From assembly GCA_028280415.1 (NCBI GenBank), contig JANQLV010000018.1, positions 1-51,359 on the forward strand: a stretch of DNA of 51,359 bases. The letters run 5' to 3'. Below the pieces are notes generated by a model. That model was not told the DNA's origin and did not search any database. It saw only the letters and a program-made list of their open reading frames with translations. Below, piece by piece: positions 1-51,359 of the stretch (its first letter is position 1; every line of letters starts with the position of its first letter). The DNA comes from Saprospiraceae bacterium (GTDB lineage Bacteria; Bacteroidota; Bacteroidia; Chitinophagales; Saprospiraceae). The position numbers and the translations under genes were made by a program.

Positions 1-62
1 TCACCCTTTCTAATCAAAAGAGTGACAATCCCGACCAATTATCTCTTTTCAATGGTTTATAA
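1..62 (+). CDS. C-terminal tail of a clamp-binding DNA repair protein, possibly DNA polymerase IV (partial)
   Basis: The window opens inside a frame read from base 3: 19 codons ending in TAA at 60-62. The tail carries QLSLF, the canonical beta-sliding-clamp binding pentapeptide, shortly after TLSNQ. Tails of this form are known from Y-family polymerase IV (whose little-finger domain often ends in a GxxLSN-like strand) and from some MutS proteins. The body of the gene lies outside the window, so the family is inference. A second frame is open from base 1 to a TAG at 88-90 but has a less protein-like composition. Confidence 0.4.
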   Translation, partial: TLSNQKSDNPDQLSLFNGL

Positions 63-114
63 TTTATTAAAAAACGTCAACCTATTTTAGGCACGGACAC
101 CGGGAAACCCAATC

Positions 115-142
115 CCTGAAACCTAAAACCTACTGCCTAATA
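115..142 (+). repeat. Degenerate heptad tandem repeat, four units of CCTNANN
   Basis: Four consecutive 7-base units (CCTGAAA, CCTAAAA, CCTACTG, CCTAATA) share CCT plus A at position 5 (position 4 is G or A). They lie in the 228-base spacer between the partial gene and the 105-aa protein. Short heptameric repeats of this type occur in spacers of Bacteroidota and cyanobacteria. No gene was found in the spacer. Confidence 0.5.
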
Positions 143-290
143 CACCAGTCGATTACTAAAATAATTGGGCTCAAGGGCAATCCATCCATCAATTAAAAAA
201 AAAGAACATAAACAAGTAGGAATGCTCTGTGTTTTCTTTATAAAGCTTGTTGTCCCGCAGGCAGGTCTTCTCAAAATTCAACTAAAGGTC

Positions 291-608
291 ATGAAACATT
301 ACGATACTTTATCACAAGCCATTAAGGCATTAAAAGAAGAAGGTTATTCAGTAGATTTTAATCTAAAAAGTGACTACTTAGAATGCAAAGCCCGAAACGT
401 TCAAATCTCAGCGGATGATTTTGTGGTAGATAAAATGTTTAGATTTGAGGGAATGTCTAACCCCGATGATTCCTCCATTCTATACGCCATATCTTCTCCT
501 AAATATAATCTTAAAGGATTATTGGTTGATGCCTATAGTATTTATGCAGACCCAATAAAAACCAATATATTAAAAAAATTGAAGTACGATCCCAATAAAT
601 TACATTGA
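291..608 (+). CDS. Conserved 105-aa protein (often labelled phosphoribosylpyrophosphate synthetase, probably wrongly)
   Basis: A small soluble acidic protein of a family widespread in Bacteroidota. The hallmarks I recognise are a start like MKHYDTLSQAI, a central RFEGMSNPDDSSILYAIS and a KGLLVDAYSIYAD segment near the C-terminus. Database entries often call the family phosphoribosylpyrophosphate synthetase, but the protein is far too short and lacks the PRPP-binding loop, so its function should be treated as unknown. The frame extends upstream to 165, but that part is composed like spacer sequence; the ATG at 291 matches the usual start. It stands alone, with about 230 bases of spacer on each side. 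Confidence 0.8.
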   Translation: MKHYDTLSQAIKALKEEGYSVDFNLKSDYLECKARNVQISADDFVVDKMFRFEGMSNPDDSSILYAISSPKYNLKGLLVDAYSIYADPIKTNILKKLKYDPNKLH

Positions 609-841
609 GTTTGACCGATAAATTAAGCGTCGGTATACTTGAAGGAATTGTTCATTGCTCCAATCAATGCCTGTTTTCCAATCAGCGAATTTAAAAATTA
701 GCCTTTTTCCATTTATGAAGTATTCACAGATATGAGATTATCATCAATCTGCGAAATATATACAAGCTCCTGCAAAATATATCCGAAAGTCATTTTTTGA
801 TAAGACAACTTTGTACCATCATTAACTAAAAGACAAAAAAA

Positions 842-1789
842 ATGACAATTACAAACTTAAAGAAAGGAGAAAACAAAGTTTCCTATCTGAGTGATGGTGT
901 GAAAATTTCGGCAATTGTTTTTATCCCCGAAGATTATCAGGAAGGTGAAAAAAGACCGGCTATAGTTTTTACCCGTCCTGGAAGTGGTGTAAAAGAGCAA
1001 ACCGCAGGTTTATATGCTAAAAAGTTTAGCGAACAGGGATTTGTTACTTTAGCTTTTGACTCAAAAGGATTTGGCGAAAGTGAAGGGCCCTCTTGCTGGG
1101 AGAATCCTTATTCTATTATCGAAGACACGAAAAATTCTGTAAGTTTTATCGGTACGCTACCACAAGTAGATAAAGCGCAATTATTCAATATTGGCATTTG
1201 CATGGGAGCTGGTTATGCCGGTTTTGCAACCGCACTGGATGCCAGAATTAAGGCATATGCTATGATATCTCCGGATATAGGAGAATATTACGATTGGCGA
1301 GAATCATTTGGAGGCGCAGCCAATGTAAGGAAATACGGGCTGGCTCTGTTTTCGCAAGCCCGTCAAAAACTATTTGAAACAGGAGAAAGCACCTATAATC
1401 AAATGGTTCCGGAAACGGAGGAAGATATGAACAGGCCCGGAGTTGCGGATAGCCAAATTCAGGCAAGAGCATATTATCTGAATGATAAATCAGGAGGTGC
1501 GGTCGCCAATTGGAAAAATGCACTCAATATGAGCGGTATTGAAAACATTCTTGGAATGACCGTCTTTCAGGTTATCGATTTGCTTGAAGGTGTACCCTAT
1601 TTTTTGGCTATCGGCACCGAGGCTTATGGATATAAGCATGCGACCAGGTTTTATGATGAGGTGAATGCACCAAAAGATAAACTGGTTCTCGAAGGCGTCA
1701 ACCATTTTGACATGTACTGGAAACCCGAATATGTGAATCCGGTTACGAAGAATATCATTGCATTTTTCGATATGCATAAATCAGAGTAG
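842..1789 (+). CDS. Alpha/beta hydrolase with a cysteine nucleophile elbow (YcjY/dienelactone hydrolase-like)
   Basis: A 315-aa cytoplasmic alpha/beta hydrolase with no signal peptide. The N-terminal strands include IVFTRPGSG (oxyanion region) and TLAFDSKGFGESEG. The nucleophile elbow is GICMGAGY with Cys120 where serine is usual, as in YcjY-like and dienelactone hydrolase-like proteins. The probable catalytic His is His288 in GVNHFDMYW. The acid is less clear: in the strand before helix E the sequence reads FLAIGTEAYG, so Glu may replace Asp. The substrate is unknown. An AraC regulator follows 292 bases downstream on the same strand and may control it. Confidence 0.8.
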   Translation: MTITNLKKGENKVSYLSDGVKISAIVFIPEDYQEGEKRPAIVFTRPGSGVKEQTAGLYAKKFSEQGFVTLAFDSKGFGESEGPSCWENPYSIIEDTKNSVSFIGTLPQVDKAQLFNIGICMGAGYAGFATALDARIKAYAMISPDIGEYYDWRESFGGAANVRKYGLALFSQARQKLFETGESTYNQMVPETEEDMNRPGVADSQIQARAYYLNDKSGGAVANWKNALNMSGIENILGMTVFQVIDLLEGVPYFLAIGTEAYGYKHATRFYDEVNAPKDKLVLEGVNHFDMYWKPEYVNPVTKNIIAFFDMHKSE

Positions 1790-1840
1790 AAAACCTCGAA
1801 TACTTGCTCCATTTGGAGCCTGTCCAAAAGCTAGGTTTTC
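1789..1840 (+). terminator. Two-tier hairpin after the hydrolase, probable terminator
   Basis: The outer arms GAAAACCT (1789-1796) and AGGTTTTC (1833-1840) pair perfectly. An inner hairpin is GCTCC-ATTT-GGAGC (1806-1819). The outer 5' arm begins at the last base of the hydrolase stop codon. T-rich sequence follows, but there is no clean T-run, so termination efficiency is uncertain. Confidence 0.4.
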
Positions 1841-2081
1841 GATTCTTAAGACTTATTTTGATTTGCATTAAAATAAAAACAGAGAACGGGTTTGAGCTGC
1901 CATAAGCCAGGAAGTTCAGGCCTGTTCATGTAATTATCATCCTCATAAACAACAAAAAAGAAAGCTTAGAAGATTCTTTGATGTTTCGGACCGTAATTCT
2001 AACAATAATTGGCGATCATTGATTATTTTTCAAAAAAGTGAACGGATATCTATCATGAAGCAAGCATTTAGACTATAGAAT

Positions 2082-2993
2082 ATGAAGAAAAAGATTTATC
2101 AAATCAAATCCGTAGCCCAGGCACATCAAATGCTGAATTTGCCAAAACCACTGCATCCCCTGATTTCAATCCTTCACCATGCCGAGCTTCAGTTAAATAC
2201 GGATTTCGAAAATGAAACTTTTACAATGGATCTATACCTGATTGGATTGAAAGACGGGGAGTTGGGTTCATTTCTGTATGGACGAAATTCTTACGATTAC
2301 GATTGCGGTACAATGCTATTTATTAGTCCCAATCAGGTCTTTTCTCCACAGAATTTACAAATTTCAAATGACAGCAAAGGCTGGACGATTCTATTCCACC
2401 CCGATCTTATCCGCAAATCCAAACTGGGGCAAACTATTGGCCAATACACCTATTTCTCGTATGAATCCCATGAGGCGCTGCACATTTCAGAATCAGAAAA
2501 ACAGTTTATTACACAGCTGGCAAAAACGATAGAAATAGAATACAGCCAAAATATCGATAGGCATACACAGGAGTTGATTATTATTAATATCGAGTCCATA
2601 TTGAAATATTGTAAAAGATATTATGATCGGCAGTTTTATACCCGAACAAACCTTAACAAAGACTTTATTATAAGATTTGAACAATACCTCAAGGATTATT
2701 TTACTTCAGACCAGTTAACTTTAAAAGGTATCCCGACTGTTCAGCAATGTGGAGCAGCCCTTGCTATGTCAGGACATTATTTAAGTGATCTTCTCAAAAG
2801 CGAAACGGGAAAAAGTGCTAAAGAATACATTGATCTTAAATTAGTTGAAAAAGCCAAAAACAGATTGCTGAATACAGATTATTCTATCAGCGAGATTGTT
2901 TATGATTTAGGTTTTGAATATCCCAATCATTTCAGCAAATTGTTTAAATCGAAAACGGGGCTGAGCCCGAGTGAATACAGGAACTTGAATTGA
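2082..2993 (+). CDS. AraC family transcriptional regulator
   Basis: A 303-aa protein with an N-terminal cupin-like sensing domain (about residues 30-150, including a TMLFISPNQVFSP segment) and a C-terminal two-HTH AraC domain from about residue 205. The second HTH is clear: SISEIVYDLGFEYPNHFSK, then LFKSKTGLSPSEYR. This is the layout of the Bacteroidota AraC family that binds a small molecule in the N-domain. The ligand is unknown. The nearest candidate target is the alpha/beta hydrolase upstream on the same strand. Confidence 0.9.
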   Translation: MKKKIYQIKSVAQAHQMLNLPKPLHPLISILHHAELQLNTDFENETFTMDLYLIGLKDGELGSFLYGRNSYDYDCGTMLFISPNQVFSPQNLQISNDSKGWTILFHPDLIRKSKLGQTIGQYTYFSYESHEALHISESEKQFITQLAKTIEIEYSQNIDRHTQELIIINIESILKYCKRYYDRQFYTRTNLNKDFIIRFEQYLKDYFTSDQLTLKGIPTVQQCGAALAMSGHYLSDLLKSETGKSAKEYIDLKLVEKAKNRLLNTDYSISEIVYDLGFEYPNHFSKLFKSKTGLSPSEYRNLN

Positions 2994-3180
2994 GCACGTA
3001 ATTGCTATGTAAATGCAAGGTTTATTAAACAATCGTTTTTGAAAATAAATGAGCAAGCCATTGTCTTTTTATAAGTATTTTTTTGGAAGTTAAAAAGCTT
3101 TTTTGATATTGGATCTCTGAAAAAGTAATAGCTATTTTCAGGAATACTATACATAAGAGCTATTCTTCTAATTACAGACG

Positions 3181-4026
3181 ATGAACAGAATTTTATTTAG
3201 ATCACTCCCTTTCTTATTAGTGCTTTTCTTTTCGTGTAGAAAAGACACTCCCCCGGAACCACCCATCAGTCCGGAAATAAGAACTTATCTACACCTCTCC
3301 CATACCAGAACCAATACGAATCCTTCTATGGATAGCCTCGTAGAGGAAACGGACTTCAGCAGCTATGACATGTTATGGCTAGGTGGAGATTTGGCCTATT
3401 TAACATCAGAGGATGATGCGACAATGACTCATGTTGATTTAATACTCGATCTTGGAAACCCGAATACATTATGGGCCCTGGGAAACCATGATTATTCGGA
3501 TTTAGACAGAGTGGAACAATTTACGAACAGAGCAGCATTTTACACTCACCACCAAAATGGAATCACCTTCCTCGTTTTAGATACTCAAGACAGTCTTAGC
3601 AATATTGTTGGTGCTCAGAAGGCTCTCTTGGAAAGCGTTCTGGATACCTTGCAGGAATCCTCACATCTAATCATCCTGCATCATAAATTAATTTGGATGT
3701 ATGGTGATAGCTATCTGGAACCCCAAATCCCCTCTGTATCCAATGGAGGCTTGGGAAGTTGTTTTTATTGTATAAACCCAAATAACTTTTATACAGAGAT
3801 TTATCCTCAATTACTGGAAGTAAAACAAGAAGGTATAGAAGTAATTTGTATCGGTGGAGATATCGGCTTTCAGACGAATGCCTTTGAATATATTACACCG
3901 GATGGAATCCATTTTTTAGCATCAGGAATTGAGGATGGTTTAGAAGATAACCAAGCCTTGTTGTTTTCTCATGATATCAATAATAAAACATTAACCTGGG
4001 AGTATCGCTTAATCTCCGATCTCTAA
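3181..4026 (+). CDS. Lipoprotein metallophosphoesterase (calcineurin-like fold) with altered first metal motif
   Basis: A 281-aa protein. A hydrophobic N-terminus ends in FFSC (Cys19), a weak lipobox, so it is probably exported and lipid-anchored. The calcineurin-like fold is shown by GGD (residues 68-70), GNHD (101-104), a DTQD segment, HH in IILHHKL and a late GGDIG. The first DxH motif is changed: the sequence reads HLSH with Leu39 in place of Asp, although His41 is kept. The GHxH motif is also not canonical. It may be a diverged subfamily with one metal site altered. The substrate is unknown. It stands alone between an AraC regulator and a TonB-C protein. Confidence 0.7.
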   Translation: MNRILFRSLPFLLVLFFSCRKDTPPEPPISPEIRTYLHLSHTRTNTNPSMDSLVEETDFSSYDMLWLGGDLAYLTSEDDATMTHVDLILDLGNPNTLWALGNHDYSDLDRVEQFTNRAAFYTHHQNGITFLVLDTQDSLSNIVGAQKALLESVLDTLQESSHLIILHHKLIWMYGDSYLEPQIPSVSNGGLGSCFYCINPNNFYTEIYPQLLEVKQEGIEVICIGGDIGFQTNAFEYITPDGIHFLASGIEDGLEDNQALLFSHDINNKTLTWEYRLISDL

Positions 4027-4121
4027 AGTCAAATAGCCGCAGCCTCATGCAAAGCGATTCCCTTCCAAGAAAAATAAACCGCAAATAATCTACTTCTTAG
4101 AACTTTATTAGCAATTTGTAT

Positions 4122-4129
4122 TAATTTTG
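4122..4129 (+). promoter_or_regulatory. Candidate -7 promoter box TAATTTTG
   Basis: A perfect match to the Bacteroidota -7 consensus TAnnTTTG, about 112 bases before the ATG at 4241. The -33 region (TTAG near 4097) is a weak match. The predicted leader holds an inverted repeat ACTCAA/TTGAGT around 4154-4178. Confidence 0.4.
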
Positions 4130-4240
4130 TCGATGGTTGGGATATTACTCAACACAACACATACCTTGAGTTGAAAGCACACCTGACATTTTGTAAATCT
4201 ATATTAGTTTTAAATGACTAATTCTAATTCAAGAACTAAA

Positions 4241-5137
4241 ATGAAGTTCCTACATACCCTCTTGCTAGTCATACTATTGCCGCTGATCGGCCTTTCACAA
4301 AAGTATGCCTCCAGATACAAAAGTCAGTTAGAACCCAATTCTACTTTGATTAGTAGCGGTGTAAATTTTACCATCGAAAAATTAAGCAATGGCAGCTATT
4401 TGTATAAAACCTATTATACGGAGAACAAGCAAATCACCAAAATTGCTACTTTTAAAACGAATCGCTTTCAGATAAAACATGGTAAATACCAAGAGTATTA
4501 CGATGATGGGACTTTAGTCAAAAGTGGTCAGTATGTGGATAATAAAAAAAGCGGGGAATGGATCGAAAGTGGCTGGTCCGGGCAATATCAGAAGGGCAAA
4601 AAAACCGGAAAGTGGATAAAAAAACAGCTTATCAACGATTCGTTCGTGACCCGAAAAATTGAAAACTATCAGGAAGGCAATTTGCATGGAACGACTATAA
4701 TGTATGACAGTCTTGGCCTGGTATCCCGGGAACATGTATACGAACAAGGCGTGTTGATATCCGGCACTACAGATGGTACTCAGGAATTCATGGTGGTTGA
4801 ACAAATGCCGAGGTTTCCCGGTTGTGAAGACTTGTATTCCAAGGATAAGGATTTAAAGGAATGTGCGGATAAAGCTTTGCTTCAATATATTTATAGCAAT
4901 GTAAAATACCCTAAGAAAGCCATTCGCCAGAGTGCCCAGGGAGAAGCTTTAATATCCTTTGTCATCAACAAGGATGGTTCGGTCAGTCAGATAAAAGTGC
5001 TGCGGGGAATCACTAAAGAAATTGCCAAAGAATGTGTCCGCTTAATCAGTAAAATGCCCAGGTGGAGACCCGGGATGATTGATAATAAGCCCGTCAAGGT
5101 ACAATACAATTTACCAGTTAATTTTAGATTGCAGTAA
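4241..5137 (+). CDS. Secreted protein with MORN-like repeats and a TonB C-terminal domain
   Basis: From the ATG at 4241 the protein is 298 aa with a classical signal peptide (MKFLHTLLLVILLPLIGLSQ). An in-frame ATG at 4214 would add nine polar residues before the signal and is less likely. The middle has YwqK/MORN-type repeats (GKYQEYYDDGTLVKSGQY, KKSGEWIESG, GKKTGKWIKK). The C-terminal 100 residues form a TonB_C domain (YPKKAIRQSAQGEALISF, then a late MPRWRPGMIDNKPVKVQYN). Stand-alone periplasmic TonB_C proteins are common in Bacteroidota; their role is poorly known. It has no obvious operon partner. Confidence 0.8.
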   Translation: MKFLHTLLLVILLPLIGLSQKYASRYKSQLEPNSTLISSGVNFTIEKLSNGSYLYKTYYTENKQITKIATFKTNRFQIKHGKYQEYYDDGTLVKSGQYVDNKKSGEWIESGWSGQYQKGKKTGKWIKKQLINDSFVTRKIENYQEGNLHGTTIMYDSLGLVSREHVYEQGVLISGTTDGTQEFMVVEQMPRFPGCEDLYSKDKDLKECADKALLQYIYSNVKYPKKAIRQSAQGEALISFVINKDGSVSQIKVLRGITKEIAKECVRLISKMPRWRPGMIDNKPVKVQYNLPVNFRLQ

Positions 5138-5419
5138 GCTCGCTTTCAATGGATAATGGTCCAGTGCGCTCTATCTATCCGACACTTCCCTAAACGGCTA
5201 CTCTCCTATTTCATACCGCAATGCTAACATTTGAATAATGCCTTTGACCGGGTTTTATCTTTCCAGATTTTCTTTGATGGATTCAGGAAATTTTTTGTAT
5301 GAAAATAATAGCAAAAATCATCTCTATAATTGCTGTTCATCAATGCAAAGACCAGCCTCACTATTTAGTTTTACAAGCGTAAACCAGTTCACCCTCATCA
5401 CAAGTAAGAAAAGGCTATC

Positions 5420-5944
5420 ATGAAAAACAAAAAAGCACTAATTTTCAAAACCCTTATTGCCATCCTGGTACTTCTTTTTGCATTCGGAACCTGGTATAAT
5501 TATACCTATAAAATGGAAAAAGCCAAGCAAATGGAGATTAATCCAGCGGATACTCCAAACAAACTGTTGATCGCTACCCAGGGAAGTGTCTATAAAGACT
5601 CCATGCTCCAGAGATTAATCAATCATTTCGAACCCCAAAAAATATTCATCAAGGTAATTGATGTTTCAGATTTAAAAGAAATCAAAATCAGTGAATGGAC
5701 CGCAATTTGCCTGATGCACACCTGGGAAATGTGGAAACCGCCACTAGCTGTTGAAGAGTTTGTAAAGCGCCATCCCGCACCGAAAAATCTTGCTGTTGTG
5801 ACGACCTCAGGAGACAGTACTTATAAAATGGAAGAGGTCGATGCTATAACCGGAGCTTCTGTTATTGAAAACATCGATGCAGATAGCCGACAGCTCATTA
5901 ACCAAATTGAACGCATTTTACAACAAAACAGTAAAACGATTTGA
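5420..5944 (+). CDS. Membrane-anchored flavodoxin-fold-like protein
   Basis: A 174-aa protein with one N-terminal transmembrane helix (about residues 8-27) and a periplasmic or surface domain. After the anchor, KLLIATQGSVYKDSM resembles the phosphate-binding loop of flavodoxin-like proteins. Later blocks are WTAICLMHTWEMWKPP and NLAVVTTSGD...DAITGAS, consistent with alternating beta/alpha units of a flavodoxin-like fold. I cannot confirm FMN binding. The DinB-like gene starts 28 bases downstream and a Crp/Fnr gene follows that, so the three may be co-transcribed. Confidence 0.55.
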   Translation: MKNKKALIFKTLIAILVLLFAFGTWYNYTYKMEKAKQMEINPADTPNKLLIATQGSVYKDSMLQRLINHFEPQKIFIKVIDVSDLKEIKISEWTAICLMHTWEMWKPPLAVEEFVKRHPAPKNLAVVTTSGDSTYKMEEVDAITGASVIENIDADSRQLINQIERILQQNSKTI

Positions 5945-5972
5945 GGCGGTAGTTTGTTATTTGAATAAAACC

Positions 5973-6443
5973 ATGCACTCATTTCTCCTGAATAATCTTT
6001 CTGAACAATTTGATTTTTTAGAGATCCAGCTTACAAAGCTGGATCAAAGCGCTCTGATTAAACGCTTCAATCCCAACAAATGGTCGATTCACGAGAATCT
6101 GGCACATCTGGGAAGGTATCAGCAAGTATTTCGCAAAAGGATAAGCAGTATTTTAAAAGAAAATAATCCTCAACTTGCAAGATATGTTTCTGAAAAAGAT
6201 CCCGGCTTTAATCACTGGGTAAATTTGCCTCCCCGGGAAGTTCTCAAAAGGATTAAGGCAGATCGGGATTTGATGATTAACGATTTTTCGAAAATGAATC
6301 CTGATGCATTGCAACGAAGGGCTATCCATCCCAGGCTGGGCTCATTGACTGCATTGAACTGGCTGGAGTTTTTTCTTTTACATGAAAATCACCACATTTA
6401 TACTATTTTCAAATTAATTCATGAAAATCGCTTAGTTCTATAG
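5973..6443 (+). CDS. DinB superfamily four-helix-bundle protein (first of three nearby)
   Basis: A 156-aa protein using the ATG at 5973; the frame is open upstream but overlaps the previous gene. The DinB_2 pattern is visible: NKWSIHENLAHLGRYQQVF, with the first metal-ligand-like His in HENLAHL, and ALNWLEFFLLHENHHIYTI, with the C-terminal HExxHxxT-like His pair. Proteins of this fold include bacillithiol- and mycothiol-dependent transferases and hydrolases; the substrate here is unknown. It lies 28 bases after the flavodoxin-like gene and 15 bases before the Crp/Fnr gene, suggesting one transcript. Confidence 0.8.
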   Translation: MHSFLLNNLSEQFDFLEIQLTKLDQSALIKRFNPNKWSIHENLAHLGRYQQVFRKRISSILKENNPQLARYVSEKDPGFNHWVNLPPREVLKRIKADRDLMINDFSKMNPDALQRRAIHPRLGSLTALNWLEFFLLHENHHIYTIFKLIHENRLVL

Positions 6444-6458
6444 TTTATCAGAAAGACT

Positions 6459-7028
6459 ATGTTTGATATAAAAGACTATTTGACCAATATATACAGGATC
6501 GAAGACCAAATACTGGAAGAGTATATATCCTGTTGGACAACTTATAATATTCCCAAAAAGACTATAATGACCGCACCGGGTGAAACCGAGCGTTTCTTTT
6601 ATTTTGTTAGAAAAGGTATTCAAAAATCCTATTTCCAGAATGAGGGCAAACAGCATGTTATCGCTTTTGCCTATGCTCCTTCCTTTAGTGGGATTCCCGA
6701 ATCTTTTTTTACGCAAACGCCTTCCAAATATTTTTTGGAAACGATTACGGACAGTACCTTTCTGCGTATCTCTTTCGAGAAACATCAGGAATTGATGAAA
6801 AAGCATCGCCCCATTGAAACGCTCTTTCGAAAAGCTACCGAACAATTTCTGATGGGCATGATCCAAAGGCACCACGAATTAATGGCTTTCGATATAGAGA
6901 CACGTTTCAAAATATTTGTAAAAAGAAGTCCTCATTTACTCAATATGGTTGCGCAGAAAGACCTGGCCTCTTACCTACGCATGGATTCCACCAATTTTAG
7001 TAAATTGATGAATAATGTCCGGATTTGA
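6459..7028 (+). CDS. Crp/Fnr family transcriptional regulator
   Basis: A 189-aa protein with an N-terminal cyclic-nucleotide-binding-like beta-barrel (FFYFVRKGIQKSYFQNEGK, FAYAPSFSGIPESFF) and a C-terminal helix-turn-helix (MVAQKDLASYLRMDSTNFSKL) that ends directly after the recognition helix, as in many short Bacteroidota Crp/Fnr proteins. There are no clustered cysteines for an iron-sulfur centre, so it is not an Fnr-type oxygen sensor. Its effector is unknown. It sits between two DinB-like genes and is a natural candidate regulator of them. Confidence 0.85.
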   Translation: MFDIKDYLTNIYRIEDQILEEYISCWTTYNIPKKTIMTAPGETERFFYFVRKGIQKSYFQNEGKQHVIAFAYAPSFSGIPESFFTQTPSKYFLETITDSTFLRISFEKHQELMKKHRPIETLFRKATEQFLMGMIQRHHELMAFDIETRFKIFVKRSPHLLNMVAQKDLASYLRMDSTNFSKLMNNVRI

Positions 7029-7109
7029 TTTCTTGGTATAAACCAAGAATCAAATAATCCGAAATGATCATTTTTGCATTTTATTTGAGCGTTAAATCCT
7101 GATAAATAA

Positions 7110-7649
7110 ATGGATCATTGGCATAACCAGATCAGTGAGATTACAGCACGTTTCCAAAAACACTTTGGGAATTTAGATACGGGAGCCTTAAACTGGAAGC
7201 CCAATCCGGATACCTGGAGCATTGCACAGAATATCGACCACCTGATTTTAATCAATCAGTCTTATTTTCCGATAATTTCAAAATTGAAGTCAGGTACATA
7301 CAAATTGCCATTTACTGCCAGGTTTGGCTTCATCGTTTCTTTTCTGGGAAAAACAGTTCTCAATTCAGTCCAGCCGGACCGCAAGAAAAAAATCAAGACC
7401 TTTTCTATCTGGGCACCCTCGGAAAGCAATTTACCTGCTGATATCCTGGATCAATTTGTACAACATCAACAACTTTTAAAAAAACAAATCAGCGCTTCGG
7501 CTCAATTGCTGGATAAAGGAGCAATTCTTTCCTCCCCTGCAAATAAGTATATCGTTTATAAACTGGAAACGGCATTTGATATCATTGTAGCACATGAGCA
7601 ACGCCATTTCGAACAGGCAAAAGAAGTGTTATCACTAATGAAAATTTAG
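7110..7649 (+). CDS. DinB superfamily protein (second of three nearby)
   Basis: A 179-aa protein of the DinB_2 group. The N-terminal block is WKPNPDTWSIAQNIDHLILI, where His in NIDHL is the first expected metal ligand. The C-terminal block is FDIIVAHEQRHFEQAKEVL, with the HEQRH pair supplying the other ligands. All three histidines typical of metal-binding DinB proteins are present. The substrate is unknown. The gene starts 81 bases after the Crp/Fnr gene and is followed by a palindrome that overlaps its stop codon. Confidence 0.85.
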   Translation: MDHWHNQISEITARFQKHFGNLDTGALNWKPNPDTWSIAQNIDHLILINQSYFPIISKLKSGTYKLPFTARFGFIVSFLGKTVLNSVQPDRKKKIKTFSIWAPSESNLPADILDQFVQHQQLLKKQISASAQLLDKGAILSSPANKYIVYKLETAFDIIVAHEQRHFEQAKEVLSLMKI

Positions 7650-7680
7650 CTTTATAAAGCTATACCCTAGTCTCTAGTCT
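7647..7680 (+). repeat. 16-bp palindrome overlapping a stop codon, then two heptads CTAGTCT
   Basis: TAGCTTTATAAAGCTA (7647-7662) is a perfect palindrome that starts at the TAG stop of the second DinB-like gene. It is followed by CTAGTCT twice in tandem (7667-7680). The palindrome has no T-run, so it is not a convincing terminator. Confidence 0.45.
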
Positions 7681-7729
7681 CCTTCAAGTATTTTCAAAAT
7701 AGCGCTCAAGAACTCGAAACAATTCATTA

Positions 7730-7748
7730 TTTTGCAAAGCCTGCAAAA
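7730..7748 (+). promoter_or_regulatory. Inverted repeat TTTTGCA-N5-TGCAAAA upstream of the SIMPL-like gene
   Basis: The perfect 7-base arms lie at 7730-7736 and 7742-7748, 28 bases before the ATG at 7777. The position fits an operator or a small leader hairpin; nothing here says which. Confidence 0.35.
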
Positions 7749-7776
7749 CACAGTTATCCTTAACAACAAATAGCTT

Positions 7777-8469
7777 ATGAAAATGCTTTTAAGAAAACAT
7801 TTATTGCTCATTCTTCTTCTTTTTCCTCTTTGCAATTTTGCTCAAAAAACAGTCGAAGTTATAGTGGAGGATACCATCCAAATGACTGCGAATAAGTTTA
7901 ATTACATGGTCTACCTTGTGAATCCAGAAGAAATTCATATTTCTGCTACAGCCATGAATTCAAAAGCAAACAATCTCGAAGCAGAACAACTGATCACATT
8001 AATCAAGTCATTCAATGTATCTGAAACGTTTCAATCCGATGATTACTCCATCGTACCCGATTACTCGGATAAAATGACCATAAAATACCTCTCTTTTCAG
8101 AATAAAAAGAATTTACAAGCCTTTCATACTGCGTTAAAAGAATACGAAAATGTATATGCAAACCTGGTTAACGCAAGTTCGGATCAAGAAGAAGTTTATG
8201 AAGATCAATTAATTGATAAATTACTCTTGAAAGCAGAAAACAAAGCGAGGCTATTCGCAAAGAAACTGGGTAGTGAACTGGATCAAATTGTTGAACTTTC
8301 CGAATCGGATGATTATGAAAAAGGTAGTTCCGATCTTAACCTGGGTTTAGAGCTGGGATGGACGGCTTATTATCCTGCCTTCGGTAATTTACAGAATCTG
8401 TCATACTCTAATTCATCTGGTAAAATAATCCTATCTAAAAAACTCGTAGTGAAGTACAGACTTAAGTAA
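7777..8469 (+). CDS. Secreted SIMPL-domain (DUF541)-like protein
   Basis: A 230-aa protein with a signal peptide (hydrophobic LLLILLLFPLCNFAQ) that ends near residue 23. The mature part resembles SIMPL proteins: an N-terminal beta segment starting KTVEVIVEDTIQMTANKF and a C-terminal helix KAENKARLFAKKLGSELDQIVELSE, matching the family's AxxKAxxLAxxLGxxLGxVxxISE pattern. It ends in a KLVVKYRLK strand, also typical. SIMPL proteins are periplasmic or outer-membrane associated and their role is unclear. It lies between the second DinB-like and the DfsB-like genes but with long spacers, so it probably has its own transcript. Confidence 0.65.
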   Translation: MKMLLRKHLLLILLLFPLCNFAQKTVEVIVEDTIQMTANKFNYMVYLVNPEEIHISATAMNSKANNLEAEQLITLIKSFNVSETFQSDDYSIVPDYSDKMTIKYLSFQNKKNLQAFHTALKEYENVYANLVNASSDQEEVYEDQLIDKLLLKAENKARLFAKKLGSELDQIVELSESDDYEKGSSDLNLGLELGWTAYYPAFGNLQNLSYSNSSGKIILSKKLVVKYRLK

Positions 8470-8604
8470 AGGCAAGTATTTCTTGACAGTGGGTTTGACT
8501 TGAATATAGCAACTTCCCTCCAATGCCTGGATATTGTATTATGAAATGATAAAAATCATTCGTGGCATTAATTTTTACCTGAAGTTCTGAACATTAATTT
8601 TCTT

Positions 8605-8612
8605 TAACTTTG
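8605..8612 (+). promoter_or_regulatory. Candidate -7 promoter box TAACTTTG for the DfsB-like gene
   Basis: A perfect TAnnTTTG match, with TTCTG about 16-20 bases upstream as a weak -33 element. The leader to the ATG at 8720 would be about 100 bases. Confidence 0.45.
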
Positions 8613-8719
8613 GCGGCAGGTAATTAATAGTATTATAGACTTGCTTTTTAAGGTTCCTGCCAAAATCGCTTTGGCTTGGAACATAAGGATATTTATATTA
8701 AAATAAAAAAACAGGTAAA

Positions 8720-9217
8720 ATGCCAAGACCAAGATCAAAAGAAGAATTAATTCAGTTTAGCCGGGCAAACTTCGAGAAGTTACTTGATTTTATTAAAAAA
8801 CTACCAAAAGAAAAAAGGGAAAACGACTTTCCTCCCGGGACCTTAAATCGCAATGTACGCGATGTTCTTGCTCATTTACACCATTGGCATCTCATGATGC
8901 AAAAATGGTACGAGGTCGGAATGAGCGGGCAAAAACCGGATATGCCGGAGAAAGGATATACCTGGAAAACAGTTCCCGAGCTCAATAGAGTAATTAATGA
9001 GAAGTACAAAGCTGTATCCCTTGCCAAAATTGAAAAACAGTTGTCGCAATCTTTTGAATCCATACAAAAAATCATCCAGGGGCATACCAATGAGGAATTA
9101 TTTGAAAAGAAGCGTTACAAATGGACGGGCACAACTTCATTAGGTTCTTACCTTGTATCAGCAAGTTCAAGTCATTATGATTGGGCCTTAAAGCTTATTA
9201 GAAAATTAACCAAATAA
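8720..9217 (+). CDS. ClbS/DfsB family four-helix-bundle protein (DUF1706)
   Basis: A 165-aa protein. It starts with PRPRSKEELIQFSRANFEKL, the usual opening of the ClbS/DfsB family. A VRDVLAHLHHWHLMMQKWY block and a C-terminal SLGSYLVSASSSHYDWALKLI helix complete the bundle. The family is related in fold to DinB. ClbS is known as a colibactin self-resistance protein, but most relatives, DfsB-type, have no known substrate; no colibactin genes are seen here. This is the third DinB-fold gene within 3.3 kb. The gene is convergent with the coiled-coil gene, separated by 14 bases. Confidence 0.85.
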   Translation: MPRPRSKEELIQFSRANFEKLLDFIKKLPKEKRENDFPPGTLNRNVRDVLAHLHHWHLMMQKWYEVGMSGQKPDMPEKGYTWKTVPELNRVINEKYKAVSLAKIEKQLSQSFESIQKIIQGHTNEELFEKKRYKWTGTTSLGSYLVSASSSHYDWALKLIRKLTK

Positions 9218-9231
9218 ATGAGGATAGGCAT

Positions 9232-10188
9232 CTAGGAATCCAAAAATATAACCATACTGTTGAGAGTATCCCTTTCGGAGTGGACAAGTTCTTTGGTTTT
9301 TTCTGATTCTACTTCAAGACTCTCAAGTATCAGTTTTATAGCCTGGATCATTTCCAGAACGATATCCGTAGTAGTTTTTACTTCTTTATAAAAAACCCAA
9401 TCGGAGATCAAGCCTTTGTAAAAGCGTTCCATAAAGCTTTTTAAATGCCTGATAAAGTCTGTATGATCCAGCTTATAACTGATACATACATCGTATAGTT
9501 CGTCCGAAAACTCATCCAATTCTTTATTCAGGCGGATGATATCATTCATTTTCCTTTTAACGAACTTCTTTTGATTATAAAATGATACAGGTCGGGGATT
9601 CAGGCCACGATTTGAAAAAATATTCCAGCGTTTCATTTCCTTTAAAACCTCATGAATTTTTTCCAATAACCGTAGTGGCTTCTTTCCATAAACGATCGCC
9701 TCCTTTATTTCTTTGAGTTTTGCTTTTTTCGTTCTTAGCAGCTCTTCCTGTTTGATAATACGATCAGCCAGTGTTTTATCTTTAAATTTGAGCTGCATTC
9801 TTTTTTTGGTAATCAGCTGTTGTAATTGCCCCTCCACTTTGGACAATGATGCGAGCTGCTCTTCCATCACCCTGATTTCAAATAATTTACTTTCTATTCT
9901 TTTTTTGCAATCATTGTATTGCAGGAAAGCCATTAGGTATTGCTGACGCCTTTCTTCTTTTTGTTCCCTTATACCTTTACCCAATATTTTTGAAAACAAA
10001 CCCCAAAGAGACAGTTGCTCCAATTGCTCCATTGCAAATTGTTCCTTTTCTAACAATCGCTCCAAATCTATCAATTCCTTCTCCCTATCGGCTAACTTCT
10101 TTTTCACGTTCTCCAGGTGTATTATAATTTTCTCCCGCCTCAGGAGCTCAAGATGTAATGTTTCGATTTGTTTATTAAGTTCTTTCAT
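9232..10188 (-). CDS. Long coiled-coil protein of unknown function
   Basis: A 318-aa, Lys/Glu/Leu-rich protein using the ATG at 10188. The frame runs back to 10323, but those residues are not heptad-like. Nearly all of residues 1-190 are predicted coiled coil by eye (ELNKQIETLHLELLRREK, KKLADREKELIDLERLLEKE), interrupted by a short WGLFSKILGKGI hydrophobic patch. A helical C-terminal domain follows, with WNIFSNRGLNPRPVSFYNQK. There is no signal peptide or membrane span. I do not recognise the family. It is divergent from the secreted protein at 10447 and convergent with the DfsB-like gene. Confidence 0.65.
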   Translation of the reverse strand: MKELNKQIETLHLELLRREKIIIHLENVKKKLADREKELIDLERLLEKEQFAMEQLEQLSLWGLFSKILGKGIREQKEERRQQYLMAFLQYNDCKKRIESKLFEIRVMEEQLASLSKVEGQLQQLITKKRMQLKFKDKTLADRIIKQEELLRTKKAKLKEIKEAIVYGKKPLRLLEKIHEVLKEMKRWNIFSNRGLNPRPVSFYNQKKFVKRKMNDIIRLNKELDEFSDELYDVCISYKLDHTDFIRHLKSFMERFYKGLISDWVFYKEVKTTTDIVLEMIQAIKLILESLEVESEKTKELVHSERDTLNSMVIFLDS

Positions 10189-10386
10189 ATCAAGCTTCAA
10201 GTATTTGAAATCGGAATGGTTCAAAGAAAATTTCAAAACCAGCAACGAAGATAATTTTTTATAAAAAGAATAGCTCTTTAAAACAAAAGCTTTTCGTGGA
10301 ATGGCTTCTCCCCTTTTGGCCAAACGGATTAAGAGATTTCAGAGCGTTAAACAATAGTTAATATGTTAAAATCAAAGCTCTGCACT

Positions 10387-10416
10387 TTGTCAGACAGTTT
10401 CTTTTTCCTTACTTTC
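10387..10416 (+). promoter_or_regulatory. Candidate promoter TTG-N19-TTACTTTC
   Basis: TTG at 10387-10389 and TTACTTTC at 10409-10416 (two mismatches to TAnnTTTG) are spaced 19 bases apart, the spacing usual for Bacteroidota. The start would fall just before the ATG at 10447, giving a short leader. Confidence 0.35.
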
Positions 10417-10446
10417 ACATTATTAATTCACATTAAAAAGCAAGCT

Positions 10447-11412
10447 ATGAAATTGTATCTTCCCTTACACAGGCTTCACTATTCTATTGTATCATTAAGC
10501 CTTTGTCTTGTCTTTTCCCTTATCCATTCTACGAATATCCATGCACAAGTCTATGCTACTACTCCCCAATACCCCTACGTCATTCCAATTGGACAATATT
10601 TATATTCGGATGCCTATCAAGTCTCTAAAGATGTCAAACCGTACCGCAAAGAATTCACGGAATTGTTTAATAATCAAAAGACGAAGGTCATAGAGGAAGG
10701 TGATTTTGTAATCAGAGAATATATTGAGGATGGAAAGGTTGCAAAAGATACACTGCACTTCGCCGTGGTCACTACAAAAATCACGGGGATGGATACCATT
10801 CGCAGCCTTGAAAAAAAAGAATTCAAAATAGCTCTTGACTTTCCCTTGATCGGAGATATCACTTTTAAAAATGATAAAGCCATTATCACACCTTCGCCTC
10901 TATATAAAGTACATCACAAAGCAATGGGCCTACATCTGGCAAATCAGAATTTATACCTGAAAATGCAAGCAGGTGAAACGTTCGAATTCACCAAAAAACT
11001 TGTTGGTGTAAGCATAATCTCTATCCCTTTTAAAGTCAGAATTAGTAGTGCAAATTCTGATATCGACGCAACATTTGCTCAAGCCAGCCTCAATAACGTA
11101 GGCTTATTACTTGGTTTTAAATCTAAAAAGCATCATTTCAGTAATAATAAATTGAAAAAAAAATCAATTACCATAGGCCCATTCGTTGGTCCGACAGCGG
11201 TAGAACTTATACGCGATAACCTAAATAATCCCGGAGTCGAAATCACCCGAATGGGACTGCAATTTGGCATTGGTATCCTGGGCGAGATCAATCGATGGAA
11301 CCTTGGCCTTGGCATTGGCTTAGAATCCGTTTCTAATGAGGCCGGGACAGATCTCACGCTTGAAAATTCCTTCTTCACCGGCCTCATATTCGGATACAGT
11401 CTAAAGGACTAG
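10447..11412 (+). CDS. Secreted protein of unknown function, possibly outer-membrane
   Basis: A 321-aa protein from the ATG at 10447, with a signal peptide (SIVSLSLCLVFSLIHSTNIHA). An upstream start at 10363 would bury this signal. The mature part has alternating beta-rich segments. The C-terminal 110 residues contain repeated Gly/aromatic strand patterns (KSITIGPFVGPTAVELI, FGIGILGEINRWNLGLGIGL, FFTGLIFGYSL), suggesting a small beta-barrel or barrel-like end. I do not recognise a named family. Transcription ends at a strong hairpin inside the opposing gene. Confidence 0.65.
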   Translation: MKLYLPLHRLHYSIVSLSLCLVFSLIHSTNIHAQVYATTPQYPYVIPIGQYLYSDAYQVSKDVKPYRKEFTELFNNQKTKVIEEGDFVIREYIEDGKVAKDTLHFAVVTTKITGMDTIRSLEKKEFKIALDFPLIGDITFKNDKAIITPSPLYKVHHKAMGLHLANQNLYLKMQAGETFEFTKKLVGVSIISIPFKVRISSANSDIDATFAQASLNNVGLLLGFKSKKHHFSNNKLKKKSITIGPFVGPTAVELIRDNLNNPGVEITRMGLQFGIGILGEINRWNLGLGIGLESVSNEAGTDLTLENSFFTGLIFGYSLKD

Positions 11413-11430
11413 AATAAACTATCCCTATCT

Positions 11431-11473
11431 ATAGTGAAGCAGATTATTCATTGCTCTGCTTCACTATTTTTTC
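11431..11473 (+). terminator. Strong intrinsic terminator located inside the 3' coding end of the opposing gene
   Basis: The 12-bp perfect arms ATAGTGAAGCAG (11431-11442) and CTGCTTCACTAT (11456-11467), with a 13-base loop, are followed by TTTTTT. It serves the plus-strand gene ending at 11412. The loop and 3' arm also encode the last residues (around IVEKIVKQSNE) of the minus-strand T9SS protein. Confidence 0.85.
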
Positions 11474-13021
11474 CACAATTAATGAATTTTCAGATTTTAT
11501 TTTAAAAATATAAAGCCCTGCAGTAAAGCTACTGATATCCACTACCGCATCTTCATCAAAACTTTCTACTGTCTTCAACAAACGCCCTTTGAGATCGAAT
11601 ACTTCAACTTTTTCAATAGCCTGATTTAACTGGATGTTTACAAATCCTTCGGTCGGGTTCGGGCCGATTTGATAATAGACTTGATGTTGATGATCTGTTT
11701 CATTAACAGCGGTCAAATCTTCGGCTTCAAAACCCAGATGAAAAGTATAAGCGTCAAAATCGCCAAATCCGTAGGTATAGGCTTGTACGCCCCCGGGAGC
11801 ATTTAGAAAATGTGTACTTGCACTTATTTCGATTCGTGCATAACTATATTCCGATTCATCCGGAAAAGGCTGAAAACTATTACTTATATCCTGCCCATCC
11901 AGCGTAATATTATTGACATTTTCACTTTCAGAAAGCAGCGTCAAATAGCGGATAGAAAAAGCATTTGTACTTCCGGCAAAACCGTCCAGAGCCCGAAATC
12001 GAACCTCTTTTAACCAGTAATCGCGGGAAAATAGTTGCAACATATTGGGATCTCCTAATTCACTATCGTTACATTCTTGTGCCGGATTAAACTGCATAAC
12101 ATGCACTCCTTTATTAGCAGAAAGCATCTGTGCTTCGGAATACAAACCTTCAAATGATTCCCCCTGATCCAAAGTTGTAATTACCTGATCTCCAATAGAA
12201 AGTTCCGTGTCGTCTTCCAATGCCAAAATTTTGAAAAGAGAAGCTCCCTGCCCCTGAAATGGGATAAGTGCATAATCCTGTGCTGAAACAGAGCCGGGCA
12301 AGAGCTGATCGTAAAGGTGATTATCTGCTGCACCATTGCAAGCAACAACAGCCTGCCGGGCGCCTCCAAATACAGCTATTTTATTACCATTGGTTGAACG
12401 AACGGCAGTTCCAGTTAAATCTTCCGTAGCTTGTACCTGATAAGTTTGCCCTGCATTAAGATTTATCGTAAAAGGTACATTCGCCGGCCGGAGGCCAAAG
12501 GTCAAAGCAGAAGGAATAATTTCGATTTCCGTATTATCTTCAGTAGCTAAAACCACGAAAGAAGAAGGTGCGCCAGAGGCAGGGGAATCATTTACCGCTG
12601 CTGATACAATATAGGCTTCGTCCAGTATTTCTACCGGAAAAACGATAGTGGATTCTGAAAAGAATAATCGATAATGAACCGCATAAACATTACTAGGTGT
12701 GCTGGTAGTAATTTTTAAACCTAAATTTTCTACATCTTCCGAACCTTCTCCATAATAGATGGCGTCCGGCAAAACAATTTCCAAAACTTCATCTTCTGTA
12801 TAATTAAAATCCAGTGTCAATCCGGTAGCAGGAGCTGTTACCGTTGCTGTACCCGCAGAATTAGAACTCACGTAAATCGAAAACTGTGGTGGCCCATTAA
12901 GAGCCAAAGAAAGATTTTCCATATATGCCAGCCAGAATTCAGTACCTTTTGTTCCGTACTCCTGAGCACTTAGTATAAGGGGGGAAATAAATAGTAATAA
13001 GCCAATTAAAATATTCTTCAT
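11444..13021 (-). CDS. Secreted protein with IgGFc-binding N-domain and T9SS type A sorting domain
   Basis: A 525-aa protein: signal peptide (IGLLLFISPLILSAQ), then a domain matching the IgGFc-binding-protein N-terminal family (GTKGTEFWLAYMEN, then VTAPATGLTLDF, VYAVHYRLFFSESTIVFPVE, and FVVLATEDNTEIEIIPS). The last 75 residues are a Por secretion tail (YQIGPNPTEGFVNIQLNQ, VFDLKGRLLKT, FTAGLYIFKIKSENS), which routes cargo through T9SS to the cell surface or medium. In bacteria the N-domain is found in large adhesin-like proteins; a binding role is inference. It is a single-gene transcript, convergent with the gene at 10447. Confidence 0.85.
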   Translation of the reverse strand: MKNILIGLLLFISPLILSAQEYGTKGTEFWLAYMENLSLALNGPPQFSIYVSSNSAGTATVTAPATGLTLDFNYTEDEVLEIVLPDAIYYGEGSEDVENLGLKITTSTPSNVYAVHYRLFFSESTIVFPVEILDEAYIVSAAVNDSPASGAPSSFVVLATEDNTEIEIIPSALTFGLRPANVPFTINLNAGQTYQVQATEDLTGTAVRSTNGNKIAVFGGARQAVVACNGAADNHLYDQLLPGSVSAQDYALIPFQGQGASLFKILALEDDTELSIGDQVITTLDQGESFEGLYSEAQMLSANKGVHVMQFNPAQECNDSELGDPNMLQLFSRDYWLKEVRFRALDGFAGSTNAFSIRYLTLLSESENVNNITLDGQDISNSFQPFPDESEYSYARIEISASTHFLNAPGGVQAYTYGFGDFDAYTFHLGFEAEDLTAVNETDHQHQVYYQIGPNPTEGFVNIQLNQAIEKVEVFDLKGRLLKTVESFDEDAVVDISSFTAGLYIFKIKSENSLIVEKIVKQSNE

Positions 13022-13222
13022 AGTCTATTAATTATGTGGTGTAAAATGCAGGAATTATTCGTTAATCCTGTTCTTGTTTAAACGGAGAAAAAATGTGATC
13101 AGTATTCTAAAAATTCTTTTATGCAAAATAGACAACACTTTTATTTTCGGTCCAGTAAGCGGTCCATGTAAGGGTAAAAGAGCAGGATTCGATTTTGATA
13201 TTCGAATAGGTTTCCCGGCATT

Positions 13223-14614
13223 TTATTGTTTTTGCATCCACTTGCTAAAAACTAAAAACAGGATGCCACAGGTCAGCCAGGCTGGCAAGGTCAAAAAAGA
13301 TAAAAAGACATTCTGAGTTTGGGAGATCGTGAAAAAAACAAGAAAACTAATGCCAAAGGCCAGTAATACCGAATAATTAAAAGCTATTCCGGATTGTTCG
13401 GCGTATTGGGCAACAATTCCGAATCGCCGGGCAAAGAAATGTTCAAATACAATTACAGCACCAACCGGAGCGAGAACAAAACCGTATAAGGCTACAAAGT
13501 CCAGCAAGCGCATCGCAAAGGCGGGAAAAATTCCTGCAATAGTCGCAATTGCTCCTGCCAGGATCGTCACCCAAAAGGTCGAGGTCCTGGGTATAATTGC
13601 CTGGAAAGCCAGACCGGCCCGGTAAATCGTGGGATTAGCTGTTGTCCAACCGGCGATAATTACAGCCAGAATGCCAAAGACACCTATTGCATTATAGGCC
13701 AAGGGACCCGGTGCTACTCCCGGTGCCTGCCCCTGCGCCAGCAAGGCCTGAGCTTCCGGAGTCTTGATATAAACCGCATAAAGTAAGGCCGCCGCAATCC
13801 AGGCCATATAATGCCCGATATACATACCCGCCGCCGTCGTCCAGCCCGAGCTCGCTTTTTTTGCATATCGAAAAACAGAAAGATCAGACATCCCTATATG
13901 CATCGCTGCATTACAAAACCAGGACCATAAGACTACATGCCAAAAGGTATATTTGATCGCTCCCGGAAAGGGCGCGCTCCCCTTTCCCCAGATATTCCAA
14001 AAGTCAGAAAAGCTTTTGACTCCCAGTTGATTCATCGCAACGATCCCGGCAATTAAAAAGGCCAGAACAATAAATGGAGACATCCAATTGGCCGCTTTCG
14101 AAACCGTATTGTAGCCTTTAGCAGCAATGATTGAAATTAATGCTCCCAGGACTATTACGGTCAAAATCCAGGGTAAACCACTGGGCATAGTGTCCGACAG
14201 GGCCGGCATTTCCAAATTGAGCGGAACTCCTACCGCTGTAGCGGAAACCGTAATCATCGCTCCGGCCAGAAAACAAAAGAAAATGCCATTCGCCAAATTA
14301 TAAACAGTAACCAATTGACGTCCGCATATTTTTTCCAAATGATAATAAAGTGTCCAGCGATATTTAACTGCGATTTCAGCTGTCAGAAAGCGCCAGCTTA
14401 GTACGGCCAAAAAATTTCCAATCAATAATCCTACAATCAGGTCAAAGGCACTCACCCCGGCTGCTAAAAACAAAGGCCCGATCATAAATTCCGTACCGGC
14501 TGCATGCTCTCCGGCATACATCCCTAAAAAGCTTTTCCAGCCTTTTAAATGGCTTTCCGGTACAGCTTGTCTTTCAAATTCTTCGTGGACTCGATTTGAT
14601 TTCGTTTCGGACAT
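13223..14614 (-). CDS. NCS1-type purine/cytosine permease-like transporter
   Basis: A 463-aa protein with about 12 hydrophobic spans and a short cytoplasmic N-terminus. The family is indicated by the first helix region (FLGMYAGEHAAGTEFMIG), TM3-like TLYYHLEKICGRQL, the NAAMHIGMSDLSVFRYAKK loop, and WTTANPTIYRAGLAFQAI, which resembles the nucleobase:cation symporter-1 segment after TM8. Substrate (nucleobase, hydantoin or vitamin) cannot be told from sequence. It lies between the T9SS protein and the DUF4437 lipoprotein, all minus strand but with spacers of over 100 bases. Confidence 0.75.
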   Translation of the reverse strand: MSETKSNRVHEEFERQAVPESHLKGWKSFLGMYAGEHAAGTEFMIGPLFLAAGVSAFDLIVGLLIGNFLAVLSWRFLTAEIAVKYRWTLYYHLEKICGRQLVTVYNLANGIFFCFLAGAMITVSATAVGVPLNLEMPALSDTMPSGLPWILTVIVLGALISIIAAKGYNTVSKAANWMSPFIVLAFLIAGIVAMNQLGVKSFSDFWNIWGKGSAPFPGAIKYTFWHVVLWSWFCNAAMHIGMSDLSVFRYAKKASSGWTTAAGMYIGHYMAWIAAALLYAVYIKTPEAQALLAQGQAPGVAPGPLAYNAIGVFGILAVIIAGWTTANPTIYRAGLAFQAIIPRTSTFWVTILAGAIATIAGIFPAFAMRLLDFVALYGFVLAPVGAVIVFEHFFARRFGIVAQYAEQSGIAFNYSVLLAFGISFLVFFTISQTQNVFLSFLTLPAWLTCGILFLVFSKWMQKQ

Positions 14615-14746
14615 CGATACGCTTTGTATTTAATTTTAGTATTAGTTGATGCAACACGGTAGCCGCTCTGTGGAATTACAGCCATCTCGTAAATTTCAGC
14701 AATGAGTTCTTATTTTTTTAAATTAAAATCTACTCTATCAATGTAA

Positions 14747-15631
14747 CTATCCTGGTGCCTGAACAATAGTGAAGTTACCATTCGTCCGAATATAAATAAT
14801 ACTCTCCATTCCTGCTTTAGATGAAATCTGATGAACGGCCTTTCCCTGGGAAGTAAAATAGCTGCCCGGCTCTAACAATTTAATTGCTTCTGTTTTTGGC
14901 ATTTTATAATTGGATGCTCCAGAAACAATTACAGCATGAAAAATTTCACCATTACTTACAATTCGGCCCTTAAATCCGGAGGGAAGTTTTACAAGATTTC
15001 CTCTTAGCCCACTGCTTTCCCAAAGAAAGGCAATCTTTGGACTGTCAGTGAGATTTTTAACACTGCCTTGATCAATGATAGTCGTCTTCGAGGCATCCAA
15101 CCAAACAATGTTCGTTTTATCCAAATTCACAGGCCTTTCTCCATTATCATATGCATCTTCCACGGGTTTGACTAAATAAGGCCCTTGATCAATTTCTACA
15201 TAAGCAATATTTTCGCTGCCTTTTGCCGCTGTAATATGAGATTCCCCGGCTGGTTGGGTCCAGAAAGAACCCTCAGGCATCCACATTTTTTCGGCATTCG
15301 GGTCATCATTATGAATGAGTCCTTTAATAACAATTGCGCGGTAACTGACATTATGTATATGAGGCGGTGATGAGAATCCATCTTTAAACCTGACAAGAAA
15401 ACCTGTTGGTTCGGAGCCATTGCGATCCCCCCAAATCGTTCCAGCTTTGGGACTTTGATCACCTCGGGCCGGGTTCAATGGTTCCCAATTAATTTCAGAA
15501 CTCAAAACGACTCGGTTGGTCGGTTCTTCTATTAGCTCATATGCTTTGTTTTCTGATTCTTCTTTTGTGTTTGTACAAGAGATCGCAACACTTACAATGA
15601 TGAACAAGGATAATACTTCAAAGCTATTCAT
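14747..15631 (-). CDS. DUF4437 double-cupin lipoprotein
   Basis: A 294-aa protein with a lipoprotein signal ending at AISC (Cys19). The DUF4437 signature is strong: [39 protein letters not shown] and [23 protein letters not shown] and the later His in ESHIT are the probable metal ligands of the first cupin. A second cupin-like unit starts near residue 195 ([17 protein letters not shown]) and is more diverged. The family's reaction is unknown; some relatives resemble ChrR anti-sigma cupins. It is divergent from the sugar kinase gene. Confidence 0.85.
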
Positions 15632-15763
15632 TCCAACTATTTTCTCGTTTGCTATTTTTCAGCGTTTACTATCATTTTTCTTTCCGAAAATAGTCATTTT
15701 CTCTGTAATGAAAGTAGAAACAGATCATTTGTAAAATCAGGATTTACATTATCTTAGTAGACC

Positions 15764-17098
15764 ATGAAAGTGAACCTGGCTTTTGATATTGGTAAGACGA
15801 ATAAAAAATGTATACTTTTCGACAAATCATCGAAGGTGCTTCATCGCATCTCTACCCGATTTGCCGAAAATAAAGATGAAGATGGATTTCCCTGTGACGA
15901 CCTGCAAGCAATCGTAAACTGGATTGATAAAAGCATCCATCAATTTCTACAGGATAAACGGTACAAAGTAAATTCTATAAACTTTTCTACCTACGGAGCG
16001 AGTTTTGTACACATCGATAAAAATGGGAAAGTACTAACTCCTTTATATAATTATTTGAAACCTTATCCTCCTAAGATTCTCAAAGCATTTTATAAAAAAC
16101 ATGGTCAGGCAAAAGATATTGCTCGCGCAACGGCCTCTCCACCGGAAGGCATGCTCAACTCCGGTTTGCAATTGTTTTGGATAAAAAAAACAAAACCAAA
16201 ACTGTTTAAGAAGATCAAATGGTCATTACATTTTCCACAATACCTCAGTTTTCTCTATACTCGAAAAGCCTGTAGTGAATATACCAGTATCGGATGCCAT
16301 ACCGGACTTTGGGATTATCAAAAACAAGATTATCATCAATGGGTATACGATGAAAAGATCAATCGCATTTTAGCCCCTGTCAGACAAACAAATTCATTTA
16401 TAAAAATCCGTTTCCATGACTATGCTAAAAAAATCAAAGTAGGAGCAGGTATACATGATAGTTCAGCAGCGATACTCCCTTATTTCCAAAAGACTAAAAA
16501 GCATTTTATTTTACTTTCGACCGGGACATGGAACGTACTATTAAATCCTTTCAATCAGAAAAACTTGAAGAAAAGCGATTTAGAAAATGGTTATTTGAAC
16601 TATATGCGCCTCGATGGCCATCCGGTTCGGGCAAGTCGTTTGCTTATGGGAAAAGAACATGAATGGCAAGTAAAAAAAATTGCAAAGCATTTTAATGTAA
16701 AAAAGCATTTTTCAAAACATATTAGGTTCGATAAAACTGTGATCAAAAAATTAAGCATTCCATTTAAAGCGCGATTTTCTTTTAAGTATATTGAAAACCT
16801 AAACTACAATTTAAAGAAGACTGAATTCGAAAAATTCAACTCAGCGACCGAAGCTTATTATCAATTGGTTTTAGAATTAGCCATGATTCAGGCAAAACGA
16901 ATCAGACTTTTATCGGAAAAGCAAAGCATTAGAAAAGTGTATATCGAAGGAGGTTTTGTGCAAAACAAAATCTTCCTAAAGGTGCTTAAAAAAGAGCTAC
17001 CGAATTTCAAAATAAAAATTTCAAAACATGGGAGTGCTCCCGCACTGGGCACTGCACTGTTGATAAATAGCAAGAAGCAAAATGCAGCATTCATTTGA
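15764..17098 (+). CDS. FGGY family carbohydrate kinase (rhamnulokinase/fuculokinase-like)
   Basis: A 444-aa kinase of the ASKHA fold. Phosphate-1 motif: AFDIGKTNKKCILFD near the N-terminus. Second phosphate loop: LLSTGTWNVLLNP. The catalytic Asp is probably in GAGIHDSSAAILPY. The adenosine motif is YIEGGFVQNKIFLKVL near the C-terminus. FGGY kinases phosphorylate sugars or ketoses; this type occurs in Bacteroidota clusters for L-rhamnose or L-fucose breakdown. The next gene (an FMN hydroxyacid oxidase) overlaps it by 17 bases, so the two are translated from one transcript. The product is lysine-rich, unlike its neighbours. Confidence 0.85.
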   Translation: MKVNLAFDIGKTNKKCILFDKSSKVLHRISTRFAENKDEDGFPCDDLQAIVNWIDKSIHQFLQDKRYKVNSINFSTYGASFVHIDKNGKVLTPLYNYLKPYPPKILKAFYKKHGQAKDIARATASPPEGMLNSGLQLFWIKKTKPKLFKKIKWSLHFPQYLSFLYTRKACSEYTSIGCHTGLWDYQKQDYHQWVYDEKINRILAPVRQTNSFIKIRFHDYAKKIKVGAGIHDSSAAILPYFQKTKKHFILLSTGTWNVLLNPFNQKNLKKSDLENGYLNYMRLDGHPVRASRLLMGKEHEWQVKKIAKHFNVKKHFSKHIRFDKTVIKKLSIPFKARFSFKYIENLNYNLKKTEFEKFNSATEAYYQLVLELAMIQAKRIRLLSEKQSIRKVYIEGGFVQNKIFLKVLKKELPNFKIKISKHGSAPALGTALLINSKKQNAAFI

Positions 17099-18230
17099 CC
17101 CAAGATATCCTTCAATCGAAGATTTGAGAAAAAAAGCCCGGCAAAGAATCCCCAAATTTGCATTCGAATACCTGGACGGAGGTTGCTATTCGGAAGTTAA
17201 TTTACATCGAAATACAGCTGAGATTCGGGAGGTCCAACTAAAGCCTTTTTATCTAAGAGATTATGAAGGAGCAAGTATCAAAACCAGATTATTCGGAAAA
17301 GAATACGATGCACCCTTCGGAATTTCACCCATCGGTTTACAAGATTTGATGTGGCCGGGAGCCTCTGAAATTCTGGCAAAAGCTGCTTTTGAGCATAATA
17401 TTCCCTATATCCTGAGTACAGTGGGTACAGCCAGTATCGAAACCATCGGAGCAATTACGGAAGGCAATGCCTGGTTTCAGCTATATCATCCGAAAGAAGA
17501 TGAATTGCGCGATCAATTGATCCAAAGAGCAGCAGATGCCGGCTATCCAGTTCTTGTGATTTTATCAGATGTCCCGACCTTTGCTTATCGCCCCAAAGAA
17601 ATTAAAAATGGTTTGTCGATCCCTCCGCGTATGACCTTTCGCAATATTATGCAAATACTCGGTAGTCCGCAATGGGCACTGCAAACCCTAATCAAGGGTC
17701 AGCCGGATTTTAAAACCATGAAGCCCTACATTCCCAAAGGACTTAGCTTAAGGCATCTGGGGCTGTTTATGAATAAGATTTTTTCGGGCCGACTCAATGC
17801 GGAAAAGATTAAACCCATCCGGGATATGTGGAAAGGCAAATTGGTATTGAAAGGAGTAGCCAGCGAGGAAGATGTCCGGATAGCGATTGAACTCGGCCTG
17901 GACGGGATCATTGTTTCCAATCACGGAGGTCGGCAGTTAGATGCCGGACAATCTTCGATAAAACCAATGACAGAAATAGCAAAAAAATTCAAAGGTCAGA
18001 TCAGTATCATGATGGATAGCGGAATTCGTTCCGGACCGGATATTGCCTGTACGCTGGCCAGCGGTGCCGAATTTACTTTCCTGGGCAGATCATTCATGTA
18101 TGGAGTAGCAGCTCTGGGAGCAAAAGGCGGTGATCATACGATTGGCATTCTTAAAAATCAATTGCAACAGGTCATGGAACAAATTTGCTGTTCAGGGGTA
18201 CAAGATATCCATCAGCATCTGGTCAGGTAA
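17082..18230 (+). CDS. FMN-dependent alpha-hydroxyacid oxidase/L-lactate dehydrogenase-like
   Basis: A 382-aa TIM-barrel flavoprotein. The family signature near the C-terminus is SNHGGRQLD (His281 as catalytic base, Arg284 for substrate carboxylate), followed by MMDSGIRSGPDI and GAEFTFLGRSFMYG for FMN phosphate. The N-terminal RIPKFAFEYLDGG supplies the active-site Tyr. In Bacteroidota deoxysugar pathways such enzymes are proposed to oxidise the L-lactate formed from L-lactaldehyde. The gene overlaps the kinase by 17 bases (17082-17098), strong evidence of coupling. No isomerase or aldolase gene lies nearby, so the pathway is incomplete here. Confidence 0.88.
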   Translation: MQHSFDPRYPSIEDLRKKARQRIPKFAFEYLDGGCYSEVNLHRNTAEIREVQLKPFYLRDYEGASIKTRLFGKEYDAPFGISPIGLQDLMWPGASEILAKAAFEHNIPYILSTVGTASIETIGAITEGNAWFQLYHPKEDELRDQLIQRAADAGYPVLVILSDVPTFAYRPKEIKNGLSIPPRMTFRNIMQILGSPQWALQTLIKGQPDFKTMKPYIPKGLSLRHLGLFMNKIFSGRLNAEKIKPIRDMWKGKLVLKGVASEEDVRIAIELGLDGIIVSNHGGRQLDAGQSSIKPMTEIAKKFKGQISIMMDSGIRSGPDIACTLASGAEFTFLGRSFMYGVAALGAKGGDHTIGILKNQLQQVMEQICCSGVQDIHQHLVR

Positions 18231-18245
18231 AACAATAGACTTGAA

Positions 18246-18268
18246 TAACTGAAAATAAGAATCAGTTA
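18246..18268. terminator. Weak bidirectional hairpin between convergent genes
   Basis: TAACTGA/TCAGTTA arms with a 9-base loop lie in the 90-base spacer between the oxidase and the symporter. There is no T-run on either strand, so a role in termination is uncertain. Confidence 0.3.
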
Positions 18269-18320
18269 CAATAAAGATAAAGACATGCATGCCTAAGCAA
18301 CAATTAGCCCAGTCAGGCAA

Positions 18321-19973
18321 TCAGGCAAAGTACCAGTAGATGCCAATCACAATAACAATTATAGCCATACCGAAGGGCATCAAATACTTATAGGGCTCGA
18401 TATTGACTTGCTTGGTATAAGGGAGTACAAAATCCGTTTCTCTCGGTTTTATCTTTCCGATGATTAGCATGATGATTACATTGAAAACAAACAGAATTGC
18501 CATGACGTGCAAGAAGTGCGGATAGGCCAGTTTCTCTACATCTGCCAGGGTCGCCTCATCGCTAATCCCACTTGCCTTAGCCGCCTCAACAGCTTTATTC
18601 ACAAAATGGGGTTTGAGTACAAATTGGCTAATAGTATAAAGAAACATTCCAGATAAAAGGCCTATGTTTGCAGCCAGAGCCGGAACTCGCTTCGTTAAGT
18701 ATCCCACAATAATAATGGTTAGAATAGGAATACTATAACATCCGTTGACTTCCTGTAAATAACCAAAAAGACCATCCGGTGCATTAGCAATTAGAGGTGC
18801 AATAAACATAGAAAGCAGGGCCAGTACAATACCGAATATTTTACCCTTTCGGACTACCTGCCGGTCCGTCGCATCGGGATTGATAAATGCTTTGTAAATA
18901 TCCAAACCAAAAAGCGTTACGGAGCTATTCAATGCACTATTAAAAGAACTAAGAATTGCACCAAAAAGTACTGCTGCAAAAAAACCGAGCAATCCAACCG
19001 GTAATACTTTATTCACTAGTTTCGGATAAGCCTCATCAGCATCAATCAAGGTATCACCAAAAATATAGAAAGCAATAATTCCGGGTAAAACAACAATGAT
19101 AGGGCCAAGGATTTTGAAGAATGCCGCTAATAATAATCCCTTTTGCCCTTCTTGCAAATTTTTAGCCCCCAGGGCCCTTTGTATGATCGCCTGGTTCGTT
19201 CCCCAGTAAAACAATTGTACTAACATCATTCCGGTAAAGATAGTGGCAAAGGGAACGGAGTTGGTTTTATCTCCAATTGAGTTGAATTTCTCCGGAACCT
19301 TTTCCATCAATAAGGCCACCCCCTCCCCTACATTACCATCGCCAATATACATCAGGCCAAAAACCGGAATAAACAAACCACCAATCAATAAGCCAATTGC
19401 ATTAATCGAATCCGATACGGCAACCGCTTTGAGTCCTCCAAAAACTGCATAGATCGATCCGACGATCCCAATGCCCCAAACACATAGCCACAGACATTGG
19501 GTCTTGTTCATTCCCAATAGTCCAGGCAAATCAAACATCGTCACGATTGCCAAAGCTCCGGAATAAAGTACAATCGGTAATAATACCACTACATAGCCGG
19601 ATAAAAATAATCCCGAAGTCAGACCTTTTGTATATTTATTAAATCGCACTTCGAGGAACTGTGGAACGGTGGAGATGCCACCTTTCAAGTACCTGGGCAA
19701 TAATAGGATAGCCGTTACTACCATCGCAATCGCTGCAAGCGTTTCCCAGGCCATGACCAGTATGCCTTCAGAATATGCCTGTCCATTGAGACCTACGATT
19801 TGTTCCGTAGAAAGGTTTGTTAAGAGCAGGGAACCGGCAATTACACCAGCGGTAAGACTTCTTCCTCCCAGGAAGTAACCATCGGATTCGTTTTCGTTTG
19901 TTCCTAATGTAGCCCAATACGATATGGCTGCCACAAGTAATGTGAAACCTAAAAAGCTCACTATTGCGATCAT
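18321..19973 (-). CDS. Solute:sodium symporter (SSS) family transporter
   Basis: A 550-aa membrane protein with about 13-14 hydrophobic spans. The SSS family is recognised from YFLGGRSLTAGVIAGSLLLT, the LNGQAYSEG segment, FGGLKAVAVSD, and the SSFNSALNSSVTLFGLDIYK stretch with the sodium-site serines. Overall it resembles the YidK/SglT-type sugar symporters. Its convergent position next to the FGGY kinase and hydroxyacid oxidase suggests it imports the sugar they process; this is inference. The 5' leader has a 15-bp perfect inverted repeat. The stop codon lies within a tandem TCAGGCAA duplication (18313-18328). Confidence 0.88.
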   Translation of the reverse strand: MIAIVSFLGFTLLVAAISYWATLGTNENESDGYFLGGRSLTAGVIAGSLLLTNLSTEQIVGLNGQAYSEGILVMAWETLAAIAMVVTAILLLPRYLKGGISTVPQFLEVRFNKYTKGLTSGLFLSGYVVVLLPIVLYSGALAIVTMFDLPGLLGMNKTQCLWLCVWGIGIVGSIYAVFGGLKAVAVSDSINAIGLLIGGLFIPVFGLMYIGDGNVGEGVALLMEKVPEKFNSIGDKTNSVPFATIFTGMMLVQLFYWGTNQAIIQRALGAKNLQEGQKGLLLAAFFKILGPIIVVLPGIIAFYIFGDTLIDADEAYPKLVNKVLPVGLLGFFAAVLFGAILSSFNSALNSSVTLFGLDIYKAFINPDATDRQVVRKGKIFGIVLALLSMFIAPLIANAPDGLFGYLQEVNGCYSIPILTIIIVGYLTKRVPALAANIGLLSGMFLYTISQFVLKPHFVNKAVEAAKASGISDEATLADVEKLAYPHFLHVMAILFVFNVIIMLIIGKIKPRETDFVLPYTKQVNIEPYKYLMPFGMAIIVIVIGIYWYFA

Positions 19974-20476
19974 CTGCTAGTTGGTTTTCGTTTTGAATGA
20001 ATTAGCTTGTACCATTTTGAAGTGGTTTAAAAACGGATTGATGACAGGTCCGCAAGCTCCATTTTTAAACCACTTCCATGTATTCTACAATACATTTTTG
20101 ACTTTGAGGACAGAAAAATAGTTTTTTATTTCAATAATTCTAAATAACGGAGCAGGATTGATGGAAAAATAGTGCAGCTATGAAATTTCCGTCAATGTTT
20201 TACTACTTAACAGACAGGCAGACAGTGAATTGATGCTTAGAAAGATTCCGGGTATAAAAATATGGAATGCTCCGCTGGCAATAGCCGAAGGAGCTTTTAA
20301 AAAACATATTGCTTCAGATTTCCCTTTTGGATATCAAAGGAAAAGAAGCAATATGTATAAATGATTTTTCAGAAAGGTAGTATAATAATTTTTGGTAAAA
20401 TGGCAGGGATGAGCTTACAGGATACAGTAATGCCGAAGAATATGCTCCTGTCGTAAATTATTCAATGATCGAAGCC
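19974..20476. other. 503-base spacer: inverted repeat plus a possible gene remnant
   Basis: The left part holds the symporter leader and its inverted repeat. From about 20180 to 20478 short plus-strand open segments appear protein-like but are broken by stops and frame changes (see the pseudogene entry). No intact gene was found. Confidence 0.5.
20019..20076. promoter_or_regulatory. 15-bp perfect inverted repeat upstream of the symporter
   Basis: GAAGTGGTTTAAAAA (20019-20033) and TTTTTAAACCACTTC (20062-20076) are perfect inverse complements with a 28-base spacer. They sit 46-103 bases before the symporter ATG (19973). This could be a pair of operator half-sites or a long leader hairpin. A second short hairpin, ATGTATT/AATACAT with TTTT after it, follows at 20078-20099. 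Confidence 0.6.
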
Positions 20477-20478
20477 TC
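20180..20478 (+). pseudogene. Possible decayed coding remnant, unidentified
   Basis: Three plus-strand segments in different frames look coding: MKFPSMFYYLTDRQ from 20180; DSELMLRKIPGIKIWN onward, ending at a TGA near 20361; and a segment ending GYSNAEEYAPVVNYSMIEAS before the 20476-area stop. They could be parts of one frameshifted gene. I do not recognise the family and chance is not excluded. Confidence 0.25.
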
Positions 20479-21514
20479 ACATTGAGGATTCCATCTGGGC
20501 AGGCAATTGAATTTGATGTATATTTTTATAAAAATCATTCAGGTATTTAACAAGCTCTCTTCTATCTTCCCGACTGAGGTTTTTACAAGATTTGATTACT
20601 CTGAAAATATCCTCTTTCTCCATAAAGAATAATTCAACGGTATTCTGCATATCCTCCAGATGTTCCGGTAAGCCAAGATATAAACGATCTTTAATTGATT
20701 TGACATTGAAATCAGGATTCAGGGTTGCATAATTTGCACTGACCAATCCGGAAAAATCAAAATCGTAAGGAACGGGATAAAGAACATTATCTACATCTAT
20801 CATTTTGACATTGTGTACCCTCTTGCAAATATCCCAATCCAGATTCCCAATCATATATTGAAACAATGCTGTTGTTTTGAACTGTTTTTCATCTACCGCT
20901 TCTTTGGCAATACCAAATTTTTGTTCAGATTTTTCCGCGCCTAACCTCGCTCTCATTTCAGCAGTATCTTCAATGATAAAACCCCATTGCTTTTCTATCC
21001 GACCAGAATTTTTATCCTTATAATTTATTTTTAGAAACTGTACCCTAAAGCTGTAATCCGTCAGTTCATTGTAAATTTTATAAGCCAGATATTCTTTCAT
21101 TAACAAAGCTTTGGCTTTCCGATCATCTTCGATACACTCCGTAACCAGCTTAAAATCATCAAAATGTGCTAAACCCGCTTGCAAAAGGTCATCCTTTTTA
21201 AAACTTAGCTTTAAAGGTGGCATTTCCACACAGCGAACTCTTCTGTATCTGCCCCGCATTTTCACCTTGGTTTTCCACACTTGTAAGTTCCCGCTTTTGT
21301 CCTTAAACGTGAATTCTCCTTTAAAAGATTTTTTATTTCTTCGGTCACGAAGTAAAGAATCCAGATCGAATTCCAAAGTCACTTCCTGAATTTCCTGATA
21401 ATTTACTAATCCGAAAATGCTCTGGGGCTCCGTCGATACCGGTTTTTGCGCTACTTCTGCCCGGATACTCAAGGTACAAAGTGTGAATACAATTAATAAT
21501 ACTAAACTTCGCAT
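20477..21514 (-). CDS. Secreted CotH-kinase-fold-like protein
   Basis: A 345-aa protein with a signal peptide (RSLVLLIVFTLCTLSIRA). The core has KVKMRGRYRRVRCVEMPPLK, then DFKLVTECIEDDRKAKALLM, LAYKIYNELTDYSFRVQFL, GFIIEDTAEM, ALFQYMIGNLDWDI and YPVPYDFDFSGLV. This order is that of a Bacteroidota family distantly related to CotH, a spore-coat-type protein kinase fold: the GNLDWD block stands where the catalytic D-x-x-x-x-N lies and DFDFSG where the metal-binding D would be. Whether it phosphorylates anything is unknown. It is a single gene, minus strand, after the AraC gene. Confidence 0.65.
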   Translation of the reverse strand: MRSLVLLIVFTLCTLSIRAEVAQKPVSTEPQSIFGLVNYQEIQEVTLEFDLDSLLRDRRNKKSFKGEFTFKDKSGNLQVWKTKVKMRGRYRRVRCVEMPPLKLSFKKDDLLQAGLAHFDDFKLVTECIEDDRKAKALLMKEYLAYKIYNELTDYSFRVQFLKINYKDKNSGRIEKQWGFIIEDTAEMRARLGAEKSEQKFGIAKEAVDEKQFKTTALFQYMIGNLDWDICKRVHNVKMIDVDNVLYPVPYDFDFSGLVSANYATLNPDFNVKSIKDRLYLGLPEHLEDMQNTVELFFMEKEDIFRVIKSCKNLSREDRRELVKYLNDFYKNIHQIQLPAQMESSM

Positions 21515-21817
21515 TATCCTGGATTTTGTTTATAATTCAATGCTTATGCCACAAAAATGCAACGCTTATCAACTCCATAAAAGGTGAAAAAAAGGCAATG
21601 AATGGTAAAAATGGGACAGTAAAATTTTATTAAAAATTAACATTTAACAGGAACTATATCTCCATACAATAGTTTCTTTTGTTTTAACAATTTTAACTTG
21701 GTGCTTGTTGTTCAATATGACTTATTTAAAGAGGATAAATTTGGAAAAAGAAAGTTAATTATATAGTTATAACTAAACTTCTACAGGAGTAGCAAATGAA
21801 GAATTAAATTCGCTTAA
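21515..21817. other. 303-base spacer with a 12-bp palindrome
   Basis: AT-rich spacer between the AraC gene end and the CotH-like gene start. It contains TAGTTATAACTA (21764-21775), a perfect palindrome with further AAGTT/AACTT arms around it. No gene and no clear TAnnTTTG box on the minus strand were seen. Confidence 0.5.
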
Positions 21818-22708
21818 TCAGAGAAAATAGCCCTTCCGAAATTCACTAGGTGTAATTCCCGTATCTTTTTTAAAATATTTAATAAAATTAGTAGGATCTT
21901 CGAAGCCGGTTTGGTAGGCAATTTCTTTAATACTATAAGAAGTATTCATAAGCAAACGTTTCATTTCAATGATCAATTGATCATTGATAAAAGCTTTAGT
22001 GGTCTGATTGACAATATGCTGTGTGGCGCGATTGAGTTTTTTAGTAGATACATTTAATTCACCGGCATAGAACTGTACCTGACGATTTTTGAGCAAATGC
22101 TTGTTCAATAATCTTTGAAACTTTATAAAGGTTTCATGATAGACTGATTTTTCTTCCCAGTCCCGGTTCTTCCTGCGAATGCGCTCGGCCAGGAGCAAAA
22201 AGATTTTCAATGCAGACTGGATAAGCTCTTTTGTAAGATGATCGTCGGGAGCATGGTATTCATGCCTTATTCGGGCCAGCAAATTTTCGAAAACCGGAAA
22301 TTCTTCTTCACTCAATTGAAGCACCGGCGGAAAAAGATGATAATTATAAAGACTGAGCCGGTGCATCAAACTGGAGCCCAGGCTGCTTTGCTCCAGAAAG
22401 TTCTCCGTAAACACCATAAAACAGGCATTCCTGTTCAGATTTTTTTCAAAAGCATGTACCTGCTCCCGGGAAATGAAAATGATACTGCCTTTTTGGTATT
22501 TGTATTTTTTAAAGTCGATGTAATGATATCCTTCTCCGTCAATAATAAAAAGCAAGGAATAGAATCGTATTCGATGTGGGCGAAAAGGATTATGCTTCAA
22601 AGGGCTATTGTCTCCCAATACTTCCCAATTAGAAACGATTTCAAATTCGAGGTCTTTGTTGTGTACATTCCTGAATTTAATTTCCGGAATATGTTCTTCG
22701 AAAGACAT
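21818..22708 (-). CDS. AraC family transcriptional regulator
   Basis: A 296-aa protein. The N-terminal cupin-like domain includes HRIRFYSLLFIIDGEGYHY and KGSIIFISREQVHAFEKN, a typical AraC sensing barrel. The C-terminal HTH pair starts near residue 195; the second unit reads SIKEIAYQTGFEDPTNFIKY and FKKDTGITPSEFRKGY. The ligand and targets are unknown. It stands alone, between the CotH-like gene and the OmpA-like gene on the same strand, each separated by 200-300 bases. Confidence 0.9.
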   Translation of the reverse strand: MSFEEHIPEIKFRNVHNKDLEFEIVSNWEVLGDNSPLKHNPFRPHRIRFYSLLFIIDGEGYHYIDFKKYKYQKGSIIFISREQVHAFEKNLNRNACFMVFTENFLEQSSLGSSLMHRLSLYNYHLFPPVLQLSEEEFPVFENLLARIRHEYHAPDDHLTKELIQSALKIFLLLAERIRRKNRDWEEKSVYHETFIKFQRLLNKHLLKNRQVQFYAGELNVSTKKLNRATQHIVNQTTKAFINDQLIIEMKRLLMNTSYSIKEIAYQTGFEDPTNFIKYFKKDTGITPSEFRKGYFL

Positions 22709-22907
22709 GTTGTTTTGAGATTTGATGATTACCGACTAAGTAAAACTAAGCATAATATGCTTATCCTGTTTTAAAACTTAGTATTAAAAATGTTGGCAAA
22801 AGCTTTTCGTCCTTTTTACACGGGGTATAAATTCGAAACCTGATAAACGCATTAACACGCCCTATTTCGATTTTTAAAATTGATCCGGCTAAAATTATAT
22901 CATTCAG

Positions 22908-23816
22908 CTATTCTTCCAACAGAATTATTTCCACCCTTCTGTTCTTTGCTCTTCCCTCGGCGGTATCATTGGAAGCAATTGGCTTTGTATTTCCAAGGCC
23001 ACGCGTACTCAGTCGATTGGAATTGATCCCGGCATTTCTGACGATATAGGCCCTTACATTCTGGGCCCAGTTTTGGGAAAGTTGTAAATTATCCTCAGCA
23101 GTTCCCTGATTATCGGTATAGCCGTTCACAGCAAGTCCGGTATTGGGAACATGATCGAGATAGAAAGAAAGATCAGCGAAATCCTGACGCTGTTGAGTAG
23201 TGAGATCAATGCGATCGGAACCTTTTGCAAAATGCAAAATGACAGCTTGGTCCAAAAGCCTGGCTTTAATCCGGGCAAGACGGCTGGCATTATTATTCGT
23301 ATCGGTAAACGAAAATCTCAAGCCATTGCTCAAAGTATCCTTGATAAAGCAAGTTGCTCCATCATTAATTCCCTGCACCTCAATTTGATTCGCCGGCGCA
23401 GTAAAACCAGTTAATATATTTTTGATCATCTTTGCCCTGGCCATTCCCAGATTGGGCAAAATACCTGTATAATTTTCATCCTCAGCGTATCTGCCGGTAA
23501 TCAGAAGAAATCGATCCCCATTTTTTGCAACATAACGTGCCGTTTCTTTTAAAGCATTTTCAGTACGAGCCGATATGGAAAGATTTTTAAATTCGGAATG
23601 TAGAAATCGTACATTCTGGTCAGATTCGCTGGAAAAATTTGCGCCATCGCTTATCTGGAGGGGAGCATGACATTGATCATCTGCACCTGCAAGGGATGTA
23701 TCAGATATAGTTGTCTTGGTATTACCTGAATCCAAACCAAGGTATGTTTTATAAAACCACCAGGCAAGAATCCCCAATAAGACCAATAAAAGTCCATAGA
23801 GTAAAAGCTTCTTCAT
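22908..23816 (-). CDS. OmpA-family protein with tandem OmpA-like domains and an N-terminal anchor
   Basis: A 302-aa protein with one N-terminal transmembrane helix (LLLYGLLLVLLGILAWWFY). The C-terminal OmpA peptidoglycan-binding domain is clear: ILHFAKGSDRIDLTTQQ, LAVNGYTDNQGTAEDN, LSQNWAQNVRAYIV, STRGLGNTKPIASND, AKNRRVEIILLEE; the usual NRRVE is intact. An upstream region (ALKETARYVAKNGDRFLLIT, LPNLGMARAKMIKNILTG, NQIEVQG) has the same order of elements and looks like a diverged second OmpA domain. It probably links the inner membrane to peptidoglycan. Confidence 0.82.
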   Translation of the reverse strand: MKKLLLYGLLLVLLGILAWWFYKTYLGLDSGNTKTTISDTSLAGADDQCHAPLQISDGANFSSESDQNVRFLHSEFKNLSISARTENALKETARYVAKNGDRFLLITGRYAEDENYTGILPNLGMARAKMIKNILTGFTAPANQIEVQGINDGATCFIKDTLSNGLRFSFTDTNNNASRLARIKARLLDQAVILHFAKGSDRIDLTTQQRQDFADLSFYLDHVPNTGLAVNGYTDNQGTAEDNLQLSQNWAQNVRAYIVRNAGINSNRLSTRGLGNTKPIASNDTAEGRAKNRRVEIILLEE

Positions 23817-24118
23817 AGCTATATTTTGAAAATAAAAAATCCATCAATAAGTCAAAAATAGATTGATGACTGTCTTGTAAAGTTGAAAGCTTAAGATAAA
23901 AAAACTAAAAGGGGCAAGGAAATATCAGAAGCAAATATTTCATTAAAAAAGAGGTATCCAATTAGGGTGGAAAGGAAATTGTATTGATGTATGCGGGGTT
24001 AGAGACCAAACAGGATGGTAGGTTCTTTCAACCAGAGGTACTTGAAAACTTGTTAAAAAAACTCACCATCCATGATTCCAATATTTGAGGTTATGTTGTA
24101 ATTTACCTACCTATAAAC
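23817..24118. other. 302-base spacer between the OmpA-like and lectin genes
   Basis: Apart from the OmpA promoter and inverted repeat at 23842-23868, I see no gene, terminator or repeat in this AT-rich stretch. Confidence 0.5.
23842..23868 (-). promoter_or_regulatory. Promoter -7 box inside an inverted repeat, OmpA-like gene
   Basis: On the minus strand TATTTTTG (23860-23853) matches TAnnTTTG perfectly and lies 37 bases before the ATG. It is centred in CATCAAT (23842-23848) / ATTGATG (23862-23868), perfect arms with a 13-base spacer. A repressor bound there would cover the -7 box. Confidence 0.45.
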
Positions 24119-24463
24119 TTAGAACGAGTACTTAATTTCAACGACACTCATTTCTCCCTCAACGATCGTATTCCATTGACCCGTAAATTCTGCACCATAA
24201 GAAGCAGCAATAGCAGGACCTATAGCTTGAGCTTCATCATTGCTCCAAAGTGGCCCGGCGATTACATTCGTTTTGTATTCATTTTTTCCGCCATTAGCAA
24301 CGTGTAATTCAACTTCGACAACGCTCATTTTTCCTTCAACTACTGTATTCCAGTTTCCGGTCCATTTGCCCTGATGCGCAGCAGCAATTTTAGGCGCTTT
24401 TACCTTAGCATCTTCATTGTCCCAAATTGGACCTGCGGGGATGTTTACTTTAAATGTTGACAT
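24119..24463 (-). CDS. mvl: MVL-type mannan-binding lectin (two-repeat)
   Basis: A 114-aa protein made of two homologous units, residues 4-53 and 63-113. Each has GP(I/L)WxNxxA, then P(K/A)IAA, then (W/F)TGxWNT(V/I)VEG(K/E)MSVVE. This is the arrangement and nearly the sequence of MVL, the oligomannose-binding lectin of the cyanobacterium Microcystis viridis (113 aa); MVL recognises the Man-beta-GlcNAc core and a glycosidase activity has been reported for it. There is no signal peptide, as in MVL, so the protein is cytoplasmic or released by an unknown route. The biological role is unknown. The gene stands alone on the minus strand. Confidence 0.9.
   Translation of the reverse strand: MSTFKVNIPAGPIWDNEDAKVKAPKIAAAHQGKWTGNWNTVVEGKMSVVEVELHVANGGKNEYKTNVIAGPLWSNDEAQAIGPAIAASYGAEFTGQWNTIVEGEMSVVEIKYSF
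24134..24353 (-). repeat. Internal gene duplication in the lectin (two DNA copies)
   Basis: The segments coding for WNT(V/I)VEGxMSVVE are visible as a direct DNA repeat around 24134-24172 and 24317-24353, about 180 bases apart. They differ at many third positions, so the duplication is old. Confidence 0.6.
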
Positions 24464-24496
24464 TTTTTAGGGGTTTAATTTTGCCTACTCTTTAAA

Positions 24497-24544
24497 AAAT
24501 GGTTTTTCGGCGAACACCATTTCAAAATATCCGGATGAATATTT
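24497..24544 (-). promoter_or_regulatory. Two inverted repeats in the lectin leader
   Basis: AAATGGT (24497-24503) and ACCATTT (24516-24522) form a stem, with an inner TTCG/CGAA pairing in the loop. AAATAT (24525-24530) and ATATTT (24539-24544) flank an ATCCGGAT palindrome. Both lie between the candidate promoter and the lectin ATG, so they would be in the mRNA leader. Confidence 0.5.
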
Positions 24545-24561
24545 CGATTTTTAGTACGATC

Positions 24562-24569
24562 CAAAATTA
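24562..24569 (-). promoter_or_regulatory. Candidate -7 box TAATTTTG for the lectin gene
   Basis: A perfect TAnnTTTG match on the minus strand, 99 bases before the lectin ATG. No TTG is seen at the expected -33 distance, which could mean that an activator is needed. Confidence 0.4.
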
Positions 24570-24804
24570 GATATTTTCACTGCCGCATAACAGCGTAAAT
24601 TTACCCGATTCCTAAAAACACGTAGAAACACCTATATGGTAGGTAGTTCTGGCTTATCAAGCTCTAGTTGAAATAATGGGCTCAGGCAAACAGAGAGGAG
24701 GACCTGTTCATTGCACGAAAATCAAGAACCAGGCTAGTTCTACGAAAGAAACGGAAAAATGGATAATCCTGGCCCGCCAATTATTTAAAGAAGAAAAAGA
24801 ATGA

Positions 24805-25545
24805 TTAGAGTCGATCAAGCAATTTCATCACCATTGGTTTTTTACGGATAGATACAGATACATGGGAACCATCCCGCATTACCAAATATCCTCCTTCGGT
24901 TTTTATATATTCCTTGATGTGGTCGGCATTTATCAGATGCGATTGATGCACGCGAATAAAATTAAATTCTACCAGTAACTTTTCGTATTCTTTCAGTGTT
25001 TTGGTAACCAGAAGTTTTTGCTTGTCGGTAAAAAAGAAGGTGGTATAGTTTCCACTGGATTCACAGCGAATAATATCTCTGATTTCCGTTACCTGGATTT
25101 TATCAAGGGTATGCAGGGCCAGTTTTCTGGGGCTGGTCTTTTCCTTTACCGTGTCCAGAAGCAAATCTACATTCTCGCGGCTATCCGGTTGACTATCCTT
25201 GCATTTTTGTACGGCTTCCTGTAATTCTTCCGGATTGATGGGCTTGAGCAAATAATCGATAGCGGAAAAGCGAAAGGCCTTTATGGCATGTTCGTCAGAG
25301 GCAGTAGTGAATATAATTTTAAAAGAAATGTCTCCCAGGATTTCGAGGATGTCGAATCCTGTTCCGTCTTGAAGTTCGATGTCCAGAAAAACCACATCGG
25401 GTTGTAATTGCTTAATCAATTTTGTTCCACTTACCACACTGGGAGCTTCGGCAATGACCTCTACTTCCGGGCAATAATTTTGAAGATCGTTTTTCAATAA
25501 ATCAATCGCCTGTGGAATGTCATCAACTATAATTGCTTTTATCAT
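24805..25545 (-). CDS. LytTR-type response regulator
   Basis: A 246-aa protein with an N-terminal receiver domain (acidic pocket Asp8/Asp9, phosphoacceptor Asp55 in VVFLDIEL, switch Thr in FTTASD, Lys in DYLLKP) and a C-terminal LytTR DNA-binding domain from about residue 140 (IRCESSGNYTTFFFTD, FIRVHQSHLINADHIKEY). It is the last gene of a minus-strand operon after the sensor kinase and a lipoprotein (gap 41 bases). LytTR regulators bind pairs of short direct repeats; the target here is unknown. Confidence 0.92.
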   Translation of the reverse strand: MIKAIIVDDIPQAIDLLKNDLQNYCPEVEVIAEAPSVVSGTKLIKQLQPDVVFLDIELQDGTGFDILEILGDISFKIIFTTASDEHAIKAFRFSAIDYLLKPINPEELQEAVQKCKDSQPDSRENVDLLLDTVKEKTSPRKLALHTLDKIQVTEIRDIIRCESSGNYTTFFFTDKQKLLVTKTLKEYEKLLVEFNFIRVHQSHLINADHIKEYIKTEGGYLVMRDGSHVSVSIRKKPMVMKLLDRL

Positions 25546-25586
25546 AAAGTCTAAATTTTATCTTTAAAAAATGGAAAAGGCTGGTT

Positions 25587-26168
25587 CTATTTGCAGGCAA
25601 AAGTTTTGTCTATCAAATCAAATCCCGGTTGATTTTTGGTGATATCCGATTTTGCTCCAATCGTAACAATATTGATAATGTTGTCATTACAATTCATTAC
25701 TTTAACTTCTCCCTCAAATTCCAGTCCCTGATTAGTAAAACTGTGCCGGCAACTAATTGCTTCTATATTATTGTACAGTTCCTTCCGGTTTTCTGTAAAC
25801 AGTACTTCATTACCCGTAGGTTTCATGCCTTCCCTGAATTGTTTTTTAACTGTTTCAAGTAAACTTTCCAGCGTCATGTCTCCCGGGAGGATACTTATTG
25901 AATATCTGCCACTTTCATCTGTACCAGATTTTTCTACGGATACGTACTGGCCTCCACCAGGAATTTCACCATCCAATATTGCCCAATCTTTCGGGATAGA
26001 AAAGCTAATGCCATAATCATCAAATAGCCCTTTGTGTGCACTGTCATATCCGGCATCATGTTGATGCGTATGTTCCTCCTTTCCCGACTGAGTTTCTCCC
26101 TTCTTGTCATCGCTACTACAAGCTGCTATTGACCATAGTAAAAAGCAAAGTATGAATGTTTTTTTCAT
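25587..26168 (-). CDS. Histidine-rich lipoprotein encoded between sensor kinase and regulator
   Basis: A 193-aa protein with a strong lipobox (SIAAC, Cys17). A polar linker follows with His33, His35, His37 and His45 (EEHTHQHDAGYDSAH), a possible metal-binding patch. The remaining 140 residues form a soluble domain (YGISFSIPKDWAILDGE, SISILPGDMTLESLLE, SCRHSFTNQGLEFEGEV) like the DUF1795/PsbP-like group that begins with a SIPxxW strand. I do not know its function. It is 27 bases after the kinase and 41 before the regulator, so it is probably co-expressed and may be a signal-input or accessory protein. Confidence 0.7.
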   Translation of the reverse strand: MKKTFILCFLLWSIAACSSDDKKGETQSGKEEHTHQHDAGYDSAHKGLFDDYGISFSIPKDWAILDGEIPGGGQYVSVEKSGTDESGRYSISILPGDMTLESLLETVKKQFREGMKPTGNEVLFTENRKELYNNIEAISCRHSFTNQGLEFEGEVKVMNCNDNIINIVTIGAKSDITKNQPGFDLIDKTFACK

Positions 26169-26195
26169 TGAGTTATTTTTTGAAATAAAGAATTA

Positions 26196-29100
26196 TTACC
26201 ATTCTTCCATAGGTAAACGAATCAAAACTTCTGTTCCGGCACTCATTCCATCAGTATTTTTTAAATCATTAATAATCAAGCTTTTGCCAGAATTTTCCTT
26301 ATTTAAAAAATCAAGCCTTTCTTTAATAACTTCCAGAGCAACAGATTTATGTTTACGGGCATTTTGCGCCTTTCGTTTTGCAGCTGCTGCTCTGCCAATC
26401 CCATTATCCGATATTTTACATAAAATACTTTTGTTTTCTTTATAAAAATTCAGTTTGATCAATCCTTTCTTACCAAGCTGATTGACCCCATGTATGATGG
26501 CGTTTTCGACAAAAGGCTGGATCATCATCGGTGGAATATTGATTTCTTCAACATCCAGATCAGGTGCAACTTCGATCTCATAATCAAATTTACCCGGTCG
26601 GCTGAATTGCTCAATCGCCAGATAATTATCCAAAAGATCGATCTCCTTTTGTAAGGAAATCTCCGGAGTACGGGAATTCTCCAGGATCGAACGCATCAGT
26701 TTTGCAAACTTCGAAATCAGTTGTCGGCCCGAAGCTTGTTCATTGCTCATAAACAAACTCTGTACTGTATTCAAGGCATTAAAAATAAAATGTGGATTCA
26801 TCTGTAGCTGTAATGCTTTTTGTTCTAGCTGCAACAGATTATTTTTTAGTTCCAGTTTATCTTGCGCCGCTTTCGCTTTTCGCTTAATCTGATTTAATCT
26901 CGTTTTAAAAATCAACCATATCAAAATTCCCAATGCCAATGCAAGGGAAGTAATAAACCACCAGCGTTGCCAGATCGGACTAAGGATAGTGAATGACATC
27001 TCTATTGGTGGATCGTTGAAATAGGAATCCTCATTATAAGACCGCACTTTAAAAGTATATCCTCCCGGAGCCAGGCTGGAATACGTGATACTGTTTTGCG
27101 TACCTCTTGCAGACCAGCCTTCGTCTTCACCAAGCAACATATATTCATAGGTCACTTTCTGAGGATTGGATAAATTGATAGCCCGGAAATCAAAACTGAG
27201 CCGGTTTTTATGATAAGGAAGTATTAAACCTTCTTTAAATCGCTTGTCCCGGTCTATCCAGGCAGCATACTCGGTACGTTCAAAAGGGATATTGGATAAA
27301 GCCACTCCGGTAATCTGCAATTTGGGTGGCACAGTATTCAGCGTATTGTTGTTTGGCAAAAACTGACTCACGCCATCTATCGTCCCAAACCAAAGATGCC
27401 CGTCTGCATCTTTCAAGACAGCATTCTGGCAGGTTTCAATCCCAAGGAAGCCATCGGAAGAACCATAGGATTTTACGCTCTTGAAGTTTTGAAATTCATC
27501 TAATTCAATGCGGTCAACACCTCGACCACAACCGACCCAGAGCGCTCCGGCATCATCGAACTCCATCAGATAAACATTACCGCTTGACAATCCATCGTTT
27601 TCATTAAAAACTTTCAGATTAAAGCTATCTGTGTAAATATTCATACGAGCAATTCCAAAACCGGCAGTACCGATCCATAAATGCCCCAATTCGTCTTCAG
27701 TGATTGACCTCAGCTCATTACTGGGCACTCCAAAATTGCGATCGTAGCTACGCAGACCATTTTCATCGTAACAAGCAAGCCCTTCTCTCCGGGTAGCCAG
27801 CCATAACCTCCCCTTTCGGTCGAAATGCAGCGCATTAATTCTTTTGTTTAAAATACCAATTTTTTCAACCTGATAAGTCATAAGGGGTTCATAACGGTAG
27901 AGGGTATCTGTTGTATAAACAAGAGAGTCGCCAAACAATAAGGTATCCTGTACAATCTCCTGAACCTCAACTATAGAATCTCTGGGACTAATCTTATACA
28001 CACCTTCGCTCGAACTGGCTACCCAGATATTCCCAAATTCGTCTTCCGCAATATCTTTGGTATACCTACCCAAAACCCGGTTCCTGTATTTTAAAAACTG
28101 AAACGTTTCTCCGTTGAAATAGGCAAGACCGGCATCATCCGTTCCAAACCACATCCGGCCCCGGCTGTCCTGAAGCATTGCTTTCGTTTTAGTATTAACA
28201 AAGCCATTGGTCTGATCAAAACGAGTAAAGCCCGTACTATCCCAGCGCACAATCCCATCATCAGCTGCGGCAAACCAAAAAATTCCGGAAGTATCCTGGC
28301 ATAAGGAATAGACCAGATTATCTGCAGGACGATCACTGATATTCAAATGTCTGAATTCCTGACCAAAATATTTGCAAATACCGCCTCCCGAAGTACTAAT
28401 CCAGATATTCCCCCAACTATCCTGTAAAATGCCTTGTACATTATTATTACAAAGTCCGCTTTCAGCGTTTAGAATATTTATGGTAGAATCAGAAGGGTTC
28501 AATACTGAAATGCCCTTGTTTTGGGAAGCCAGCCACACCGAGCCATTTTCGTGACAAAAAACGTCATTCAAAAAATTGCTGGCCAAGCCATTCTCCGTGT
28601 CGAAATTGGAAAAGCCTTTCCCATCGTAGACATATACACCTCTATAACTAGCCAGCCAAATCTTTCCCGTTTTATCTTCACTTATCCCCGTAATCATATC
28701 GTTCGTCAAACCTTCATCTGCCCGCAGCATAATTCGTTTTCCATTGTCAATTAATATAAGCCCCCTTCCGGTTCCAATCCATAAGCGATTCCTGCTATCC
28801 TCGAAAAAGCAGTTTATACTGACTCTTCGCGAGGGATTGTATTGATTGAAATATTTAAACCTTTTACCATTAAATTCGTAAATCCCTTTCTCTGTACCGA
28901 CCAATATTTTACCCTGATACATAATAAAATCCGTAATCGAGATTTGCTCTTGCTTGGATACGAAATAGTTGGTAAACACCTTTCCATCAAATACACTCAT
29001 TCCGTTGCTTGCTCCGATCAGCAAAACAGTATCCACTTCATAAATAGCATTGATCACATCATTAATCAAACCATGATTGACCACATTGAATTCTTCAAAA

Positions 29101-29300
29101 TTTTCTCCATCGAAACGGTTGAGTCCACCGCGATTCGTACCTAACCACAAATAACCTTTTTGATCTTCGATCATATCAAAAACCTGGGATTGAGACAATC
29201 CCTCTCCAACCGAAAAGTATTGAAAATTATTTTCCTGAGCCAAGCAAGAAGGAGAAAATAGCCAGAATGTGCCAATCAATAAAAAAAGTATTCTACCCAT
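26196..29300 (-). CDS. Reg_prop/Y_Y_Y sensor histidine kinase, LytS type
   Basis: A 1034-aa protein: signal peptide, then many beta-propeller Reg_prop repeats (WLGTNRGGLNRFDG, IWLASYRGVYVYDG, LWIGTAGFGIARMN and others) forming a periplasmic double propeller, a Y_Y_Y domain (about 690-770), one transmembrane helix (about 780-798), a coiled linker, and a LytS-type kinase: NPHFIF with His837, N-box VENAIIHG (about 937) and DNGIG (about 967). Such sensors detect extracellular glycans or other polymers in Bacteroidota; the ligand is unknown. It is first in an operon with a lipoprotein and LytTR regulator. An AGGTTT/AAACCT hairpin (29306-29320) lies just before its ATG. Confidence 0.92.
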   Translation of the reverse strand: MGRILFLLIGTFWLFSPSCLAQENNFQYFSVGEGLSQSQVFDMIEDQKGYLWLGTNRGGLNRFDGENFEEFNVVNHGLINDVINAIYEVDTVLLIGASNGMSVFDGKVFTNYFVSKQEQISITDFIMYQGKILVGTEKGIYEFNGKRFKYFNQYNPSRRVSINCFFEDSRNRLWIGTGRGLILIDNGKRIMLRADEGLTNDMITGISEDKTGKIWLASYRGVYVYDGKGFSNFDTENGLASNFLNDVFCHENGSVWLASQNKGISVLNPSDSTINILNAESGLCNNNVQGILQDSWGNIWISTSGGGICKYFGQEFRHLNISDRPADNLVYSLCQDTSGIFWFAAADDGIVRWDSTGFTRFDQTNGFVNTKTKAMLQDSRGRMWFGTDDAGLAYFNGETFQFLKYRNRVLGRYTKDIAEDEFGNIWVASSSEGVYKISPRDSIVEVQEIVQDTLLFGDSLVYTTDTLYRYEPLMTYQVEKIGILNKRINALHFDRKGRLWLATRREGLACYDENGLRSYDRNFGVPSNELRSITEDELGHLWIGTAGFGIARMNIYTDSFNLKVFNENDGLSSGNVYLMEFDDAGALWVGCGRGVDRIELDEFQNFKSVKSYGSSDGFLGIETCQNAVLKDADGHLWFGTIDGVSQFLPNNNTLNTVPPKLQITGVALSNIPFERTEYAAWIDRDKRFKEGLILPYHKNRLSFDFRAINLSNPQKVTYEYMLLGEDEGWSARGTQNSITYSSLAPGGYTFKVRSYNEDSYFNDPPIEMSFTILSPIWQRWWFITSLALALGILIWLIFKTRLNQIKRKAKAAQDKLELKNNLLQLEQKALQLQMNPHFIFNALNTVQSLFMSNEQASGRQLISKFAKLMRSILENSRTPEISLQKEIDLLDNYLAIEQFSRPGKFDYEIEVAPDLDVEEINIPPMMIQPFVENAIIHGVNQLGKKGLIKLNFYKENKSILCKISDNGIGRAAAAKRKAQNARKHKSVALEVIKERLDFLNKENSGKSLIINDLKNTDGMSAGTEVLIRLPMEEW

Positions 29301-29336
29301 GCATCAGGTTTAGGAAACCTAAAAATAAAAAAAAAC

Positions 29337-29367
29337 TTGTACTTTGTCTCAGAAGGCATTACATTTG
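29337..29367 (+). promoter_or_regulatory. Promoter TTG-N20-TACATTTG of the tetR gene
   Basis: TTG at 29337-29339, a 20-base spacer and TACATTTG (29360-29367) match the Bacteroidota consensus fully. The last base of the -7 box is the first base of the TetR operator, so repressor binding would block initiation. Confidence 0.65.
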
Positions 29368-29382
29368 TAAGTAATTACTCAC
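29367..29382. promoter_or_regulatory. TetR operator 1, GTAAGT-AATT-ACTCAC
   Basis: The inverted repeat (one mismatch between arms) spans the expected transcription start and ends 3 bases before the tetR ATG. The centre AGTAATTACT is a perfect palindrome. The same architecture recurs at 29926. Confidence 0.65.
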
Positions 29383-29385
29383 TCT

Positions 29386-29907
29386 ATGACTGATAAGAAA
29401 GAAAATATTCTAAATGCGGCGCTGGAATTGTTTGCCAAGGAAGGATACTCCGGCACTTCTACCAGCAAAATTGCAAAAAAAGCTGGTGTTTCCGAGGGCT
29501 TGATTTTTCGTCATTTTAAAAACAAACAGGGCTTACTCGATGCTATTCTTCAGGAAACTGAGGCAAAGATCAAGAGCATCCTGATGGATATTATTTTCGA
29601 AACAGATTCAAAAAAAGTATTGAGAAAACTTATTGAACTGCCTTTTAAGGTAAAAGAGTCAGAATTCGACTTTTGGAAGCTTCAATTCATTCTCAAATGG
29701 CAACCTGAGTATGACAATCCGGATAAAATGAAACCCTTAATCGATAAACTTGAACAGGTTTTTCAGGATTTAGGCTATAACAATCCAAGACTTGAAGCAT
29801 TATTGCTCAATCAGTTGGTAGATTCTATTTCTTCAGAAATACTGAAAGGACATAAAGCACTACAATTGGAAATCAGAGATTTTTTACTAGACAAATACGG
29901 CGTTTAA
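29386..29907 (+). CDS. TetR/AcrR family transcriptional regulator
   Basis: A 173-aa protein with an N-terminal TetR HTH (KENILNAALELFAKEGYSGT, SKIAKKAGVSEGLIFRHFKN) and a helical ligand domain (EFDFWKLQFILKWQPEY, LLNQLVDSISSEIL). Its ligand is unknown. Its own promoter and the start of the next gene carry the same GTAAGT-N4-ACTYAC inverted repeat, so it very probably represses itself and the SDR gene 56 bases downstream. It is divergent from the sensor kinase. Confidence 0.92.
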   Translation: MTDKKENILNAALELFAKEGYSGTSTSKIAKKAGVSEGLIFRHFKNKQGLLDAILQETEAKIKSILMDIIFETDSKKVLRKLIELPFKVKESEFDFWKLQFILKWQPEYDNPDKMKPLIDKLEQVFQDLGYNNPRLEALLLNQLVDSISSEILKGHKALQLEIRDFLLDKYGV

Positions 29908-29925
29908 AAATTTTTATCTTCACAA

Positions 29926-29941
29926 GTAAGTGAGTACTTAC
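29926..29941. promoter_or_regulatory. TetR operator 2, GTAAGT-GAGT-ACTTAC
   Basis: Perfect 6-base arms with a 4-base spacer, 23 bases before the SDR ATG. It matches operator 1 in arms and spacing. Confidence 0.65.
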
Positions 29942-29963
29942 ATACAAATAAAAACAATTTATC

Positions 29964-30788
29964 ATGAAAAAAGTAATCATTATCACGGGGGCATCTTCCG
30001 GAATGGGAAAAGATGCCGCATTACAATTAATCCGGGAAGGACACACCGTCTACGGTGCAGCCCGAAGAGTAGAAAAAATGCAGGAGATTAGCGATGCTGG
30101 TGGCCATGTTATAAAGCTCGATGTAACGAAAGAAGAGGAGGTAAAAGCAGCCGTAGATAAAGTAATAAGCGAACAAGGCAGAATTGATGCCTTGATCAAT
30201 AATGCGGGTTATGGCAGTTATGGTTCCGTCGAAGAGACTACTATCGAAGATGCCAAGTACCAATTCGAAGTAAATATTTTTGGCCTCGCCCGGATTACCC
30301 AATTGGTTATACCACATATGCGCAAACAAAATTCAGGGAAGATTCTTAATATTTCTTCAATGGGCGGAAAAGTCTATACGCCACTGGGAGCCTGGTATCA
30401 TGCAACCAAGCATGCTCTCGAAGGCTGGAGCGATTGTCTGAGACTGGAACTGAAGCAATTCAATATTGATGTAGTGGTTATAGAACCAGGTGCCATCGCA
30501 ACTGAATTTGGAGAAGTAATGCTGGAGCCCATGCTTAAGCGCTCTGGTGAAGGACCTTATAAAGCTTTGACCCAGGCAATGGCAAAAGCAACGAGAGATT
30601 CATATGAAAAGGAAAATACGGCCTCTCCTACTTCCGTGATCACTAATATAATCTCCAAAGCTATCCAGTCCAAGCGTCCGAAAACGCGATACGCTGCTGG
30701 TAAATTTGCGAAACCTATGATGTTCATTCGCAAGTATTTTGGAGATCGTATTTTTGATAGAATAATCATGAGTCAGGTCAAAAGTTAA
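29964..30788 (+). CDS. Short-chain dehydrogenase/reductase
   Basis: A 274-aa classical SDR. The cofactor motif is TGASSGMG (residues 8-15), NNAG at 79-82, catalytic Ser131/132 in NISSMGG, and YxxxK with Tyr145 and Lys149 (WYHATKHALEG). The sequence after the first strand (GAARRVEKMQEI) has basic residues that favour NADP(H). The substrate is unknown. It is the second gene under TetR operators, so it may act on, or detoxify, the inducer; this is inference. Confidence 0.92.
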   Translation: MKKVIIITGASSGMGKDAALQLIREGHTVYGAARRVEKMQEISDAGGHVIKLDVTKEEEVKAAVDKVISEQGRIDALINNAGYGSYGSVEETTIEDAKYQFEVNIFGLARITQLVIPHMRKQNSGKILNISSMGGKVYTPLGAWYHATKHALEGWSDCLRLELKQFNIDVVVIEPGAIATEFGEVMLEPMLKRSGEGPYKALTQAMAKATRDSYEKENTASPTSVITNIISKAIQSKRPKTRYAAGKFAKPMMFIRKYFGDRIFDRIIMSQVKS

Positions 30789-30862
30789 TTTCTCATTGAA
30801 ATGATTTGCACTAGTTTAAATCACTTCACCAAAAGGGATCATAAAATCCGGAATGAAAATGT

Positions 30863-30870
30863 TATTTTTG
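30863..30870 (+). promoter_or_regulatory. Candidate -7 box TATTTTTG for the cytochrome-oxidoreductase operon
   Basis: A perfect TAnnTTTG match, without a clear -33 TTG. The leader to 31019 would be about 140 bases and includes a CGACT-ATGA-AGTCG hairpin near 30888-30901. Confidence 0.35.
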
Positions 30871-31018
30871 GAATAAAAGCTTTCGTTTCGACTATGAAGT
30901 CGTTAAAAATGAACGTTGAAAATAGTGTTAAACATTTCATCCTGTAAATCAATGACTTGCCAATATTCTATCTATTTTTAAACAACTCCTTTATCATAAA
31001 TCACCAAACCTAAACGAT

Positions 31019-31660
31019 ATGAGAAAAAGCAATCTGCGATTTGGAATTATTCTTTCCTTAATTGCCTCTGTCAGTATCCTGCTGGCACATAATTTCACAG
31101 ACTTTAAAACGACAAATAAAAAAGCCAAAGAATCCGGTTCAATCATTTCTGCAAAAGCCAATATCACGGATACCTCCAGTGAAGCTTTTGATAAAATGAT
31201 GTCGGTTCTGACGCACAAGCGATGTGTCAATTGCCATCCTTCGGGAGATCGCCCCAGACAAGGGGAAGACAGCCATATTCATCGTTTTGAAGTACAGCGA
31301 GGTGCTGATAACCACGGTACGCCGGCACTAAGATGTAATACCTGTCACCAAAACGAGAATAATAATTACTCGGGAGTACCCGGGGCTCCGGATTGGGCTT
31401 TGGCTCCAATAGAAATGGCCTGGGAAGGTTTAAGCAGAGTAGAAATTGCTCGCTCTATGCTCAACCCCGCTAGCAATGGAGGCAGAAACCTGGAGCAGAT
31501 CGTCGAGCATCTGACTGAGCATGAATTAGTGCTATGGGCCTGGGAACCGGGGGTAGACAGCGAAGGCAATCCCCGTGAAAAGCCACCGGTACCTAAAGAA
31601 GAATATATCGCCGCAGTTAAAGAATGGGCAGAAGCAGGTGCCCATATCCCGGAAGAATAA
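31019..31660 (+). CDS. Exported di-haem c-type cytochrome of the molybdopterin oxidoreductase operon
   Basis: A 213-aa protein with an N-terminal signal or anchor helix (FGIILSLIASVSILLAHN). There are two haem c sites: CVNCH (69-73) and CNTCH (106-110). Between and after them are conserved His-rich segments (EDSHIHRFEV, DNHGTPALRC) that may give distal ligands, and a C-terminal PKEEYIAAVKEWAEAGAHIP like cytochrome c end helices. It probably takes electrons from the iron-sulfur subunit coded 45 bases downstream. The periplasmic location agrees with the Tat signal on the large subunit. Confidence 0.85.
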   Translation: MRKSNLRFGIILSLIASVSILLAHNFTDFKTTNKKAKESGSIISAKANITDTSSEAFDKMMSVLTHKRCVNCHPSGDRPRQGEDSHIHRFEVQRGADNHGTPALRCNTCHQNENNNYSGVPGAPDWALAPIEMAWEGLSRVEIARSMLNPASNGGRNLEQIVEHLTEHELVLWAWEPGVDSEGNPREKPPVPKEEYIAAVKEWAEAGAHIPEE

Positions 31661-31705
31661 AAACTCTGCTAAACATCCTATTTTTCAAATAATAAAAACT
31701 TGACT

Positions 31706-32173
31706 ATGAAAATTTCATTCACTATAAACGGTCAGCCTAAAACAGTAGAGACCGACGGCAATACGCCCTTATTATGGGTTATCAGGGATGTCCTTGATTT
31801 GAAAGGTACCAAATTTGGATGCGGGAAAGCAGCTTGTGGTGCTTGTACTATTCACGTTGATGGAAATGCCGTAAGGTCCTGTTCTTATGCAGCAAAATTT
31901 GCGGAAGGAAAAAACGTCACGACGATTGAGGGGCTTTCGGATGGAGAGCAATTACATCCCGTTCAACAAGCCTGGGTGGAAGAAATTGTTCCTCAATGTG
32001 GTTATTGTCAACCCGGTTTCATCATGGCAACGGCAGCCCTACTCAATAAAACGCCTAATCCCAGCGACGACGATATTGATAAAAATATTGTAAATATTTG
32101 TCGCTGTGCTACTTATTACCGCATGCGCAAAGCTATCCATCGAGCTGCTGAAATCCAATCTAACAACTCTTAA
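31706..32173 (+). CDS. (2Fe-2S)-binding small subunit, isoquinoline 1-oxidoreductase type (IorA-like)
   Basis: A 155-aa protein starting at the ATG 31706 (a TTG two codons upstream is less likely). The plant-type 2Fe-2S site is Cys39, Cys44, Cys47, Cys59 ([17 protein letters not shown]). The second, alpha-helical 2Fe-2S site is Cys98, Cys101, Cys132, Cys134 ([17 protein letters not shown]). All eight cysteines are present. This is the small subunit of two-component xanthine-dehydrogenase-family enzymes. It lies 12 bases before the large-subunit gene. Confidence 0.92.
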
Positions 32174-32185
32174 ACCCAAAATAAT

Positions 32186-34363
32186 ATGAGCAATTCAGAA
32201 CCTAAAAAGAAAAAAAGAAAATTCTCCCGAAGAAAATTTCTCGTCAGGTCTTCCATCGGTTTAGGAGTCCTTATCGGAACTGGTTATTTGAGTCGGCATT
32301 TAATCCGGCGATACCTGGCTGATTTTGCCAATACCGCCGAGCCTCCTTATATGGGAAATATTGATGATCCCAATATCTGGTTTGAAGTATTGGAAGATAA
32401 TCAGATCATTTTATATAGTTCGAAAGTAGAGATGGGGCAAGGCACATTCACCGGTTTGGCTCAAATAGCAGCTGATGAGCTGGAAGTCGATATTCAGCAG
32501 CTCAAGGTGAAGCATGCACCAAGTGCATCCGGAAATATCGACCAGTTTAGTACTGGTGGAAGTACCTCTATCTCCAGCCTTTGGCAACCATTACGAGAAC
32601 TCGCTGCTACGCTCAGGGAAATGATCAAGCAAGAGGCCGCCAAACAGTTAGGTGTTGATATTGCGGCATTAAAAGTCAGTAAAGGCATGGTTTCAGCAAA
32701 CGGAAAATCACTCAGTTACGGGGAAGTAGTCAAGAAGGTTAGCGAGTGGAAAATCCCCAAAACACCACCTTTAAAAGATATAAAATCCTACCAGTATGTT
32801 GGTAATCCCGTTCCAAGGGTCGACTTGCTGGACAAAGTAAAAGGGGCTCCGATATTCGGAATGGATGCCAGTATGCCGGACATGCTTTATGCCAGTGTCA
32901 TCCGTTCTTCCCTGATCGATACCAAAATGGAAAATGCGGATATCAGTAAGGCAGCAGAAATGCCTGATGTAGTCAAGGTTATTCAAGAGCCTGATTTCAT
33001 TGGGGTTATTGCGACTTCTATGACAGCCGCCGAGAATGCTAAAAAAGCGATTAAGGTCAACTGGTCCACCAACAGAACCTGGCAACAACAAGATATTGAA
33101 GATAAGATTCAGGTTGGTAAAGGCAGTCCGGTCACTATTCAGAAACAAGGCAATTCAAAAAGTATTCTGGAAAATAGTGAAGAAGTGATTAGCTCGGAAT
33201 ACAAAAGCCCCATTGGGGCACATGCTCAACTGGAACCCAATGGTGCGCTAGCTCATGTAAAAGACGGAAAGGCAACTATTTATATGTCGACACAGGTGAT
33301 AAAAATTACTCAGGATGAGGTCGCAGAAAGATTGGGTATTAAAAGTAAAGATGTTAATATCGTTCCTACCTTCCTGGGGGGAGGATTTGGCAGAAGGCTT
33401 CATACCCCCAACGCCATGCAGGCAGCAGTGATGTCAAAAGCAGTGGGTAAACCAATCAAGTGCTTTTTCAACAGAAAAGAAGAATTTCAAAATGATACTT
33501 TCCGCCCTCCTACTCATCATGTCTTAAAAGCCAAACTCAAGGATGGAAAAATTGAAGCAATGGAACATAATGTTTCCAGTGGTGATGTTGCTTTCGGATC
33601 AGCTTTAGTTCCCCGGATTGCGGAGCCTTTAATGGGAGCAGATTTAGGCGCCTGGAGAGGCGGGATGATTAATTACAGTAAAATTCCGAATTATCGAGCA
33701 ATCTCCTGGAGAGTAAAACTTCCCTTCGCTACCAGTTGGTGGAGAAGTCTGGGTTTATTAGCGAATACTTTTGCCATTGAAAGCTTTATGGATGAACTGG
33801 CTATTACTGCCAAGCAAGACCCTATCCAGTTTCGACTCGATCAGATCGGTGATGATGAACGTGGCAGTCGCCTGAAAGGAGTAATCATAGCCGCCAGAGA
33901 TAAAGCAGGCTGGAAAGATGGCGTTTTACCGAATGGAAGAGCTATGGGTTTTGCCGCCTCCGTTGATGCCAATACTCCCTGCGCACACGTTGTAGAAGTT
34001 TCGGTAGAAAACAAAAAGATCAAAGTTCACAAAGTGACCTGTGCTATCGATCCGGGATTAGCCATAAATCCAGATCAGATCAGAGCGCAAAGTGAAGGAT
34101 GTATAATAATGGGGATGAGTGCCGCCATGTTTGAAAAAATGACGGTAAAAGACAATAAGCTTAGCCCAACAATTTACGGGCCGTATAAAATGGCGATGAT
34201 GAAAGATGCCCCCAAGGAAATTGATGTGGTCATTCTGGAATCAACGGGAAAACCCGGAGCAGTAGGCGAGCCACCACTGGGCCCGATTGGAGCAGCAATT
34301 GCGAATGCCGTTTTTCGGATTACCGGCCAGCGCCTGAGGGCTATGCCTTTGGAATTAGCCTAG
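32186..34363 (+). CDS. Tat-exported molybdopterin-binding large subunit, isoquinoline 1-oxidoreductase type (IorB-like)
   Basis: A 725-aa protein. Its twin-arginine signal is KKRKFSRRKFLVRSS (Arg15-Arg16) followed by a hydrophobic stretch. The xanthine-dehydrogenase family molybdopterin domains contain SSKVEMGQGTFTGLAQI, GGGFGRRLHTPNAMQ and the C-terminal GAVGEPPLGPIGAAIA, with Glu695 as the active-site base. IorB-like subunits hydroxylate N-heterocycles or oxidise aldehydes; the substrate here is unknown. With the IorA-like subunit and the cytochrome it makes a complete periplasmic electron-transfer unit. A terminator follows at 34408. Confidence 0.92.
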   Translation: MSNSEPKKKKRKFSRRKFLVRSSIGLGVLIGTGYLSRHLIRRYLADFANTAEPPYMGNIDDPNIWFEVLEDNQIILYSSKVEMGQGTFTGLAQIAADELEVDIQQLKVKHAPSASGNIDQFSTGGSTSISSLWQPLRELAATLREMIKQEAAKQLGVDIAALKVSKGMVSANGKSLSYGEVVKKVSEWKIPKTPPLKDIKSYQYVGNPVPRVDLLDKVKGAPIFGMDASMPDMLYASVIRSSLIDTKMENADISKAAEMPDVVKVIQEPDFIGVIATSMTAAENAKKAIKVNWSTNRTWQQQDIEDKIQVGKGSPVTIQKQGNSKSILENSEEVISSEYKSPIGAHAQLEPNGALAHVKDGKATIYMSTQVIKITQDEVAERLGIKSKDVNIVPTFLGGGFGRRLHTPNAMQAAVMSKAVGKPIKCFFNRKEEFQNDTFRPPTHHVLKAKLKDGKIEAMEHNVSSGDVAFGSALVPRIAEPLMGADLGAWRGGMINYSKIPNYRAISWRVKLPFATSWWRSLGLLANTFAIESFMDELAITAKQDPIQFRLDQIGDDERGSRLKGVIIAARDKAGWKDGVLPNGRAMGFAASVDANTPCAHVVEVSVENKKIKVHKVTCAIDPGLAINPDQIRAQSEGCIIMGMSAAMFEKMTVKDNKLSPTIYGPYKMAMMKDAPKEIDVVILESTGKPGAVGEPPLGPIGAAIANAVFRITGQRLRAMPLELA

Positions 34364-34407
34364 GAAAAAGCGGATAATGGGAAGGCATCCCGGATTTTTG
34401 AAAATGT

Positions 34408-34440
34408 AGAATAACCAATCATCATTTGATCGGTTATTCT
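34408..34440. terminator. Intrinsic terminator between convergent genes
   Basis: AGAATAACC (34408-34416) and GGTTATTCT (34432-34440) are perfect arms, followed on the plus strand by a T-rich run to about 34459. It ends the oxidoreductase operon; on the minus strand T-rich sequence also follows, so it may serve both sides. Confidence 0.75.
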
Positions 34441-34452
34441 ATTTCTTTTGTT

Positions 34453-36150
34453 TTATTTTTCGTAAATCAAAGTTCCCTGAAGGTAGGTAGCTTCTACAGT
34501 AGTTTGGTTGATTTGAGTAGCCGGAATTTCAAAAATATTCCTGTCCAGAATAATTAAATCCGCTTCTTTTCCGACCTCAATAGAACCAACTGTACCTTCC
34601 TGTCTCATCACATAAGCTCCGTTTATGGTATAAGCTTTAATAGCTTCTTCCAAACTTATCTCCTGGGGGCTTCTGGTAACTGCATTTTGTAAGCCTACAA
34701 ATGGATTTAAGGCGCTTACATCCCAATCGCTACTCAGGGTAATTCTCGCTCCTGCCTCTCTAAGACTTTTCAGCGGAATAATATTTTCGTTTAAGGCTGG
34801 CCCAATAAGATAATCATTATCATGCCAGTGCGCCGGTTGGGTAAAATCCCCTGCCACCTGAGCATCAGCCGTCACATTCAAGGATTCAAACCTGTTTAAA
34901 TCTGTCGGGTCAACGTATTCTACATGAGTGATCCTGTGTCGCCCCTGAGCAGTGCCCGATTCTTCAATTGCATTAAGCGCTTCGTGTACCCCTCTATTTC
35001 CGATAGCGTGAATATGGAAATCAAAACCAGTACTCTCCAATTCTGTGATATAATCTGCAATTCTTTGCTGGGAGAAATAGTTGAGCCCATTGTTTGTAGA
35101 CAGTTCAAAATAATCCAGTAAATAATCATCATGCATAGCCGAAGTGGTGTTATGGATTATTCCGTCACAGTATAATTTAATCTGATTGAACTTTAGCAAA
35201 CTGTTTGCATCATTACTATATAATGATTTTAGCATAGCAATTTGATTGGCATCATCTTCATCCGGATAGGCCCAAAGTCCCAGGTTTGCTCTAACCGTTA
35301 GCTTATTCTCATCAGCTACTTTTTTCCAGGTCAGATGATGTTCTCTTTTCCAATAGGTCCTGGCATCGCATATCGAAGTAATTCCATATTTAGCCAATTC
35401 GGGCAGAGCAAATTCTGTCAACCCTGCATAATCGTTTTGCGCTCTTTCCGCTGTGGGAGCCAAAGCGATATCCAAAAGTAAATTTCCAGCATTATCAATC
35501 AATAATCCATTGGCCTCGCCATCCGCTTCCCTCATAATTATTCCACCGGGGGGATCAGGTGTATTATTATCGATGCCCATCAGTTCCAATGCTTTCGAAT
35601 TGCACCAAATAGAATGCGATGTCTGCTCCATAATAGCTACCGGCCTGTCCGGTGCTACCTCGTCTATGATCTCCTTGGGTAATCGCGTTGCACTCAATGG
35701 AACATCTATCCAATGTCCCCAGCCCAATAACCAGTCCGTTCCCGGATTTTGCTGTACAGCATCCGAGATATCTGCAGCATAATCTTCCGGATCAGCGATA
35801 TTGTCATCTAATATAAACTGAAAATTGTCGGTTGCCGCCTCCAGCGGATGCAAATGGACATCGTGAATACCTGGCATCATAAAAGCGCCTTCCAAATCAA
35901 TCACCTGCGCATTCTCTGAAACCCTGTTTTTTGCTTCCTCACTATCACCAACGTATTCAATTATACCATCTTTTATATAAAGAGCTTCTGCCCAGGGCTG
36001 GCTGGCATTTACCGTGTAAACAGTTCCATTAAAAAATACAGTTTCTTCGTGCATAGCCGGTTCAGGTGTTCGATTTTCATCCTTACAGGAAAGGGAAAAA
36101 GTGATAAGCAATAAAAACAGAATTGCCATTTTATTGATTTTACTATTCAT
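34453..36150 (-). CDS. Lipoprotein amidohydrolase, YtcJ-like
   Basis: A 565-aa protein with a lipoprotein signal (LSC, Cys22). Amidohydrolase 3 family: metal ligands in GIHDVHLHP (His99, His101), IHAIGNRGVHEAL, HRITHVEYV, and the late Asp in LSSDWDVSALNP. The N-terminal FNGTVYTVNASQPWAEALY and C-terminal GSIEVGKEADLIILDRN frame the composite beta-sandwich. These enzymes hydrolyse N-acyl or amide substrates; the specific one is unknown. It follows the bestrophin gene by 11 bases, so they form one transcript. Confidence 0.88.
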   Translation of the reverse strand: MNSKINKMAILFLLLITFSLSCKDENRTPEPAMHEETVFFNGTVYTVNASQPWAEALYIKDGIIEYVGDSEEAKNRVSENAQVIDLEGAFMMPGIHDVHLHPLEAATDNFQFILDDNIADPEDYAADISDAVQQNPGTDWLLGWGHWIDVPLSATRLPKEIIDEVAPDRPVAIMEQTSHSIWCNSKALELMGIDNNTPDPPGGIIMREADGEANGLLIDNAGNLLLDIALAPTAERAQNDYAGLTEFALPELAKYGITSICDARTYWKREHHLTWKKVADENKLTVRANLGLWAYPDEDDANQIAMLKSLYSNDANSLLKFNQIKLYCDGIIHNTTSAMHDDYLLDYFELSTNNGLNYFSQQRIADYITELESTGFDFHIHAIGNRGVHEALNAIEESGTAQGRHRITHVEYVDPTDLNRFESLNVTADAQVAGDFTQPAHWHDNDYLIGPALNENIIPLKSLREAGARITLSSDWDVSALNPFVGLQNAVTRSPQEISLEEAIKAYTINGAYVMRQEGTVGSIEVGKEADLIILDRNIFEIPATQINQTTVEATYLQGTLIYEK

Positions 36151-36161
36151 TTCGTTTTTAT

Positions 36162-37223
36162 TTACATCTGTGTATCATATATGACGGGAAACTGCTTGGG
36201 AATTTCCTCATTGCTTTCTCCCAGGTTCTGCCGCAAATCTATTTCAATGCCTCGGGCAATGGTTGAAATGGGTACATCATTTGCGGAGCCTTCAAACGGA
36301 TTTTCGCCGGTCCTGCCGATCCTTTCCATTGTATGAAAAACCCAAGCTACTACGACGTAAAAAGGAATAGACAACCAGATAAACAGATTGCCAACCAGTG
36401 GTTGAATTTCGGCGATCTCTTTTCCAATTTCAGCAAATTGCGGAACAATCGCCAGGGGTAATATCAAAACAAATACCCACATGAAATAATGGTTCAGCGA
36501 GGCGAAATGACGCGGATAAGGAAAATTCTTAATTCTTTCCGATTTGCCTTGCAAGGTAAATAACTCTTCCAAAACTCCCTCCAGTTGTAAAAAAGAAAAC
36601 TCCCAGATCGCACCACTCTCTTTGAGTCTTCTGAGATGATGAGACTGCAAATACAAAAGTGCAGTTTGTTTATTGTTTTTACTCATTACATATTCCAGGT
36701 CTTTTTCGGAAATATAAGGTTTTAAATCCGCTTCAACCGTCGAATCCCATTCCGGTGGCCGAACGATCTTGCTCCACTCTCTATTGGTTCTTTCATGCAC
36801 TACTGTTTCCCAGGTTTTGGAAGCACGCATAGCGTGTCGCAAGGCAGCCATCCAAGCAATATGCCGGTAAGTCAGGGTTTTTATTTCGTGATGCAATTCT
36901 TCTTTCGACAGTTTAACCGAGGTACGTTCATTGCTTACCATATCCTGTACGAACATCCCAAAGGTTCGGGAGGTATTGACAATGCCACCCCATATTTTCC
37001 TTGCTTCCCAAATCCTGCCATAAGCCGAATTATTCTGAAATCCAATAACAAAAGCTACCGCAGTCCCGATCAGAGCCAGAGGTGTCCAAGGAATTTTTAT
37101 CCAGTACAGATCAAAAAAATAGTACAATCCGACCACTAATGTAATAATGGTAAAAAACAGTAAGGTCTCATAACGAGTCCATTTTGCCATATCTATGGCT
37201 TTGTAAACTTTCTTTGTATACAT
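36162..37223 (-). CDS. Bestrophin family anion channel (UPF0187)
   Basis: A 353-aa membrane protein. The bestrophin pattern is clear: hydrophobic TM1 (TLLFFTIITLVVGLYYFF), then PWTPLALIGTAVAFVIGFQN, NSAYGRIWEARKIWGGIVN, and WMAALRHAMRASK. A second membrane pair is near residues 240-300 (YFMWVFVLILPLAIVPQF, LFIWLSIPFYVVVAWVF), followed by ENPFEGSANDVPI, which resembles the family's Glu/Asp-Asn-Asp motif. Bacterial bestrophins are pentameric ion channels. The partner amidohydrolase is 11 bases downstream. Confidence 0.85.
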   Translation of the reverse strand: MYTKKVYKAIDMAKWTRYETLLFFTIITLVVGLYYFFDLYWIKIPWTPLALIGTAVAFVIGFQNNSAYGRIWEARKIWGGIVNTSRTFGMFVQDMVSNERTSVKLSKEELHHEIKTLTYRHIAWMAALRHAMRASKTWETVVHERTNREWSKIVRPPEWDSTVEADLKPYISEKDLEYVMSKNNKQTALLYLQSHHLRRLKESGAIWEFSFLQLEGVLEELFTLQGKSERIKNFPYPRHFASLNHYFMWVFVLILPLAIVPQFAEIGKEIAEIQPLVGNLFIWLSIPFYVVVAWVFHTMERIGRTGENPFEGSANDVPISTIARGIEIDLRQNLGESNEEIPKQFPVIYDTQM

Positions 37224-37628
37224 GAATCAAATTTCGGGTTTGATAAAAAACAAGTTTTAGGCCGTGCTTAAATTCGTTTTTGATGACGAAAAAATCAGTT
37301 TTACAATTCTGCAAGGTTTATTGCGAGTCGTATAGCTCTTAACTACATGATTCGAAGTACAGATTTAGAAAACGATTTTGCTACTCAATGGATAACATTT
37401 ATACACGACTCAAGAGCACACCCGGCAATGTTAATCGGTTTGCCAGCACGCTCTAAATCTAATTTATAAATTTTATCAACAGAATTAAGACAAAAATGGA
37501 AATAAAGTGTTTTTCTCCTTTTTTCGCTGTGTTTATGGATTTGATTGAAAAAAGTCTAACAATTCCAGTTAAGGCAGTATTAAGTAAAAAACAAACTACT
37601 AAATAGATCATCAAATACCCCTCAAGAC
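37224..37628. other. 405-base spacer between divergent genes
   Basis: Holds the promoters of the bestrophin and the membrane-protein genes. Short inverted pairs are GAGTCGT (37325-37331) / ACGACTC (37405-37411) and GCTCTT/AAGAGC; they cannot all pair at once. I see no gene and no perfect TAnnTTTG box. Confidence 0.45.
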
Positions 37629-38297
37629 ATGTTTACTATTAAAAACAATTCCGATACTCCGGAACTCATCTCCGCCAGAACATTAATTCTTACCATTGGG
37701 ATTTTAGGATTTATTTTTCCTATACTATTAATCATTATTGCTGTGTTATTACAGGATTGCGAGTTTGTGCAAAATTCCATCAGTGCCTATTATCATACGA
37801 TTTCCAGAAATGTATTCGTAGGTACGCTATGTGCCATTGCGCTTTGCCTATACGCATACAAAGGATATAGCAAAGTCGATGATTTGGCCGGGAACATAGC
37901 TGCTTTTCTGGCTTTAGGTGTCGCTTTTTTTCCAACTTCAGTAGGCGAGCCTTTTACCAAATGCCTTCCAAATGAAATCAATACCGGTTTAGAAGGAAAA
38001 ATTCACTTCATTTCTGCTGCTTTATTATTTCTGACCCTGGCCTTCTTTTCACTATTTTTATTTACCAAAAGTAAAGGAAAGAAGAAGTCAACCAATAAGA
38101 TCATTAGAAACAGAATTTATAAAATCTGTGGTTATTTGATTTTGCTTTGTATCCTGTTAATTGCCTGTTATTTTTTCTTTTTCAGCAAAAAGTTTCCGGC
38201 TTTGGCCAGTTATCGTCCGGTTTTTTGGCTCGAGACATTTGCCTTATGGGCCTTTAGTATTTCCTGGGCAACAAAGAGTAAACTATTCCTGAAATAG
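37629..38297 (+). CDS. Six-span membrane protein, DUF998-like
   Basis: A 222-aa protein with about six hydrophobic spans (LILTIGILGFIFPILLIII, NVFVGTLCAIALCLYAYKG, AAFLALGVAFFPTSV, IHFISAALLFLTLAFFSLF, YLILLCILLIACYFFFF, LETFALWAFSISWAT). ISAYYHT and SVGEPFTKCLP are the best-marked loop motifs. It resembles the DUF998 membrane family in having an SAYYH-like motif after the first span. Function is unknown. It is convergent with, and one base from, the small zinc-finger-like gene. Confidence 0.65.
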   Translation: MFTIKNNSDTPELISARTLILTIGILGFIFPILLIIIAVLLQDCEFVQNSISAYYHTISRNVFVGTLCAIALCLYAYKGYSKVDDLAGNIAAFLALGVAFFPTSVGEPFTKCLPNEINTGLEGKIHFISAALLFLTLAFFSLFLFTKSKGKKKSTNKIIRNRIYKICGYLILLCILLIACYFFFFSKKFPALASYRPVFWLETFALWAFSISWATKSKLFLK

Positions 38298-38298
38298 A

Positions 38299-38481
38299 TC
38301 AGGTGTTTTTCCCGGTTCCATCACATACCTTGCAGTGATTGCGGTCGCCACGGACACCGATCCAGTAACCTTGCCCATCGCAATTTCGACAGACATTTCT
38401 ATTCATATAGGAAAGCAGCAGAGTGGCCAGGAAGTACATCAGGGCGAAAACAGCAAGTAATATTAAAATCCGGAAGATCAT
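38299..38481 (-). CDS. 60-aa membrane-anchored protein with a DnaJ-type CxxCxGxG zinc motif
   Basis: A 60-aa protein: a transmembrane helix (about 4-24) then a short domain with CRNCDGQG (Cys31, Cys34) and CKVCDGTG (Cys50, Cys53), the two half-sites of a DnaJ central zinc finger. The spacing of 15 residues between pairs suits one zinc. There is no J-domain. The reading frame and codon use look real, and the motif is too specific to be chance. The role is unknown; a small redox or chaperone-recruiting anchor is inference. It lies downstream of the LytTR membrane protein on the same strand, about 100 bases away. Confidence 0.75.
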   Translation of the reverse strand: MIFRILILLAVFALMYFLATLLLSYMNRNVCRNCDGQGYWIGVRGDRNHCKVCDGTGKNT

Positions 38482-38584
38482 AGCTCAATTTTTGTTTGTT
38501 TATAAAGCTGATTTTGGGTATAGCAATTTTAAAGCCACATGTGCAGTTTAGAGCTTCCAAAGATATGGTTTAAAGACGGGAAAC

Positions 38585-39538
38585 TCAAAGCAGTTTGTCT
38601 TTGATCTTTTTCAGACGCATTCTCGACATCACAAACTCCTTATCCGAATCCTTCATTCGGACGATGTATTTATCGTTTTCCCAAAAAGAATAATTCAGTA
38701 ACTCGTTTAAGTTGATGATTACACTTCTATTGATTTGGATAAATTTATCAGGATCGAGCTTCTTTTCCAATTCGGAGATCGTTGCTTTTATTCGATAACG
38801 TTCGGTAGAATTAGTCGTGGCAAATGTTTTACGATCCTCCCGCTCGATCCATTTTATTTTACTTACCTCAAGCAAAAGTTCTCCAAAATCATCAAAGACT
38901 GTAAGCCGGCTTTTAGGAGAGGCCTGCCTCCTTTTCACCTGATCCAAATCCCGACTTAGTTTATTGAGGTCTTGAGTTGTATAACTTAACTGTTGATTGT
39001 ATAGTTTTACCAGATTGACATTTATAATAGTGTAACCGATCAAAAGTACCGGTATCAGATAGTTCAAATACAAAGAAGTACTGTAAAAATATTCCTGAAA
39101 GTAAAGCTCCGAATTAAGCTCTGGAAAATGGTGAAAGAGATAGCGAACAGTTAAGGTGAAAGGAGCAAAGAAGAAAAAACTAAGTAATAAGATTGGTAAA
39201 AATTTCAACTCATACAAAAGCAAATCCCTGGCATTGAGCCGAACCTGAAAGAGCTGCAAATGAAGAGCGTAAAATCGGATCAGTGCGAAGATAATAGCAA
39301 CAGTAATACATTCGATCAGAAACTGATCGATAAAGACAAATCGCAATAAATTGGTCATTGAGAAATCGGGACTGCTCATCCATCCGATATTCTCGGGATG
39401 TAAATATATGAAGCCCTGCAGAATTAGTTCAAAAAACAGCGTTGTCAGTACAACCGCCTTCCATCCTCTAAGCAAATCGTAATTAAGGACCAATTGCATT
39501 CCGTAGATTTTAGACACAAATATAGGTATTTCGGACAT
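38585..39538 (-). CDS. Membrane-bound LytTR transcriptional regulator
   Basis: A 317-aa protein with about four transmembrane spans in the N-terminal 190 residues (AVVLTTLFFELILQGFIYL, FLIECITVAIIFALIRFYA, LPILLLSFFFFAPFTLTV, LIPVLLIGYTIINV), a coiled linker and a C-terminal LytTR domain (LLLEVSKIKWIEREDRKTFA, KFIQINRSVIINLNELLNYS, KEFVMSRMRLKKIKDKLL). There is no receiver domain, so it may sense a membrane signal directly. A Met at residue 14 is an alternative start. It is divergent from the TraB-like gene; direct repeats in the spacer could be its own binding site. Confidence 0.85.
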   Translation of the reverse strand: MSEIPIFVSKIYGMQLVLNYDLLRGWKAVVLTTLFFELILQGFIYLHPENIGWMSSPDFSMTNLLRFVFIDQFLIECITVAIIFALIRFYALHLQLFQVRLNARDLLLYELKFLPILLLSFFFFAPFTLTVRYLFHHFPELNSELYFQEYFYSTSLYLNYLIPVLLIGYTIINVNLVKLYNQQLSYTTQDLNKLSRDLDQVKRRQASPKSRLTVFDDFGELLLEVSKIKWIEREDRKTFATTNSTERYRIKATISELEKKLDPDKFIQINRSVIINLNELLNYSFWENDKYIVRMKDSDKEFVMSRMRLKKIKDKLL

Positions 39539-39564
39539 CCGGGAGGTGATTCAGCCGGTCTCAA

Positions 39565-39608
39565 AAACCGGATTTCGAACGTCTAAACCAGGATTCGGGA
39601 CCCGGTTT
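39565..39608. promoter_or_regulatory. Candidate LytTR site: AAACCnGnnTTCG twice, 20 bases apart
   Basis: AAACCGGATTTCG (39565-39577) and AAACCAGGATTCG (39585-39597) align over 13 positions with 20-base spacing, and an inverted AAACCGG (CCGGTTT) lies at 39602-39608. LytTR domains bind direct repeats about two helical turns apart. The position between the divergent starts fits control of both genes. Confidence 0.45.
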
Positions 39609-39619
39609 CCGTTTTAAGA

Positions 39620-39643
39620 CTCCAAAACAAACTTCTTTTGGAG
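39620..39643 (+). promoter_or_regulatory. Leader hairpin that covers the Shine-Dalgarno of the TraB-like gene
   Basis: CTCCAAAA (39620-39627) and TTTTGGAG (39636-39643) are perfect arms with an 8-base loop. GGAG at 39640-39643 is the likely ribosome site for the ATG at 39655, so pairing would hide it. Confidence 0.5.
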
Positions 39644-39654
39644 AAAAAAAGAAT

Positions 39655-40638
39655 ATGAAACTATTGACCACACTTGGTTTATTATGTCTTTCCATTTTAG
39701 TTTGCGGACAGCAAAAACTGGACATTGCAATCATTGGAACAGTACATCATTTTAAGGATGAATACCTGGCCAAACAAAACTTCTCCAAAGCCCGGCAATT
39801 CATTGTTGATTTTAATCCGGATATCTTTTGCATCGAAGCTATTCCCGTCTACGATACCTTAAGTCTAAGGGAGATTTTACCTAAAAATATGGAGCGGGCC
39901 AATCAATTGAGAGATACACTAATTCATTATGGCCTCTTTAGCTTGAAGACCGAGGCTGCTACTTCGGTTTCCTCAAAGGGAAACACGATATTTTTAGAAA
40001 ATGAAAATCCCAAAATCCTAAAGGGTGGCCAGTTCTATGCCCGCTACGATTTTTGGAATGCCTTTTATCTGTGGGATGGAATACGACAAAAGGGAGATAG
40101 TCTGGGCTATTTTTCAAAATACTTATGGAATCTGGATAACACGGAATTCAGGCATATCATATTTCCAGCAGCTCGACAACTTGGAATAGAGCAATTCTAC
40201 GGCATCGATTATCGTCAGGGTGAAGACCGGTTTTTGGACAATAATAATAAGGTAATGAAAAAATTGCTTTTTAGCTTCAAATGGAAACCCTTGCGATTAT
40301 ATTTAAAAACCAAAAAACGCTATAAAAAAGCAGAAAAAAAGGGCAAGCTCATCGAATTCATTAATAGTTCCGAATTCCAGGATTCCTTTTCCAAACTCAT
40401 TAATGACTTAAGCCGAAAATTACCGAAATCCCGGGAAGCCAAAAAAACTAAAGCTTACTGGTTGAAGCGAAATAGAATAATGGCCGAGCGACTGATCAGT
40501 ACCGCCAGAGAGCAAAAGGCCATAAAAGTAGTACTCAGCGTCGGAAGTGCCCATGTCAGTCCTATCAAGTCCTTTCTGGAAGCCAAAGGACATCAGGTAA
40601 CAATCTATGGAACATACATTTCAAATTATAAAAACTAG
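39655..40638 (+). CDS. Secreted TraB/DUF5694-like protein
   Basis: A 327-aa protein with a signal peptide (LLTTLGLLCLSILVCGQ). The mature part opens with LDIAIIGTVHHF, holds IFCIEAIPVYDT, and ends with NRIMAERLISTAREQ, KVVLSVGSAHVSPI. This matches the TraB/PrgY/Tiki-type erythromycin esterase-like fold, and DUF5694 in particular, with the GTxHxF and late GSAHxxP motifs as probable metal or active-site residues. The function in bacteria is unclear. It forms a transcript with the CPBP-like gene 5 bases downstream, and is divergent from the membrane LytTR regulator. Confidence 0.75.
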   Translation: MKLLTTLGLLCLSILVCGQQKLDIAIIGTVHHFKDEYLAKQNFSKARQFIVDFNPDIFCIEAIPVYDTLSLREILPKNMERANQLRDTLIHYGLFSLKTEAATSVSSKGNTIFLENENPKILKGGQFYARYDFWNAFYLWDGIRQKGDSLGYFSKYLWNLDNTEFRHIIFPAARQLGIEQFYGIDYRQGEDRFLDNNNKVMKKLLFSFKWKPLRLYLKTKKRYKKAEKKGKLIEFINSSEFQDSFSKLINDLSRKLPKSREAKKTKAYWLKRNRIMAERLISTAREQKAIKVVLSVGSAHVSPIKSFLEAKGHQVTIYGTYISNYKN

Positions 40639-40643
40639 ACAGT

Positions 40644-41417
40644 ATGGAAGAGATTATGCAATCCAACAGCTACTTCATCATTCCTTTAACAGTAGCTTAT
40701 ACGAGTATTTGCGCTTTATGGTTTTTCTTAAACCGCCGGGGAAAATTATGGGAAATAGAATCGATTGAAACTTCTGGCCACCCCTGGATGGATCTGGGGC
40801 TTAGCCTCTTAGCCAGCATTGGAATCTTTGGTATAGGCCAATTATATTCCGCAGGTTATTTAATCCCAAAAACCGGAACAACATTAATCAATCAATTAAT
40901 CATCTGGCCTCTAAATAATCTGCTGATCTTCTCTCCCATCTTTCTGGTGTTATTGTTCAGAAAGCAGGATTTAAAAACGGTATTTATTGCTCGAAAACAG
41001 GCAGGCTTGAAACTGGCTTTTGGTTTGGGTGCTTCTGCTCTGGGCATCTTGCTTTTTGTTGCTTTGAGGGGAGAATGGGACAGAATACCCGAAATTTTAG
41101 GTGATGCGATTAAAGTAGAGAAGCTTTCCAATTTTCCCGCAATCTTCTTTGAAAATGTTGCACTGGCTTTTCTTTTTGTCAGGCTAAAATGGGCTCTTAG
41201 CACAAAATGGGCAATCGGGATACCAGCAATACTTTTTGCTTTAGCACATGTACCCGGTTCGGTTGCCGAAGGTGATCCATGGATACATATTGCCATCTTT
41301 TTCTTCCTAACTGGTTCACTGACAACAGTGATCTTGTATACGGCCTACCGTAGCCGGGATATCCTGTGGTTAGGCCTAGTGCATTTCTTTATGGATATTG
41401 CTATAAAATCATTTTAA
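40644..41417 (+). CDS. CPBP family intramembrane protease-like protein with degenerate motif
   Basis: A 257-aa membrane protein with about seven or eight spans. The CPBP (Abi) group is suggested by FFENVALAFLFVRL at the place of EExxxR, FALAHVP (FxxxH) and a late HFFMDIA (HxxxD). The first motif has EN instead of EE, so a catalytic Glu is missing and activity is doubtful. The gene is 5 bases after the TraB-like gene and convergent with the TolC gene (23 bases). A shared role of the pair is inference. Confidence 0.65.
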   Translation: MEEIMQSNSYFIIPLTVAYTSICALWFFLNRRGKLWEIESIETSGHPWMDLGLSLLASIGIFGIGQLYSAGYLIPKTGTTLINQLIIWPLNNLLIFSPIFLVLLFRKQDLKTVFIARKQAGLKLAFGLGASALGILLFVALRGEWDRIPEILGDAIKVEKLSNFPAIFFENVALAFLFVRLKWALSTKWAIGIPAILFALAHVPGSVAEGDPWIHIAIFFFLTGSLTTVILYTAYRSRDILWLGLVHFFMDIAIKSF

Positions 41418-41440
41418 CATCATTGCTCGAATCACAAAAA

Positions 41441-42760
41441 TTAAAACTCTTCCTCCATAATCCGGCCACTGAGTTGAAGCAATTGTAGCTCGATAAGCTT
41501 TGCATCGTATTTTGCTGTATTATAATTCGTAGCTGCACTAAGCAAATTGAGTTGAGCCTGACGGTAATCAACAGAAGATGCCTGACCGGAATTAAATAAT
41601 TCTTCCGTTCTTTCAAAATTGAGTTGACTGACTTCCAGGCTTTGGAGTTCTGCATCCAAAATAAAAAGAGCATTCTGATAACTTTCCCAGGTATTCGTCA
41701 CATCCAGTTCCAGGCTGGATAAGGTTTGTTCCCTCTGGATACGTTGACTTTCAATACTGACCAGGGTATTCTGGCGCCGTATTTCGCGCAGGCCTCCGTC
41801 GAAAAGGTTCCAACTGAGGTTCAGCCCTACTGCCAATCCCCGATTAGTAGAAGAAGTGATAAATGCCTGGGCCGCATTATCCTGAAAAGTGAAATCATAA
41901 GATGCCGAGGAGTTTAGAACCGGCTTATTACCGGATTGTATAATCTTCAAATCATATTCGCTCAACTGAAGATTTTTATCGGATAAAATCACTTCTATAT
42001 TTTTAGCCTTAGCATCAGCAAGCAGACCTTGCAGACTCAGGCCGGATTGATAAGATACAGTAGTATCAACCCTGAAATCTTCACTTACCGTTTGCCCAAT
42101 CACAAAATTCAAATTGCGTTTGGCATTCGCCAGTTGTTGCTTGACATTAGACAAATTAATTCTATCCCGCTGAATATCCACTTCCGCATTAAGGATATCC
42201 AATTTCGACCCCTGCCCGTAATCGTAACGATATTGTGCCCTTTTCAATCTTTGTCCCGAAAGTTCAATAGTTTGCTCCTGAACTTTCAGGTTTTCGCTCA
42301 GACGAGCTACTTCATAATAGGACGAATAGAGCTGTAGCAGATTTTGCTCAATAGCCTGCCGGGTTTCAAAGTCCGCCAGTTCAACTCTTTCTTTTAATTG
42401 CTCTAAAGTGATATCCCTTTCTTTATCGATTAAAGTATAGTTAGCAATGAGCGAAGCATTGGTACTCCAGTTAAAGGCATTCGTAACTGTAATCTCCATC
42501 CCTGAACCAAATTTCTGATTCGAGCCTCCAAGATTGGAGCTAAGTCCGGCATTGGCATTAAGCGTAGGCAGGTAGCCATTATTTTTTTTACTGGTATTGT
42601 TTTCTGCAATGCGTTTATTGTTTTTCGCCACACGAATACCATAGTTTTTCTCTAACAGAATCTTCACTGCATCCGCTCGTGTCAAGGCATTTTGGGATAG
42701 TGCATCTTCACTAATAAAAACCGAAAAGACAATTAAATAAAACAATATATTCTTAGACAT
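41441..42760 (-). CDS. TolC-family outer membrane efflux protein
   Basis: A 439-aa protein with a signal peptide (ILFYLIVFSVFISEDALSQ) and two repeated OEP domains. Typical blocks: LTRADAVKILLEKNYGIRVA, KKNNGYLPTLNANAGLSSN, YRYDYGQGSKLDILNAEVDI, VGLNLSWNLFDGG and ELFNSGQASSVDYRQAQLNL. It forms the outer-membrane channel of the RND pump encoded upstream (gap 45 bases). It is the last gene of the marR-HlyD-RND-TolC operon. Confidence 0.92.
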   Translation of the reverse strand: MSKNILFYLIVFSVFISEDALSQNALTRADAVKILLEKNYGIRVAKNNKRIAENNTSKKNNGYLPTLNANAGLSSNLGGSNQKFGSGMEITVTNAFNWSTNASLIANYTLIDKERDITLEQLKERVELADFETRQAIEQNLLQLYSSYYEVARLSENLKVQEQTIELSGQRLKRAQYRYDYGQGSKLDILNAEVDIQRDRINLSNVKQQLANAKRNLNFVIGQTVSEDFRVDTTVSYQSGLSLQGLLADAKAKNIEVILSDKNLQLSEYDLKIIQSGNKPVLNSSASYDFTFQDNAAQAFITSSTNRGLAVGLNLSWNLFDGGLREIRRQNTLVSIESQRIQREQTLSSLELDVTNTWESYQNALFILDAELQSLEVSQLNFERTEELFNSGQASSVDYRQAQLNLLSAATNYNTAKYDAKLIELQLLQLSGRIMEEEF

Positions 42761-42805
42761 TTTCCTTTTTGTTTAAATGAATGCGCAGTACGCATAAATT
42801 CAGAT

Positions 42806-45800
42806 TTATAATTCGGCAACGGCTTCCTTTTCGGATTCCATCTCTTTAATAGCCCGTTCCACTTCTTCTCGCGCCGGCTTACGGCCGGTACGCAACCAGG
42901 TACCTCCCACTTTGATATAATTATTTAAAGAAAGCAATAGAGGCAAAAGCAGCAAGGTCAGAAAAGTGGCAATAAAAATCCCGTAGGAAATCGAGATCGC
43001 CATTGGAATCAAAAACTGCGCCTGACGGCTGGTTTCCAGCATCAGTGGAGCAAGGCCGGCGATGGTCGTCAGTGAAGTCAGAAAGATAGCTCTAAACCTG
43101 GAACGGCCGGCTTCATAGATCGCATCCTCGAATTTCATTCCTTCTTTCAAAAAGTTATTGAACTTACCAATCAGAACCAAACCGTCATTAACGACAATTC
43201 CGATCAGTGCGATAATTCCCAACCAGGAAAGAATATTGATCGGAAAACCGTGTAGGTAATGTCCCCAGGCAACCCCAATCAAACTAAAAGGAATCATCAC
43301 GAACAATAATAAGGGCTGGGAAAAGGACCTAAAGGTAAAAGCAATTACCATATAAATCAGTAGTAAGACAACCGGCAAGACCGTTCTGGCAGAACTCGAC
43401 ACCTTGGAAGCTTGTCGGTTTTGCCCCTCATAAGAAGCCGTGACGCTTGGATATCGCGCATTGATCTCTGGCATCAGATTAGTACGAATATCCGCCAGAA
43501 TATCCGTTGCACTTTCTTTATTATCTTTTAAATTCGCTTCGACTTTAATTTCTCTCTGACCATCCAGGTGATTAATGGATATATCCCCCCGCTCAATCGA
43601 ATATTCGGCAATCTCGGATAGCGGCACCCGGCTTCGCGAAGGCGTTACGATCCACATATTGTCTAAATCCTTGATCGAATTACGACCACCTTTATCGTAG
43701 CGAACCCATACCCTGATCTCATCTCGCCCTCTTTGAAAACGTTGTACAGATTGTCCAAAAAATCCACTACGCACCTGGGACATTACCTCGTTGAGCGTAA
43801 GATTAAGCAAATAGGCATTATCCTTTAACTGCATTCGAATTTCCTTAATCCCCGAAGGATCATTATCAGAAATATCTTTGAGTTTGTCATTTCCTTTCAA
43901 CATGGATTTCAACAAGTCCTTCGCCCCCTTAATTTCTCTGATATTATTACTCATCAAAGAAACTGAAATCGGTTTTCCTCCAAAATTCGACCCCGAATTA
44001 TATTCAATGGTTTCGATACCATACAGGGTCCCTACTTCTTTTTCAATAGCATTGGCGATCTCCAAAGAAGGGAAATCTCTCGATTCACCGGGTAGTAAGT
44101 TGACCGTCAAAGCAGCAGTGGAAGTTCCCGGGCCAATTTTTCGAATGGTATTAATAATGACCTGTTGGCTGTCCCGCTGGCGGGCAGTAAAATCTTCATT
44201 GATCCTCCAGGTCGCATTTTCTACCAGCGAAATGATAGAATCTGTTGTCATCTCGGGTGTTCCCTGGGGCATCCGCAAGCTTATCGAGACCCGGTCACTG
44301 GCAATGGCCGGAAAGAAAGTTATTTTAATGACCCCGCTTCCCATACCACCTAAAGTCAGGATAAGAAGAGCAATCGGAATGCTAAAACCAAATAGTTTAT
44401 TGTTCAAAAACAATCGCAATACCGGAGCATAAATTCGATCCCTCATAAAAGCCATAGCTTTATCTGCCCAGATATTGAGAAGGAATGATTTGCTTTCTTT
44501 TTTTAGCGCACGGGAATGTGCAATGTGTGAGGGAAGAATAATCAAAGCTTCAATCAGGGAGATGGCCAGGGTCAGCACAACGACGACAGAAACTTCCGAG
44601 AAAAATTTTCCGATTCGGCCATCTATAAAGAAAAAGGTTGAAAAAGCAATAATGGTAGTCAGAATAGCGGAGACAATCGGAGGAACAACTTCAAGTGTTC
44701 CGTCAATTGCTGCCCGAATCGGTTTTTTCCCTTTTTCATAATGATGATAAATATTTTCACCGATTACGATACCATCATCTACCAAAATTCCGATTACGAT
44801 AATCATTCCGAAAAGGGAAAGTACATTAACCGTAATCAGATTAGGAGCAGCAATGAACATTCCGAAAAAACCAAAGGGAAGTCCCACCGCTACCCAAAAT
44901 GCCAAACTGGGTTTTAGAAATAAAGAAAGGAAAATTAATACTAAAAGAATTCCAATCGCTCCATTCTCCGCCAGAAGTTGAGTCCTTTCCTTAATCGTCT
45001 TGGAAGCATCCCTGGTCACTGAAAGATGAGCATTATTATACTGTTGATTAAACTTCTCAATGTATTCTGTAGTTTTATCCGCAGCAACTACCAGATCTTC
45101 ATTATTCGTGGTAGAAATGCGAAACTGGATAGCTGGTTCGCGATTATAATACACCCGGTCCGGGCTTTCCGACCAACGATCTCTCACTGTAGCTACATCG
45201 CGCAGGCGTATCACCTCCCCCGTATTAGTAGCACGTACAACTATAAAGTCGAGTTCATCACCATAATAAGCTCGATTATTGGCCCGGATCAGATATTCTT
45301 CTGTATCCGTTTTAATATTTCCTCCCGTTGTCAAAATATTTGCATTAGCTACGGCTCTGGCAACCTCATTGAACGTAAGATCATAAGCCCGGAGATCCTG
45401 TTCCCTGACGGCTATCTCTATTTCTTCTTCAGGAAAGCCGGAAAGTTCAACCTGTGAAATATCGTCTACTGCTCTGAGATCATCCTCTACCCTTCTGGCA
45501 ATCTGTTTCAGCGTTTTTAAAGGAATATTCTTACCACTCAAAGTAAATGCAATCGCCTCATTTACATTTTCCTGCTTTGCAATAATTGGAGGCTCCATAC
45601 CAACGGGGAAATTTGGAACCCGATCTACAGCATTTTTTACATCCGCCAGGACCACATCAATATCCGCATCTTCAAAAGTTTCGACCGTGATAGTAGCTGT
45701 ATTTTCGAAAGAACTTGAAGTCACGCGATCAATACCGATCAATCCCCTGAGATTGTCTTCTATTTTTAAAACTACTCCTTCCTCCATCTCAGCCGGTGAA

Positions 45801-45964
45801 GCCCCCGGATAGGCTACACTGATATTAATAATATTGGATTCATTCAGTGGAAAGAAAGAAGATTTTAACTGAAGCGCACCCAATATTCCGAAAATAGCTA
45901 CCGCTATCATAATAATATTAACCGCTACCGGATACTTAATAAAATAGGATACAATTCCTTTCAT
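42806..45964 (-). CDS. RND superfamily efflux pump inner-membrane subunit (AcrB-like)
   Basis: A 1052-aa protein with two six-helix halves and large periplasmic loops. TM1 is VNIIMIAVAIFGILGALQL. The proton-relay pair of Asp lies near residue 400 in VIGILVDDGIVIGENIYHH. The second half holds GWGHYLHGFP-like VAWGHYLHGFPINILSWLG and IVVNDGLVLIGKFN, where a single Asp matches TM10. The N-terminal domain lacks the strict HAE-1 substrate residues, so drug versus metal or lipid export cannot be said. It is preceded by the membrane-fusion gene (5 bases). Confidence 0.93.
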   Translation of the reverse strand: MKGIVSYFIKYPVAVNIIMIAVAIFGILGALQLKSSFFPLNESNIINISVAYPGASPAEMEEGVVLKIEDNLRGLIGIDRVTSSSFENTATITVETFEDADIDVVLADVKNAVDRVPNFPVGMEPPIIAKQENVNEAIAFTLSGKNIPLKTLKQIARRVEDDLRAVDDISQVELSGFPEEEIEIAVREQDLRAYDLTFNEVARAVANANILTTGGNIKTDTEEYLIRANNRAYYGDELDFIVVRATNTGEVIRLRDVATVRDRWSESPDRVYYNREPAIQFRISTTNNEDLVVAADKTTEYIEKFNQQYNNAHLSVTRDASKTIKERTQLLAENGAIGILLVLIFLSLFLKPSLAFWVAVGLPFGFFGMFIAAPNLITVNVLSLFGMIIVIGILVDDGIVIGENIYHHYEKGKKPIRAAIDGTLEVVPPIVSAILTTIIAFSTFFFIDGRIGKFFSEVSVVVVLTLAISLIEALIILPSHIAHSRALKKESKSFLLNIWADKAMAFMRDRIYAPVLRLFLNNKLFGFSIPIALLILTLGGMGSGVIKITFFPAIASDRVSISLRMPQGTPEMTTDSIISLVENATWRINEDFTARQRDSQQVIINTIRKIGPGTSTAALTVNLLPGESRDFPSLEIANAIEKEVGTLYGIETIEYNSGSNFGGKPISVSLMSNNIREIKGAKDLLKSMLKGNDKLKDISDNDPSGIKEIRMQLKDNAYLLNLTLNEVMSQVRSGFFGQSVQRFQRGRDEIRVWVRYDKGGRNSIKDLDNMWIVTPSRSRVPLSEIAEYSIERGDISINHLDGQREIKVEANLKDNKESATDILADIRTNLMPEINARYPSVTASYEGQNRQASKVSSSARTVLPVVLLLIYMVIAFTFRSFSQPLLLFVMIPFSLIGVAWGHYLHGFPINILSWLGIIALIGIVVNDGLVLIGKFNNFLKEGMKFEDAIYEAGRSRFRAIFLTSLTTIAGLAPLMLETSRQAQFLIPMAISISYGIFIATFLTLLLLPLLLSLNNYIKVGGTWLRTGRKPAREEVERAIKEMESEKEAVAEL

Positions 45965-45969
45965 GGTGA

Positions 45970-47079
45970 TTACTTGAATTTTTGAACGCGCATTCCGGCA
46001 TAAGCTCCGGGTACGGACTTAGATAAAATTTCTGTTCCATCTACCAGACCTCTGACTACGACTGTATTCTCCTTGTAATATACAGGTTCGATTTCCTGCA
46101 TTTGCAGTATGGAATCTTTGAAAACGAAAAGTTTATTATTATCCACTAATAGCTTACGGGATACTTCATAGGTATTCTGTTCATTTCTAGTCTGCAGGTC
46201 CGCTTCCAAATACATTCCTTCTTTCAGCCCCGCTCCCGATACGCCAATGTAAACCTGAATGGTTTGAGATGCCTGATCTACTTTGGGATTCACCCTGGCG
46301 ACTTTTCCTTTCCAGCTTTTAGAACGCTCCACATTATGCAATACAACCTGTTTTCCAAGTTGTAATAAATCCGAATAGGCCGTATTTACGGCTACTTCCA
46401 GTTCAAAAACGTCAGGATTGATGAACTCTCCAAGCTTTTGCCCGGCACGTACCAAAGTACCTTTATCAACCAGCGTTTCAGTCAGAATCCCCGAATAGGG
46501 TGCGTAGATCACATACTTGGTCAAACGTTCTTCCAGGTTTTTGACATTATAATAAGCCGTGAGAATGTTTCTACCGGCGACAAACATTTTTTCTTTTTCA
46601 GAAACTGCTTTGGGTAAAGGAGGAACAGATTTTTCGATATCAAAGGCTTGAACATACTGCTCCCAATTCGGATAGGCATCGGGATAATCCAGTTTCAAAT
46701 CCGGTAACAAAAGAACAATCTGGTTGTAAAGATTACTCTTTTGAGAACGCAAATTGGCTCGATGCTCATCACTATTTATTTGAAGTAAGATTTCTCCTTT
46801 TTTATAATATACCCCGGGTTTAAAAAGGTGGGCACTTTGCTCGAATATCCCCTGTACTTCGGAAAATATTTCCACGCGATTCTTGGCCATAAGATTACCA
46901 CTCGTAGTAATGTTTATCGGAGTTTCCCCATTTACCACCTGCTCGGTAAACACTGTGGTCCAAACCTTTTCTGTTTTAGGTTTCAGGGCTTTTTTAGCAG
47001 CCATCATTTTTTTATTTAAAAAAACAGCACCGGCAATAAGTCCGATTCCCAGTAGAGCCAGTATAATTTTCCTTATCAT
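45970..47079 (-). CDS. HlyD/RND membrane-fusion (periplasmic adaptor) protein
   Basis: A 369-aa protein with an N-terminal anchor helix (KIILALLGIGLIAGAVFL). The lipoyl half-motifs are GNLMAKNRVEIFSEVQGIFE and YAPYSGILTETLVDKGTLVRAGQKLGEF (in two short blocks), separated by a coiled hairpin. The beta-barrel has FELEVAVNTAYSDLLQLG and the later VDQASQTIQVYIGV. It joins the RND pump to TolC. It starts 11 bases after the marR gene and ends 5 before the pump gene. Confidence 0.92.
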   Translation of the reverse strand: MIRKIILALLGIGLIAGAVFLNKKMMAAKKALKPKTEKVWTTVFTEQVVNGETPINITTSGNLMAKNRVEIFSEVQGIFEQSAHLFKPGVYYKKGEILLQINSDEHRANLRSQKSNLYNQIVLLLPDLKLDYPDAYPNWEQYVQAFDIEKSVPPLPKAVSEKEKMFVAGRNILTAYYNVKNLEERLTKYVIYAPYSGILTETLVDKGTLVRAGQKLGEFINPDVFELEVAVNTAYSDLLQLGKQVVLHNVERSKSWKGKVARVNPKVDQASQTIQVYIGVSGAGLKEGMYLEADLQTRNEQNTYEVSRKLLVDNNKLFVFKDSILQMQEIEPVYYKENTVVVRGLVDGTEILSKSVPGAYAGMRVQKFK

Positions 47080-47090
47080 GATAGGTTAGT

Positions 47091-47540
47091 TTAAGGTGCT
47101 TCGTTATGATTTATATTGTTTTGAACTTTTCTCAATATCTCAATTAAAGTATGAACCTCGCCTTCACTTAATCCTGCTTGTAGTTCCCGCATACATTTCT
47201 CCATAATTGGCATCGTGTTTTTAAAAACCCGAATACCGTTTTTAGTGATAAAAATTCGATTAATGCGCTTGTCTTTTTTATCGGAAATTCTGGCGACCAG
47301 ATTGTGTTTTTCCATATTATTGATCAAACGGGTTAGTGTGGTCTTATTTCGATTGGTAATCAATGCCAGATCATTTTGGATACGGCCATCCTCTTCGTAA
47401 AGCATTTTCAGGGTAACCCACTGTTCGATGGTCAAATTAAGATTGTGCATTTTAAATTTCTCCATGACGTAGTTACCCATCATCTTGCCGGTCTTCCCAA
47501 TCCAGGGCATTATCGTTTTATTTATATCGGGTAAATTCAT
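47091..47540 (-). CDS. MarR family transcriptional regulator of the efflux operon
   Basis: A 149-aa protein from the ATG at 47540. The frame is open to 47597, but the extra 19 residues have no family counterpart and the operator-like palindrome would lie in the coding region. Winged HTH: LTIEQWVTLKMLYEEDGRIQ, NDLALITNRNKTTLTRLINN, LVARISDKKDKRINRIFIT (wing). C-terminal helices form the dimer. It is the first gene of the operon with the adaptor, pump and TolC genes and probably represses them; ligand unknown. Confidence 0.9.
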   Translation of the reverse strand: MNLPDINKTIMPWIGKTGKMMGNYVMEKFKMHNLNLTIEQWVTLKMLYEEDGRIQNDLALITNRNKTTLTRLINNMEKHNLVARISDKKDKRINRIFITKNGIRVFKNTMPIMEKCMRELQAGLSEGEVHTLIEILRKVQNNINHNEAP

Positions 47541-47568
47541 ATTACAAGAGGCAATAAAGGTCAATTTA

Positions 47569-47582
47569 GTTGCATATACAAC
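47569..47582. promoter_or_regulatory. Candidate MarR operator GTTGCATATACAAC
   Basis: Imperfect palindrome (GTTG/CAAC arms, centre CATATA) 29-42 bases before the marR ATG. It lies between TTTG (47594-47591, minus strand) and TAAATTGA (47568-47561), the nearest promoter-like boxes. Confidence 0.45.
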
Positions 47583-47664
47583 CTTTTTCTCAAACACATA
47601 GCATTTAACATCGGGAAATTTGATTTTGTTTCGAAAATTGTCCAGTTTTATCTGAAGCTTTTTT

Positions 47665-47880
47665 CTATCCTTTTGTCCCTCTGGAAACTTCCCCCACTTT
47701 TAAGAGCGGCCAGGTCCGGTTGAGTACTTTATCCTGATTTTTGATTTGTGGTTGGAGTGTAGACCATTTCGATTGAAATTCTGTCTCGGTAAGTGAACGA
47801 TCAGATTCTAGCAAGCGATATAACTTTTGGGTAAAGCAGGTGTGAACCCCTGTCCGCTTTTCTGTCGTTCCATTCCCATT
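47665..47880 (-). pseudogene. 71-codon coding-like frame without a start codon, possible remnant or repeat element
   Basis: A minus-strand frame opens after a TAA (47883-47881) and runs 71 codons to TAG (47665-47667). Blocks such as VHTCFTQKLYRLLESDRSL, TETEFQSKWSTLQPQ and a PLLKVGEVSRGTKG end look protein-like, but there is no ATG. The upstream frame starts with PLLKWEWNDRK in another frame, so a frameshift near a GGGG run is possible. I do not recognise the family. Confidence 0.3.
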
Positions 47881-47890
47881 TTAAGAGCGG
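47698..47890 (+). repeat. 12-bp direct repeat TTTTAAGAGCGG, two copies 181 bases apart
   Basis: Exact copies lie at 47698-47709 and 47879-47890. Next to each copy, degenerate similarity goes on for about 30 bases (TGGG, GGAA, CAGA and GGACA blocks on the minus strand). The copies flank the decayed frame. Confidence 0.5.
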
Positions 47891-48001
47891 GTCTGGAAAT
47901 TATTACTAACAGCGTTCAAATGATTCCGAGCAAAAAATACCTAAGCTCTCTTTGAGTTGAAAGCAAACGCCGTACTTTTCTCAGAAAGCATTTCTGTATA
48001 T

Positions 48002-48028
48002 TAAAAGAAAAATTCCGACAGCCGGAAT
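48002..48028 (-). terminator. Intrinsic terminator of the dioxygenase gene
   Basis: On the minus strand ATTCCG-GCTGT-CGGAAT (48028-48012) is followed by TTTTTCTTTT. It lies just after the stop codon at 48040. Confidence 0.75.
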
Positions 48029-48039
48029 GAATTAGAATA

Positions 48040-49023
48040 CTACCATTTTTTCAAACCCAGTAATTTTTCTCCCAATTCACTTAACTGAGCCGTTTTGTAT
48101 TTAGTCTGCTCCCAATTTCTGGGATCTCCCGGAAAAGCATAGCCCTCTGGAGCGATCCGGTCTTTCCAGGAATTAATTCGCCATGTTCTGAGTCCGGGAT
48201 CGTCTTCCTGAGCAGGCATCATTGAAATATACTGAGCAATCCTGACTTTGTCGTTTGAAAGATTAGGACGGATACCGTGCGGTTCCGAACTATTGAAGAT
48301 CAATAAATCTCCAGCTTCCATGGGCACTTTAACAATTTTATCTTCCAGCCCCCTTATATCCGGCTTAAAATGATCTCTGTCTTCGGGCTGTGTTAATTTC
48401 CAAGTATCATAATTTTTAAACAACCAGGGAATACATTGGAATCCACCCATATTTTCATCTGTTTGGTCTTCCAGTGCCAATACCCCCTGTACATTTTGTG
48501 GTTTGGTCTCCGGGTCATAATCCCAATGAATAAAGCCTTTGTATTCATATCCGGGACGCATGGGAAAATTTAGATTTGCCCGATCGATCGTCACCCATAA
48601 TTTTTCAGTACCCCAAATATCAACAAAGGAATTATATACTCTCGGCGACTGGCGATTATTCCATAACATTTGATGATTGTAGACTTCAACCATTCCCGTA
48701 CCGGCTAATTCTTTCATTTGGATTTCGGCCCGTGGAGGTGTATACCAGGTCCTTTTATCATTTGGATCTTTTTCTTCAAATTCCCAGAGGAAAGCTGCTG
48801 TTTGAGCAGCCTGTTCCCGACTAACCGCATTTTTAATCAACACATAACCCTTCTCTTTCCAAAAATTCCATTGCTCCAGAGTCAATACTTTTAGGGAATC
48901 CGCAGTAGCCTCCTGCCTTAAATTCACGGTGCTACTTTTGGCAGTGGAAGGATTTCCGGGAATATTTTTGTGCTGGTTATCCGGTATCCTATTTTGATTG
49001 GTCATTTGATTCTGATTATCCAT
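48040..49023 (-). CDS. Phytanoyl-CoA dioxygenase (PhyH) family protein
   Basis: A 327-aa non-haem iron, 2-oxoglutarate dioxygenase. Iron ligands: His166 and Asp168 in FIHWDYD and His249 in SSEPHGIRPN; a 2-oxoglutarate Arg (Arg252 or Arg261) follows. The N-terminal 40 residues are Asn/Gln-rich and probably disordered. LTLEQWNFWKEKGYVLIKNA is the usual PhyH opening. The family hydroxylates lipids and diverse small molecules; the substrate is unknown. A divergent AraC regulator lies 140 bases away and probably controls it. Confidence 0.9.
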   Translation of the reverse strand: MDNQNQMTNQNRIPDNQHKNIPGNPSTAKSSTVNLRQEATADSLKVLTLEQWNFWKEKGYVLIKNAVSREQAAQTAAFLWEFEEKDPNDKRTWYTPPRAEIQMKELAGTGMVEVYNHQMLWNNRQSPRVYNSFVDIWGTEKLWVTIDRANLNFPMRPGYEYKGFIHWDYDPETKPQNVQGVLALEDQTDENMGGFQCIPWLFKNYDTWKLTQPEDRDHFKPDIRGLEDKIVKVPMEAGDLLIFNSSEPHGIRPNLSNDKVRIAQYISMMPAQEDDPGLRTWRINSWKDRIAPEGYAFPGDPRNWEQTKYKTAQLSELGEKLLGLKKW

Positions 49024-49055
49024 AATGCAATTTTTTGATGAAAGGATAAGACAAA

Positions 49056-49114
49056 TTTGAACAAAATCTTCAAATGATATTTTCAGAAACTTAACTAATA
49101 ATTGTACAATATTG
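49056..49114. promoter_or_regulatory. Two inverted repeats in the dioxygenase/AraC divergent promoter
   Basis: TTTGAA-N7-TTCAAA at 49056-49074 and the perfect palindrome ATTGTACAAT at 49101-49110, overlapping CAATATTG (49107-49114). AraC proteins often bind direct repeats, so these may belong to another factor. Confidence 0.4.
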
Positions 49115-49163
49115 ATTTATTTTACACAAAAGCCATATTTTAAGCTCAATTTAATTAAAATAC

Positions 49164-50006
49164 ATGAAAGTCCAGCTAGAAACCATCACAAGCAAAGTCA
49201 ATCGATCATTTACGATGATGTTCAATCCCCGCTTGAATGATTTATTCTTCTGGCATTTTCATCCGGAATACGAACTGGTTTATATTGAAGGAGCAAACGG
49301 GACGCGCCATGTCGGAGAACATTTTTCAACCTACGAAAAAAGTGATCTGGTTTTGATTGGTTCGAATATTCCGCATTTGAATTTTGATTACGGTGTAAAA
49401 ACAGAATATAAAAAAGTAGTAGTTCATCTGAAAAAAGAATTTGTTGAATCCCTTATCAGGGCAACACCTGAATTGTCTCCGCTGCAAAATTTGTTTGAAA
49501 GATCAGGATTCGGCATTGCTTTTACAGGGAAGCAAAAAGAACTACTTGGAAAAAATTTATTTGACCTGGAACATCAATCACCATTTCAGCAATACCTCCG
49601 ACTGTTAGAAATTTTACATGAGTTATCCGGAATCGGGGAATATGACTTATTGCACGAACAGCCTTACGATATAAAAATCAATGACCGGAAACAAGGAAGG
49701 ATAAGAACAATTTATGCATTCATCGATAAAAATTATCATCGAAAAATTGAATTGCAGGAAGTAGCGCATCTAAGCAATATGTCCAAAGAAGCATTTTGTC
49801 GTTATTTTAAAAAAGTAACAAAATATACCTTTGTAGAATTTTTAAACCGTTATCGAATCAGTCAGTCCAAGCGTCATTTGATGTATGGAAAATCAATTAG
49901 TGATGCCTGCTACAGTTCAGGTTTCGAAAGCCTTTCTTATTATAACAGAACTTTTAAAAAAATTACTGGTAAAAATCCAAGTGATTTCAGAAAAAAATAT
50001 TTGTAA
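49164..50006 (+). CDS. AraC family transcriptional regulator
   Basis: A 280-aa protein with an N-terminal cupin (FFWHFHPEYELVYIEGANGT, GEHFSTYEKSDLVLIGSNIPH) carrying His residues as in sugar- or metabolite-sensing AraC regulators. The C-terminal pair of HTHs begins near residue 175 (RIRTIYAFIDKNYHRKIELQ, HLSNMSKEAFCRYFKK) and ends SDACYSSGFESLSYYNRTF, KKITGKNPSDFRKKYL. It is divergent from the PhyH-family gene and is the likely regulator of it. Confidence 0.92.
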   Translation: MKVQLETITSKVNRSFTMMFNPRLNDLFFWHFHPEYELVYIEGANGTRHVGEHFSTYEKSDLVLIGSNIPHLNFDYGVKTEYKKVVVHLKKEFVESLIRATPELSPLQNLFERSGFGIAFTGKQKELLGKNLFDLEHQSPFQQYLRLLEILHELSGIGEYDLLHEQPYDIKINDRKQGRIRTIYAFIDKNYHRKIELQEVAHLSNMSKEAFCRYFKKVTKYTFVEFLNRYRISQSKRHLMYGKSISDACYSSGFESLSYYNRTFKKITGKNPSDFRKKYL

Positions 50007-50695
50007 TCTTTATATTTGTTGTTTTTTATTTTTGGCTTAGTAATTTCCAAACATAGAATACAAGAGTGGATTGACAAAAGTATATTTTGGGACCAGTTAT
50101 TTTTTTATATTTTTTTTGAAAAAATTTAAACTTTCCAAAAGCATAAATGTTTTAATTTCATTCACTGTGCTAATCAAACTTTATGCTATATTATTTGAAT
50201 AATTTATTAAAATTATTTTATATCGAGCATAAGAATCTTACTTAATAACCCAATCAATTTCACTTCAATAAATAATAGTTTTTGTAAAGCTATTATCTCA
50301 CTTATATCAAGGAGAGATATGGTATTTTGATCTCTAGATTGAAAACCATTAAGCTCTTTGCGCTCTGACACTTATATAAAGGCTAAATTAATTTTCCTAA
50401 TTGACTGCTCCGGCAGTCCGGTTAAATTAATGCTAAAAATGAAATAATTCAAATTTTAAATAACTGGTTTGTTGTTTAATTTTTACCGGGTGTAAAAATA
50501 ATACAGGACTATTTTCAATTGTCTTTAACCGTCAGATTGATATCTAAACGGACAGGTATTATTTTGTCCGGGAATTCCTACAAAAATCAGTTCAATCAAA
50601 ATTTCACAATATTATATCATCGCGCGATAAACCTGAAGGCTATCCGCCTTCTACTGTAATCTTATTTTTAAACCTTTTAGAAACAATTTCTAACA
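50007..50695. other. 689-base AT-rich spacer with several hairpins
   Basis: No gene was found. Perfect hairpins: AGAGAT/ATCTCT (50313-50335), GACTGC-TCCG-GCAGTC (50403-50418, a UNCG-type tetraloop, flanked by direct repeats TAAATTAAT at 50384 and 50423), CGGACA/TGTCCG (50549-50570), palindrome ATCGCGCGAT (50619-50628) and GAAGGC-TATCC-GCCTTC (50635-50651). None is followed by a T-run. Confidence 0.55.
50403..50418. other. Hairpin with a UNCG-type tetraloop
   Basis: GACTGC-TCCG-GCAGTC, a perfect 6-bp stem. UNCG tetraloops are unusually stable in RNA. Direct repeats (TAAATTAAT) lie 11 bases before and 5 bases after it. It may mark a small RNA or an mRNA 3' end, but this is inference. Confidence 0.4.
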
Positions 50696-51359
50696 ATGAA
50701 AAAACATTTAAAATTTTCCCTCTTCGCAAGCTTAATGTTTTCTTTTTCATTTTTTACTACAGCACAGAATGTTGCGGACTATCCCGATAATGCCGCAGCT
50801 CCCGGATTACAAAACGTAAGAGTTGGATTCCAAACCGGAAATGCACTTGGTCTTGGAGATAATCGCAATACTTTCACCGGAGCTTTTGCCGGTGCTGGCG
50901 TCAATAATCATGAGGGCAATAGCTATTACGGTCATGAAGCCGGCCTGGATCATAATGGGGTCCTGAATACCTTTCTCGGAACCAGAGCCGGTGTCGGTGG
51001 AACTTCCGAAGCATCTGTTCATGTCGGTAGTGAATCAGGTAGTGGAAGCTTCGGATCAGCTAATGTATTTATAGGTTTTAGAGCAGGAGCCGGACGTGGC
51101 AACATCAATGAAAAGCTGTATATTAACGTCGGCAGTGGTAATCCTTTAATCTATGGTGATTTTAGTAGCAATGTTGCAGGAATCAATACGGAAGCACCTT
51201 TAAGTACTTTTGATGTAAGAGGTGCCAGTCTCTTAGTAACAGATGTAGCAACAACCGCGACTACTTTTCCGACCAGCCGTGCTACCGGACTCGGACAAGC
51301 AGGTGGCCCCGGTGGAGGTTCTTGTAATCTATACGGGTTTAGATCTCAGACTAATCTAA
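50696..51359 (+). CDS. Secreted tail-fibre/trimeric-adhesin-like protein (partial, cut by window end)
   Basis: 221 codons are visible without a stop. The signal peptide (FSLFASLMFSFSFFTTAQ) is followed by Gly/Asn/Ala-rich repeats such as NTFTGAFAGAG and NTFLGTRAGVG, the NTFxGxxAG type seen in Bacteroidota tail-fibre and S74-peptidase proteins. Next come KLYINVGSGNPLIYGDFSS and VAGINTEAPLSTFDVRGA, which in that family precede the stem. The C-terminus, perhaps an intramolecular chaperone, lies outside the window. A surface or structural role is inference. Confidence 0.75.
   Translation, partial: MKKHLKFSLFASLMFSFSFFTTAQNVADYPDNAAAPGLQNVRVGFQTGNALGLGDNRNTFTGAFAGAGVNNHEGNSYYGHEAGLDHNGVLNTFLGTRAGVGGTSEASVHVGSESGSGSFGSANVFIGFRAGAGRGNINEKLYINVGSGNPLIYGDFSSNVAGINTEAPLSTFDVRGASLLVTDVATTATTFPTSRATGLGQAGGPGGGSCNLYGFRSQTNL

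Follow-up and report, generated by a model that had tools for sequence, protein, structure and literature searches.

A DUF805b-type leader RNA found mainly before genes for exported-looking proteins also leads an MVL-family lectin gene in a Saprospiraceae bacterium

What does a homologue of the Microcystis viridis lectin MVL do in a Saprospiraceae bacterium? The minimal ligand of MVL is the Man(a1-6)Man(b1-4)GlcNAc(b1-4)GlcNAc core of oligomannosides, and the lectin is a homodimer with four sites (PMC3407925, in part). The portions of the literature consulted here name no natural role for MVL and treat it as an antiviral reagent. The stretch of DNA analysed (hereafter the window) comprises 51,359 nucleotides of contig JANQLV010000018.1, contig C40 of the 7.1-Mb host genome, and its initial annotation described an MVL-type lectin that might have spread horizontally or might serve anti-phage defence or prey/host recognition. 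The unexpected part of the locus proved to be a leader RNA and the company that this RNA keeps, rather than the lectin. The features concerned are collected in Table 1.

Table 1. Features at and around the lectin gene, in window coordinates
Feature	Position	Strand	Basis or remark
OmpA-domain protein, downstream neighbour	22908..23816	-	Pfam; counterpart in congener G123, 44% identity
MVL-family lectin gene; product of 114 aa in two units, each about 54 aa long, without signal peptide	24119..24463	-	Pfam, PDB sequence, predicted fold
Spacer between element and lectin start codon, 18 nt	24464..24481	-	
DUF805b-type leader RNA	24482..24520	-	Rfam RF02914 33.2 bits; model R1 40.9 bits, E 4.2e-10
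Proposed pseudoknot helix, 3' side GGC	24483..24485	-	inside AGAGTAGGC
Stem 1, 3' side	24500..24503	-	pairs with 24516..24519
Proposed pseudoknot helix, 5' side GCC	24509..24511	-	pairs with GGC at 24483-24485
Stem 1, 5' side	24516..24519	-	pairs with 24500-24503
LytTR response regulator, upstream neighbour	24805..25545	-	Pfam; orthologs 79% and 75% identical in two congeners

The lectin gene was correctly delimited in the initial annotation and lies on the minus strand, with its ATG at 24463 and its stop at 24119-24121, the plus-strand reading of the same interval being broken by stops. The assignment to the MVL family, with two units nearly colinear with MVL, is borne out by several searches. 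Pfam MVL (PF12151) matched the protein in two stretches at 54.5 bits (E 1.2e-14), the cut-off being 25, and in a whole-genome search unit 1 (GPIWDNEDA...WNTVVEGKMSVVE) and unit 2 (GPLWSNDEA...WNTIVEGEMSVVE) singly reached 29.4 and 27.9 bits, each above that cut-off. With phmmer, residues 3-114 aligned with residues 2-113 of crystallised MVL (PDB 1zhq/1zhs; E 1.1e-51), full-length and colinear at 71% identity, and the predicted fold is the MVL fold, with 1zhq as the best structure match and all further matches at noise level. In a structure alignment covering 27 of the 50 MVL proteins (3 of the 24 Chryseobacterium ones included), W14, W38, W97, the two GP motifs and the two MS motifs do not vary, and W73 hardly does. 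By pairwise alignment, D76 (in SNDEAQ) corresponds to MVL D75, and unit 1 carries a glutamate, E17, where unit 1 of MVL has alanine. The N-terminus (MSTFKVNIPAGPIW...) has no hydrophobic run, in keeping with the reported lack of a signal peptide. Judged by sequence and predicted structure, the protein is almost certainly an MVL-family lectin; it is a further member of a known family, unsurprising in Bacteroidota and by itself ordinary. It differs from the Microcystis viridis protein in its Saprospiraceae-type host, in Glu instead of Ala at position 17, and in the DUF805b-type leader of its gene, a comparison that covers the window side only.

The MVL gene is single-copy in the host genome, in which PF12151 gave no second match, and none of 14 control genomes had a match. 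MVL genes are sparse around the host: with its own genome counted each time, matches occurred in 3 of 198 genomes of its family (the others being G108 and G074, which agree with the annotated Bacteroidota setting), in 2 of 395 of the phylum sample and in 2 of 396 of the order sample. The order of the Chryseobacterium genome G457 had 7 of 395, six of the seven in G457's genus, and 37 of 118 Chryseobacterium genomes carried the gene. Scanning GTDB genomes yielded 47 loci with MVL relatives, mostly from Bacteroidota, 24 of them from Chryseobacterium and others, such as L034 and L011, from records named Saprospiraceae, the remaining records including Ignavibacteria, Puniceicoccales, Halothermothrix, Butyrivibrio, Litchfieldella, Anaerolineae, Myxococcota, Acidimicrobiales and Catenuloplanes; many of the 47 are metagenome-assembled genomes (MAGs), in which binning errors are possible. 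That scan, with two narrow search patterns, returned no cyanobacteria, and no MVL relatives were found in viral contigs, phage records or plasmids. The description of such proteins as mainly known from Microcystis is outdated and not supported, and MVL in Bacteroidota had already been published, the protein of Polaribacter reichenbachii having served as an outgroup (excerpts of PMC10655256).

In a tree of 35 MVL proteins, 8 of the 24 from Chryseobacterium among them, phyla were mixed and 16 of 32 inner branches were open. The cyanobacterial member, Microcystis MVL, grouped with proteins from Saprospiraceae, Puniceicoccales and Sphingobacteriales (support 92/86, unstarred), and the Litchfieldella protein was the sister of that of Flavicella with starred support.

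A comparison with two congeners adds to this picture. The order of the kinase, lipoprotein-like, LytTR and OmpA genes in G123 is that of the window, but the OmpA counterpart comes directly after the response regulator with no lectin between, leaving a gap of 271 bp versus 988 bp (lectin included) in the window. G016 retains the genes for the kinase and the LytTR protein; a search there for the OmpA neighbour came back empty, and neither congener has the MVL gene. A gain in the window lineage is a simpler reading than losses in the two congeners, though not certain. The patchy presence, the phylum-mixing protein tree and the empty site in a congener together support the proposed horizontal spread of MVL lectins, as far as sequence comparison can tell; yet codon use of the gene is ordinary (GC3 0.333 within a range of 0.309-0.458, score rank 28 of 39 window genes), so that the comparison with neighbours suggested earlier gave no sign of transfer and this line of evidence was dropped.

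A mobile-element explanation at the site was likewise dropped. The repeats there are short and imperfect, comprising two direct families (15 and 11 nt) and four inverted pairs, and the 20-nt inverted pair (80%) on either side of gene and element (23812-23831 and 24520-24539) is at chance level, an equally good pair occurring in 33 of 100 dinucleotide shuffles. The intergenic stretches of the window aligned with the G123 gap no better than shuffled controls, and scans for sigma-70 promoters and terminators found 0 and 0, Bacteroidota promoters lying outside the scope of the scan. A 42-aa reading frame on the plus strand (24679-24807) lies between leader and response regulator and has no relatives in the MVL loci compared. 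About 4-8 kb from the lectin, at 15764-19973, an FGGY-family carbohydrate kinase, an FMN-dependent dehydrogenase and a sodium:solute symporter are encoded, perhaps a cluster for sugar or sugar-acid use.

Several MVL relatives have arrangements of their own. Tandem MVL genes occur at L046:274-1118, where each copy has its own leader element, and at L011:7029-8020, where only the first has one. The Catenuloplanes homologue (L055:9800-10336) has, by eye, a twin-arginine-like export N-terminus, and in an Anaerolineae MAG (L016:1312-2274) two OAA-family units and two MVL units share one frame whose true start is uncertain. The OAA family (PF17882), likewise of small bacterial high-mannose lectins and thus joined to the MVL module in L016, is a separate Pfam family; a search of the host genome for it gave no match, and none in the controls either, so that absence is not shown. 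Two recurring neighbourhoods were seen in Chryseobacterium loci and only pairs elsewhere, no next-door gene being present in more than 2 of the 23 non-Chryseobacterium loci and the window by crude ORF clustering. The absence of an adjacent glycan gene, noted at the outset, is true of the window. In two distant loci MVL is followed at once, on its own strand, by genes that are related to each other (L010:3452-4366 and L046:1228-2514); the L010 product is weakly glycosyl hydrolase family 18 (GH18)-like (Pfam 18.6 bits versus a cut-off of 29.6; PDB chitotriosidase E 6.5e-5), and the L046 product had no Pfam hit. Some GH18 enzymes cleave the core of N-glycans. Such a neighbour would suit the MVL ligand, though little weight can be put on so weak a match.

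Upstream of the lectin lies an element absent from the initial annotation. A block is common to MVL upstream sequences, first hinted at when blastn aligned 46 bp of the window with L019, and Rfam matched it in the window to DUF805b (RF02914), a candidate cis-regulatory RNA, at 33.2 bits (E 9.5e-8 in 411 bases). Because this score falls 2.4 bits short of the gathering score of 35.6, the window copy is labelled DUF805b-type and is not filed as a member of RF02914. Like that family, it combines a hairpin with a AGAGTAGG tail in a 5' leader on the strand of the gene, and the CCGAAAA loop end and AGAGUAGG tail appear as in the Rfam alignment; the copy is set apart by its score below the cut-off, and here it leads a lectin gene and has support for a second, pseudoknotted helix. 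Seven of ten related MVL loci given to Rfam exceeded the gathering score, each just upstream of MVL. No paper on the DUF805b RNA was found, and none of the papers on 'DUF805' was about RNA by title and abstract start; the original description, reportedly in an earlier paper, lay outside the search.

To avoid circularity, a covariance model (R1) was based on 27 elements standing before genes other than MVL, 11 of them in the host genome and 16 in G016, G074 and G108. Over the 47 MVL loci and the window (869,245 bases; a crude count, for which the window was trimmed to 12 kb on either side, gave 802 ORFs with the MVL genes among them), R1 gave 13 hits at E < 1e-7, the weakest at 6.1e-8, and 13 of 13 lay directly upstream of an MVL start (the window, L009, L010, L011, L012, L017, L018, L019, L020, L023, L028 and both tandem genes of L046). 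After these came a hit elsewhere in L019 (E 0.0055) and one upstream of the L015 MVL gene (E 0.01), followed by 11 weaker ones. With the weak L015 hit counted, the element precedes 14 of the 26 MVL genes from outside Chryseobacterium and none of the 24 from within it; since 12 of the former and all 24 of the latter do without it, MVL does not need the element. In all 14 leaders the element lies on the strand of the gene and ends 14-30 nt before the start codon. Among seven loci added later, L129 has the element upstream of MVL (E 1e-5), L131 repeats the L015 gene and leader, and the other five, all from G457's genus, had no R1 hit up to E 1. The leader element is very probably real. Mapped on the MVL tree, the element label changes 8 times against a shuffled mean of 11.2, with 18 of 500 shuffles as low, so that a joint travel of gene and element is weakly shown.

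In L010, L018, L019 and L023 a further block (TCGATTRAGTAGCTRC...ATC), hairpin-like with a GTAGCTRC loop, stands 16-23 nt before the element. The GTAGCTRC pattern, chosen after the sequences had been read, was matched by 9 of the 14 MVL leaders and by 4 of the 27 non-MVL ones (means after shuffling 0.085 and 0.12); it is absent from the window and was not used as evidence.

A second helix was proposed in the element, in which three loop bases (NCY) are complementary to three tail bases (RGN'). Across the 27 non-MVL elements, 97.5% of the cells of this helix are paired, with exchanges between GC, UA, AU and CG at one pair and between CG and UA at another, and the whole structure is 94.1% paired compared with at most 53.2% when partners are slid by 1-3 columns. 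For the 14 MVL leaders the helix is 94.7% paired and the whole structure 93.3% versus at most 51.7% after sliding, one pair being broken in both L046 copies and the L015 tail being misaligned at the helix. The helix was derived from these same sequences, which makes the slid controls somewhat favourable, but the two-sided exchanges are independent of that. Because compensatory changes support the second helix, the element is predicted to be a pseudoknot; covariance models hold no pseudoknots, and the Rfam alignment is silent on whether the helix is already annotated.

The other genes behind the element give it a theme. The host genome contains at least 12 elements at E < 1e-4, the window copy included, 9 of them over the Rfam score; the whole-genome element searches scored 150 of thousands of first-look candidates, and their counts are lower bounds. 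The 14 control genomes had no element at E 1e-4, and their weak matches, present in all at E up to 1, included none over the cut-off; G123 likewise had none at E 1e-4 (150 of 3472 candidates scored). Of the other 11 host elements, 6 precede genes whose products match the T9SS type A sorting domain TIGR04183, reprolysin-like, endonuclease/exonuclease/phosphatase-like and Peptidase_S74 proteins among them, three of the 11 genes having been given to Pfam alone. Four more lead proteins with lipoprotein-like or Sec-like starts, including Bor-like and FG-GAP ones, and one leads a short FGG-type peptide beside grasp-with-spasm RiPP genes. The elements of G016, G074 and G108 keep similar company: proteins with Sec- or lipoprotein-like character, of which one has a subtilase domain, two short leader-type peptides, and four proteins with neither signal peptide nor Pfam match. 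A Sec-like start was seen in 18 of 26 element-led proteins and 27 of 90 other host ORFs (Fisher p 0.0005), by a home-made rule that missed the gene behind C33:66971, which looks signal-peptide bearing, in a set that leaves out the MVL genes and the element-led gene of L114 (which passes the rule) and includes some proteins cut at locus ends, and against an imperfect control drawn from the host genome only, near elements and in the window. In the host genome, then, the element leads mainly exported-looking proteins. The lectin, unlike most element-led proteins, has no signal peptide.

Element-led proteins without a signal peptide are also encoded at L108, L110, L113 and L119; none had a Pfam hit, and those of L110 and L113 had no PDB sequence hit. 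They are possible further cytosolic effectors of the same regulon. On contig C33 five elements lie within 23 kb (C33:50256-73134; L099, L100), several with a near-identical terminator-like sequence just upstream, which suggests duplicated leader cassettes before different exported proteins.

The reading that we somewhat favour is that a horizontally spread lectin has been wired into this exported-protein regulon and is aimed at eukaryotic N-glycans outside the cell. The leader RNA, which ends 18 nt before the start codon, would set the amount of lectin by folding or unfolding beside the ribosome landing site on some signal, presumably one common to the genes for secreted proteases, other T9SS cargo, lipoproteins and RiPPs, so that the lectin would be part of a programme for dealing with other organisms. 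As a dimer, like MVL, it would bind the Man-Man-GlcNAc-GlcNAc core found in N-glycans of eukaryotes; the OAA fusion of L016 and the export-type N-terminus of L055 point to glycans outside the cell. The prey/host recognition first suggested is still inference, but has become more likely because the leader is shared with exported proteins. An outward-facing role as such stands at about an even chance. The protein might be stored in the cytosol and released on lysis or when cells are eaten, or might leave by some other route and act as an adhesin for algae, protists or fungi. Storage with release would be the simplest route to an outward role; that the lectin takes it rather than being exported is a fair possibility, though less likely than not. 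The parallel with fungal CGL2-type fruiting-body lectins, which are cytosolic, without signal peptide and N-glycan-directed, as proposed for the window lectin, is functional and speculative, not sequence-based; the idea of defence by cytosolic lectins has been argued for these fungal proteins (PMC2798750, in part).

The best-placed alternative, which we regard as unlikely though worth weighing, is that the lectin acts inside the cell or on its own envelope, binding or cutting an endogenous GlcNAc- or mannose-containing glycan. MVL reportedly cleaves chito-oligosaccharides at its binding site via Asp75, and the retention of this residue as D76, together with E17 in place of the alanine of MVL unit 1, would fit such an activity. 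The lack of a signal peptide agrees with it, as do the presence of MVL in 37 of 118 Chryseobacterium genomes and the 24 Chryseobacterium loci without the element. An endogenous role accords less well with the patchy presence and the gain or loss between congeners, with the L016 fusion and the L055 N-terminus, and with the exported-looking proteins under the same leader.

It is improbable that the element is instead a DNA-level site, such as an attachment site or cassette end, with gene and element forming a mobile cassette devoid of regulation. The lectin is missing at the empty site of G123, a genome in which the element was also not found within the scope given above; the L046 tandem consists of two element-and-gene copies, five elements crowd on C33, and an inverted pair surrounds gene and element in the window, though at chance level. 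Against this stand the compensatory changes in two helices, the constant strand and the 14-30 nt distance in all 14 MVL leaders, and the presence of the element before large T9SS genes.

Anti-phage defence, the other role proposed originally, is very unlikely. The gene is accessory, small and patchy, and the OmpA neighbour matches ZorB models (best E 6.1e-12), as expected of OmpA/MotB domains generally; but PADLOC, given five window proteins, returned 0 hits for the lectin at E 0.01, the annotated neighbours (a kinase, a response regulator and the OmpA protein) form no known defence set, no neighbour recurs in more than two non-Chryseobacterium loci, and viral contigs, plasmids and phage records held no relatives. 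That the element is irrelevant to the lectin, through chance or hitch-hiking, would suit the 12 of 26 non-Chryseobacterium genes without it but is close to refuted by the 13 of 13 strong hits in 869 kb that lie just upstream of MVL starts, in several families and two phyla, and by the agreement of the later locus L129.

The reading of an outward-aimed lectin within the exported-protein regulon can be widened, tentatively, to the family. A small H-type pseudoknot of DUF805b type might control a set of exported proteins (T9SS proteases, lipoproteins and RiPPs) with which Bacteroidota interact with other organisms. Horizontally spread MVL lectins would have joined this programme, each with a copy of the switch before its gene, and would serve in it as effectors directed at eukaryotes; whatever MVL does in nature would then belong to the same programme. 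The leader data also supply an orphan RNA family with a second helix and with a thematic set of targets, concerned with export and with encounters between organisms. For MVL, well studied as an antiviral lectin, a leader shared with exported proteins offers a testable handle on its natural role, and finding what the RNA senses may reveal the job of the lectin.
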